From NCBI GenBank assembly GCA_012523945.1, contig JAAYSO010000104.1, positions 1-41,497 of the forward strand: a DNA stretch of 41,497 nt, given 5' to 3'. Source of the DNA: Bacillota bacterium. GTDB lineage: Bacteria > Bacillota > Dethiobacteria > Dethiobacterales > Dethiobacteraceae. Shown here piece by piece: positions 1 through 41,497 of this stretch. Made by a program: the position numbers and the translations under genes. Every line of letters begins with the position of its first letter. Positions within the stretch are counted from its first letter, which is position 1. Below the pieces are notes generated by a model that saw only the letters and a program-made list of their open reading frames with translations, had not been told where the DNA came from and did no database searches.

Positions 1-2
1 AA

Positions 3-79
3 TGGCGGAGCTGACGGGAGTCGAACCCGCGATCTCCTGCGTGACAGGCAGGCATGTTAGGCCACTACACCACAGCTCC
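3..79 (-). tRNA. tRNA-Asp (anticodon GTC)
   Basis: Seen: on the minus strand a full cloverleaf folds. It has a 7-bp acceptor stem (GGAGCTG/CAGCTCC), a 4-bp D stem, a 5-bp anticodon stem CCTGC/GCAGG around the loop CTGTCAC, and a T arm with TTCGACT. A discriminator G and an encoded CCA end it at position 3. The anticodon GTC reads aspartate codons. The gene is 77 nt including CCA. It lies downstream of rex on the same strand, separated by about 78 bp, and probably continues into a tRNA or other gene to the left of the window. Confidence 0.97.
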
Positions 80-157
80 GCGTTTGTGTCAAGGTCGTGA
101 CACTTCTATAGTATACACAAGCTTTCCTGAAAAGTCAACACCAAAAACAGAGGTAAT

Positions 158-805
158 TTATTCCTTCAAGGCGCGTCCTTCATCTTCCTGTGAATAGTAG
201 ATTAAGCTTTGCAATTCAATGGTGAGATCGGCATTATGCACGTAAACACCTTCAGGAGTATGCAGCTTTGTGGGAGCAAAATTCAAAATAGCCGTAATGC
301 CGTTTTCAACCAGTATGTCCACAACTTGTTGCGCCACTTCTGCCGGGACTGTCAAAATGGCAACTTTGACATCTTCTTTTTGAATAACTTCCGACAGCTT
401 ATCCATAGAGTAAACCTGGAGTCCTTCAATATCAGTATGCAGCTCATTGGGATCGTTGTCAAAAGCACCCACAATTTTTACATATGGATTCTTATTCATA
501 TTATAGCGTGTTAACGCTTTTCCCAAATGACCAAAACCAATCACAATAATTTTTGTCTGTTTATCCAAGCCAATAATACGCAGAAGCTTTTCTCTCAGAT
601 AACTTGTATTATATCCTGTACCCCTGGTACCGAAGGCACCAAAATACGCCAGGTCTTTACGAATTTGTTCAGCAGTAAAACCTGTCTCATCGCTTAATAC
701 CCGTGAGGAGATAATTTCTACATCGCGGCGAATCAAGTTATCAAGGATCCGCAGGTAAACAGGCAAACGTTTCACCACAGATTTTGGCGCTTTTTTTCGA
801 GACAT
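158..805 (-). CDS. rex: Redox-sensing transcriptional repressor Rex
   Basis: Rex senses the NADH/NAD+ ratio and represses fermentation and respiration genes when NADH is low. Seen: 215 residues, the usual family length. A winged-helix DNA-binding region occupies about residues 1-80 (Arg/Lys-rich start, then SSRVLSDETGFTAEQIRKDL). A Rossmann NAD(H)-binding fold follows, with the glycine motif VIGFGHLGKAL near residues 88-98, and a C-terminal helix is present for domain swapping. The ATG is preceded by AAAGGAGG with 5 nt spacing. It stands alone on the minus strand between tRNA-Asp and the methyltransferase gene, with about 200 bp upstream that could hold its promoter. Fits an anaerobe. Identification is firm; its targets cannot be read from this window. 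Confidence 0.96.
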   Translation of the reverse strand: MSRKKAPKSVVKRLPVYLRILDNLIRRDVEIISSRVLSDETGFTAEQIRKDLAYFGAFGTRGTGYNTSYLREKLLRIIGLDKQTKIIVIGFGHLGKALTRYNMNKNPYVKIVGAFDNDPNELHTDIEGLQVYSMDKLSEVIQKEDVKVAILTVPAEVAQQVVDILVENGITAILNFAPTKLHTPEGVYVHNADLTIELQSLIYYSQEDEGRALKE

Positions 806-1003
806 ATAATCCTCCTTTACTTTTTTACTTCAATTCATTTCTATTATCTAATAGATGCTAATTTTGCACCTGCAAGCATATAAGGGTTTCCTTAACAGGG
901 ACTATCCCCCATAAAGTAGATCTGATTTTGTGAAATGTAAAACTATATTCAAGATAATTTGCCTTTTTTCCTGCTTTTGACTGAATTTTTTTGCGAATTC
1001 TAC

Positions 1004-1573
1004 CTATTTAGTGGGTTTTGTTAAACGCTGTATGGCTAAAAGTAACGGGGGACGATTAATCTGATTAATAAACTTATATTCCAGCACCGCATACTCTTTT
1101 TGTGGTAATTTAGTACAGAAATTACGTACGGCTTCAAGTTCTTCCTCACCGCCGTCATGGCCGGTATAAACAACTAAAGTAATAATACCTCCCGGCTGCA
1201 ACCTTGTTACCGCAATCTGTAAGGCCGCCACTGTGCTTTTGGGTTGCGTGATTACTTCATGGTCTCCACCCGGCAAGTACCCTAAATTAAACATCACTGC
1301 TTGCAGAGGTGCCGGCGGCCAAAAGGCTTCATTGGCATGACTTGTGTTAAGCAGCTCCACCCGCTCAGATAATTGCGCAGCTTCCAGCTTTTTTTGGGTG
1401 GATAAAATGGCCTCCTGCTGAATATCAAAAGCAAACACTTTTCCCTCCGGTCCCACCAGCTCGGCAAGAAAAAGCGTGTCATGACCGTTACCGCAAGTGG
1501 CATCGACAGCAATATCCCCGGGTGTAAGAACTTCCCGCACAAGTTCCTTGGCAAATAATAATGGCTTTTTCAC
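1004..1573 (-). CDS. mnmM: YtqB/MnmM-family SAM-dependent methyltransferase
   Basis: Likely role: the YtqB (MnmM) family of class I methyltransferases, known in Bacillus to methylate the aminomethyl group of wobble-uridine 34 in tRNA. Seen: about 189 residues. SAM motif I is DATCGNGHDTLFLA near residues 24-37, motif II is VFAFDIQ, and the family-typical MFNLGYLPGGDH near residue 100 is present. The longest open frame starts at TTG 1591, but GTG at 1573 has GGGAGG seven bases upstream, so I start there. It is 34 bp downstream of the YetF-like gene and could be cotranscribed. The family assignment is strong; the exact substrate is inferred from characterised Bacillus homologues. Confidence 0.88.
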   Translation of the reverse strand: MKKPLLFAKELVREVLTPGDIAVDATCGNGHDTLFLAELVGPEGKVFAFDIQQEAILSTQKKLEAAQLSERVELLNTSHANEAFWPPAPLQAVMFNLGYLPGGDHEVITQPKSTVAALQIAVTRLQPGGIITLVVYTGHDGGEEELEAVRNFCTKLPQKEYAVLEYKFINQINRPPLLLAIQRLTKPTK

Positions 1574-1607
1574 TCTCTTCCCTCCCGGCAATTTGAAACC
1601 TGCCTAT

Positions 1608-2309
1608 TTAGCCCATGGCAGGTTTTTGCTTTGCCTTTTCTTTTTCGCTTAGATAAAGATTGCCGTCTGTATCTAGACTGGCATAAAGAACATCCTTTGT
1701 AGACTCCAGTCCCGCTTTTTTTACCTCCTTGGTCAACCATTCTTCATCCAGGTTTAGGTTGCGCAAATTATTATAATGAATATGACCGTCAAAAATCAAA
1801 GGCGTGGGCAAGCCCTCATATGGTGCAGGCAAACCTAAATCGCTTAAGGTTACCGGCCTTTTATTGCTTTTAAGCATTACACTCAATTCCCCTGACGTTT
1901 CCAGCACTGCATATTGCACATCAGCAATATTAGCAACGCCTTTTTCTCGCAACTGACCTAACAAATCAGACAAATTATAACGTTGTTTGCGCAGCTCTTT
2001 TTCTAAAATTTTGCCATTGGCAACGACTATACTGGGAGTACCGTCAATTAATTTACGTATCATATGGCTTTTTAAACTAATATAGGAAAGCAATATTTCC
2101 AGAAAAACTAAAGTAAAAATTGGCACTAGTCCTTCATGCAAGGGTAGTTTTAAATCTTCTATCGACATGGCAGCCAGCTCGGCAATCATAATGGCCACCA
2201 CAAAATCAAAGGCAGATAACTCCCCAACTTCTCGTTTGCCCATAATGCGTATTGCCGCCAGTACCGCCACGTAAATAACTACCGTTCTATACAACAAAAT
2301 TAACTCCAA
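1608..2309 (-). CDS. YetF/DUF421 family membrane protein
   Basis: Seen: 233 residues with two to three hydrophobic segments in the first 80 residues, then a soluble C-terminal domain. The N-terminal part carries the family signature RIMGKREVGELSAFDFVVAI. The C-terminal part contains the SxVVANGKILEKELRKQRYNLSD-type stretch that defines the family. Known members include B. subtilis YetF, YdfR and YrbG, and some are linked to spore or membrane physiology. The biochemical function is not established. The start is TTG at 2309 with GGTGAG about seven bases upstream; no ATG lies near. It sits between rluD and the YtqB-like gene on the same strand. Family call is firm; role unknown. Confidence 0.87.
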   Translation of the reverse strand: MELILLYRTVVIYVAVLAAIRIMGKREVGELSAFDFVVAIMIAELAAMSIEDLKLPLHEGLVPIFTLVFLEILLSYISLKSHMIRKLIDGTPSIVVANGKILEKELRKQRYNLSDLLGQLREKGVANIADVQYAVLETSGELSVMLKSNKRPVTLSDLGLPAPYEGLPTPLIFDGHIHYNNLRNLNLDEEWLTKEVKKAGLESTKDVLYASLDTDGNLYLSEKEKAKQKPAMG

Positions 2310-2404
2310 ATACAGCTCACCCCATAAATAGTTTTTGTTATAGCATTACCGGGATCAGCTGCAATATGCTCATTTTAGCAGTAGCGTCATGCGAGTAATT
2401 GTTC

Positions 2405-3328
2405 TTAATTTACCTGCTTGCGCAACAGATTTAATAAATGAGTAAACTCCGCCGGCGGGTTACTGGTAAATTCCAGATACTTACTACTTACAGGATGAAT
2501 AAACCCTAGTTTGTATGCATGTAGTGCCTGGCCGTTCAGGTCGAAACGCTGCCTTTTATAGCCGTAAACAATGTCTCCCACGATGGGATGCCCCAAAGAA
2601 GACAGATGCACCCTGATTTGATGTGTCCTTCCTGTTTCCAGCTGTAATAAAACATAAGTATAATTGCGAAATTGTTCTAAAACGGTAAAATGTGTCACTG
2701 CCGGCCGGCCTTTACCTTCCGGAACTACAGCCATTTTTTTGCGGTCACGGGGATGACGGGCAATGGCGGCGTTAATACTTCCCCGGGGAGTGGATATTTT
2801 CCCGTGCACAATGGCCAGATACTCCCGCACAACACTTTGCTCTTTAAATTGCCGTGCCAAATAAAGGTGTGCATGATCATTTTTGGCCACTACCAGAACA
2901 CCTGATGTATCTTTATCAAGGCGATGCACAATACCGGGACGTACTTTCCCGCCAATACCGGACAGATCATCACAATGATACAAAAGAGCATTAACCAAGG
3001 TGCCGTCAGTATGACCGGCCGCCGGATGAACAACAAGGCCTTTAGGCTTATTAATCACTATAAGTTCCCGATCTTCGTACAGGATGTCCAGTTCCAGCGG
3101 TTGCGGCTGCAAAGAAAGCGGTTCAGCCGGGGGAATTGTCACCTGCAGCACTTCCCCCGGGTGTACGCGATAATTGGCCTTACGGGTCACACCATCAACT
3201 AAAATCAAGCCTTCCTGGATAAGTTTTTGCACCCGTGAACGCGTTAATTCGGGAACCAGCCGAGTCACTACTACATCCAGCCGCTGACCCTTTAACTCCC
3301 CTGTCACCTCATATGCGTTTGTTTTCAT
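2405..3328 (-). CDS. rluD: RluD-type 23S rRNA pseudouridine synthase
   Basis: RluA/RluD family enzyme that isomerises uridines in large-subunit rRNA. Seen: 307 residues. An N-terminal S4 RNA-binding domain (RLDVVVTRLVPELTRSRVQ) spans about residues 16-75. The catalytic domain contains HRLDKDTSG with the active-site Asp near residue 138, and later QLETGRTHQIRVH and GHPIVGD. The longest frame starts at 3355, but ATG 3328 overlaps the lgt stop as ATGA and is the natural coupled start. It is the last gene of the DUF5665-yteA-lspA-lgt-rluD run, an order also common around lspA in Bacilli. The exact uridine target (the RluD versus YlyB type) cannot be decided here. Confidence 0.93.
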   Translation of the reverse strand: MKTNAYEVTGELKGQRLDVVVTRLVPELTRSRVQKLIQEGLILVDGVTRKANYRVHPGEVLQVTIPPAEPLSLQPQPLELDILYEDRELIVINKPKGLVVHPAAGHTDGTLVNALLYHCDDLSGIGGKVRPGIVHRLDKDTSGVLVVAKNDHAHLYLARQFKEQSVVREYLAIVHGKISTPRGSINAAIARHPRDRKKMAVVPEGKGRPAVTHFTVLEQFRNYTYVLLQLETGRTHQIRVHLSSLGHPIVGDIVYGYKRQRFDLNGQALHAYKLGFIHPVSSKYLEFTSNPPAEFTHLLNLLRKQVN

Positions 3329-4071
3329 CCCACATTCTTCCTCCCTAATGGCCACAAACGTATGACAGCAAAAGCTAATACAGCCCCAAGCAGGCTGGCT
3401 ATCTGTCCTAAAGTAAAAATACCGGTATGTGTACTAACTTCACGGAAAAACTCTACCAGAAAGCGATAAATGCAGTAGAGCAAAATAAATTCCCAAAAGA
3501 GCTGACCGGCAAAACGAATCTTTTTTTTCCGCACATGCAAAAGTAAAAAAATAAGTAAAGCGGCCAGAAAAGCATAGAGCTGGGTAGGATGCCGTAAGGT
3601 ATCGTCCGCATATGCTGCCGGAAGAGCCCAAAAGACATTGGACGGCTGCCCGTAGCAGCAGCCGTTAAATAAGCAGCCTATGCGGACAAGAGCATATCCC
3701 AGCGCCAAATACGGCGCCACCAGGTCAGCCACTTGACCTTGAGGCAGTTTGTGCTTTTTTGTGTACCATAAACCGATAGCAATGCCAAACACCAACCCGC
3801 CATGAAAAGAAAGCCCACCGCTGCGAATATTAAAAATTGAAACAGGATCAGATATATAAACAGGTAGCTCCAGTAAAACATACAATAGTCGCGAACCAAC
3901 CATGGCCGCCACCATAATCCAAAGCACCAGACCAGTTAATTTCTCCTCTGGTAAACCCGCCCTTTTTCCTTCACGGATAAAACCTAAAGTACAGCAGGCA
4001 AAAGCTATGGCTAGCATAAAGCCGTAGCTGTAAACCTTAAAAGAGCCAATCCGAAATAAGATCGGATGCAT
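3325..4071 (-). CDS. lgt: Prolipoprotein diacylglyceryl transferase
   Basis: Lgt transfers diacylglycerol from phosphatidylglycerol to the lipobox cysteine of prolipoproteins, the first step of lipoprotein maturation, at the cytoplasmic membrane. Seen: 248 residues with about seven hydrophobic helices. The family motifs SGGLSFHGGLVFG (near residues 85-96), RIGCLFNGCCYG and YRFLVEFFRE are present. ATG 4071 follows AAGGAAG with good spacing. It lies 2 bp after lspA, the enzyme of the next step, and overlaps rluD by 4 bp, so the genes are translationally coupled. The pairing with lspA supports the call. Confidence 0.96.
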   Translation of the reverse strand: MHPILFRIGSFKVYSYGFMLAIAFACCTLGFIREGKRAGLPEEKLTGLVLWIMVAAMVGSRLLYVLLELPVYISDPVSIFNIRSGGLSFHGGLVFGIAIGLWYTKKHKLPQGQVADLVAPYLALGYALVRIGCLFNGCCYGQPSNVFWALPAAYADDTLRHPTQLYAFLAALLIFLLLHVRKKKIRFAGQLFWEFILLYCIYRFLVEFFREVSTHTGIFTLGQIASLLGAVLAFAVIRLWPLGRKNVG

Positions 4072-4073
4072 TG

Positions 4074-4517
4074 CTAGCTTCCTTTCTCCTGTGGCATTTT
4101 CATTACAGCCAAAACCAACAGCCCCACCCCTACCACTATGGCCATATCAGCCAAGTTAAAGACCGGCCAGATCCGAAAATCTAAAAAGTCAATGACATAT
4201 CCCAGGCGCAAGCGGTCCAGCAAATTTCCCAGTGCTCCGCCTAAAATAATTGCTAAAGCTATGCGCAAGAGCCTCTCCTGTTGAGGCAGGCTTAAAAAAA
4301 TAACAAGCAGTAAAACAACAACCATTGCCACCAGAGTCAAAAAACCCGGGTAATTATTCAGGAGCGAAAAGGCGGCACCGAAGTTATGAACATGGGTTAA
4401 ATGAAAGATGCCTTTAATTACAGGCAGGCTTTGGTGTAACTGCAGATGACGCACCACCAACCATTTGGAAAATTGATCTAAAACAAAAATAATAAGTGTT
4501 AATAAATAGACTTTCAC
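4074..4517 (-). CDS. lspA: Lipoprotein signal peptidase (signal peptidase II)
   Basis: LspA cleaves the signal peptide of diacylglyceryl-modified prolipoproteins in the membrane. Seen: 147 residues and four hydrophobic segments. The conserved motifs are FVLDQFSKW (residues 11-19), HNFGAAFSLL (44-53), GNLLDR with catalytic Asp101, and FNLADMAI with catalytic Asp124. The start is GTG 4517 behind GGGGTG. It sits between yteA and lgt in one operon, and lgt acts just before it on the same substrates. Normal family length, no anomalies. Confidence 0.96.
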   Translation of the reverse strand: MKVYLLTLIIFVLDQFSKWLVVRHLQLHQSLPVIKGIFHLTHVHNFGAAFSLLNNYPGFLTLVAMVVVLLLVIFLSLPQQERLLRIALAIILGGALGNLLDRLRLGYVIDFLDFRIWPVFNLADMAIVVGVGLLVLAVMKMPQEKGS

Positions 4518-4573
4518 ATTGGCACCCCGTAAAGTTTTTCTCTATTGTACCACACATAACTTCCGGCAGACAA

Positions 4574-5185
4574 TTACTCGGGCAGTTGTTCCTCGAACTC
4601 CTGGTTGGAGAGTCGCTCAATATCTTCAACAGCACCAATAGTTTCATCACTTTCAGCTACAGTTTCCTGCTCAAAGACATGGTTTAACTTGTTATACTGG
4701 GCAACATCCTGCCAGGCATCTTCCCCGTCATAACCTGTATAATCACTGCCTCCCATATAAGTGCGACTAAAAGGCGGCAGTAAATTTAACTCTTCCACAG
4801 GACGGGAGAAATTTTCTTCTGCAGCTTCCGCTTCCTTTTTACAAGCCAGACATAATTCGGTATAGGGAACCGCCTTTAATCTTTCTTCCGGGATGGGTTT
4901 ACCGCAGTTTTTACAGTTTCCGTACTGACCTGATTCTAACCTTGCCAGTGCTTCTTCTACTTCCTCCAAAATTAATCTGTTTTTTTCATGCAAAGAAAGA
5001 TCTTTTGCCCGCTCATAATTTTCACTGCCCAGATCGGCAGGATGATTATCGATAAGAGAAAGTTCTGCCGTAGCCTCCCGTAATCCTGTATGTTCCTGCA
5101 AACCCTTTGCATGTGAAATCTGTTCCTGCAGATTTTTCTTCATTTGTTCGAGCTGGAGTTTATACTGCCTATATTTTCTTTCCAC
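4574..5185 (-). CDS. yteA: YteA-type TraR/DksA zinc-finger protein
   Basis: Seen: 203 residues. A long charged helical region (about residues 1-85) has coiled-coil character. It is followed by a DksA/TraR C4 zinc finger CKNCGKPIPEERLKAVPY...CLACKK near residues 94-120, both CxxC pairs intact. A C-terminal acidic tail follows, with a GSDYTGYDGEDAWQDVAQY segment typical of the sporulation-associated YteA family. Known: YteA proteins are mother-cell expressed in Bacillus, with no settled function. Two GTG codons are adjacent; the second (5185) has the better seven-base distance to GGAGG. It lies between the DUF5665 gene and lspA on the same strand. Confidence 0.88.
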   Translation of the reverse strand: MERKYRQYKLQLEQMKKNLQEQISHAKGLQEHTGLREATAELSLIDNHPADLGSENYERAKDLSLHEKNRLILEEVEEALARLESGQYGNCKNCGKPIPEERLKAVPYTELCLACKKEAEAAEENFSRPVEELNLLPPFSRTYMGGSDYTGYDGEDAWQDVAQYNKLNHVFEQETVAESDETIGAVEDIERLSNQEFEEQLPE

Positions 5186-5197
5186 CACACAGCCTCC

Positions 5198-5500
5198 TTA
5201 AAGATGGTCTTGGACAATCTGTATTAATTCGGCAATATAATCGCCGATAATGGGCAAATTTAGCAGGACCAGCCTACGTAAAATTGTCACCACAATAGCG
5301 GCAACAAGTGTAGCACCCAAAGCGGCACCCAGACCACGCCCCACGCCACCTAAAAAGTTAACCCAAAAAAAACGTCGCGGGTTATTAAGCAGTTCCATAT
5401 ATTCAGCCAGATTGAACTTATCTATTTCCTGCAGCAAGCGTCCCGTTTGCCGGTATAGCCGATTCAGGATAAATTCACTGGGTTTTGATGGGCCTCGCAC
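5198..5500 (-). CDS. DUF5665 domain protein, small membrane protein
   Basis: Seen: 100 residues. An amphipathic N-terminal half contains NLAEYMELLNNPRRFFWVNF. A glycine-rich hydrophobic helix follows (GGVGRGLGAALGATLVAAIVV, about residues 51-71), then a short tail ending IGDYIAELIQIVQDHL. This matches the DUF5665 family, which is found in Firmicutes near lspA and has no known function. The start is GTG 5500 with GGGGG about ten bases upstream. It is the first gene of the operon running through yteA, lspA, lgt and rluD. One membrane-inserted helix is likely. Confidence 0.8.
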   Translation of the reverse strand: MRGPSKPSEFILNRLYRQTGRLLQEIDKFNLAEYMELLNNPRRFFWVNFLGGVGRGLGAALGATLVAAIVVTILRRLVLLNLPIIGDYIAELIQIVQDHL

Positions 5501-5566
5501 GCACTCTTGCCCCCTCTGTTTGTTATCCTTCTCTATTTTCTCACTGAATAAGGATCTTAAACCCCC

Positions 5567-5624
5567 GTTGGTTAGGAAAGAGGCAAAGTAAGGTTATTAT
5601 AATTCCTAACCAACAGGAAAGACA
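5567..5624 (-). promoter_or_regulatory. Putative promoter with 12-bp inverted repeat upstream of DUF5665 operon
   Basis: Seen: a perfect 12-bp inverted repeat, GTTGGTTAGGAA at 5567-5578 and its complement at 5603-5614, with a 24-nt loop. On the minus strand a TATAAT (-10) occupies 5596-5601 inside the loop. A weak -35 TTGTCT lies 18 bp upstream (5620-5625), inside the ileS terminator. Inference: this is the operon promoter, and the repeat is either an operator or a 5'-leader hairpin. Confidence 0.4.
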
Positions 5625-5659
5625 AAAGACGCTGCCTGCTGAGAGGCAACGTCTTTTGT
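5622..5659 (-). terminator. Rho-independent terminator of ileS
   Basis: Seen: 16-bp stem with a single mismatch (arms 5622-5637 and 5644-5659, loop of six). On the minus strand it starts 4 nt after the ileS stop codon and continues into a moderately T-rich tail. Confidence 0.85.
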
Positions 5660-5663
5660 TACT

Positions 5664-8435
5664 TTAACCTTTAAGATTTTCCACACAACGGGGGCAGATT
5701 TCGGGATGTTCAGAATCAGAACCCACCCGGGGATGAATCATCCAGCAACGTTCACATTTTTGACCCGGGGCTGTGCTAACAACAACACCCAGCCCTTTTT
5801 CGGTTTTTACGTCTGCAGCTGTACCCGGTTCATGCAGCGTACAGGCTGAAACAATAAAAAGCTCGCATAAACGCTCTTTAAAGGGCAAAAGTGCGACGTA
5901 AGCTTCCTGGTCCGGATACAAATCCAATCCGGCTGCCAGGGAAGAGCCGATAAGCTTTTCCTTGCGTGCTTCTTCCAGGCGCCGTGTCACCACATCACGA
6001 TAAGCCAGAAGCTTTTGCCAGCTTTCTGCCAATTTTTCATCTTTACATTCTGCACGCACCTGCGGCCAATCAGCCAGCTGAACTGACTCTGCTTCACGCA
6101 CCGGCAGGTAGCTCCATGCTTCTTCCGCCGTAAATGTTAGTACGGGCGCAATCAGTTTAATTAATGTTACCAGTATCTCGTAGAGGGCAGTTTGTGCCGA
6201 ACGGCGGGATTTGGAGGCGGCAGGCATGGTATAAAGTCTGTCCTTGAGCACATCCAAATAAAAGTTGGACATTTCGATGACACAGAAGTTATGAACGGCA
6301 TGAAAGACCACATGAAACTCAAATTCGTCATAAGCCCGGCTGACTCTTTCGATTAATAACTGCAGCCGGTGCAAGGCATAACGATCCAATTCATCCAGTT
6401 CTGCCAACTCCAGTGCATCTGCCTGCGGGTTAAAATCATAGCAGTTACCGAGCATGTAGCGAATAGTGTTGCGGATCTTCCGGTATACTTCAGATAACTG
6501 CTTGAGAATATCTCTTGAGACCCGTACATCACTCTTAAAATCGGCTGAAGAAACCCACAGGCGCAAGATATCGGCGCCGTTTTGTTTAATGATTTGCTCC
6601 GGCGCAATCACATTCCCCACCGACTTGGACATTTTCCGTCCTTCGCCGTCCACCACCCAACCATGGGTTAAAGTTGCCTTGTAAGGCGCACGGCCGCGGG
6701 TAGCCACAGCAGTTAACAAAGAAGACTGGAACCAGCCGCGGTATTGGTCTGAACCTTCCAGATAAAGATCCGCCGGCCAGCAAAGATCCGGATGGGTTTC
6801 TAAAACGGCTGCATGTGTTGAGCCGGAATCAAACCAGACGTCCATAATATCAGTTTCTTTACGGAATTCACCATGTCCACACTGTTGACAAGTAGTTCCC
6901 GGGGGCAATAAATCTTTAGCCTCATGGGCAAACCAGGCATCTGAGCCCTCTTTGGCAAAAATATCCGCTAAGAAATTAATTGTATTGTCATTAATTAATT
7001 CCTGATTGCATTTTGTACAGTAAAAAATGGGAATGGGAACACCCCAGACGCGCTGGCGGGAAATACACCAATCGTGCCTGTCCACGATCATATTGTGAAT
7101 CCGCTCCTGTCCCCAGGACGGAATCCATTTTACATCTTTAATGGCAGTCAAAGCTTCTTGGCGGAAACCTTCTATGGAAGCAAACCATTGTTCAGTCGCT
7201 CTGAATAAAACAGGCTCTTTACACCGCCAACAATGAGGATACGGGTGTTTAATAAAAGACAGAGACAAAAGCGCCCCGGCTTCTTCCAGTGCCTTGGTCA
7301 CTTTTTTATTCCCTTCATCATAATGCAGACCGGCAAAAATGCCCACATCTTCTGTAAAATGTCCACGATGATCAATGGGAGCGTAAATTTCCAAACCGTA
7401 CTTTAAACCGACTTCATAGTCTTCCTGGCCATGGCCGGGGGCTGTATGCACGCAGCCTGTTCCCGCCTCTAAAGTGACGTGGTTTCCTAAAACAATGGGA
7501 GATTGCCGCTCATACAAGGGATGTTTATAAAGAACGCCTTCCAGATCGCTGCCCTTGTATTCTGCCAGAACTTTGTATTCAGTAATTTTCAATACTTCCA
7601 TAACATTTTCAAGCAGCTCTTTTGCCAAGATCAGCTTGCCATGTGCAGGCGTCTGAACTTGCACGTACATAAAATCCGGATGCAGACAGATGGCCAAATT
7701 AGCCGGGATCGTCCAGGGAGTTGTCGTCCAGATTACAAACCAGGTGTCGTCGGCCCCGGCAATTTTACCTTTGGCATCAACCACAGGAAAACGCACATAA
7801 ATGGAAGGGGAACGGTGATCATGATATTCGATTTCCGCTTCTGCCAGTGCCGTTTCACACTGCGGGCACCAGTGTACAGGCTTTAATCCTTTGTAGATAT
7901 AACCTTTCTTATACATATCGCCAAAAACTTTAATCTGGATGGCCTCAAATTCAGGTACTAAAGTAATATAAGGGTTGTCCCAATCACCGCGCACTCCCAG
8001 CCGTTTGAACTGTTCACGCTGAAGATCAAGATACCGCAAGGCAAATTCACGGCAATGTCTACGGAACTCTAATGCACTTACTTCACTGCGCCTTACTTTA
8101 CCGGTTTTAAGCACCTGGTGTTCAATGGGCAAACCATGTGTATCCCAACCCGGCACATAAGGGGCATCGAAACCAAGCATACTTCTATGTTTAACAATAA
8201 TATCTTTGAGTACTTTATTCATAGCCGTACCCATGTGAATATCACCGTTGGCATAGGGCGGACCGTCATGCAGAACATATTTAGGACGTCCTTTACGCAG
8301 CGCCTGTACTTTGCCGTAAATGTCCATCTCCTGCCACTTTTTCAGTAATTCCGGTTCACGTTTTGCCAAATTGGCGCGCATGGGAAAGTCGGTTTGAGGT
8401 AAATTAAGTGTTTTTCGATAATCTTTTTCGTCCAT
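5664..8435 (-). CDS. ileS: Isoleucyl-tRNA synthetase
   Basis: Charges tRNA-Ile with isoleucine in the cytoplasm. Seen: 923 residues, the normal bacterial length. The class I HIGH motif appears as [17 protein letters not shown], a long CP1 editing insertion follows with [11 protein letters not shown], and the KMSKS motif is [10 protein letters not shown]. The C terminus carries a zinc-binding [12 protein letters not shown]...CPRC. This is the short zinc-finger eubacterial type. The open frame extends to 8450, but ATG 8435 has GGAGG eight bases upstream, so it is the start. Single-gene unit behind a T-box leader and followed directly by a terminator, so expression should rise when uncharged tRNA-Ile accumulates. 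Confidence 0.98.
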
Positions 8436-8471
8436 CTTTAAGTCCTCCATCTCTAATCTTCTCTAAACAAA

Positions 8472-8748
8472 AATAAACCCGTCCATTTGAGGACGGGAAT
8501 TTCCCGCGGTACCACCCCGCTTAGTTAAAGATTTAAGCTCAATCTTTAACTCTCTTGACTACATAACGGCTCCCGCCGGCGACGGCTACTTAAATTCACC
8601 TGCAACTCCCGGGTGATTTTCATTAAAAGTTACGCACCGGTTTCCAGCAAACCCGGCTCTCTGTGGCGCAGTCTTCTAATTACTCGTCCCGTTCATAGTT
8701 TTTCCCGTTTTAACTTGTTTTATCTCTAAACTTGATCAGATCAATTCA
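8472..8748 (-). promoter_or_regulatory. Isoleucine T-box riboswitch (ileS leader)
   Basis: Seen on the minus strand: a structured leader with the T-box core GGGGTGGTACCGCG at 8505-8518. It is followed by a terminator hairpin CCCGTCC/GGACGGG (8478-8484 and 8491-8497) and a T-rich tail. Stem I carries GAAAATCACC, with the probable specifier codon ATC (Ile) at 8615-8617. Uncharged tRNA-Ile should pair with the specifier and the T-box and favour antitermination. The downstream gene, ileS, matches the specifier. Confidence 0.95.
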
Positions 8749-8754
8749 AATACA

Positions 8755-8784
8755 AGTATAATCAAAATGGTCATACGCTGTCAA
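8755..8784 (-). promoter_or_regulatory. Sigma-A type promoter of the ileS T-box transcript
   Basis: Seen on the minus strand: perfect -35 TTGACA (8779-8784), an 18-bp spacer and -10 TATACT (8755-8760), a few bases before the T-box leader. The -35 shares its TTG with the arm of the inverted repeat at 8782-8826. Confidence 0.85.
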
Positions 8785-8965
8785 GAAAGACGCTTCGCGT
8801 TTATTTTTAATGTTGCGTCTTTCTTGTCCTTTAAGGGCTGCACCCCTTCGGCGGACCTGCGGTCCTGACCACCCAGCAAGTTTAGAGGGGATTCTCCCTT
8901 AACAACCCCTACCGGTAGGAAAGCAAGCAAATCAAGGTTGAGATAATTTCCCATCCGATAAGAAG
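8782..8965. repeat. Intergenic repeat element, copy A, with multiple small hairpins
   Basis: This stretch between divIVA and the ileS promoter has no gene. Seen: a perfect 12-bp inverted repeat (8782-8793 / 8815-8826, CAAGAAAGACGC and complement). Short hairpins follow: AAGGG/CCCTT at 8833-8848, GGACC/GGTCC at 8853-8865, and the palindrome CCTACCGGTAGG at 8908-8919. Both ends resemble the intergenic region at 37018-37106: the inverted repeat with its flank, and the block at 8934-8965 reading GTTGAGATAATTTCC. About 100 bp in the middle is missing from that second copy. The nature is unknown; a small non-coding mobile repeat is an inference. Confidence 0.6.
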
Positions 8966-8989
8966 AGTGCGTATGACCACTTAAATCTT

Positions 8990-9475
8990 TTAAGCACCTT
9001 TTTCTGTCTGTACATCTTCCTCCGGAGTTAACCAGTCTTCCATCTCCAAGGCTGCCAATTGTGCCTCCACCAAGGAGCGAAAACGCATTTTATAGATTTG
9101 TGCTTGTTTATAAACTTCTTCATGTTCCGTGAGAATACGACTTGCTTTATAACGAGCCTCATCAATGATACGGGCAGCTTCTTTTTCCGCCTCACTGCGT
9201 ATTAGCTCCGCTTCTTTAGAAGCACTGCGCTTCACATTTTCAGCAGTTTCTTGTGCCACCACAATGGCATTATGTAAAGTTTCCTCCAGTTTATGATAAT
9301 GACTGATTTTCTCTTTCAACTGGGCGATTTGTTCCTTGGCAGCCACATTTTCTTTAATTAATTCTTCTAAATCTTTAGCTACACGGTTAAGAAATTCATC
9401 CACTTCAGACGGAGAATAACCACGAATAGAACGACTAAATTCTTTATTCTGGATATCAATCGGCGTTAAAGGCAC
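8990..9475 (-). CDS. divIVA: DivIVA-domain cell-division/polarity protein
   Basis: Cytoplasmic coiled-coil protein that binds curved membrane at poles and septa. Seen: about 161 residues. The lipid-binding N-terminal domain reads LTPIDIQNKEFSRSIRGYSPSEVDEFLNRVAKDLEEL, and a long alpha-helical coiled coil fills most of the rest (about residues 35-145). The open frame runs upstream to 9559, but GTG 9475 has GGGGG nine bases before it and matches the usual DivIVA start, so the first 28 codons are rejected. It is the last gene of the ylm-type cluster (yggS-sepF-yggT-ylmH-divIVA), the classical order downstream of ftsZ in Gram-positives. Confidence 0.93.
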   Translation of the reverse strand: MPLTPIDIQNKEFSRSIRGYSPSEVDEFLNRVAKDLEELIKENVAAKEQIAQLKEKISHYHKLEETLHNAIVVAQETAENVKRSASKEAELIRSEAEKEAARIIDEARYKASRILTEHEEVYKQAQIYKMRFRSLVEAQLAALEMEDWLTPEEDVQTEKGA

Positions 9476-9580
9476 GCTTATACACCCCCATTTTTTCCGC
9501 ACCAAAGCCTGACTGACTTGCAATTGGGAGCTTTGGTTTTTTCTAACATTTCGCGCCAAAGGAGATAAAATCCTGCAGTT

Positions 9581-10369
9581 TTAAGTGTATTTTTTTAAAA
9601 GCAGCTGAATACGCCCTTTTTTGCTGAAACCTCGCACTTCAGCCACCTCCACACGCCCTCGCCCGGCTACGGAAATAATGTCACCTTCTTTAACAGCGGC
9701 AGCGGCGCTTTTTACTGTTTGCCAGTTTAATTTCACATGTCCTGCCTTAATGGCAGGAGTCAGTTTGCTACGGGAAAGCCCAAAGCCGGAACTGGCCACT
9801 GCATCTAACCGCAGGCTGGCCACAGTAGTTTTAATCTCACGTACCCGGGCAGGCGGAGGAGTTAACTCTGCTGCGGAAATTTCCTCTACGGAAACCCTGT
9901 ATCTTCCCACCTCACGCCAATTTGTCAAGATAAAACCGGCAATTTCCGGGCAAACAACAACTTGTGCTTTTCCCTCCGGTAAAACTAAAATATCTCCTAC
10001 TTTTTCCCGCCTTAATCCCAGTCCTAAAAGCGACCCCAAATAGTCGCGATGAGTTAAACCTTGTGCCTGTTTACTCACTTGTGCCTGTAAAAAAGACAGC
10101 GGCACGTCTGTCAAAGAACTTTGCCAAACCGCCGGGAAAAGCAGAATGCGGGCACGTTCCGCTCCGTCATATCCACCCCAGCTTATTTGTTTAAGTCCTT
10201 TAAAAAAATGGAGCACATTATCGGCTATACGCTGCTGATACGGATCGAAAAAATCAGTAATTTGACTTTCGCCGGTCTTATCCGCTTTCAGGGCCCGGTC
10301 TAGAACTATACTTGCCGTTTGCCGCTCGCTTTCCTGTGTAAAACGTTCTAAAATTTTCTCTTTATCCAT
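9581..10369 (-). CDS. ylmH: YlmH, S4-domain RNA-binding protein
   Basis: Seen: 262 residues. The N-terminal two-thirds contains the YlmH signature SITDFFDPYQQ-like QITDFFDPYQQ and the later SSLTDVPLSFL and THRDYLGSLLGLGLRREKVGDI. A C-terminal S4 RNA-binding domain (LRLDAVASSGFGLSRSKLTPAIKAGHVKLN) spans about residues 187-250. Known: B. subtilis YlmH binds ribosomes and has been linked to ribosome-associated quality control, besides its long association with division genes. ATG 10369 follows GGGGG. It lies between yggT and divIVA in one operon. Normal length; no anomaly. Confidence 0.93.
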   Translation of the reverse strand: MDKEKILERFTQESERQTASIVLDRALKADKTGESQITDFFDPYQQRIADNVLHFFKGLKQISWGGYDGAERARILLFPAVWQSSLTDVPLSFLQAQVSKQAQGLTHRDYLGSLLGLGLRREKVGDILVLPEGKAQVVVCPEIAGFILTNWREVGRYRVSVEEISAAELTPPPARVREIKTTVASLRLDAVASSGFGLSRSKLTPAIKAGHVKLNWQTVKSAAAAVKEGDIISVAGRGRVEVAEVRGFSKKGRIQLLLKKYT

Positions 10370-10387
10370 AATTTACCCCCGTCAAAA

Positions 10388-10684
10388 CTAAAACAGCAAA
10401 CGCCACAACAAGCTTCTTATCAAGCGTATAAGCAGCATTGCAATCAGCGGTGATAGATCCAGATAAAGACCTGAACCGAACTGAATCGGCATTAAGACTT
10501 TGCGGATAGGAGCCAAAATAGGTTCAGTCAGTCCATAAACAAAGCGGCGTATTTGCAAAATAAGCGGATGAGTATTGTGCCCCAAACGAAGTAAAGGAAA
10601 AATGATCCGTGCAATCAACAGCCAGTAGTAAATTTCTATGACCAGATCTAAAACTGCTCTTAATTTAAATCCCCAAAACGGCAA
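10388..10684 (-). CDS. yggT: YggT-family membrane protein
   Basis: Seen: about 98 residues with two hydrophobic helices (around VLDLVIEIYYWLLIARII and LSPLIAMLLIRLIRSLLWRLLF). The family motif FVYGLTEPILAPIRKVLMP lies between them. Known: YggT/YlmG proteins accompany division and photosynthetic membrane functions, with no defined biochemistry. The start is uncertain. The frame opens at GTG 10693, where the ribosome site is too close, while TTG 10684 sits seven bases after AGGAG and is preferred. That AGGAG overlaps the sepF stop codon, so the genes are coupled. Family assignment is firm. Confidence 0.9.
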   Translation of the reverse strand: MPFWGFKLRAVLDLVIEIYYWLLIARIIFPLLRLGHNTHPLILQIRRFVYGLTEPILAPIRKVLMPIQFGSGLYLDLSPLIAMLLIRLIRSLLWRLLF

Positions 10685-10695
10685 ACATACCACTC

Positions 10696-11133
10696 CTAGT
10701 CATCCAGAGTCACCGTAACGCCATGGTCATTTAACTCTCTACGAAATTCCGCGTTAACTTCCACTTGTAGCGGTGCAAAAACAAAAATCTGCTGGCTCAC
10801 CTTTTGCATATTTCCATCCACAGCATAGGTTGCCCCGGAAATAAAATCGATAATCCTTCTGGCTGCTTCCGCTTCAGCTTCCTCCAGATTAACAAGTACA
10901 GGTTTTCTGTTTTTGATATGATCTACAATCGCCTGTGCCTCTTCAAACTCCCGCGGTTTAGTTATCACTAAACGCAAATCTTTACTGCTGTTTACACTAT
11001 GGAGATTATAAATATTTCCCTTGCGTGTCCTTTGTGATCTGGCAAACTCCACATCACTAATGGTCTCTTCTTCCTCTTCCTCTTCAATCAAGCCTAAAAA
11101 TGTCAGAATTTTATCCCAGAATTTTGCCACCAT
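10696..11133 (-). CDS. sepF: Cell division protein SepF
   Basis: SepF binds the FtsZ C-terminal tail and polymerises at the septal membrane. Seen: 145 residues. An N-terminal amphipathic membrane-targeting helix (MVAKFWDKILTFLGL) is followed by an acidic linker rich in Glu. The globular SepF domain contains LVITKPREFEEAQAIVDHIKNRKPVLVNLE and FISGATYAVDGNMQKV. ATG 11133 has GGGGG just upstream. It lies between yggS and yggT. Its partner FtsZ is encoded about 9 kb upstream in transcription order, and the FtsZ tail needed for binding is intact. Confidence 0.96.
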   Translation of the reverse strand: MVAKFWDKILTFLGLIEEEEEEETISDVEFARSQRTRKGNIYNLHSVNSSKDLRLVITKPREFEEAQAIVDHIKNRKPVLVNLEEAEAEAARRIIDFISGATYAVDGNMQKVSQQIFVFAPLQVEVNAEFRRELNDHGVTVTLDD

Positions 11134-11141
11134 AATTCCCC

Positions 11142-11816
11142 CTATTTAGGTCTTGGCCCAAAAAGTAGACTCCCCACACGAACAAGATTAGCTCCTTCTT
11201 CCACGGCAACCTCGTAGTCGGCAGACATACCCATGGACAAATATTTCATCTCTATACCCTTTATACGAGTATTCTTGAAAAGTTCATACATCCGGCGAAA
11301 ATAAGGCCGTGCTTCCTCAGGTTCAGTGCAAATGGGAGGCACAGTCATCAGCCCCTCAATGCGCAGTTGCGATAAAGCAGAAGCATCCTGTAAAAAATCC
11401 TCAACTTCATCGGGATCTACGCCTCCCTTTTGCTCTTCCCTGCCGATATTAACCTGCAGCAGAGCTCGTACTACCTGTCCCCTTTTTAAAGCTTCCTTCT
11501 GCAGGGCTTCAGCCAGCTTCCAGCGGTCTAAAGAGTGAATTAAAGTAAATTGGCCCACCACATGCTTAACTTTATTTGTCTGCAACCTGCCGATGAAATG
11601 CCACTGTACTTCCGGGAAAGCAGCTACTTTAGGTAAAGCTTCCTGCACCCTGTTTTCCCCAAAGGCAGTGACACCCAAATCGATGGCTTCGGCTATCACC
11701 AGTGGTGGCACAGTTTTTGTCACCGCAATAAGTTCCACTTTTTGGCCACGGCTACGGGCTGCCGCTTGAGCAATATTTTGTTTTACCTCTTTTAGATTCA
11801 ACGCCAAACTACTCAT
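11142..11816 (-). CDS. yggS: YggS/PLPBP-family pyridoxal-phosphate-binding protein
   Basis: Binds pyridoxal phosphate without known catalysis and maintains B6 and amino-acid homeostasis. Seen: 224 residues, an alanine-racemase-like TIM barrel with the PLP lysine in VELIAVTKTVPP (about residue 36). It also has GENRVQEALPK, WHFIGRLQTNKVK, GLMTVPP and LSMGMSADYEVAVEEGANLVRVGS. The frame extends to 11840, but ATG 11816 overlaps the upstream gene's TGA as ATGA and has AGGAAGGA before it. It sits in the standard position before sepF. Confidence 0.95.
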   Translation of the reverse strand: MSSLALNLKEVKQNIAQAAARSRGQKVELIAVTKTVPPLVIAEAIDLGVTAFGENRVQEALPKVAAFPEVQWHFIGRLQTNKVKHVVGQFTLIHSLDRWKLAEALQKEALKRGQVVRALLQVNIGREEQKGGVDPDEVEDFLQDASALSQLRIEGLMTVPPICTEPEEARPYFRRMYELFKNTRIKGIEMKYLSMGMSADYEVAVEEGANLVRVGSLLFGPRPK

Positions 11817-12802
11817 ATTTGCTGTCCTTCCTCTACCCATGACGGATTGATAATAACCGGAAGACCTGGTTGAATACCGTCAACCACAACTTGATCGTCA
11901 TATGTTTCCAATACTTCCACTTTACGATACCTGACTTTTGATTTGATCAGTACATATACACCTACTTCATCGTCCCGCAAAATAAGGGCTGATGCCGGAA
12001 GAATGATACCGCGGGCCCTGGCATAAATAATATCTGCCCGGGTGAAACGTTCCCGGTAATATCCGTCCACTTCTTCCTGCAATTGAAAAACCACGGTTAC
12101 AAGATCTTCTTCTGTGCGGATTTCTGTGATTCTTGCTGCTACCGGCTCTACCTCTTCTCCCGCAAAAGAAAAACTTATAGCCACTTTGCTTTGTTCTTCG
12201 AGCTTTATAAAGCGATTTCCTTCAAATTGAGCCACATAATACCAAGGAAAATTATCGACTATTTTAAACAAAAAGCTGCCTTTTAACACAAAAGCCTCTG
12301 CTGTGCCTTCAGTTTTTTCTTCGTCAGCTTCTTCCTCTTGTGCTTGTTTCTGCAGTAGTGCCGGGTCAATTTGGCTTAAACCATGTGGCTGCAAAATTTG
12401 TTCGAAACCGTCTAATTGCGGCACCATTATTCCCGGCTGCGGGGCGGTAACCGTTACCACTGAACCGCCCACAGTAGTAATTTCCGCCACAGGATAACCG
12501 CTGGGCACACGCTCACCCTCCTGTACCAGCCAGCGTAAGGTACCACTGGTGGGAGCAGCCACAACATTTTCTTCCCGGACTAAAACTCCGTCTACATTTA
12601 GTGTTTGTTCCAAAACATCTTCATAAGCAATTACTGTTTCCACCAACAGTTTGGCCGCCAGCTTTCTGCCCCCAAACCATGCCCCCAATACAGCCAGCAG
12701 CACAATGGTTATAAGCAAAAACCCGCCCTTTACGCTGCGTCTTTGTTTTTTGCCGCGCTGTCCTTCTATCACTGTAAACTTTCTTTTTCTCATTCTCTGC
12801 AT
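11813..12802 (-). CDS. HlyD-like membrane-anchored protein of the ylm cluster
   Basis: Seen: about 329 residues. A very basic N terminus is followed by one transmembrane helix (GGFLLITIVLLAVLGAWF, about residues 26-43). A biotinyl-lipoyl/HlyD-type barrel comes next (LVREENVVAAPTSGTLRWLVQEGERVPSGYPVAEI), then a beta-rich outer region ending VDGIQPGLPVIINP. This resembles periplasmic adaptor proteins, but no transporter genes are adjacent. Members are common between pgeF and yggS in clostridial genomes, with no known role. The start is uncertain: GTG 12814 and ATG 12802 and 12793 are all weakly supported; 12802 is chosen because it follows the pgeF stop. An extracytoplasmic location is inferred. 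Confidence 0.72.
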   Translation of the reverse strand: MQRMRKRKFTVIEGQRGKKQRRSVKGGFLLITIVLLAVLGAWFGGRKLAAKLLVETVIAYEDVLEQTLNVDGVLVREENVVAAPTSGTLRWLVQEGERVPSGYPVAEITTVGGSVVTVTAPQPGIMVPQLDGFEQILQPHGLSQIDPALLQKQAQEEEADEEKTEGTAEAFVLKGSFLFKIVDNFPWYYVAQFEGNRFIKLEEQSKVAISFSFAGEEVEPVAARITEIRTEEDLVTVVFQLQEEVDGYYRERFTRADIIYARARGIILPASALILRDDEVGVYVLIKSKVRYRKVEVLETYDDQVVVDGIQPGLPVIINPSWVEEGQQI

Positions 12803-12807
12803 TTTGC

Positions 12808-13638
12808 CTACCACTTCATAGAAATTATACCGGCCATGCGGCCTGTCAAGCCACCGGCAGCCCGGTACGAATAAAAAAGATCAGTGCGGCAATGTGTACA
12901 GTAACTGCTGCGAAACAGATTGCTCTCTTTAATCCCAGCTTCCAGGAGATCTAAAACTTGCAACTCGGGTAAATCTAAATAAAAACTATTACCTGCCTGC
13001 TGCAGTACCTGCTGCCGGAAACGCCCGGGTACAGCCTCCACAACTTCTGACCCCACCTGGTAACAGCAGGGACCAATGGACGGAGACAGTACCACCCGCA
13101 GATTTTCCCTGCGGCAGCCGCATTGGCACATTGCTTCCACCATGCGTGACCCCATACCGGCAACGGCGCCGCGCCAACCAGCATGGGCCAGGCCGATACA
13201 ATGTGCCTCCGGATCGTAGAAAAAAAGCAGGGTGCAGTCGGCTGCATGGGCCATCAGCACCACATGCGGCTCCAGTGTAATCAGACCGTCTGTACCCGGC
13301 AGGGCATCTGCATAGTTTAAATGACCCAGGCTCCTTTGCTTCACCCCCACCCGGCGAATGACAGTGCCGTGAACCTGCCGGCAGGTAACAACATTTTCCG
13401 GCACATAACCTAAAGCGGCCGCTAAACGGTTCCGGTTTTCCCTGACAAATCCGGGATCATCACCCACATGCAGCCCCAGATTCAGTTCCTCATACGGGGG
13501 CAGGCTGACACCTCCTTGGCGCAAGGAAAAACCATGCACCAGCCCTTCGTCAGCTAAAGCAGTAAATTGCAAAAACCTTATCCCGCCCGCCGCCACAATT
13601 CTTTCTGCTTCTCGGCTTTTCTTTATATTTTTAGGCAT
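12808..13638 (-). CDS. pgeF: PgeF (YfiH/YlmD) laccase-fold peptidoglycan editing factor
   Basis: Known: this family hydrolyses or edits non-canonical UDP-MurNAc-L-Ser precursors and was earlier annotated as polyphenol oxidase. Seen: 276 residues with the family's metal ligands in CRQVHG (about residues 98-103), AADCTLLFFYD and GLAHAGWRGAVAGM. RSSYCTHCRTDLFYSYR lies near the end. The frame reaches 13674, but ATG 13638 has GAGG seven bases upstream and overlaps the nrdG end by 8 bp. It sits next to cell-wall genes in the standard ylmD position, here directly behind nrdG rather than sigG. Confidence 0.93.
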   Translation of the reverse strand: MPKNIKKSREAERIVAAGGIRFLQFTALADEGLVHGFSLRQGGVSLPPYEELNLGLHVGDDPGFVRENRNRLAAALGYVPENVVTCRQVHGTVIRRVGVKQRSLGHLNYADALPGTDGLITLEPHVVLMAHAADCTLLFFYDPEAHCIGLAHAGWRGAVAGMGSRMVEAMCQCGCRRENLRVVLSPSIGPCCYQVGSEVVEAVPGRFRQQVLQQAGNSFYLDLPELQVLDLLEAGIKESNLFRSSYCTHCRTDLFYSYRAAGGLTGRMAGIISMKW

Positions 13639-14164
13639 TAGCCTGCCTCGCTTCCCGGCGGTGTAAATCTGCAAGCACTACCTCCCCGGCAGCCAAGCTG
13701 GCCGGCAGATCAATAATCCGCTGGTTACCGGATCCGCGATATAAAAGCCCCAGATCTTTTTCTTCCTTTTTGAAAGGTCCGTCTATCAGCAGGTCACAAG
13801 CCGCTAAAAGGGCTGCCGTGGCTGCATCTGTCTTTGCCTTTGCCTTTAACTCTTCAAAGGTATAGCCGCTATAAACTACCAGGTGAAGCTTCTGTGCCTT
13901 AAGTTTTTCCGCCAGTACGGCCAGTGCTTCTGCCTGCAAAAACGGCTCACCCCCGGAAAAAGTCACTCCGCGCAGACGCCTTTCCTGCAAAATTTCCGTC
14001 GCCACGGCATCCACATCGGCCCAATAACCGCCGTCGGGATCATGTGTCTGTGGGTTATGACAGCCGGGACAGGCATGCGGACAGCCTTGAGTAAACACTA
14101 CTGTCCGCAGACCCGGTCCGTCTACCACACTATTTTTATGCAAACCGGCCAATTTAAGCCGCAC
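13631..14164 (-). CDS. nrdG: Anaerobic ribonucleoside-triphosphate reductase activating protein
   Basis: Radical-SAM activase that installs the glycyl radical on NrdD. Seen: 177 residues. The cluster motif is CPHACPGC with Cys28, Cys32 and Cys35 (CX3CX2C), followed by TFSGGEPF, which contacts SAM, near residue 67. The start is GTG 14164 seven bases after GGAGG. It lies 60 bp downstream of nrdD and overlaps pgeF, so it is in the nrdR-nrdD-nrdG unit. Without NrdG, NrdD would be inactive, and the pair explains anaerobic dNTP synthesis. Confidence 0.95.
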   Translation of the reverse strand: MRLKLAGLHKNSVVDGPGLRTVVFTQGCPHACPGCHNPQTHDPDGGYWADVDAVATEILQERRLRGVTFSGGEPFLQAEALAVLAEKLKAQKLHLVVYSGYTFEELKAKAKTDAATAALLAACDLLIDGPFKKEEKDLGLLYRGSGNQRIIDLPASLAAGEVVLADLHRREARQANA

Positions 14165-14223
14165 ATCGCCACCTCCATCAGCAGTATGCTCCGGCTTCCG
14201 TGTTTCCTGCGCCGGCCATGCTC

Positions 14224-16248
14224 TTACCGGCAGTGTGCCCTGCGGTCATGCAGTTCCGCCAGTTTTGCATTATTAAAACGTTCTTCTGTGGAGAGATAAC
14301 CTGTGATGCGGCGAATCCGCCGGACATCAAAACCTCCGCAGTTCGGGCAGCAATCATCAACAATACCGCTAAAACCGCAACTGCGACATTCATCAATGGG
14401 GTAGTTGATACCGCCATAACCGATATCTACCTCACTCATGTGCCGCACAATCTCTTCCACGGCTTCATAGTTTTCGCCGGGGGGAGATTCCAGTTCCACA
14501 TAAGCAATATGGCCGGCATCAAGATATTGATGATAAGCTGCTTCAATTGTAAGTTTATCAAAAAGAGACATGACATAGTTAACCGGAATATGCACAGAGT
14601 TTGTATAATACTCTTTATCAGTTATCCTGGGGATAATGCCAAAAACTTCACGGTCCATCTTGACAAAACGGCCGGACAAGCCTTCAGCCGGGGTAGCGTA
14701 CAAGGTAAAGTTCAAATCAAACTCCTCGGCAAACTGCTTTACCCGTTTCGACATGTGGGAGATAATTTTCAGCCCCAGCTCCTGCGCTTCTTTATCTTCA
14801 CCATGATGTTTGCCCAGCAAGGCAATAAGTGTTTCCGCCAGTCCAATAAAGCCAATAGATAAAGTTCCGTTTTTAATGACCTCTTTAATGGGATCGTCCG
14901 GACCTAGATTTTCCGAACCCATGTACAACTTCTGCCCCATCAAAAAGGGTAAATCTTTGGCGCGCAGGTTGCCCAGAATCTCAAAACGATGCAGAAGCTG
15001 CCGCGCCGCTAAACGCATCAGGCGGTCTAATTCCACAAAAAAGAGGTTAACATCCCTTGTCTGCAGAGCTAAACGCGGCAAATTCAGCGAAACAGGCGCA
15101 ATATTACCGCGACCGGCTGAAACTTCCTCTCCATGGCGGTTGCCGATCACGCGTGTCCGGCAGCCCATGTACGCCACGTCATCCCCGTACTTGGCATTAA
15201 AACTGGCATCCATAAAACTAAAGGTGGGGTTCAGGCGCTTGGCGGCAACACGCATGGCATACTGGAACAAATCATAATTAGGATCTTCCGGATTAAAATT
15301 AACTCCTTTTTTCAATCTAAACACTAAATTGGGAAAAATTGGACTTTCTCCCCGGCCCAGTCCTCTTTCAAAAGCACGCAACACGGCCCAGGTAATGGCT
15401 CGGCCCATTTTACTGGTATCAGTACCCAAATTAAGCGTGGAAAAAGGAACTTGAGCACCGGCACGTGAGTGCATTGTATTTAAGTTATAGATCAATCCTT
15501 CCATTGCCTGGAAGATTTCATCTTCATCAGGCTGCTGCGGCATCTCGGCAATGATTTGCGCCATGGCGCGATCAAAATGCGGGAAGCTTTGTCCACCAAA
15601 CATATCGTTTTGGTTGCTCTGCAGGATAATGGCTGCCTGGGCGGCAGCGGAAGCAATCCGCTTCGGCGGGCGGATATAACCGTAGCCGGTATTAAAGCCC
15701 TGGCTTAATAATTTATATAAATCAATTTGCAGGCAGTTAATTGTTTTGCCGTAATAATCTAAATCATGAATATGAATGGCACCGTTTATATGTGCTTGCG
15801 AAAACTCTTCAGGCAATAAATTAGTCAGGTAATAACGCTTGCTGGCTGCACTGGCAATTTGCAGCATTTTGGCCGAAGGTGAATTGGAAATATTGGCGTT
15901 TTCTCTACTGGTTTCAATCAATATTTCTTTAACCGTATCCATCAGGTCACTTTTACCTTCGCGAATACGGCTCCTTTTATCACGGTACAATATGTAAGCT
16001 TTTGCGGTACGAGCATGTCCATTTTCAATTAAAACTTTTTCCACAATATCCTGTACTTCTTCTACAGTGGGGATTACCCCGTTATAGCCTTGTTTGGCCA
16101 ACTCTTTAATGACTTGATTAGTCAAGCTTTCAGCTATCTTTCTGTTTTCCCCGCCCACAGCTTGTGCCGCTTTAAAGATAGCGTCCGTTATTTTTTCCGC
16201 GTTAAACGGAACAATCCGCCCATCGCGTTTTCTTATTTCTGTAAACAT
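14224..16248 (-). CDS. nrdD: Anaerobic ribonucleoside-triphosphate reductase (class III)
   Basis: Oxygen-sensitive glycyl-radical enzyme that reduces NTPs to dNTPs. Seen: 674 residues. An N-terminal ATP-cone (about 1-95, KRDGRIVPFNAEKITDAIFKAA) is followed by the catalytic barrel with HIHDLDYYGKTINC. The C-terminal zinc site is CRSCGF...CCPNCGG, and the glycyl-radical motif RITGYL has its Gly near residue 650. ATG 16248 overlaps the nrdR stop as TAATG, with GGAGGGAATCTTA before it. Regulation by NrdR through boxes in front of nrdR is strongly suggested. Full length, no defect. Confidence 0.97.
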   Translation of the reverse strand: MFTEIRKRDGRIVPFNAEKITDAIFKAAQAVGGENRKIAESLTNQVIKELAKQGYNGVIPTVEEVQDIVEKVLIENGHARTAKAYILYRDKRSRIREGKSDLMDTVKEILIETSRENANISNSPSAKMLQIASAASKRYYLTNLLPEEFSQAHINGAIHIHDLDYYGKTINCLQIDLYKLLSQGFNTGYGYIRPPKRIASAAAQAAIILQSNQNDMFGGQSFPHFDRAMAQIIAEMPQQPDEDEIFQAMEGLIYNLNTMHSRAGAQVPFSTLNLGTDTSKMGRAITWAVLRAFERGLGRGESPIFPNLVFRLKKGVNFNPEDPNYDLFQYAMRVAAKRLNPTFSFMDASFNAKYGDDVAYMGCRTRVIGNRHGEEVSAGRGNIAPVSLNLPRLALQTRDVNLFFVELDRLMRLAARQLLHRFEILGNLRAKDLPFLMGQKLYMGSENLGPDDPIKEVIKNGTLSIGFIGLAETLIALLGKHHGEDKEAQELGLKIISHMSKRVKQFAEEFDLNFTLYATPAEGLSGRFVKMDREVFGIIPRITDKEYYTNSVHIPVNYVMSLFDKLTIEAAYHQYLDAGHIAYVELESPPGENYEAVEEIVRHMSEVDIGYGGINYPIDECRSCGFSGIVDDCCPNCGGFDVRRIRRITGYLSTEERFNNAKLAELHDRRAHCR

Positions 16249-16727
16249 TAAGATTCCCTCCGGTTGTCTCTTTCCTCTTCCATCGGCATCTTTGCCAACG
16301 CTTCTTTAAAGTCGTTAATGTCCTCGAATTTGTGATATACAGAAGCAAAGCGCACGTAAGCCACTTCATCAATTTTATATAATTTTGCTAAAACGCGCTG
16401 ACCAATTTCATCCGAGGTTACTTCCTGCGCAAAATTACTCCGCAACTCCCGTTCCACCTCATCAACCAATTCTTCAAAAACTGAAAGTGGAATTTTTTGT
16501 TTGCCCCCTGCGTAAACTAAACCGTTTAATACTTTACTGCGATCAAATAATTGTCTGCGACCGTCGCGCTTCACCACAATCAAAGGAGCTTCTTCAAGCT
16601 TCTCGTAAGTTGTAAAGCGCCGTTCACACGCAGTACACTCCCGTCGCCGCCGGATCGCACTGCCCTCATCGGTGGAACGAGAATCAATAACACGGCTTTC
16701 CAAACAACCGCAGAATGGGCACTTCAC
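16248..16727 (-). CDS. nrdR: Transcriptional repressor NrdR
   Basis: Represses ribonucleotide reductase genes when ATP/dATP binding to its cone signals sufficient dNTP. Seen: 159 residues. The N-terminal zinc ribbon is CPFCGCLESRVIDSR...CTACERRFTTYEK (Cys3, Cys6, Cys31, Cys34). An ATP-cone domain follows from about residue 46 (IVVKRDGRRQLFDRSKVLNGL). The start is GTG 16727 after AGGAGG. It is the first gene of the nrdR-nrdD-nrdG unit, and its own promoter carries two NrdR boxes, so autorepression is likely. Confidence 0.97.
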   Translation of the reverse strand: MKCPFCGCLESRVIDSRSTDEGSAIRRRRECTACERRFTTYEKLEEAPLIVVKRDGRRQLFDRSKVLNGLVYAGGKQKIPLSVFEELVDEVERELRSNFAQEVTSDEIGQRVLAKLYKIDEVAYVRFASVYHKFEDINDFKEALAKMPMEEERDNRRES

Positions 16728-16773
16728 CCGTCTCCCTCCTTTAAAAATCTCTTAAAACCCAAGCAAACTAAAA

Positions 16774-16825
16774 ACACTATATCTAGTACTGGCACAATTA
16801 TACACCACCAGATATAGTGTGTCCA
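16774..16825 (-). promoter_or_regulatory. nrdR-nrdD promoter with two NrdR boxes
   Basis: Seen on the minus strand: -35 TGGACA (16820-16825), a 17-bp spacer and -10 TATAAT (16797-16802). Two boxes close to the known NrdR consensus ACACTATATCTAGTGT are present. Box 1 (16805-16820, reading ACACTATATCTGGTGG) abuts the -35 and fills most of the spacer. Box 2 (16774-16789, plus-strand ACACTATATCTAGTAC) lies across and downstream of the expected start site. Their centres are 31 bp apart, about three helical turns, as in known NrdR sites. Confidence 0.93.
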
Positions 16826-16875
16826 GGAAAATTTAATAATTTTTTGGGGAATTAAAACTTAAAGCAAAGCGGACG

Positions 16876-17121
16876 TTAAGGCACAGTACCGGTCAGCTCC
16901 ACCAGGATCGTATCAACACCAATTTTAACAATATTTTCCCACGGGATGATATAATCGCGGTCATTACCGAAAATTTTAAAAATGCCGGTAGAGCACGGTA
17001 CAATAATGGCGGAAATCCTGCCCTTTTCCAGGTCCAACTCCAGGTCGTAAATCATCCCCAGACGTTTTCCGTCCACAATATTTATCACTTCACGATTGCG
17101 GAGGTCAGATATTTTAATCAT
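16876..17121 (-). CDS. ymxH: YlmC/YmxH-family PRC-barrel protein
   Basis: Seen: 81 residues forming a single PRC-barrel: MIKISDLRNREVINIVDGKRLG, LELDLEKGRISAIIV and YIIPWENIVKIGVDTILVEL. This fits the YlmC/YmxH sporulation-associated family of Firmicutes. Function is not known. ATG 17121 follows AGGTG. It lies downstream of sigG and just upstream of the nrdR promoter. B. subtilis keeps a homologue, ylmC, right behind sigG, so the position is conserved. Confidence 0.88.
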   Translation of the reverse strand: MIKISDLRNREVINIVDGKRLGMIYDLELDLEKGRISAIIVPCSTGIFKIFGNDRDYIIPWENIVKIGVDTILVELTGTVP

Positions 17122-17178
17122 ATCGCACCTCTATTCTTACCTTTACCTACAGTATATGCGAAACAGTCACAAGTAGAC

Positions 17179-17202
17179 AAAAAAAGAGAGCTTTTTGCTC
17201 TC
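17179..17202 (-). terminator. Terminator after the small membrane peptide gene
   Basis: Seen on the minus strand: stem GAGAGC/GCTCTC (17186-17191 and 17197-17202), five-base loop and a run of seven T. It begins 6 nt after the stop of the 65-residue gene and separates the sigG segment from ymxH. Confidence 0.85.
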
Positions 17203-17208
17203 AAGATT

Positions 17209-17406
17209 CTAAGGCCGAAATTCTGAAACCGGTGCCACACGGCGGTAATAATATTTACCATCCACTTCGCGCACTTCTGCTACCCTAATTAAATTGTCCT
17301 GATTAAAAGCCAAAACAGTTTCACCCGGGGGAGACAGGAACACTATTAACAGCACTGCTGCCAGCATTAAACTTAAGCTGACTTGAAAAATTGTTTTTTT
17401 GTGCAC
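17209..17406 (-). CDS. Small single-pass membrane or secreted protein, unknown
   Basis: Seen: 65 residues. A basic start (HKKTIFQ) leads into one hydrophobic helix VSLSLMLAAVLLIVFL (about residues 9-24). A short polar tail containing EVREVDGKYYYRRVAPVSEF follows. It could be a signal-anchored peptide. The start is GTG 17406, eight bases after GGAGG; the frame opens seven codons earlier at a TTG with no ribosome site. It sits 48 bp behind sigG and ends at a strong terminator, so forespore expression is possible. I do not recognise a family. Confidence 0.65.
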   Translation of the reverse strand: MHKKTIFQVSLSLMLAAVLLIVFLSPPGETVLAFNQDNLIRVAEVREVDGKYYYRRVAPVSEFRP

Positions 17407-17454
17407 CTTCTCCACCTCCTTATGCAAGATATTATCTGTTATTAGTTGCTGCTC

Positions 17455-18225
17455 CTACTGTACATGCTTGCGCAAATGTCCCAGGGCTGCTTTTTCCAAA
17501 CGTGAAACTTGTGCCTGGGAAATACCGATTTCATCAGCTACCTCCATTTGCGTTTTCCCGCGATAAAAGCGAAGAGTCAAAATTAATTTTTCCCTGTCAC
17601 TTAATTTTTGCAAAGCCTCCTTGATGGCCAGGACTTCCAGCCACTTTTCGTCTTCATTTTTATCATCGGATATCTGATCCATGACAAAAATAGGATCACC
17701 GCCGTCATGGTAAATAGGCTCAAATAAAGAAACAGGCTCTTGGATGGCGTCCAGGGCAAAAACAATTTCTTCTCTTTTCAAATCAAGTTCATTGGCAATC
17801 TCATTGATGTTGGGCTCTCGTCCATAACGATTGGCCAAACTGTCACGTGCCTGCAAAACTTTGTAAGCAATATCACGCAGTGACCGTGATACTCTGATAG
17901 GGTTGTTATCCCGCAAATAACGGCGAATCTCACCGATAATCATGGGGACGGCGTAGGTGGAAAACTTCACGTTTTGCCCCAGATCAAAATTATCTATCGC
18001 TTTGATCAGGCCGATACAACCAACCTGAAACAGATCATCTACATATTCACCGCGATTATTAAAGCGCTGAATCACACTTAAAACAAGCCTTAAATTCCCA
18101 TTAACAAGCTTTTCCCTCGCACTTTTGTCGCCTGCCTGCATCTGCTTAAAAAGGCGCCGCATTTCCTCATTTTTCAGGACGGGTAATTTGGAAGTATTAA
18201 CGCCACAGATTTCAACTTTATTCAT
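17455..18225 (-). CDS. sigG: RNA polymerase sporulation sigma factor G
   Basis: Late forespore-specific sigma-70 family factor. Seen: 256 residues, beginning MNKVEICGVNTSKLPVL, the typical sigma-G N terminus. Regions 2 (DDLFQVGCIGLIKAIDNFD, then FSTYAVPMIIGEIRRYLRD), 3 and 4 (GKTQMEVADEIGISQAQVSRLEKAALGHLRKH) are present. The frame extends to 18318, but ATG 18225 has GGGAGGGG nine bases upstream. It follows sigE by 125 bp, and the gap carries a sigma-F-like promoter, as in Bacillus. The conserved spoIIGA-sigE-sigG order supports the call over sigma-F. Confidence 0.96.
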   Translation of the reverse strand: MNKVEICGVNTSKLPVLKNEEMRRLFKQMQAGDKSAREKLVNGNLRLVLSVIQRFNNRGEYVDDLFQVGCIGLIKAIDNFDLGQNVKFSTYAVPMIIGEIRRYLRDNNPIRVSRSLRDIAYKVLQARDSLANRYGREPNINEIANELDLKREEIVFALDAIQEPVSLFEPIYHDGGDPIFVMDQISDDKNEDEKWLEVLAIKEALQKLSDREKLILTLRFYRGKTQMEVADEIGISQAQVSRLEKAALGHLRKHVQ

Positions 18226-18284
18226 CAAGCCAATCCCCTCCCGGTTGAAAATGACAAGGAAGAAATCCCCTGCCTTTATACTTG

Positions 18285-18313
18285 CAGTATTTCCTGAGAG
18301 GGTTATTTTATTC
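18285..18313 (-). promoter_or_regulatory. Putative sigma-F promoter of sigG
   Basis: Seen on the minus strand: GGAAATACTG (18285-18294) fits the sigma-F -10 consensus GGnnAnAHTR exactly. GAATA lies 14 bp upstream (18309-18313), one mismatch from the -35 GYATA. Known: sigG is transcribed by sigma-F in B. subtilis. Inference: same control here. Confidence 0.65.
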
Positions 18314-18349
18314 AACAAATGATTGGCTACCCTGACAAGCTCATTTAAT

Positions 18350-19081
18350 TTATTCCATTTTTTTGATTTCTTTTTGCAGCCGCTTAATAATTCTTTTTTC
18401 CAGACGAGAAATATATGATTGCGATATACCCAGCATTCCGGCTACTTCTTTCTGTGTTTTTTCTTCCTCTCCCAACAAACCAAACCGCAATTGCATAATC
18501 TTTTTTTCCCGACAACTTAATTTTTCCATAGCGGAATAAAGTAATTTGCGTTCCACCTCTGCTTCAATATTTTTTAAGACTAAATCATTTTCCGTTCCCA
18601 GCACATCGGAAAGCAAAAGTTCATTGCCGTCCCAGTCCACATTAAGCGGTTCATCAAAGGAAACTTCCGCTTTAACTTTATTATTCCGCCGTAAAAACAT
18701 TAATATTTCATTTTCTATGCACTTTGAAGCATATGTGGCCAGTTTAATATTTTTATGCGGATCAAAAGTATTAACTGCTTTTATTAATCCGATGGTGCCA
18801 ATGGAGACCAAGTCATCAATATGAATCCCCGTGTTTTCAAATTTCCGGGCAATATAAACCACAAGCCGCAGGTTCCGTTCAATCAAAACTGTCTTTACTG
18901 CACCATCACCTTTTTTTAGTTTTTCCAGTAAAAAAATTTCTTCTTCCTGTGTTAACGGAGGTGGAAGCGTTTCCGAACTGCCGACATAATAAATTTCCGG
19001 TAATACTTCGATGCCGACACGCTGCAGCAGCCGCAGATAAACTAACCTGAGACGAAGTCTCCAGTGTGTCAACAGTTTCAA
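18350..19081 (-). CDS. sigE: RNA polymerase sporulation sigma factor E (pro-sigma-E)
   Basis: First mother-cell sigma factor, made as an inactive precursor. Seen: 243 residues. A basic amphipathic pro-region ([20 protein letters not shown]) is followed by the conserved [20 protein letters not shown] around the processing point. Sigma region 2 ([38 protein letters not shown]) and region 4 ([27 protein letters not shown]) follow. The start is TTG 19081, nine bases after GGAGG and overlapping the spoIIGA stop as TTGA. SpoIIGA, which processes it, is encoded immediately upstream. Confidence 0.97.
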
Positions 19082-19974
19082 TAGCCCACACCTCCTGTTT
19101 TTTCCAAAATATACGGGTGTAGTAATACTTCCGCCTCATCGTCCAACGACAACGGCTTTCTTGTCAGCGCAAACTGCAAATCTTGTCTCTCCTCTCTGTA
19201 GTTGCTTGTTCCCAGAATTACTTTTTCCGGCCGATAAGTCAATAAAACACCGGCATTTTCCAAAGCACGAAAAGGTGCCACGCCAAATTTAGCCGCTTCT
19301 TCGCCGGAAAGTTCACCAAGTGCCATTACCGGATCCTGGCCTGTTTTATAGGCTGTCCGTAAAACAGGCGGCAAAAGCCGGCTCACGGCGTGGAAACTGG
19401 CCACACATAAAGGTTTGCCTGTAAACGGATCATGAAGACGATTACCCGTATCCACCAGTGCATTTACAGTTACCTTCTGCCCTTCATCAAAAATCTCAAG
19501 ATAAAAACGAAATTTTCGGCTGTTTCGCTGCCATTCGCCAAAACGCCAAACCACAAGTAGCAAGAAAAAAGTTATCAGTGCTCCATAAAACAACACTCCC
19601 GGCCGGGCAGGCCGGAGATAAAAAACACCGCCTTCTCTGAGAACCTGCGCACCGGTAAAAAAATAAAGCGCAAAAACAGTCCCCCCAACAATAAATGAAG
19701 CCAGAAAAAAACCACCGCACAGCCGCAGTGTTTCCACAAAACGCCTGGGTCTAAAAGTAAACCAAACAATAATAACGGAAACCAGCAGCTTGCCCGCCCA
19801 GGAAAAAAATACGGCAGAAGCCGGCAAATAAATTGCCAGGCTATACAGTGCAGCCAAGAACCCACCGGCCAGTATCCGTTTTTTGGCCACATTTCTGCCC
19901 AGCAGGCGAGCGGTAAGATACAGGAGAAATACATTCATCATAAAGTTGAGGGCAAGGAGGTCCTCCACATACAT
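19078..19974 (-). CDS. spoIIGA: Sigma-E processing peptidase SpoIIGA
   Basis: Membrane aspartic protease that cleaves the pro-sequence of sigma-E after a signal from the forespore. Seen: about 298 residues. Five hydrophobic segments lie in the first 145 residues, then a cytoplasmic protease domain with [14 protein letters not shown] (catalytic Asp near residue 175) and later [15 protein letters not shown] 19974 is eight bases after GGGG; the frame opens three codons earlier at a GTG lying too close to the ribosome site. Overlaps sigE by 4 bp. Preceded by a Spo0A-type promoter region. Confidence 0.96.
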
Positions 19975-20048
19975 TAAAAACACCCCGCCCCGAAAATGGG
20001 TGCATAAAACCGTTAGATTATATGCCCGCCATTTTATACCTATGCAAA

Positions 20049-20095
20049 ATTATAACTCATCTTGCCTACAAATTTTGTCAGAGTCTGGTGTCGAA
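20049..20095 (-). promoter_or_regulatory. Putative Spo0A-activated spoIIGA promoter
   Basis: Seen on the minus strand: -10 TATAAT (20049-20054) and CTGACA (20076-20081, one mismatch from TTGACA) with an unusually long 21-bp spacer. On the plus strand a perfect 0A box TGTCGAA (20089-20095) and a near match TGTCAGA (20076-20082) overlap and flank the -35. Known: the B. subtilis spoIIG promoter has a 22-bp spacer and Spo0A boxes at this place. Inference: Spo0A~P activation is conserved. Confidence 0.72.
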
Positions 20096-20167
20096 AGCAA
20101 TTAAATACCCTTATTTTCATTTACCAGAAACGATGCGGTAAACAAAAAGAGAAGTTTTAGAGCAAAA

Positions 20168-20199
20168 AAAACAGGTTCGATAGCTATCGAACCTGTTTT
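20168..20199 (-). terminator. Terminator of ftsZ
   Basis: Seen: a perfect 32-bp palindrome (16-bp arms meeting at 20183/20184) with a T run on the minus-strand side, 17 nt after the ftsZ stop. It separates the dcw transcript from spoIIGA. Confidence 0.9.
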
Positions 20200-20215
20200 C
20201 TGTCTTAACTATTTT

Positions 20216-21265
20216 TTACCGTTTACGCCGCAAAAATGCGGGAATGTCTATATCGCCACTGCTAAAATTCTTATGAGAAATCTCATTGAGCATTTGTATC
20301 CGTTCAGTGGCATCATGCTCAAAGCCGGTAGCAATTACTGTTACCCGGACTTCATCCTGTAAAGAATCATCAATTACTGCCCCAAAAATAATATGGGCTT
20401 CGGGGTCGGCCGCTTCTGCCACAATCTCGGCCGCTTCATTCACTTCAAATAAACCTAAACTAGAACCGCCGGTAATATTTAAAAGCACGCCACGGGCACC
20501 GTCAATGGATGTTTCCAGAAGAGGGCTTTCAATAGCCATTTTCGCAGCTTCCACAGTACGGTTATCACCGGAAGCCACACCGATACCCATTAAAGCGGCA
20601 CCTGTTTCCTGCATGATAGTTTTCACGTCTGCAAAATCAAGATTAATGAGACCGGGAACGGCAATCAGGTCCGAAATACCCTGTACCCCCTGGCGCAACA
20701 CATCATCAGCTATCCTAAAAGCCTCTAAAATGGGAGTTCTTTTCTCCACCACCTGCAACAATCTGTCATTAGGAATAACAATGATGGTATCAACTTTTTC
20801 TTTTAATTTTGCAATTCCTTGTTCCGCCGCTTTGCGCCGGCGCGGCCCCTCAAAGGTGAAAGGTTTCGTCACTACACCGACTGTTAAAGCGCCCATTTCT
20901 TTGGCAATTTCAGCAATAATGGGAGCCGCACCTGTGCCTGTCCCGCCCCCCATTCCGGCCGTGACAAAAATCATGTCTGCTCCTTTAAGACTTTCCTTAA
21001 TTTCCTCACGGCTTTCTTCTGCTGCCTGCATGCCGATTTCCGGATTGGCTCCGGCACCCAAACCTTTTGTCAGTTTTTCTCCGATTTGCAGTTTGTGTTC
21101 AGCGCTGGACATATAGAGCGCTTGCGCGTCGGTATTGACGGCAATAAACTCAACACCACGCAGTCCGGCCTCGATCATGCGGTTTACGGCATTACAGCCC
21201 CCGCCGCCGACGCCAATAACTTTTATTTGTGCAAACTGTTCCATCTCAAAATCAAATTCTATCAA
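20216..21265 (-). CDS. ftsZ: Cell division GTPase FtsZ
   Basis: Tubulin homologue forming the Z ring. Seen: 349 residues. The N-terminal nucleotide site is [13 protein letters not shown], the tubulin signature is [10 protein letters not shown], and the synergy loop contains [11 protein letters not shown]. The C-terminal interaction peptide [12 protein letters not shown] is intact, which FtsA and SepF bind. The linker is short. The start is TTG 21265 with GGAGG six bases upstream; the nearest ATG (codon 8) lacks a ribosome site. Last gene of the dcw cluster, closed by a strong terminator. Confidence 0.98.
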
Positions 21266-21294
21266 AATAGCCCTCCCCTTCCCATCTGCGCGGA

Positions 21295-22515
21295 TTAATC
21301 AAACATCTCCAGGAACCAATTTCTAACTTTTTCAAAAAAACCAGGCAATCCGGCCCGTCCACCCCTATATTCACTCAAAAGATGCATCTGCGTATGCTGT
21401 ACATAACGGATAATGCCCACAGCCGTAGAGTATATAGGGCTTTTTACTCCCATATAACTTGGCTGGGCAACCCGTGCCGAAGTCTGAAAAATCTGCTCCG
21501 CCAGCTCCACAAGTCCCGGTGTTAATGATACACCGCCTGTCAGGACAATTCCTGCCGGCAGCGGATCAGGATATCCCAGTTCAACTAATTCTTCGTACGC
21601 CATATGTAAAATTTCCATTAAACGTGATTCAATAATCATAGCCAATTCCTGTAGCGGTATTTCGCGCGTAGTTTTACCGGCAATATGCGGCAACTCCATA
21701 GTTGCTCCTTCCGGCACCAAATGTTGCATGGATACGCCGTGGTCCAGTTTAATTTTTTCCGCATTATGTAAGGTGGTCTGTAACCCCACGGCAATATCAT
21801 TTGTAATATGATCCCCGCCTACAGGCAAGGTGGCAATGCTTTTTAAATAACCATTTTGGAATACGGAAATTTCCGTAACGCCGCCTCCTATATCGATCAA
21901 TACCGTCCCCAATTCTTTTTCGTCCCGGGTCAAGGCAACTTCAGCATTAGCCAGCGCACTTAAAACAACACCTTCAATTTCCAAGCCGGCCCTTTCTACG
22001 CAACGATATAAATTGCGCAAAGAGGAAACCATACCGGTTATAATCATGGCATCAACTTCTAAACGCACCCCTACCATACCTACAGGGTCGTGTATTCCGT
22101 CATAGCCATCTAAAATAAATTCACGGGGGATGACATCTATTATTTCACGATCCGGAGGCAGTGCGATCACTTTTGCGGCCTGTAATACGCGTTCCACATC
22201 TTCTTCAGATATTTCCCTGTCTTCCCCGGTGACTGCGACCACACCGCGATTATTCACCAAACCAATTTGGGAGCCCACAATGCTTAAAAAAGCAGTAGGA
22301 ATACTTGTTCCTACCATTCTTTCCGCCTCTTCCACCGCGTCTATAATCGCTTCCACCGTTTTATCTAAATCGACAATAACCCCTTTTTTCAGACCGTTTG
22401 AGGGGCTTGTCCCAACGCCGATAATGTTTGTCGTACCGTCCAGATTCATTTCGCCGACTATGGCCCGAACAGAGGACGTACCAATATCCAGACCGCAAAT
22501 TAAGTTTCGTTTCAA
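21295..22515 (-). CDS. ftsA: Cell division protein FtsA
   Basis: Actin-like ATPase that tethers FtsZ to the membrane. Seen: 406 residues. Phosphate-1 motif [15 protein letters not shown] is at the N terminus and the second phosphate motif is [15 protein letters not shown]. Adenosine-motif region [14 protein letters not shown] is present, and the amphipathic membrane-binding C-terminal helix is [14 protein letters not shown]. The start is TTG 22515 behind a GGGGGG stretch; no ATG is nearby. It lies 29 bp upstream of ftsZ in the conventional order. Confidence 0.97.
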
Positions 22516-22598
22516 AAAAACACCCCCCTCGCCATTAAAACTACTACTGTTTTATTCAACAAGAGTTAGGTTTTCCCTTTTTTTAGACTATTGTTTTT

Positions 22599-23372
22599 CT
22601 AATTTTCCGTAATATGAAAAGCAGGAGCCGTTGCGACCCGCAGGTCCAAATATCCCTCTTTTTGCCGTATGTCAAGCTGTCCCATGATCTGTGCTAAAAT
22701 TCGTGTTTTTTTGGCAAAATCCTTCTCCCCAAACCAAACGGTTAGTCCATCAAGGGTAATCAGGATAATATTGTTTTCATTAGCCACATTTATTTCCGAA
22801 ACCATTAGTTTTTCCTCTTCCAGTCCGCTACAGATTTCCTTGACTTTATCAAGTAACTGCGTATGTAAAATATATTCCCCCACGGCAACAGTTACCGGAG
22901 CCAGCCCGGTAAGTAAAGGCAAGGCGGGATCTAACGCCTGAGGGGCGGAGCCTAGGATTTGCCCGTTAGTACCTACTTCCAAAAAATACTCCTGGAAAGG
23001 TATCAGTGCTAAAACTTCCCTCTCCGCCAGCTCCACCTGTAAAATTTGCGGCCACCGGCGCTCAATTTTGACGCTTTCCACCCGGGGAATTAAAAGTAGC
23101 CTTTCCTCTAAAAGCGACATATTCATTTGCAAGACATTATCACCCAAGTGCACCTGCAAAGAATCTATAATCTCTTCTTCGCTTAAGCGCTCATTACCTA
23201 TAATCTCAATTTGCTTAAGACTAAAAAAATCGGAACGGATAAAAACCAAACCTGCCCATAAAAGCACAAAAAGCAAAAAAACGAAAAGCAGAATTTTTCT
23301 CAATTTTTTACCAAGAGAAGCCTTACGATTATTACTTGTCCAATTAGTTTGTCTCTGTGAGAACTTGCTCAT
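22599..23372 (-). CDS. ftsQ: Cell division protein FtsQ/DivIB
   Basis: Bitopic divisome protein that works with FtsL. Seen: 257 residues. A cytoplasmic basic N terminus is followed by one transmembrane helix (ILLFVFLLFVLLWAGLVFI, about residues 27-45). A POTRA domain (FFSLKQIEIIGNERLSEEEIIDSLQ) and a beta domain with PRVESVKIERRWPQILQVELAEREVLA come next. The frame reaches 23447, but ATG 23372 has GGAGG seven bases upstream. It lies between murA and ftsA; the short C-terminal tail resembles the Gram-positive DivIB type. Confidence 0.94.
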   Translation of the reverse strand: MSKFSQRQTNWTSNNRKASLGKKLRKILLFVFLLFVLLWAGLVFIRSDFFSLKQIEIIGNERLSEEEIIDSLQVHLGDNVLQMNMSLLEERLLLIPRVESVKIERRWPQILQVELAEREVLALIPFQEYFLEVGTNGQILGSAPQALDPALPLLTGLAPVTVAVGEYILHTQLLDKVKEICSGLEEEKLMVSEINVANENNIILITLDGLTVWFGEKDFAKKTRILAQIMGQLDIRQKEGYLDLRVATAPAFHITEN

Positions 23373-23418
23373 ATAAAGTCCTCCGGTCGACACCAGGGTG
23401 CAGCGACTGTTTTCGCCG

Positions 23419-24687
23419 CTACACCCTGATGCGCTTAATCTCAGCACCTAGTTTATTTAAGTCACCCTCTAAATTCTCATACCCTCTGGCAATATGCTCT
23501 AAACCTTCCACAATTGTTTCCCCTTCAGCCGCCAAACCGGCAATGACAAGGGCTGCACCGGCCCGTAAATCAGGAGCCGTCACCGTGGCGCCTGTAAGTT
23601 TTTCAACACCATGCACAACGGCCGTCCTGTTATCAGAAGCCACCACAATTTGTGCACCCATGCGATTTAATTCTCCCACATGTTTAAAGCGAGAGTCAAA
23701 GACATTTTCTACCACCATACTGGTTCCGTCCGCCAGGGTCAGGGCAGCCATAATTGGTGCCTGCAAATCTGTGGGGTAACCCGGGTAAGGCAGCGTCCGC
23801 ACAAATTCAACGGCACGCAGGCGCTTTGGCGCCTTAATAAGTACCCGCTCACTTTCTTCGCGTATCTGTACCCCCGTTTCACGCAGTTTGGACGTAACCG
23901 CCTCCAGATGTCCCGGAATAACATTTTCCAAAATAATTTCCCCACCGGTGGCGGCAGCGGCAATCATTAATGTGCCGGCCACAATGCGATCAGGAATAAC
24001 ACTGTACTCCACACCATGCAATTGGTTCACGCCGATAATTCTAATCTGATCCGTCCCGGCACCACGAATTTTAGCTCCCATTTTATTTAACAGATTTTGC
24101 AAATCAACTATTTCCGGCTCTTTAGCGGCATTACTAATGACAGTGACGCCGCGAGCATAAACTGCAGCCATCATAATATTTTCCGTTGCCCCCACACTGG
24201 GATAATCCAGATGGATATCGGCACCGGTCAGGCGTGAACAGGAAGCATAAATATAACCGTGTTGTTCACGTATTTGTGCTCCCAGCTTTTTCAAACCTTT
24301 TAAATGCAGCTCAATAGGTCTTTGACCAATGGCACAGCCGCCCGGATGGGAAATACAAACTTGACCGAAACGGGCTAAAAGGGCACCCATCAAAAAAATC
24401 GTCGACCGCATTTCCCGCATTAAGTGCTCTTCTACAGCATACCCGGTAAGATTACGGGGCGACACAGCCATATTAGTTCCGCTCCAGGTAATTTCTGCCC
24501 CAAGACTGCGGAGTATTTCCACCATTTTTGCCACGTCACTGATGCGCGGGACATTGGTGAGAATAATCTCATCATTGCTTTTATTAAGTAAAATAGCTGC
24601 CAGGATGGGCAAAATGGCATTTTTTGCCCCACCAATGCGGACAACACCTTCCAGCCGTTTTCCTCCACAAATTAATAGTTTTTCCAT
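23419..24687 (-). CDS. murA: UDP-N-acetylglucosamine 1-carboxyvinyltransferase
   Basis: Adds enolpyruvate from PEP to UDP-GlcNAc, the first committed step of peptidoglycan synthesis and the fosfomycin target. Seen: 422 residues. It has the N-terminal GGAKNAILPILAA, and the active-site loop HPGGCAIGQRPIELH carries the reactive Cys (about residue 117), so fosfomycin sensitivity is expected. PYPGYPTDLQAP is present near residue 303. ATG 24687 follows GGGGAAGG. It lies directly before ftsQ, in the place where many Firmicutes have murB. Other MurA/MurZ copies may exist elsewhere. Confidence 0.96.
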   Translation of the reverse strand: MEKLLICGGKRLEGVVRIGGAKNAILPILAAILLNKSNDEIILTNVPRISDVAKMVEILRSLGAEITWSGTNMAVSPRNLTGYAVEEHLMREMRSTIFLMGALLARFGQVCISHPGGCAIGQRPIELHLKGLKKLGAQIREQHGYIYASCSRLTGADIHLDYPSVGATENIMMAAVYARGVTVISNAAKEPEIVDLQNLLNKMGAKIRGAGTDQIRIIGVNQLHGVEYSVIPDRIVAGTLMIAAAATGGEIILENVIPGHLEAVTSKLRETGVQIREESERVLIKAPKRLRAVEFVRTLPYPGYPTDLQAPIMAALTLADGTSMVVENVFDSRFKHVGELNRMGAQIVVASDNRTAVVHGVEKLTGATVTAPDLRAGAALVIAGLAAEGETIVEGLEHIARGYENLEGDLNKLGAEIKRIRV

Positions 24688-25067
24688 GCTTCCACCTTCC
24701 CCGTTAATACCGAGCAGGCAACCTTAACGGTATTAATACCAAAGTCAGCCGCTCTTCCCGCCCAGAATTTTTGCAACCGGTTCCCTGTATACTTGCTTGC
24801 GGGCAGGTTTGATGTAGTCGGCTTCAGGCAGACAGGGGTGGCGGTTTCTTTAGGATATGTCTTCGTTGCTGTAGTCCAGCCCGGTCTCCTCCAAGCAAAA
24901 CGGGACGGCAGGCACGAAAAGTCCTGCCCATCCTCATACGGTATGGTTATGTAGTTTCCACCTAAATCCCCTAAACTCTGCCTTGCCATACTTCATAGTA
25001 TGCAAAACGGAGCAGAGTGTGTTTATTCTAGAGAAGGGAAAACAGGATTAATCTGACCAAACCGTTA
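24688..25067 (-). other. Non-coding gap between murG and murA
   Basis: No supported gene in 380 bp. Seen: a hairpin just before the murA ribosome site (TTAATACCG 24704-24712 / complement 24728-24736, 15-nt loop), which overlaps the competing palindrome GGTATTAATACC at 24729-24740. A CATACT/AGTATG hairpin lies about 25 bp from the murG end. One minus-strand frame gives protein-like text (DYSNEDI, then after a stop EADYIKPARKQVYREPVAKIL), which may be a gene relict. An unbroken frame at 24672-24989 has no ribosome site and runs into murA. Confidence 0.45.
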
Positions 25068-26171
25068 CTAACGGACTAATTCACAGATAACACCCGTCAT
25101 TTTTGCCGCAGCATCAGGGATGCCTAAAGCCTTGCTTGCCTCTGCCATTTTGTGCAGCTGCCTTTGATTTGTTAATAATTCAACAAGACGGGTGGCTAAA
25201 CCTGCAACAGAAAGGTTCTGCTCACGTATTAAAAGCGCCGCTCCTTTTTCCGCCAGGATCTGTGCATTATATTCCTGATGATTATTGGTCACATTGGGGG
25301 AAGGAATTAAAACAGCCGGAACGCCTAAAGCCGTAATCTCCGCCAGGGTGGTAGCACCGGCCCGGCTCACTACCAAATCGGTTCGCGCCAGCAAACGCGG
25401 CAGTTGCCGGTGATAGGGCAGAATATGCAGCCGACCGGCAAAACGCTTGCTTTGCGACTCTGTTTGTTTTTTTATTCTCTCATAATATTGGGGACCTGTA
25501 ATATACACAATCTGTACATCACACGCCGTTAAGATCAACTCCAGACTACCGCTGAAAGCTTCGTTTACTTTAGCTGCTCCGTGACTGCCGCCCACACATA
25601 AAAGCACCGGTCGGTCACGATCCAGGTGCGGCTCCAATGCAGCAGAAAAATCGGCAGCCGCCAGCACTGCTTCTGTGGCCCGCGGATTTCCCGTTAATAT
25701 AGTTTTTTCCGGGCGAGGAAAGTATTTTTCACTGCCTTCTAAACTCAGGCAAACCCGGTTAGCCAGACGGGACAGCCAAATATTAGTCAGTCCGGGGATG
25801 GCATTTTGCTCATGAATAACTGTGGGGATACGGGAAAGTTTGGCCGCCAAAACTACCGGTCCTGCCACATACCCGCCTGTCCCCACCACTACATCAGGCC
25901 GGAAAGTATTTAAAATTTTTCGCGCTTGTACCACTCCTTTGGCAGCCAGATAAGCAGTTTGAGCCAGCCGCAGGGAAAGACGTCTCTCCAAGCCAATGAC
26001 CGGAATCACTTCCAGGGTAAAACCAGCAGCCGGAACAATTTGTTTTTCCATCCCGCGTTCTGTACCTATAAATAAGATTTCCGCCTTTTTTTGCTCACGG
26101 AGGTAGCGGGCCAATGCCAAAGCAGGATAGACATGCCCTCCTGTGCCGCCCCCGGCAAATAATACTCGCAT
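25068..26171 (-). CDS. murG: Lipid II synthase MurG
   Basis: Peripheral membrane glycosyltransferase that adds GlcNAc to lipid I. Seen: 367 residues in two Rossmann domains. GGGTGGHVYPALALA is at residues 6-20, and VVGTGGYVAGPVVLAA and HEQNAIPGLTN lie in the N domain. The C domain has LLCVGGSHGAAKVNEAF and the donor site VSRAGATTLAEITALGVPAVLIPSP with HQEYNA. ATG 26171 follows GGGGG. It lies 11 bp downstream of the spoVE/ftsW gene. Confidence 0.97.
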   Translation of the reverse strand: MRVLFAGGGTGGHVYPALALARYLREQKKAEILFIGTERGMEKQIVPAAGFTLEVIPVIGLERRLSLRLAQTAYLAAKGVVQARKILNTFRPDVVVGTGGYVAGPVVLAAKLSRIPTVIHEQNAIPGLTNIWLSRLANRVCLSLEGSEKYFPRPEKTILTGNPRATEAVLAAADFSAALEPHLDRDRPVLLCVGGSHGAAKVNEAFSGSLELILTACDVQIVYITGPQYYERIKKQTESQSKRFAGRLHILPYHRQLPRLLARTDLVVSRAGATTLAEITALGVPAVLIPSPNVTNNHQEYNAQILAEKGAALLIREQNLSVAGLATRLVELLTNQRQLHKMAEASKALGIPDAAAKMTGVICELVR

Positions 26172-26182
26172 CTGCCAACCCC

Positions 26183-27292
26183 CTACCTGGTGTACTTGGA
26201 AATATTAAGTAAGATACCAATACTGCATAAAGTAAAAAATAAGGAGGAACCGCCGGAACTAATGAGCGGTAAATTAATACCCGTTACCGGAATGGAGCCG
26301 GTTACCACGCCAATATTCATTAAAGTCTGCAGGCCTATCATCCCGGTAATTCCTGTGGCAAGAAGGCTCCCATACGCATCCGGCGCCGACAGCGCAACTT
26401 TAAAACCGCGCCAAAACAAAAGAAAAAATAAGAGTAAAACAGTGCTGGTGCCGATAAAGCCCAGTTCCTCTCCAATGACGGCAAAAATAAAATCACTGTG
26501 CGGTTCAGGCAAGTAGTACATTTTTTGCCGGCCGTGACCAAGGCCTACCCCAAAGAGTCCACCGGGACCAATAGCGTACAAAGACTGAATAATCTGATAA
26601 CCTGTATCAAGGGGATCCGCCCAGGGGTCACGAAAAGAAAGCAGGCGCCTCAGGCGGTAGGGCTCGCTGAACATCAAATAAAGCAGCATAGGCACGGCGC
26701 AAACTGCCACGGCAAAAATATGATGCAATCTCATGCCGGCCACAAAAGTAACAATCATAATTGCTCCCGCCAAAACCACAGCCGTTCCCAAATCAGGTTG
26801 TTTTAAAATCAGAACAAAAAAGATACCCATGACAGCCAGTACAGGCAGAGGTCCCTCAAAAAAGTTTTCTACCCGTACTTTTTTTTGGGATAAATAGGCG
26901 GCGGCAAAAAGCACCAAAGCTATTTTTGCCATATCGGACGGCTGCGCCGTAAAACCGCCAATACCAATCCAACGTTTTGCCCCGTATATTTCCACCCCGA
27001 TGCCGGGAATAAAAACAGCCACAAGCAGCAAAAAGCTGATTAGAAGAACGAGATTAGTCCAACGTTTTAATTTCCAATAACTATAATTGCTAAAAAAAAG
27101 CATGCCCACCAAGCCTAATGCCGCCCATAGAACTTGTCTGCGCAGATGAAAATAAGGATCACTACGGTCCTGCATCACATAGTAACTGGCGCTAAAAACC
27201 ATAACCACGCCGATGGCCAACAGCGTCATTGTGCAAAAAAGGAGAATAAAATCCGCCTCTTTTTTGCGGAGATTCGGGTTCCTGCCGGTCAT
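26183..27292 (-). CDS. ftsW: SEDS peptidoglycan polymerase FtsW/SpoVE
   Basis: Lipid II glycosyltransferase of the SEDS family for septal or spore-cortex wall. Seen: 369 residues with about ten hydrophobic helices. The motifs KRWIGIGGFTAQPSDMAKIALV, FVLILKQPDLGTAVV, the extracellular loop with GRQKMYYLPEPHSDFIFAVIGEELGF, and NLPLISSGGSSL are present. The start ATG 27292 overlaps the murD stop as ATGA. Only one SEDS gene lies in this cluster, so it could be either the vegetative FtsW or the sporulation SpoVE; sequence alone does not separate them. Confidence 0.94.
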   Translation of the reverse strand: MTGRNPNLRKKEADFILLFCTMTLLAIGVVMVFSASYYVMQDRSDPYFHLRRQVLWAALGLVGMLFFSNYSYWKLKRWTNLVLLISFLLLVAVFIPGIGVEIYGAKRWIGIGGFTAQPSDMAKIALVLFAAAYLSQKKVRVENFFEGPLPVLAVMGIFFVLILKQPDLGTAVVLAGAIMIVTFVAGMRLHHIFAVAVCAVPMLLYLMFSEPYRLRRLLSFRDPWADPLDTGYQIIQSLYAIGPGGLFGVGLGHGRQKMYYLPEPHSDFIFAVIGEELGFIGTSTVLLLFFLLFWRGFKVALSAPDAYGSLLATGITGMIGLQTLMNIGVVTGSIPVTGINLPLISSGGSSLFFTLCSIGILLNISKYTR

Positions 27293-28665
27293 GACAATTT
27301 TCCCCCCAATGCCCAGACTGCCTTTTTAAACAAGTCTCCACGCTCCTCAAAATCCTTAAACATATCCCAGGAAGCACATGCCGGCGACAATAGTACCACA
27401 TCGCCTGCCTGTGCCTGTTTTTGCGCCAGCCACACGGCATCATCCAAACTGCCGACCAAGGAAAAAGAAGTAAAACCGGCACTTTCAAACTCCGCCGCCA
27501 GTCGTTCCGCTACCTGCCCCATAAGCACAGCATGCCTGACCCGTCCCTGCACTGCCTGTGCCAGCTCTGTAAAATCTGCCCCTTTTTCGTATCCTCCGGC
27601 TATGAGCACAATGGGACGCGTGACGGCTTCTAAAGCCTTAATGGTGGCATCGACATTGGTACCTTTGGAATCATTAACATAGTCAACACCATTGTATGTA
27701 CGGACATATTCCAGGCGATGAGCCACACCGGGAAAAGTTTTCAGGACTTCCGCAATAACCTGCGGACTCACTCCCCCCAACCAGGCCAAAAGTGCTGCTG
27801 CCAATGCGTTTTCTACATTATGGGCACCTAACATGACCAGTTCTTCTACCCGGCAGACTGCAACTTCCCGGGCTTGATCCCGCAACACAATCATGCCGTT
27901 ACACAGATATGCGCCTTGCTCCACTTTAGCCTGGCGGCTAAAATAAAAAACTTGAGCAAGCGGCCGGCTGCCTAACATGAATGTTTCCGCATTATCTGCA
28001 TTTAGCACAATGACATCTTCCCGCCGCTGATTGGCAAAAATTTTGGCCTTGGCCTCCCGGTAGGCTTCCATACTGCCATGGTGATCAAGATGGTCCGGTG
28101 TAATGTTTAAAATAGCCGCCAGTTGGGGGCGGAAATTTTTTGTACCTTCCAGCTGGAAGCTGCTAAGTTCAGCCACAATCATATCCTGTGAACTGTCTTT
28201 ACCTACCACTGCCGACAGCGGCGAACCGATATTACCTGCAATAAAAGTATTTTTCCCTGCAGCTTTAAAGATTTCCCCGGTCAGGGCAGTGGTGGTGGTT
28301 TTGCCGTTGGTACCGGTAATAGCCACAAGTTTTCCCTGCAGATGCCAAAAGGCATGTTCTACCTCTGTGATGACCGGAATCCCGGTGGCAAAGGCTTTTT
28401 GCAATAATGGCAAAGACGGCGGTACTCCCGGATTTTTTATCACTAAAAATGTTTCCGGGTCCACAAGCTGCGGCGGATGTCCCCCGCCCACGAATTCCAC
28501 TTCCGGGTACTTTTGTAAAAATGCAAGCTCTTTGGCGTCCAGTTGCGATAACTCACGCCGCTCATTGACAACAATTTTGGCGCCTTCCTCCAAGAGAAGA
28601 CGTACACTTGCCATGCCGCTGCGCGCCAAACCGATTACAAGCACTTTTTTGTCTTGCAAATTCAT
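27289..28665 (-). CDS. murD: UDP-MurNAc-L-alanine:D-glutamate ligase
   Basis: Adds D-glutamate to UDP-MurNAc-L-Ala using ATP. Seen: 458 residues. The N-terminal Rossmann domain is VLVIGLARSGMASVRLL, the ATP-binding P-loop GTNGKTTTTAL is near residues 116-126, and the central domain has LNITPDHLDHHGSMEAY. The C-terminal ligase domain contains HRLEYV and NDSKGTNVDATIKAL. Start ATG 28665 is in the usual place, 28 bp after mraY. Standard length. Confidence 0.97.
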   Translation of the reverse strand: MNLQDKKVLVIGLARSGMASVRLLLEEGAKIVVNERRELSQLDAKELAFLQKYPEVEFVGGGHPPQLVDPETFLVIKNPGVPPSLPLLQKAFATGIPVITEVEHAFWHLQGKLVAITGTNGKTTTTALTGEIFKAAGKNTFIAGNIGSPLSAVVGKDSSQDMIVAELSSFQLEGTKNFRPQLAAILNITPDHLDHHGSMEAYREAKAKIFANQRREDVIVLNADNAETFMLGSRPLAQVFYFSRQAKVEQGAYLCNGMIVLRDQAREVAVCRVEELVMLGAHNVENALAAALLAWLGGVSPQVIAEVLKTFPGVAHRLEYVRTYNGVDYVNDSKGTNVDATIKALEAVTRPIVLIAGGYEKGADFTELAQAVQGRVRHAVLMGQVAERLAAEFESAGFTSFSLVGSLDDAVWLAQKQAQAGDVVLLSPACASWDMFKDFEERGDLFKKAVWALGGKLS

Positions 28666-28693
28666 ATGCTACTCCCTTTCCCGATATTCAAAT

Positions 28694-29656
28694 TTAGAGC
28701 GCGCCAAGCTGCAGCAAGCCAATAACGGCAAAAACAAAACCTACAGCCCAAAAACCTGTCACCACGCGCCATTCACTGTGGCCGCCCAATTCATAATGGT
28801 GATGTAGGGGACTCATGCGAAAGACACGTTTACCTGTGCTTTGAAAAACAATAACCTGGATTATGACAGATAAAGCTTCTATGACAAAGATACCGCCAAT
28901 AATCAGCAAATATAACTCTGTTTTTGTCAGCACCGCCAGAGCTGCCAAAGCACCGCCTAAAGACAGGGAACCTACATCGCCCATGAAGACCCGGGCCGGG
29001 TGAAGATTATAAACTAAAAATGCAAAAACTGCCCCTATCATTGCGGCACTAAAGTAAGAAAGGGAAACCGGCCCAAACTTAAAGGCAATTAACAGGTAAG
29101 AGAGCATGGCCAGAATCGCCGTGCCCCCGGCTAAACCGTCAACACCGTCGGTAAGATTGACGGCATTGGTATAGCCCAAAATAAAAAACAATAAAAACAA
29201 TAAATAAAGCGGTCCCAAATCAAAGGTAAAATTAGTAAAAGGCACTGTAAGCACCGTACTGGCCTGACCTGACATTACCCAGCCCAGATAAAATAAAACA
29301 CCCACAATAATTTGCCCGATAATTTTACTGCGCGCCTTTAAACCCAGTGATTGTTTGCGGACAACTTTTAAAAAATCGTCAATAAAACCAATCAGCCCAT
29401 TACCCAGCACCATAAATAGAGCCAGATATAAATTTACATCTTTAGGTGCTAAAAACAAGACAACCGGTAAAAATGCCAAAAGAAAAATCATACCGCCCAT
29501 GGTGGGAGTGCCTGCTTTTTTGAAATGTTTGCGCGGTCCTTCTTCCCGAATCTGCTGCCCCAAAGCCAGTCTTTTCACCAGGCTGATAAAAATAGGTGCG
29601 ATGATCATTCCAATTAAAAAGGCTAAAAACGCTGTCTGTACCAACTGTAGATTCAT
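28694..29656 (-). CDS. mraY: Phospho-N-acetylmuramoyl-pentapeptide transferase
   Basis: Integral membrane enzyme that moves phospho-MurNAc-pentapeptide to undecaprenyl phosphate, giving lipid I. Seen: 320 residues and about ten hydrophobic helices. Conserved motifs are GTPTMGG near the start, FIDDFLKV (Asp pair), NAVNLTDGVDGLAGG, MGDVGSLSLGGALAA and the histidine motif SPLHHHYELGGHSE. ATG 29656 overlaps murF as ATGA. Complete and ordinary. Confidence 0.98.
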   Translation of the reverse strand: MNLQLVQTAFLAFLIGMIIAPIFISLVKRLALGQQIREEGPRKHFKKAGTPTMGGMIFLLAFLPVVLFLAPKDVNLYLALFMVLGNGLIGFIDDFLKVVRKQSLGLKARSKIIGQIIVGVLFYLGWVMSGQASTVLTVPFTNFTFDLGPLYLLFLLFFILGYTNAVNLTDGVDGLAGGTAILAMLSYLLIAFKFGPVSLSYFSAAMIGAVFAFLVYNLHPARVFMGDVGSLSLGGALAALAVLTKTELYLLIIGGIFVIEALSVIIQVIVFQSTGKRVFRMSPLHHHYELGGHSEWRVVTGFWAVGFVFAVIGLLQLGAL

Positions 29657-31044
29657 TCTACTCCCCTCCGTAGGGCATAAAGCACTTCTTCCATCTTCAT
29701 ACCCCGCGACCCTTTTAATAAAATCCAGTCATTTTTTTCTGCCAACTGCTGCAACAGATCTGCAGCCTGTACATGCGTAGCACAGGAAAAAATGGCTGTC
29801 CCGGGCATACCGGCTGCTTCTGCTCCTTGCGCAATCCAACGGGCCCTCCTGCCCATAACCACTAAAGCTTTGAGCCCGCTTTTTGCCGCCAGCCGTCCCA
29901 CCTGAAGATGCCCTTCCTTTTCCAAGTCCCCCAGTTCCAACATATCACCTAAAACAGCAATTTTCCCTGCCCCTTGGGCAAGTTCCTGCAAAACCTCCAA
30001 AGCTGCCGCCATGGAGGTAGGGCTGGCGTTATAGGCATCATTAATAATATTATAACCCTGTGGTAGTGTCACTGTCTCCAGACGCATGGCACTTAAAGTC
30101 ACATCTTTCAGACCCTTTACAATCTCACTATCAGCAAGCTTTAAATGCCGCCCCACGGCGACTGCCGCCATTAGATTATAAAGATTATGTTTCCCCGGCA
30201 AAGGCGGCTCCAGCCATAGCTCAGGAAAATTTTCCTGGCCGAGACAAATTAGTTTCCTGCCGTCCTTAACCGTTTCAGCCGTACAGCGGATAGTAGCTCC
30301 CTGCTTAAAGCCAAAAGTAATAAAGGGACGTTTTAGTTTTTGCACAAACTCCACTAAAAGCGGTTCCTCAGCATTAACAATTGCCAACCCATCTGCAGGT
30401 AACTGCTCAAGCAATTCGCCTTTGGCCCGGGCAATTCCTTCGCGGCTGCCCAGTGCCTCCAGGTGAGATTCACCAATATTGGTGATAACACCAATTGAAG
30501 GCCGGGCCAGACCGGCCAGAAATTTGATTTCGCCAAAGCCGCTCATGCCCATTTCCAAAACGGCGGCTTCTACACTCGAATCCAGGCGCAAAAGCATCAG
30601 CGGCAAACCAATTTCATTATTTAAATTTCCTTCAGTTTTTAGAGTTTTAAAGCGGGCGGACAAGACGGCGGCAATCAAGTCTTTAGTGGTTGTTTTACCA
30701 ACGGAACCGGTGACCCCCACTACAGATAGGTCAAATTTTTGCCTGTAGAAGGCCGCCAGCTCCTGTAGCGCTACCAGGGGGTCAGGAACAGCAATCATAA
30801 AAAGCTGCGGCGGAATCTCCACCATTGCGTTTTCCCGGACAAAACAGCCGATGGCCCCCTTTTGTGCTGCGTGACCTATAAACTTGTGCCCGTCTGTCTG
30901 TTCACCGGCTAAAGGTACAAAAAAATCACCCGGGCTCACCTGCCGGGAATCAATAACAAACCGGCGAATCCATCTATCTTCCGGGCCCTCGGCGATAATT
31001 TTTCCCTTTACAGCCGTAGCCACCGCCCTGCAGCTCATTTCCAT
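29653..31044 (-). CDS. murF: UDP-MurNAc-tripeptide:D-Ala-D-Ala ligase
   Basis: Adds D-Ala-D-Ala to the UDP-MurNAc-tripeptide, the last cytoplasmic step. Seen: 463 residues. An N-terminal substrate domain (GDFFVPLAGEQTDGHKFI) is followed by the P-loop GVTGSVGKTTTKDLIAA near residues 110-126, EMGMSGFGEI, and NIGESHLEALGS. The C-terminal domain has NDAYNASPTSMAAALEVL and VLGDMLELG. ATG 31044 follows the murE stop with no gap (TAAATG), ribosome site GAGGAG ten bases upstream. Confidence 0.97.
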   Translation of the reverse strand: MEMSCRAVATAVKGKIIAEGPEDRWIRRFVIDSRQVSPGDFFVPLAGEQTDGHKFIGHAAQKGAIGCFVRENAMVEIPPQLFMIAVPDPLVALQELAAFYRQKFDLSVVGVTGSVGKTTTKDLIAAVLSARFKTLKTEGNLNNEIGLPLMLLRLDSSVEAAVLEMGMSGFGEIKFLAGLARPSIGVITNIGESHLEALGSREGIARAKGELLEQLPADGLAIVNAEEPLLVEFVQKLKRPFITFGFKQGATIRCTAETVKDGRKLICLGQENFPELWLEPPLPGKHNLYNLMAAVAVGRHLKLADSEIVKGLKDVTLSAMRLETVTLPQGYNIINDAYNASPTSMAAALEVLQELAQGAGKIAVLGDMLELGDLEKEGHLQVGRLAAKSGLKALVVMGRRARWIAQGAEAAGMPGTAIFSCATHVQAADLLQQLAEKNDWILLKGSRGMKMEEVLYALRRGVE

Positions 31045-32535
31045 TTACTCTCGACTCCTCTGCAGTAATTCCCGCACCACTTGCCGATCGTCAAAAGGAA
31101 TGGCGTGGTCGCGAAAAATCTGTTGTGTCTCGTGGCCTTTACCGGCAATGACCACCACATCCTTTTTTTGAGCCATCTTTAAAGCATGAGAGATGGCTTC
31201 TTTACGATCTGTCAGGACAATGTACCGGTTTTTAGGCATTTCTTTCTGCAAACCGGGTAAAATCTCACGTATAATCTGCCATTCATCTTCGCCGCGGGGA
31301 TTATCTGATGTGACAACACAATAATCGCTATACATTCCCGCTACTTCCCCCATTAACGGGCGTTTGCTACGATCACGCTCCCCGCCGCAACCAAAGACTG
31401 TAATAACTTTGCCTTGCGCAAATTCACGCACAGCCTGCAAAATATTCTCCAGCCCGTCCGGTGTATGGGCATAATCCACAATTACGGTAAAATCCTGCCC
31501 CACGTCAATTAGTTCAAAACGTCCGGGAATGCCTGTGATTCCTTCCAGCACGGCTTTAATATGACCAAGCCCTAAACCTTCCAAAAGGGCCACAGACACA
31601 GCCGCCAAAGAATTATATACAGAAAAAAGCCCTGTCATCTTCAGCTGCACTGTCAACCCGCCCACCGGGGTGTCTAAACGGTAACGGACACCGTCCTGCC
31701 TGACACGCACATTGGATGCGCGGACATGACAATGCGGCGATAACCCGTAAAGAAATACCTCTGCCGCCGTCTGTTCAGCCAGATGTTGCCAATGTAAATC
31801 ATCACCGTTAATAACTGCCCGGCGCGGCCTGCCGCCTTTAACAGGCATGGAGCCCAACCAGGCAAAAAGCTTACTTTTGCTTTCCAGATAATGCTCAAAA
31901 GTCTTATGAAAATCAAGATGGTCTTCCGTAATATTTGTCAGCACCACAGTATCAAAATCACAACCGATAGTCCGGCCCCACGCCAAAGCATGGGAAGATA
32001 CCTCCATGGTAACATGAGTCACGCCGGCGTCAACCATTTTGCGCAAATAGTACTGCAAGTCGGCAGCTTCCGGTGTCGTAGCCAAAGCCGGGTATTCCTG
32101 CCCCCGGATATGGTAGCCGATGGTGCCAATAAGCCCGGTGGCAGCCCCGGCACTTTTCAGCAAGGCATCAATCAAATATGTTGTTGTGGTTTTTCCGTTT
32201 GTGCCGGTGACACCGGTCAGAACCAAATTTTTAGAGGGATAATTATAATAATATGCTGAGAGTAGTGCTAATGCCAGCCGGGGATCAGGCACGCGTACAA
32301 CTGTGGCTTCACCGGCCGGCACATCATCTAGATCCGTGACTATGGCAGAAGCCCCGGCAGCCACTGCTTCTGCCGCATACCGCTTGCCATGGGACCTGGT
32401 TCCCGGGAGACAAACAAAAATATTGCCCGGACGAACACGGGAGGAATGATAACAAATTCCCGTGATTTGACGTTCCAGGGGGCCCCGGACTTCGGCGTAT
32501 AACAGACAGCCGACCATTTGGGCAAGCGTTTTCAT
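31045..32535 (-). CDS. murE: UDP-MurNAc-dipeptide:meso-diaminopimelate ligase
   Basis: Adds the third stem-peptide residue. Seen: 496 residues. The P-loop is GVTGTNGKTTTTYLID, and the central motif is TNITEDHLDFHKTFEHY. The substrate-specificity motif DNPRGEDE lies near residue 400; DNPR is the signature of meso-diaminopimelate addition (lysine enzymes differ here), so the wall should be DAP-type. The frame opens at GTG 32568 with no ribosome site. ATG 32535 has GGGGG twelve bases upstream, a long but usable spacing, and MKTLAQMV is the typical N terminus. Confidence 0.97.
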   Translation of the reverse strand: MKTLAQMVGCLLYAEVRGPLERQITGICYHSSRVRPGNIFVCLPGTRSHGKRYAAEAVAAGASAIVTDLDDVPAGEATVVRVPDPRLALALLSAYYYNYPSKNLVLTGVTGTNGKTTTTYLIDALLKSAGAATGLIGTIGYHIRGQEYPALATTPEAADLQYYLRKMVDAGVTHVTMEVSSHALAWGRTIGCDFDTVVLTNITEDHLDFHKTFEHYLESKSKLFAWLGSMPVKGGRPRRAVINGDDLHWQHLAEQTAAEVFLYGLSPHCHVRASNVRVRQDGVRYRLDTPVGGLTVQLKMTGLFSVYNSLAAVSVALLEGLGLGHIKAVLEGITGIPGRFELIDVGQDFTVIVDYAHTPDGLENILQAVREFAQGKVITVFGCGGERDRSKRPLMGEVAGMYSDYCVVTSDNPRGEDEWQIIREILPGLQKEMPKNRYIVLTDRKEAISHALKMAQKKDVVVIAGKGHETQQIFRDHAIPFDDRQVVRELLQRSRE

Positions 32536-32597
32536 CGTGCTATTATACCCCCTTATGCGCGATATCACACATTTACCAACATCTTCACCGCTAAAAA

Positions 32598-34733
32598 CTA
32601 CTCTTGAAGATTTTCAGGGGCATTCTCTGCTTGCTCCTGTCCAGGAACTGCAAGCTCTACATTAACAACCTCATTCTTTTTCACTTTCGCCTGCGGCTCC
32701 GGATCCTGACCGATAATGACCCCGGATCCGCTGCTATTGATTCTTAAACCCAGCCAGTTAAGAATTTCCGTTGCCTCACGCAAAGTTTTCCCTTGCAAAT
32801 CAGGCACCACAATATCTTCCTCATCGCTTTCGGGACCGAGATAAACTAAAACTTCTGTTTGCAGCGGAACTCGGGCCCCGCCTTTAGGTGTCTGGTTCAA
32901 AATTTCGTTACCTTCACCAATATAACGAACCAGCAAGCCTGCTTTTTCCAATAGGCTAACCGTATGATCATCCAAGGGTAAGCCAATTAAATTCGGTACC
33001 TCCACAATTTTAGGTACTGTTTCGGTGACGGTAGTGGAAGGTGGAATTTCCATGTATTGTAATATGCTTTCCATCATGCGTTTATACATGGGAGCAGCCA
33101 CTTGCGAACCCCATTGCGGGCCTACTTGCGGGGCATCAACGGCAATATAAAGCAGAATCTTTGGATCCTCCACCGGCACAAATCCGATGTATGACAAAAT
33201 ATATTGCCCATCAATATAACGGCCGCCGGAACCTACCTTTTGCGCTGTTCCGGTCTTACCACCCATGCGGTATCCTTCCATATACGCAGTTTTACCACTA
33301 CCGTCCGTTACCACCAGCTCCATAATCCGTTTTACTTCCTGAGCTGTTTCCTCGGAAATGACACGCCGCAGGACTTGAGGTTCATTCTTGCGCACATTGC
33401 CTGCATGGTCACGCATTTCTTTCACCACATAAGGTTTCATCAGGTAGCCGCCATTGACCATGGCTGCCACTGCCACGGCTTGCTGGATGGGAGTGACAGA
33501 CACACCTTGCCCAAAACTTGTGGTGGCAGCTTCTACAGGGCCATATTGCTGGGGTGAAAATAAAATACCGGTTCCTTCTCCTATGATATCAATTCCGGTT
33601 TTTTGCCCAAAACCGAAAGCTTTCACATACTCCATAAGTTTATCGGCACCAATACGGTTGCCCAGCTCAATAAAGCCGGGGTTACATGAGCCCAGCACAA
33701 CATCTGTAAAGGTAATTGCCCCGTGTCCGCCGCGCCCCCGTGTCCAGCAGCCAATGGTGGTGCCGGCAACTTTGGCATAACCGGTACAAAAAAATCCTTC
33801 TTGGGCATGATAATGCCCTTCCTCAATGGCTGCAGCCAAAGTAACCAGCTTAAAGGTTGAACCCGGTTCAAAAGTATTGGAAATAGGCGTTAGCTTCCAG
33901 TTCTCCTGGGGGTAGGCGGCATAATTATTGGGATCAAAATCAGGTTTACCGGCAATGCCTAGAACTTCCCCCGTCTGTGGATCCATGGCAATGGCATAGA
34001 TGCCAAGTGGCTCTGATTCCAGCATTACCCGCTCCATTTCCCGCTCGATTATGAATTGAATATTTTGATCAATCGTTAAAACTAAATCAGTACCTTCTAT
34101 GGGGGGAATAAATTTTTCCACGCCCTGGGGCACTTTCTTGCCCTTACCGTCAGTCTGCATTTCAATACGTCCGTCCTGCCCGGCCAGTTCCGCCTCATAT
34201 TGATTTTCCAAACCGGCCAGGCCCTCATCAATCCCCACAAAGCCCAGCAATTGTGAAGCCAATTTATTGTTGGGATAATACCGTTTAGGTTCCGGACTGA
34301 AGTAAATTCCCTCCAGCTCAAGTTTGCGGATTTCCTGGGCAATTTCCTCATCCAACTGTCTTTTTAGGTAAACAGAATCAGCCTGCCGGTCTAACAAATC
34401 TAAAAGGCGCTCTTCTTCCATTGCCAAAATGGGCGCCAGCCGGCGCGCCACATCTTCTTTATTCTCTATCTGCCGGGGGCGTGCTAAAATGCTAAGTGAA
34501 CTGGCACTGCCCGCCAATAAATTTCCGTTTCGGTCCAGGATATCTCCCCGCTGTGCGCGGGCCGGGTTGGCACGTGTCCATTGCTCCCAGGCCCTTTCCT
34601 GCAGTTCAGGTCCTTTTACCAGCTGCACCCATACTAGGCGGAGGATTAAAGCAAGCACAGCTGCTGCCATACAAAAGAAAAGGAAGATTAGTCTCCTTTT
34701 CACAGTGATATTCGAGATCGTCTGCCTGCTCAA
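32598..34733 (-). CDS. spoVD: Class B penicillin-binding protein, SpoVD/FtsI type with two PASTA domains
   Basis: Septal or spore-cortex transpeptidase that partners the SEDS polymerase. Seen: 711 residues. A transmembrane helix (about 15-38) is followed by the dimerisation domain (ARRGDILDRNG-like RAQRGDILDRNGNLLA). The catalytic triad motifs are STFK (Ser292, Lys295), SCN (349-351) and KTG (493-495). Two C-terminal PASTA repeats occupy about 580-640 and 645-700. The start is TTG 34733, seven bases after GGAGG. One such PBP is present where Bacillus has two (pbpB and spoVD). Two PASTA domains resemble PbpB, so the spoVD symbol is provisional. Confidence 0.92.
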   Translation of the reverse strand: MSRQTISNITVKRRLIFLFFCMAAAVLALILRLVWVQLVKGPELQERAWEQWTRANPARAQRGDILDRNGNLLAGSASSLSILARPRQIENKEDVARRLAPILAMEEERLLDLLDRQADSVYLKRQLDEEIAQEIRKLELEGIYFSPEPKRYYPNNKLASQLLGFVGIDEGLAGLENQYEAELAGQDGRIEMQTDGKGKKVPQGVEKFIPPIEGTDLVLTIDQNIQFIIEREMERVMLESEPLGIYAIAMDPQTGEVLGIAGKPDFDPNNYAAYPQENWKLTPISNTFEPGSTFKLVTLAAAIEEGHYHAQEGFFCTGYAKVAGTTIGCWTRGRGGHGAITFTDVVLGSCNPGFIELGNRIGADKLMEYVKAFGFGQKTGIDIIGEGTGILFSPQQYGPVEAATTSFGQGVSVTPIQQAVAVAAMVNGGYLMKPYVVKEMRDHAGNVRKNEPQVLRRVISEETAQEVKRIMELVVTDGSGKTAYMEGYRMGGKTGTAQKVGSGGRYIDGQYILSYIGFVPVEDPKILLYIAVDAPQVGPQWGSQVAAPMYKRMMESILQYMEIPPSTTVTETVPKIVEVPNLIGLPLDDHTVSLLEKAGLLVRYIGEGNEILNQTPKGGARVPLQTEVLVYLGPESDEEDIVVPDLQGKTLREATEILNWLGLRINSSGSGVIIGQDPEPQAKVKKNEVVNVELAVPGQEQAENAPENLQE

Positions 34734-34795
34734 AGCTAACCCTCCCAGAGTTTACACCATATAAAGTTTCTTTGTATCATCTTCCCGTCTTATCC

Positions 34796-35170
34796 TTAAT
34801 CCCCTGTCGCATCATAAGAAAGAATAATCAACTGATCCCGTCGGGGATACTGCATTCCCAGTTCATATGCTTTTTGTTCTAAACGTTCAGGTGTCCGTAA
34901 AGTTGCTATTTCCAGTTTTAAATGCTGTGCTTCTTCCTGCAAAGCCTGTAGTTCCGCCCTGGCTGACTCAACCTGTCTTGTCACTTCAACCATTTTCACC
35001 GCATGAGCAACAACAGTAATAGCCATGACTGAACAGACTAAAACTGTGGCCAGCACTTTCAATTTTTGCGTTACCGTGATTACTTGAGGTTGTTTGCCGG
35101 TATTTGTTTTTAATTCCGGTTGAAATTGTGACTGCTGCCACGCGTGGCTACTTTTTTTTGCTACTAACAA
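34796..35170 (-). CDS. ftsL: Cell division protein FtsL
   Basis: Small bitopic divisome protein forming a coiled-coil complex with FtsQ and FtsB/DivIC. Seen: 124 residues. A polar N terminus leads to one transmembrane helix (LKVLATVLVCSVMAITVVAHAV, about 38-59), and a heptad-like coiled coil (VEVTRQVESARAELQALQEEAQHLKLEIATLR) ends at YELGMQYPRRDQ. The sequence is weakly conserved, but position, topology and the C-terminal ELGMxxP motif fit. The start is TTG 35170 after AAAGG, 2 bp beyond the rsmH stop. Confidence 0.88.
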   Translation of the reverse strand: MLVAKKSSHAWQQSQFQPELKTNTGKQPQVITVTQKLKVLATVLVCSVMAITVVAHAVKMVEVTRQVESARAELQALQEEAQHLKLEIATLRTPERLEQKAYELGMQYPRRDQLIILSYDATGD

Positions 35171-35172
35171 CT

Positions 35173-36132
35173 TTATTCACCTTTCCCCTCATTTAGAACT
35201 TTCATTGCCGCACGCAATTTAGCGCTGCGTGCTCGCGGATTTTCTTTTACTTCCTGCATACCGGGCTGCAGCGGTCTTTTTGTCAGGATCTTTACTGCCG
35301 GCTTTTGCCCGCAGGCGCACTGGGGCAAACCTGGCGGACATACACAACCGGCCGCTGCATTTTGCAAAATTTTTTTCACAATCCGGTCCTCTAGAGAATG
35401 AAAAGTAATTACTGCCAGCCTGCCACCGGGCCGCAGCGCTTTAATGGCAGCTTGCAATCCTTTTTCCAACACATTTAATTCATCATTAACGGCAATACGC
35501 AGAGCCTGAAAAGTACGCCGCGCCGGGTGTGGTCCGCGGCGTCTTGCTTTGGCCGGAATAGCCGCTTTAATTATTTCCACCAACTGCCCGGTTGTCTCAA
35601 TGGGGCCCTCTGTTTCCCGCTTATGTACAATAAACTCTGCTATACGCTTTGCCCAAAGTTCTTCACCAAAGTCGCGAATAATCCGTGCCAGTGATTTTGC
35701 ATCTAAATTATTGACCAAATCAGCCGCCGTAGTTTTATCGTTTTGATTCATCCGCATATCTAAGCGGCTGTCTGCCTGGTAAGAAAAACCTCTTTCCCCT
35801 TCGTCCAACTGATAGCTGGATACACCAATATCAAAAAGGATTCCGTCTACTGCCTCCACCCCTAGTTCAGCCAAAATTGTGGCCAGCTTGGAGAAATTAC
35901 GCTGCACAAAAGTAACGGCATGAGCATAATCATGCAGGTGAGCCGCTGCCGCTGTCAACGCGGCATTGTCCTGGTCAATGGCAATGAGACGGCCTCCCGG
36001 TAAAATCCTTTTTAAGATTTCGCGACTATGCCCGCCTCCACCGACAGTCCCATCCACAAATATTTCTCCCGGCTGCGGTGCCAACACAGCCAGGGTTTCT
36101 TTGAGCAGGACAGGCTTATGCGTGAATTGCAT
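35173..36132 (-). CDS. rsmH: 16S rRNA m4C1402 methyltransferase RsmH (MraW)
   Basis: SAM-dependent N4-methylation of 16S rRNA C1402 at the decoding centre. Seen: 319 residues. VDGTVGGGGHSREIL is motif I, GILFDIGVSSYQLDEGERGFSY is the conserved catalytic-site region, and DSRLDMRMNQ, RRGPHPARRTFQALRI and ITFHSLEDRIVK are present. The frame begins at GTG 36141, but AAGGA is only two bases before it; ATG 36132 has ten-base spacing and is preferred. It follows mraZ by about 50 bp, the canonical start of the dcw cluster. Confidence 0.97.
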   Translation of the reverse strand: MQFTHKPVLLKETLAVLAPQPGEIFVDGTVGGGGHSREILKRILPGGRLIAIDQDNAALTAAAAHLHDYAHAVTFVQRNFSKLATILAELGVEAVDGILFDIGVSSYQLDEGERGFSYQADSRLDMRMNQNDKTTAADLVNNLDAKSLARIIRDFGEELWAKRIAEFIVHKRETEGPIETTGQLVEIIKAAIPAKARRRGPHPARRTFQALRIAVNDELNVLEKGLQAAIKALRPGGRLAVITFHSLEDRIVKKILQNAAAGCVCPPGLPQCACGQKPAVKILTKRPLQPGMQEVKENPRARSAKLRAAMKVLNEGKGE

Positions 36133-36180
36133 GATGTACACATCCTTATCTCTCTGCTTGTTCTGCCTAGTATCCCCCTC

Positions 36181-36612
36181 TTATAGCTCTATATCTATCA
36201 TTTTTTCTGCAATACTTTCAAAGGACAGCCCTGTTTCCTCGCTATACTGATCCCAAACTTCCTGACTCCAGATTTCCACTCGGTTGGAAACCCCAATGAC
36301 GACTACATCTTTTTTTAATTTGGCATGATCACGTAAATTATTCGGGATTAAAATCCGCCCCTGCTTGTCCAACTCACATTCCGCGGCGCCGGAAAAGAAA
36401 AAACGCATAAAAGCCCGCGCATCGGAACGGGTAAAGGGCAGAGTTTTAAGTTTTTGTTCCAGTAGAGTCCATTCGGAAAGCGGATAAACGAAAAGGCAGT
36501 TATCCAGGCCACGGGTAATGACAAAACGCTCGCCCAGTTCTTCACGGAACCTGGCCGGCATTATCATGCGTCCTTTAGCATCAAGCACATGTTGATACTC
36601 CCCCATGAACAT
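36181..36612 (-). CDS. mraZ: Transcriptional regulator MraZ
   Basis: AbrB-fold DNA-binding protein that regulates the dcw operon by binding GTGGG-type direct repeats in its own promoter. Seen: 143 residues with two SpoVT/AbrB-like repeats. [22 protein letters not shown] is in the first, and [20 protein letters not shown] is in the second. The frame extends to 36666, but ATG 36612 (MFMGEY) has a GGGGTGGGA purine-rich site before it; ATG 36606 is an alternative. The candidate operator overlaps this ribosome site. First gene of the dcw cluster. Confidence 0.96.
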
Positions 36613-36616
36613 GGAC

Positions 36617-36666
36617 TTCCCACCCCTTTCGTATACTACTCCCCACTTCCCACCACTTTTACCCAC
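36617..36666 (-). promoter_or_regulatory. MraZ-binding operator, phased GTGGG repeats
   Basis: Seen on the minus strand: five consecutive 10-bp units starting at 36666, 36656, 36646, 36636 and 36626. They read GTGGGTAAAA, GTGGTGGGAA, GTGGGGAGTA, GTATACGAAA and GGGGTGGGAA. Known: MraZ binds three or more GTGGG-like boxes repeated every 10 bp. Here the boxes run up to the mraZ ribosome binding site. No convincing -10/-35 was found. Confidence 0.85.
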
Positions 36667-36744
36667 TTTCGACTACAATTCCACGATAATTTGTAATTTC
36701 CTGCTTACAAGCTCAAATTTTTTTAAAAAAACTTAACTTTTTAA

Positions 36745-36771
36745 GCAAAAAAAGAAAGCCCCCAACGGGAC
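36745..36771 (-). terminator. Terminator of the zinc-ribbon gene
   Basis: Seen on the minus strand: stem GTCCC/GGGGC (one T-G pair), loop GTTG, then TTTCTTTTTTT. It lies 10 nt after the stop of the 56-residue gene and upstream of the mraZ promoter region. Confidence 0.7.
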
Positions 36772-36780
36772 CTCCAGTTT

Positions 36781-36951
36781 TTACAAAGTTAAGTATTCAA
36801 TTTTTTCTTTTTTAAGCAGTAAAGATGTAATGACACGCTCGCCGCATTTTGGACAAAAGACTTCAGCGTCATCCAACGGAGGCCATTGAACTAATCCCTG
36901 TAAGCCGCACCCTAAACATAAAAACTCCACCTTGCCGTCAAATGCTTCCAT
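36781..36951 (-). CDS. Small zinc-ribbon protein (56 residues)
   Basis: Seen: an open frame of 56 codons with ATG 36951 six to seven bases after GGAGG and its own terminator behind it. The protein starts MEAFDGKVEFLC. It carries two CxxC knuckles, CLGC (residues 12-15) and CPKC (33-36), separated by 17 residues, then a basic tail ending KKEKIEYLTL. This is a rubredoxin-like or zinc-ribbon fold of the type found in short uncharacterised Firmicute proteins. It lies between mraZ and the pyruvate-kinase-like gene, on the same strand as both. Real gene judged from ribosome site, Cys pattern and terminator; function unknown. Confidence 0.82.
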   Translation of the reverse strand: MEAFDGKVEFLCLGCGLQGLVQWPPLDDAEVFCPKCGERVITSLLLKKEKIEYLTL

Positions 36952-37017
36952 CTGCCGCCTCCTTATTTATTAGGGTAACCACAGCAATCCGGCGAAAAAC
37001 AGCTCATTTGCAGCCTC

Positions 37018-37106
37018 CAAGAAAAACGCTTTACGTTTTCTAATGATGCGTCTTTCTTGTTCTTTAGAGGTTAAAAGTTGAAATAATTTCTTTCCGATAA
37101 AAAGCG
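37018..37106. repeat. Intergenic repeat element, copy B
   Basis: Seen: the imperfect inverted repeat CAAGAAAAACGC (37018-37029) and GCGTCTTTCTTG (37048-37059), one mismatch, followed by TTCTTTAGAGG and the block AGTTGAAATAATTTCTTTCCGATAA. Both parts align with the region at 8782-8965, where they are separated by an extra hundred bases. It may also help terminate the upstream pyruvate-kinase-like gene. Confidence 0.6.
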
Positions 37107-37156
37107 GCTGCTACCATTGTATGCAAAAACCTGTTTGGCCAATGCCTGTACGTAAA

Positions 37157-37708
37157 TTAAAAATTACGCGGTTTGCAAATAATTTCACGCACCCGTCCTT
37201 CAAAAAAATCTTTAGCATGGGCGGGGCAAACTACCATGGCCGTGTCGGCACCGCGTCCGGAACCACCGATGGCAATAACGTCTTTGCCGTAAGGAATCAT
37301 GCCGGCATCTAAAGCCATGGCCGCTATTTCCACACCTACTTTAACGCCCTGCCCTAACATGCGCAAAGTATGAGCAATAATTCCGGCCGGATAGGTTCCG
37401 CCAAATTTATTTTCTACCCCGCGATCGACTCCACCCAATAAATGAGTAGTCGTTAAAACCTGCACACCTGCTTTAATTAGTTCTTCCCTTACTTCAGGCG
37501 GCATCTCTTGCTCGCCCGGTTTAGCAAAACCGGTGTGATGTGTTACGCAGACTACAGACTGCCCCGGCACCAGTTTCAATAATTGGCGCACTGTTTCGCC
37601 CGTATTGGATGCCACCACAAAATGATTAATGTCCAGTTCCTCTGCCCGCTTGACTGCCAGTTTTAACGTCATCTCCGTATTGGCCGAGCCTTTCTTCTCA
37701 AATAACAT
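37157..37708 (-). CDS. Stand-alone pyruvate kinase C-terminal-domain-like protein
   Basis: Seen: 183 residues, alpha/beta. FVVASNTGETVRQLLKLVPGQSVVCVTHHTGF matches the allosteric C-terminal domain of pyruvate kinase, where ASxSGxTAR-type loops bind effector phosphates. Glycine-rich segments LLGGVDRGVENKFGGTYPAGIIA and VIAIGGSGRGADTAMVVCPAH follow. The catalytic barrel is wholly absent, so it is not a pyruvate kinase. Such solo domains occur in Firmicutes and archaea with unknown function; a phosphometabolite-binding role is only a guess. ATG 37708 follows AAGGAGG. It stands alone, with its own upstream region carrying a TATAAT. Confidence 0.82.
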   Translation of the reverse strand: MLFEKKGSANTEMTLKLAVKRAEELDINHFVVASNTGETVRQLLKLVPGQSVVCVTHHTGFAKPGEQEMPPEVREELIKAGVQVLTTTHLLGGVDRGVENKFGGTYPAGIIAHTLRMLGQGVKVGVEIAAMALDAGMIPYGKDVIAIGGSGRGADTAMVVCPAHAKDFFEGRVREIICKPRNF

Positions 37709-37853
37709 TTACATCCTCCTTAAAAGTTTCTCACAGGGTAGATGTAATTTTTGCCACATTAATCTTCTGTTAGTGTATCTCATTTCTTCCTGCATCATCC
37801 ATTATAGTATCTTTTTTATAAAAAAACTACTCCCAAAGCTTTGCCGGATAATA

Positions 37854-38399
37854 TTACAGCAGATCTTTAACCATGGCGCCAAGTGTTTCGGCATCAATTG
37901 GCCCATAATGCAGATGCCGGATAACACCATTGCGGTCTAAAAGCAAGGTTTTGGGAATGGAATATGCCTCATAAAGGATACTGACCTGCCAATCTTCATC
38001 AATCAGTACCGGAAAAGTATAACCGTGTCGCCGCATAAAATCGGCTGCTTCCGCCGGGCTGTCATTAATATTTACCGCCAAAATAGTAAATCCTTCACTA
38101 TGTAATTCAGTGTAAACATCTTGCATATCCGGCATCTCGGCCCGACAATACGGGCAGCTGATAGCCCAAAAATTTAGCATTACTACTTGTCCTCTTTGCT
38201 CGCTTAAACTAATTTTATTCCCGTCCAAATCTTTCAAAGTAAAATCAGGAGCCCGCATGTCCACAGCGATTCCTACCGGTACATCAGCAACGGGATCCTG
38301 CTCCGCATTCTTTGCCTTTTGGCTGAACTGTTTCTGTAAAAAAAAGATGGCTGCAGCCACAATTATAATTGTTACAAGCAGGGGAAGAATTTTTCTCAT
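37854..38399 (-). CDS. resA: ResA/TlpA-type membrane-anchored thiol-disulfide oxidoreductase
   Basis: Extracytoplasmic thioredoxin-fold protein that keeps thiols reduced, classically the CXXCH haem site of apocytochrome c or spore-envelope proteins. Seen: 181 residues. An N-terminal anchor helix (ILPLLVTIIIVAAAIFF, about 4-20) precedes the thioredoxin domain with active site CPYC (Cys82, Cys85) in NFWAISCPYCRAEMP and the cis-proline segment SIPKTLLLD. ATG 38399 follows GAGGTGG; the open frame upstream to 38663 overlaps ccdA and is rejected. It lies 17 bp after ccdA, which supplies electrons across the membrane. Confidence 0.93.
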   Translation of the reverse strand: MRKILPLLVTIIIVAAAIFFLQKQFSQKAKNAEQDPVADVPVGIAVDMRAPDFTLKDLDGNKISLSEQRGQVVMLNFWAISCPYCRAEMPDMQDVYTELHSEGFTILAVNINDSPAEAADFMRRHGYTFPVLIDEDWQVSILYEAYSIPKTLLLDRNGVIRHLHYGPIDAETLGAMVKDLL

Positions 38400-38416
38400 C
38401 CAACCACCTCTTTCTG

Positions 38417-39088
38417 TCAAAATGAGGAAAAACGACCGAAGAAGAAAGTGATACCTAAAGCCACCATAAAGATACCGAAAATGCGTTGCACAGTAGGCAG
38501 AAGCCGGCGATAACGTTCCAACCAGCGGCTCAAATGTTCCACCAGAAAAGCCGCCACTAAAAACGGTATTGCCATCCCCAGGGCAAAAGCCACAAATAAA
38601 GCAACACCGCCCCCTGTTGCGGCCGCATAAGCAATCATTGCCCCCAGAACCGGACCGATACAAGGCGTCCAGCCGGCAGCAAAAGCTACGCCCAGTAAAA
38701 TTGATGTCCCGGGACCTGCCGCCTGCGGGCGATATTGCACGCGTCGCTCCCGATTAAACAAAGTGGGAGATAAGATGCCCGCCAGGTGCAAACCAAAAAG
38801 CAAAATCAAAACACCGGCTATACGCTGTACAATAGCCTGGTAAGGAGCAAAAAAACCGCCAAACCAGCCGGCCACAAGGCCTAGAAGGATAAAAACGGCA
38901 CTAAAACCGACAACAAAATTTAAACTGTTAAAAAGTATCTTGTTTTTTTGTACACTTTGTTGATCACCGGTAACTGATCCGGTCAAAAACCCTAGATAGG
39001 CCGGCAAAAGCGGCAAATGGCAAGGAGAAAAAAAAGCAACCATGCCGGCAACAAAAGCGGCAACTACAGATAAACTCTCCGGCTGCAT
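38417..39088 (-). CDS. ccdA: CcdA transmembrane thiol-disulfide carrier
   Basis: Moves reducing equivalents from cytoplasmic thioredoxin across the membrane to ResA-like proteins. Seen: 223 residues, six hydrophobic helices. The paired redox cysteines are Cys23 in FFSPCHLPLLPAYLGF and the one in GWTPCIGPVLGA (about residue 145). ATG 39088 is seven bases after AGGAGG; the frame upstream to 39133 is rejected. It precedes resA, and its ribosome site lies inside a CsoR-type operator-like palindrome, next to a CsoR-family repressor gene. Confidence 0.95.
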   Translation of the reverse strand: MQPESLSVVAAFVAGMVAFFSPCHLPLLPAYLGFLTGSVTGDQQSVQKNKILFNSLNFVVGFSAVFILLGLVAGWFGGFFAPYQAIVQRIAGVLILLFGLHLAGILSPTLFNRERRVQYRPQAAGPGTSILLGVAFAAGWTPCIGPVLGAMIAYAAATGGGVALFVAFALGMAIPFLVAAFLVEHLSRWLERYRRLLPTVQRIFGIFMVALGITFFFGRFSSF

Positions 39089-39089
39089 A

Positions 39090-39110
39090 AAATACCTCCT
39101 CGGGGTATTT
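39090..39110. promoter_or_regulatory. CsoR-type operator-like palindrome at the ccdA ribosome site
   Basis: Seen: a 21-bp pseudo-palindrome centred at 39100. Minus-strand reading is AAATACCCC-GAG-GAGGTATTT; eight of ten arm positions pair. ATACCC...GGTAT resembles operators of the CsoR/CstR family (established knowledge: G-rich cores flanked by ATAC/GTAT). It overlaps the AGGAGG of ccdA and lies downstream of the promoter at 39123-39152, where a bound repressor would block transcription. Confidence 0.6.
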
Positions 39111-39122
39111 GTGATATGTACA

Positions 39123-39163
39123 ATTATGAACAAAAATATGCTGTATTGTCAACAGCATATTTT
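39123..39163 (-). promoter_or_regulatory. ccdA promoter embedded in the csoR terminator-like hairpin
   Basis: Seen: perfect 12-bp arms AAAATATGCTGT (39133-39144) and complement (39152-39163), loop of seven, followed on the minus strand by a T-rich stretch, so it can terminate the csoR transcript. The loop and one arm contain TTGACA (39147-39152). An 18-bp spacer and CATAAT (39123-39128) complete a promoter for ccdA-resA. Confidence 0.75.
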
Positions 39164-39187
39164 ATCTCTTCACACTTTCTTCATATT

Positions 39188-39451
39188 CTAGCTAATATAT
39201 TTACCCAACAAATTCATTAGTTCGTCAACAAAATCTAAATCCGGCTCCTTCTCCGTGGCGGCTTCCAGACAACTTCTGAAGTGGGTCTGGAAAACCATGG
39301 TTCCCACCTTATTAATGGCCGCTTTAACGGCAGCAACTTGCATCAAGATTTCTGCACAATTCTGGCCTTCTTCAATCATTTTTCTAATGCCCTTAACCTG
39401 GCCTTCGATGCGATTTAATCTGTTGATTATTTGGCGATGCTTTTCGTCCAT
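39188..39451 (-). CDS. CsoR-family metal- or thiol-sensing repressor
   Basis: All-helical DUF156 repressor. Seen: 87 residues from ATG 39451. RLNRIEGQVKGIRKMIEEG carries the N-terminal signature. The sensing residues are Cys32 (GQNCAEILMQ), His57 and Cys61 (QTHFRSCLE), with the 25- and 4-residue spacing of the C-H-C Cu(I) site of CsoR. CstR persulfide sensors normally lack the His, and formaldehyde sensors lack the second Cys. The open frame begins two codons earlier at a GTG; ATG has the better distance to GAGGTG. Located directly upstream of ccdA-resA, without any copper transporter nearby. Confidence 0.9.
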   Translation of the reverse strand: MDEKHRQIINRLNRIEGQVKGIRKMIEEGQNCAEILMQVAAVKAAINKVGTMVFQTHFRSCLEAATEKEPDLDFVDELMNLLGKYIS

Positions 39452-39499
39452 ACCCACACCTCATTTCTACATATCATCCCCTACACCACCAAGACATAA

Positions 39500-39701
39500 A
39501 GAAAACCCCACCATGCCGTGTATACCGTTAGTTTTGAACTGCTCTCTCTACAGGTGGGTGTCCTCCTGAATGCTTTACATGTCCTTATGGCAAGGCTTAT
39601 GTGCCACATTCAGAGCCCAGACTCCCGCTTCATATGTGTTAGCTCAAAACTTTAAACGGCTGTCACAAACATAGCAGGGTTTGTTAACGTGTTTCCGGTG
39701 T
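39500..39701 (-). ncRNA. ssrS: Probable 6S RNA
   Basis: Seen on the minus strand: a region of about 200 nt without a gene that folds into one long interrupted hairpin. Closing stem CCGTT (39655-39659) ... AACGG (39525-39529), then AGTTTTGA against TTCAAAACT. A large central bubble follows, then an apical arm CTGAATG/CATTCAG with CCTT/AAGG at the tip. A promoter lies directly upstream. This is the 6S architecture that mimics an open promoter for RNA polymerase. As I recall, B. subtilis 6S-1 also lies near aspS. A T-rich end near 39500 is weak. Identification from structure only. Confidence 0.62.
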
Positions 39702-39707
39702 ACATTA

Positions 39708-39736
39708 ATTATAACAATTAATTTTCCGGCAAGCAA
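39708..39736 (-). promoter_or_regulatory. Promoter of the probable 6S RNA
   Basis: Seen on the minus strand: perfect -10 TATAAT (39708-39713), 17-bp spacer and -35 TTGCTT (39731-39736, three matches to TTGACA). The start site would be about 39701, matching the 5' end of the folded RNA. Confidence 0.7.
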
Positions 39737-39807
39737 GTGGAAGATCCCAACATATAAAGCGGCCAATTTCCATAAACATTTACTAAGAAAAGAAAGGTTG
39801 TGATACT

Positions 39808-40089
39808 TTGACTTTTGAAGCCCTTACAACCATAGTTGTGTTAGCCGTAATTGTCGAGTTTACCACAGAAATTGTCAAATCCATCTTTCCGTCAGTACGC
39901 TCGCGTTACAGCCGCATAATTGCCGTCCTTTTAGGTATGATCCTCTGCGTCAGCACCCAAAACGGCTTACTGGGGATTTTCGGCATTTCCTCCCCTATAC
40001 CGCTGCTTGACTATCTTTTAACCGGAATCATTATTTCCCGCGGCTCCAATATCTTCCACGACCTGGTTACAAAACTGAAACTATCCTGA
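39808..40089 (+). CDS. Small holin-like membrane protein, unknown
   Basis: The only plus-strand gene supported here. Seen: 93 residues with a hydrophobic N-terminal segment (TTIVVLAVIVEFTTEIV). A second (IIAVLLGMILCVSTQNGLLGIFGI) and a weaker third segment (IPLLDYLLTGIIIS) follow, with a charged C terminus. The start is TTG 39808; GAAAGG lies about ten bases upstream. Two to three membrane passes make it holin-like in size and topology, but I do not recognise a family. It is divergent from the 6S RNA and converges with aspS, ending at a palindrome. Confidence 0.7.
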   Translation: MTFEALTTIVVLAVIVEFTTEIVKSIFPSVRSRYSRIIAVLLGMILCVSTQNGLLGIFGISSPIPLLDYLLTGIIISRGSNIFHDLVTKLKLS

Positions 40090-40090
40090 T

Positions 40091-40106
40091 AAAAGCTTAA
40101 GCTTTT
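40091..40106. terminator. Bidirectional palindrome between the membrane-protein gene and aspS
   Basis: Seen: perfect 16-bp palindrome AAAAGCTTAAGCTTTT followed by two more T on the plus strand, 1 bp after the plus-strand stop and overlapping the aspS stop codon. The stem is weak (AAAAGC/GCTTTT), so termination strength is uncertain. Confidence 0.45.
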
Positions 40107-41497
40107 TTGGGTTTAACCGTTTGAATATGCAGCTCTTTCAACTGTTCTGCCGTCACTGCAGAAGGAGCAGCCGTCATCAAACAAGTGGCACTGGCTGTTT
40201 TGGGGAAAGCAATAACATCACGGATAGAATCCCTTTGCGCCATGAGCATGATCAGCCGGTCGAGTCCAAAGGCAATACCGCCGTGAGGCGGCGTCCCGTA
40301 TTCAAAAGCCTCCATTAAAAAGCCAAACTGCTCCTGGATGCTTTCTTCGGTAAACCCAAGGAGTTTAAACATTCTCTCCTGAATCTCCCGCCGGTAAATC
40401 CTCAGGCTGCCTCCGCCCAATTCTATACCGTTTAAAACTAAATCGTAAGCTTTTGCCAGCACATTTTGCGGTTCACTTTCCAAAATGTCCAGATCTTCAT
40501 CACGCGGTGAAGTAAAGGGGTGGTGATTAGCTACATAACGCCCTTCATCTTCATCAAAATAAAGAAGCGGAAAATCTACAATCCATAAAAAATTACGTTT
40601 TGATTTATCAATTAAATCCAGGCGTTTACCCAAATGCAGGCGCAATTCACCTAAAGCCTGATAAGCAACTTCTGGCTTGTCTGCCACAAACAGTAATAAA
40701 TCATTTGGCTGGCCTTCTAAAATCTCCACAATCCGGTGTAATGTTTCCTCGTCAAAAAACTTGGCAATGGGTGAACGGATGCCTTTTTCCTCCACATACA
40801 TATAAGCCAAGCCTTTTGCTTTAAACTGGGCTACAAAAGCCGTCAGCTCATCAATTTCCCGCCGGCTAAAACCTCCGCAGCCCTTGGCGTTGATTCCTTT
40901 AACCACACCGCCGCCGGCTACAGCCTGCTGAAAAACTTTAAAACCACAATCTTTAACTACAGCAGAAATATCTTTTAACTCCAAACCAAAACGGGTATCA
41001 GGCCGGTCTGAACCAAAGCGTTCCATGGCTTCCTGATAAGTCATACGCGGGAAAGGAAGAGAGATCTTTTCTCCCAGGGCACCGGCAAAAATATAAACCA
41101 TCATTTTTTCCATGAGATCAATAATCAGATCCTGGTTGCAAAAAGACAGCTCAATATCAATCTGGGTAAATTCAGGTTGCCTGTCAGCCCGCAAATCTTC
41201 ATCACGGAAACAGCGAGCAATTTGGAAATAACGATCTACACCGGATACCATCAACAATTGCTTAAATAATTGCGGTGATTGCGGCAGGGCATAGAAATTC
41301 CCCGGATTGACACGGCTTGGCACCAGGTAATCACGCGCCCCTTCCGGTGTACTGCGCGTCAGCATCGGTGTTTCTATTTCCAAAAAGCCTTCCCGATCCA
41401 AAAATTGCCGCACCAACTGTGTGACCCGGTGACGCAGCATTAAATTTTGCAACATTTCCGGCCGCCGCAAATCCAAGTATCTGTATTTTAGGCGCAC
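40097..41497 (-). CDS. aspS: Aspartyl-tRNA synthetase, 5' end outside the window
   Basis: Charges tRNA-Asp. Seen: the C-terminal 466 residues. [13 protein letters not shown], class II motif 2 ([26 protein letters not shown]) and motif 3 ([13 protein letters not shown]) are present. The bacterial GAD insertion domain lies between them (residues about 185-330), with [13 protein letters not shown] following it. The N-terminal OB-fold anticodon-binding domain, about 120 residues, lies beyond position 41497, so the gene is truncated by the window edge, not broken. Whether it is discriminating or also charges tRNA-Asn cannot be decided without that part. Confidence 0.97.

Follow-up and report, generated by a model that had tools for sequence, protein, structure and literature searches.

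A CsoR-family repressor predicted to control ccdA-resA and further sulfur- and redox-related genes in a family of uncultivated bacteria

We analysed a 41,497-nt stretch of genomic DNA from a member of the Dethiobacteraceae (hereafter the window; its genome is designated G000) and found that a CsoR-family repressor encoded there very probably controls the neighbouring genes ccdA and resA through a palindrome at positions 39090-39110. A sequence-only reading of the window had proposed this control of ccdA-resA in place of a copper pump, and the conservation of the palindrome supports it. The comparison of promoters further suggests that the same protein controls a broader group of genes related to sulfur and redox processes. 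Overall, the explanation that we consider the best, and rather probable, is a thiol- or persulfide-responsive, CstR-like repressor that came to act on membrane thiol reduction.

The csoR-ccdA-resA locus and its candidate operator

The genes of the locus are arranged on the minus strand in the order aspS, 6S RNA, csoR, ccdA, resA, a PK_C-domain gene, mraZ and division genes. The csoR gene (39188..39451) encodes a PF02583 repressor (E 5.6e-28; 97.6 bits against a curated cut-off of 22.8) of 87 aa from the ATG at 39451, which is better spaced than the alternative GTG at 39457 (89 aa), and its stop is at 39188. Alignment located the DNA-contact motifs of the family, RLxR and Gln, as NRLNRIEGQ and MQVAAV. 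The Cys-His-Cys site is intact (Cys34, His59 and Cys63, numbered from the GTG) and ccdA and resA follow directly on the same strand, exactly as the sequence-only reading had described. The ccdA gene (38417..39088, ATG at 39088) encodes a DsbD/CcdA-type membrane thiol-reductant carrier of 223 aa (PF02683, E 6.6e-19) with cysteines in SPC and TPC motifs. The resA gene (37854..38399) encodes a membrane-anchored, extracytoplasmic thioredoxin-like protein with the active site WAISCPYC; the nearest ncbifam model is ResA (E 4e-35, under the model's own cut-off).

Upstream, aspS (40097..41497, its 5' end cut by the window) is the anchor of an orthologous aspS-csoR locus found phylum-wide. The 6S RNA between aspS and csoR (39501..39683, minus strand; RF00013, 103 bits) serves as a positional marker of this conserved locus and is not thought to be a component of the switch. 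Many relatives have the motif CACGGCAT.GTGGGGTTTT upstream of their csoR at the corresponding position, which suggests that the 6S RNA is syntenic class-wide. Downstream, the lone PK_C-domain gene (pyruvate kinase alpha/beta, PF02887; 37157-37708, minus strand) between resA and mraZ also has a position conserved class-wide. Elsewhere in the window there is a T-box leader (RF00230, 138 bits) at 8486-8705 on the minus strand.

The ccdA gene has its own strong sigma-A-type promoter (39123..39152, minus strand), consisting of TTGACA (39152-39147), an 18-nt spacer and CATAAT (39128-39123). About 14 nt downstream of this -10 box lies the candidate operator, the 21-bp pseudo-palindrome AAATACCCCGAGGAGGTATTT on the coding strand (39090..39110, minus strand), with the inner part ATACCTCCTCGGGGTAT at 39092-39108. 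The reading's ATACC/GGTAT pseudo-palindrome over the ccdA ribosome binding site was thus confirmed, the Shine-Dalgarno sequence AGGAGG falling inside it; its account of the setting needed correction in that ccdA has a promoter of its own and the site lies downstream of the -10 box. Published type-2 CsoR operators are TAC-N9-GTA dyads around C/G tracts, in which TAC and GTA are essential, and the streptomycete (CsoRSl) type-2 consensus is ATATACCCCTNAGGGGTATAT (PMC3902906). By sequence comparison, the ccdA palindrome fits the type-2 consensus, and binding of a CsoR is predicted.

The bare palindrome ATACC-N7-GGTAT is not rare, with four matches in the 2.08-Mb genome and also four for the reversed control pattern. 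Despite this equal frequency, a chance palindrome was ruled out by conservation and promoter context, which place the ccdA site beyond chance. The csoR gene itself carries no TAC-N9-GTA within 160 bp upstream in any of 21 genomes, and csoR autoregulation in the family was rejected on this ground. Only in G000 and G001, the -35 box of the ccdA promoter lies within an inverted repeat, AATATGCTGT..ACAGCATATTTTT (39139-39168), perhaps a csoR terminator or a further regulatory element.

Conservation of the operator and further promoters that carry it

The comparison set consisted of 20 genomes of the family, and this ccdA was found in 13 genomes among them. The order csoR-ccdA-resA occurs in the genus of the window and one other genus (G001, G009, G015, G018), and the order csoR-mgtE-ccdA-resA in G003, G004, G005, G006, G010, G012, G013 and G017; csoR is present without this ccdA in G002, G007 and G016. 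Across the 13 ccdA genomes the operator is exact in eight, where it reads ATACCCCGAGGAGGTAT, near-exact in two, degenerate in two and lost in one. One to three core bases are altered in G005 and G017, one arm is degenerate in G004 and G006, and G013 has lost the site while csoR is still there. The promoter is conserved in 12 of the 13 genomes, and the offset of the operator from the -10 box is fixed at 13-17 nt, while the flanking sequence diverges between genera. The pattern ATACCCNNNGNAGGTAT gave 12 matches in 41 genomes, ten of them at ccdA, against four for the reversed control. The sequence-only reading had named lack of conservation in relatives as a result that would refute it; the palindrome passed this test, being kept to some degree in 12 of the 13 ccdA genomes. 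G014 has operator sites, but no csoR was detected there, which an incomplete assembly may explain.

The site is present at at least four promoters of G000. The four bare-palindrome matches of this genome were the ccdA site, one inside the coding sequence of copA (L005), which we regard as chance, and two in a ccdA-like promoter context. Of these two, one site with its promoter precedes a gene for a CoA-disulfide reductase (CoADR) with a C-terminal rhodanese domain (L006; E 2.7e-16), and the other precedes a gene for a NapH-like 4Fe-4S membrane protein (L004). When the promoter was included in a less strict search, an FmdB-like zinc-ribbon gene (L265) was added, which is followed after 215 nt by a YeeE-type sulfur transporter gene. 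Searching 20 genomes with the promoter-plus-site pattern TTGAC-N24/44-ATACC-N8-GTAT gave 47 matches, compared with 3 in the reversed control. The curated set comprised 47 sites at seven kinds of target, with the promoter TTGACA-16/18-TAnnnT; that the two sets are of equal size is an accident, and they overlap without being identical. At core positions left free in the bare-palindrome search, C6 was found in 41/47 sites and G13 in 43/47, with G at two further positions in 35/47 each, a C/G bias that would be expected for a CsoR operator.

Counted by genome, the targets were ccdA (12), NapH-like (12), a ferredoxin of 62-65 aa (6), CoADR-rhodanese (5), zinc-ribbon (5) and copA (1). The CoADR-rhodanese gene carries a candidate operator with the promoter in G000, G001, G002, G004 and G006. 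The seventh kind, a HesB/IscA-like gene with an in-frame TGA in UGGP context, accounts for six sites in the family and three further sites in family f4. HesB/IscA-like genes that combine this operator type with an in-frame TGA in UGGP or UGGS context were L178, L188, L204, L211, L220, L225, L231, L238 and L240; they are probable selenoproteins of two sequence types, one of the family itself and one of family f4. Two second CcdA-like frames, L081 (G003:C55:55732-56154) and L082 (G012:C15:1625-2047), contain two in-frame TGA codons each and are perhaps TsoB-like (rhodanese/DsbD) selenoproteins. Since the site stands at no fewer than four G000 promoters, that of ccdA-resA among them, it marks a regulon and not a single circuit. 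The circuit on ccdA-resA that the sequence-only reading proposed therefore holds as far as ccdA-resA is a target, and was incomplete.

Copper genes, sensor residues and the probable signal

The window protein has the domain, the RLxR and Gln contacts and predicted type-2 operators of the CsoR/RcnR (DUF156) family. Both cysteines are invariant in the 15 family relatives and in the 65 best matches outside the class. His59 is invariant in the same relatives and present in 59/65 outside, with Tyr in 6/65. The protein thus retains the Cys-His-Cys site of copper CsoRs, but it has neither their second-shell Tyr nor, in G000, a type-2 operator at the copZ or copA promoter: the residue before the first Cys is Asn in the window protein and S, N, P, D or G, never Tyr, in the 15 relatives, while Tyr is present in GtCsoR, SlCsoR and the copZ-linked paralogue. 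It shares the two cysteines of CstR, one each at the X and the Z position, but because it keeps His59 where SpCstR has Asn, we did not file it as a CstR, although its targets resemble those of CstR; and as CstR lacks this invariant His, metal may still be sensed. His7, which would correspond to the N-terminal W-position His of RcnR/InrS, is not conserved in relatives, and a nickel/cobalt sensor was rejected.

G000 has two CsoR genes, and the second (CsoR2) adjoins copZ. CsoR2, with a Tyr-Cys/His/Cys signature, lies beside copZ in 11 family genomes (G000 and ten relatives). The csoR2-copZ promoters and the G000 copA promoter carry C5/G5-tract sites such as CCCCC-N4-GGGGG, and no TAC-N9-GTA was found in the csoR2-copZ promoters of the family or in the copA promoter of G000. 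From these promoters, copper appears to be handled by the separate CsoR2 with a different type of operator. Binding to a copA promoter elsewhere had been named beforehand as a refuting result; this was answered in part, inasmuch as copA and csoR2-copZ of G000 carry the different operator type. Five genomes (G004, G005, G006, G013 and G017) have only the aspS-linked CsoR as far as detected, yet contain window-type sites, and G011 has only the copZ-linked CsoR and no promoter with a window-type site; the ATACCC-N5-GGGTAT sites were assigned to the window protein for this reason. In G006 no copper CsoR was detected and copA carries a window-type operator, which looks like a takeover. Besides G006, no copper pump or chaperone in the family genomes has a window-type operator.

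To place the gene in the phylum, we surveyed 398 genomes and read the 65 best-scoring matches outside the class, which are the most similar ones and no random sample, with their neighbours 1.5-2 kb to each side. Among these 65, 40 lie downstream of aspS; of the 40, 32 adjoin thioredoxin or RseC-like genes, none has a copZ or copA neighbour within the distance read, and 25 have TACC-N7-GGTA within 140 bp upstream of csoR. The arrangements aspS-csoR-trxA and aspS-csoR-RseC-like (L288-L352) are very common in clostridia, with the operator at the csoR promoter, and we found no description of them. Since this module elsewhere usually has an operator at the csoR promoter and the family has none there, we take aspS-csoR-thioredoxin with that operator to be probably ancestral; the family would have moved its operators to ccdA-resA and other genes. 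A tree of 62 CsoR sequences had too few columns and was weak overall, and it was used as background only.

Persulfide or a related thiol stress is in our estimate the likelier signal, favoured by the CoADR-rhodanese target (a known CstR kind), by the presence of a second CsoR for copper and by the association of the aspS-linked csoR with thioredoxin across the phylum. Cu(I) is a possible signal, if a doubtful one. A Cu(I)-sensing CsoR would release the same operators and the induced genes would repair copper damage: CcdA-ResA would hold cytochrome c cysteines and extracytoplasmic thiols in the reduced state, CoADR would restore thiols, and the Fe-S and HesB-like proteins would replace damaged clusters, a role similar to that of the Gram-negative Scs (suppressor of copper sensitivity) thiol proteins. 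This reading, which we regard as unlikely, is favoured by the intact Cys-His-Cys site with a His conserved in all family members, by the copA operator of G006, by the match of the operator type to Streptomyces copper CsoR sites (PMC3902906) and, rated strongest, by a single locus of another family (L330) in which csoR-copZ-ccdA-resA form one apparent operon with TACCATATAGGGGTA at the csoR start. It is opposed by the separate copZ-linked CsoR of G000 and ten relatives, whose different operator is also at copA, by the restriction of window-type sites at copper pump or chaperone genes to G006, by the lost second-shell Tyr, by a regulon rich in sulfur genes, and by the lack of cop neighbours at the 40 aspS-linked csoRs outside the class (among the best 65 matches).

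The signal for the same regulon might also be of some other thiol-reactive kind, for example formaldehyde, a quinone, another thiophilic metal, or stress by disulfide or oxygen. The DUF156 family does have formaldehyde, nickel/cobalt and redox members, Thermus TTHA1953 drops its DNA upon cysteine oxidation (PMC10318464), and the targets are general redox genes; but the N-terminal His of RcnR/InrS-type sensors is not conserved, aldehyde and nickel genes are absent among the targets, and CoADR-rhodanese points to persulfide, so we consider this improbable. We consider it highly improbable that regulation works at the RNA level, with the ccdA palindrome folding in the 5' untranslated region into a hairpin that masks the Shine-Dalgarno sequence (a thermometer or riboregulator) and CsoR as an incidental neighbour: the repeat is transcribed, spans AGGAGG and could form a short hairpin, but its folding is unexceptional (z -1.8, -0.5 and +0.4 in three genomes), its core matches a CsoR operator, and the same DNA site recurs at six other kinds of target, off the Shine-Dalgarno sequence and in a fixed relation to the -10 box.

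Proposed mechanism and comparison with known systems

For a thiol- or persulfide-responsive repressor we infer the following course from the CsoR family. At rest, tetramers of the window CsoR would sit on ATACCC-N5-GGGTAT sites of strong sigma-A promoters, at or just downstream of the transcription start, and block initiation; at ccdA-resA, the operator would additionally cover the ribosome-binding site. Persulfide- or polysulfide-type thiol stress would modify or cross-link Cys34 and Cys63, as in CstR, and the DNA would be released, with metal binding as an alternative release step. Once induced, CcdA-ResA would pass electrons of the thioredoxin pool in the cytoplasm across the membrane to thiols on its outer side, together with a small regulon for sulfur and low-potential electrons (CoADR-rhodanese, NapH-like Fe-S protein, ferredoxin, HesB-like selenoprotein and zinc-ribbon protein). 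Induction would thereby restore CoA thiol inside and raise electron flow outward via CcdA to ResA. Combined with ResB/CcsA, CcdA-ResA would make up a full cytochrome c System II. An obligatory role in cytochrome c maturation was rejected: almost every family genome has ResB/CcsA, and as several of them lack this ccdA, the link is not strict.

The repressor probably derives from the aspS-linked CsoR, which in other clostridia goes with a cytosolic thioredoxin and usually has an operator at its own promoter. We give about even chances to the full scenario, in which the aspS-linked clostridial CsoR is a thiol/persulfide repressor that was ancestrally autoregulated with thioredoxin. In one uncultivated family it would have lost its own operator and gained ccdA-resA as a target, along with CoA persulfide reduction, a HesB-type selenoprotein and the NapH-like and ferredoxin carriers; the copper ligands would have stayed, with copper sensed by a paralogue that uses another operator.

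Regulation of sulfur genes by CsoR-family proteins has been described before, for CstR, YrkD and TTHA1953. The persulfide-sensing repressors CstR of S. aureus and E. faecalis and YrkD of B. licheniformis share with the window protein the DUF156 fold and two conserved cysteines. CstR is likewise a paralogue beside a separate copper CsoR and has a target of the same type in E. faecalis, coaP for CoA persulfide reductase (PMC9405070). It differs in lacking the Cu-ligand His (ENLTEC in SpCstR, THFRSC in the window CsoR), and in S. aureus only one operon appears to be under CstR control (PMC5480029), while the putative targets of the window CsoR are scattered; we did not find ccdA-resA, NapH-like, ferredoxin or HesB-like targets described for CstR. 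The copper CsoRs of B. subtilis, Geobacillus, Streptomyces and M. tuberculosis have the same Cys-His-Cys site, RLxR and Gln contacts and ATACCC-N5-GGGTAT operator (PMC3902906). Unlike them, the window csoR has no adjoining copZ/copA, no operator at its own promoter and a replaced second-shell Tyr, and in G000 the copper job falls to a paralogue with another operator, no copZ or copA being under the window operator. TTHA1953 of Thermus thermophilus is a CsoR-like regulator of Sox genes that releases DNA on cysteine oxidation; like the window CsoR it represses sulfur and thiol-redox genes, including the thioredoxin SoxW, in a gene group that ends with ccdA, but its ccdA was without significant change in the mutant (1.15-fold, p 0.47) and its operator TACNNTACNNNNGTANNGTA is without the C/G tracts of the window type (PMC10318464). 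The open-licence literature searched for CsoR with CcdA, HesB/selenoprotein or thioredoxin contained no description of the window regulon. What is new relative to that literature is the predicted control of ccdA-resA and its companion targets by a CsoR with copper ligands beside a separate copper CsoR. The SoxR/SoxV/SoxW and Scs systems also place a CcdA/DsbD-type carrier and a TlpA-type thioredoxin under a stress regulator, as is predicted for the window locus; they belong to other organisms and to sulfur or copper control, and their regulators differ (the ArsR-type SoxR, and Cpx for Scs).

A full set of copper ligands should accordingly not suffice by itself for annotating a CsoR-family gene as a copper sensor, as the copper CsoR of these genomes is a different protein with a separate operator. 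The aspS-csoR-thioredoxin module of clostridia, in which the csoR promoter has an operator, is apparently an unstudied redox switch, and cultivated species would make it accessible. For uncultivated anaerobes known only from environmental genomes, the predicted regulon would concretely tie a thiol or metal sensor in the cytoplasm to the machinery by which reducing power is exported.
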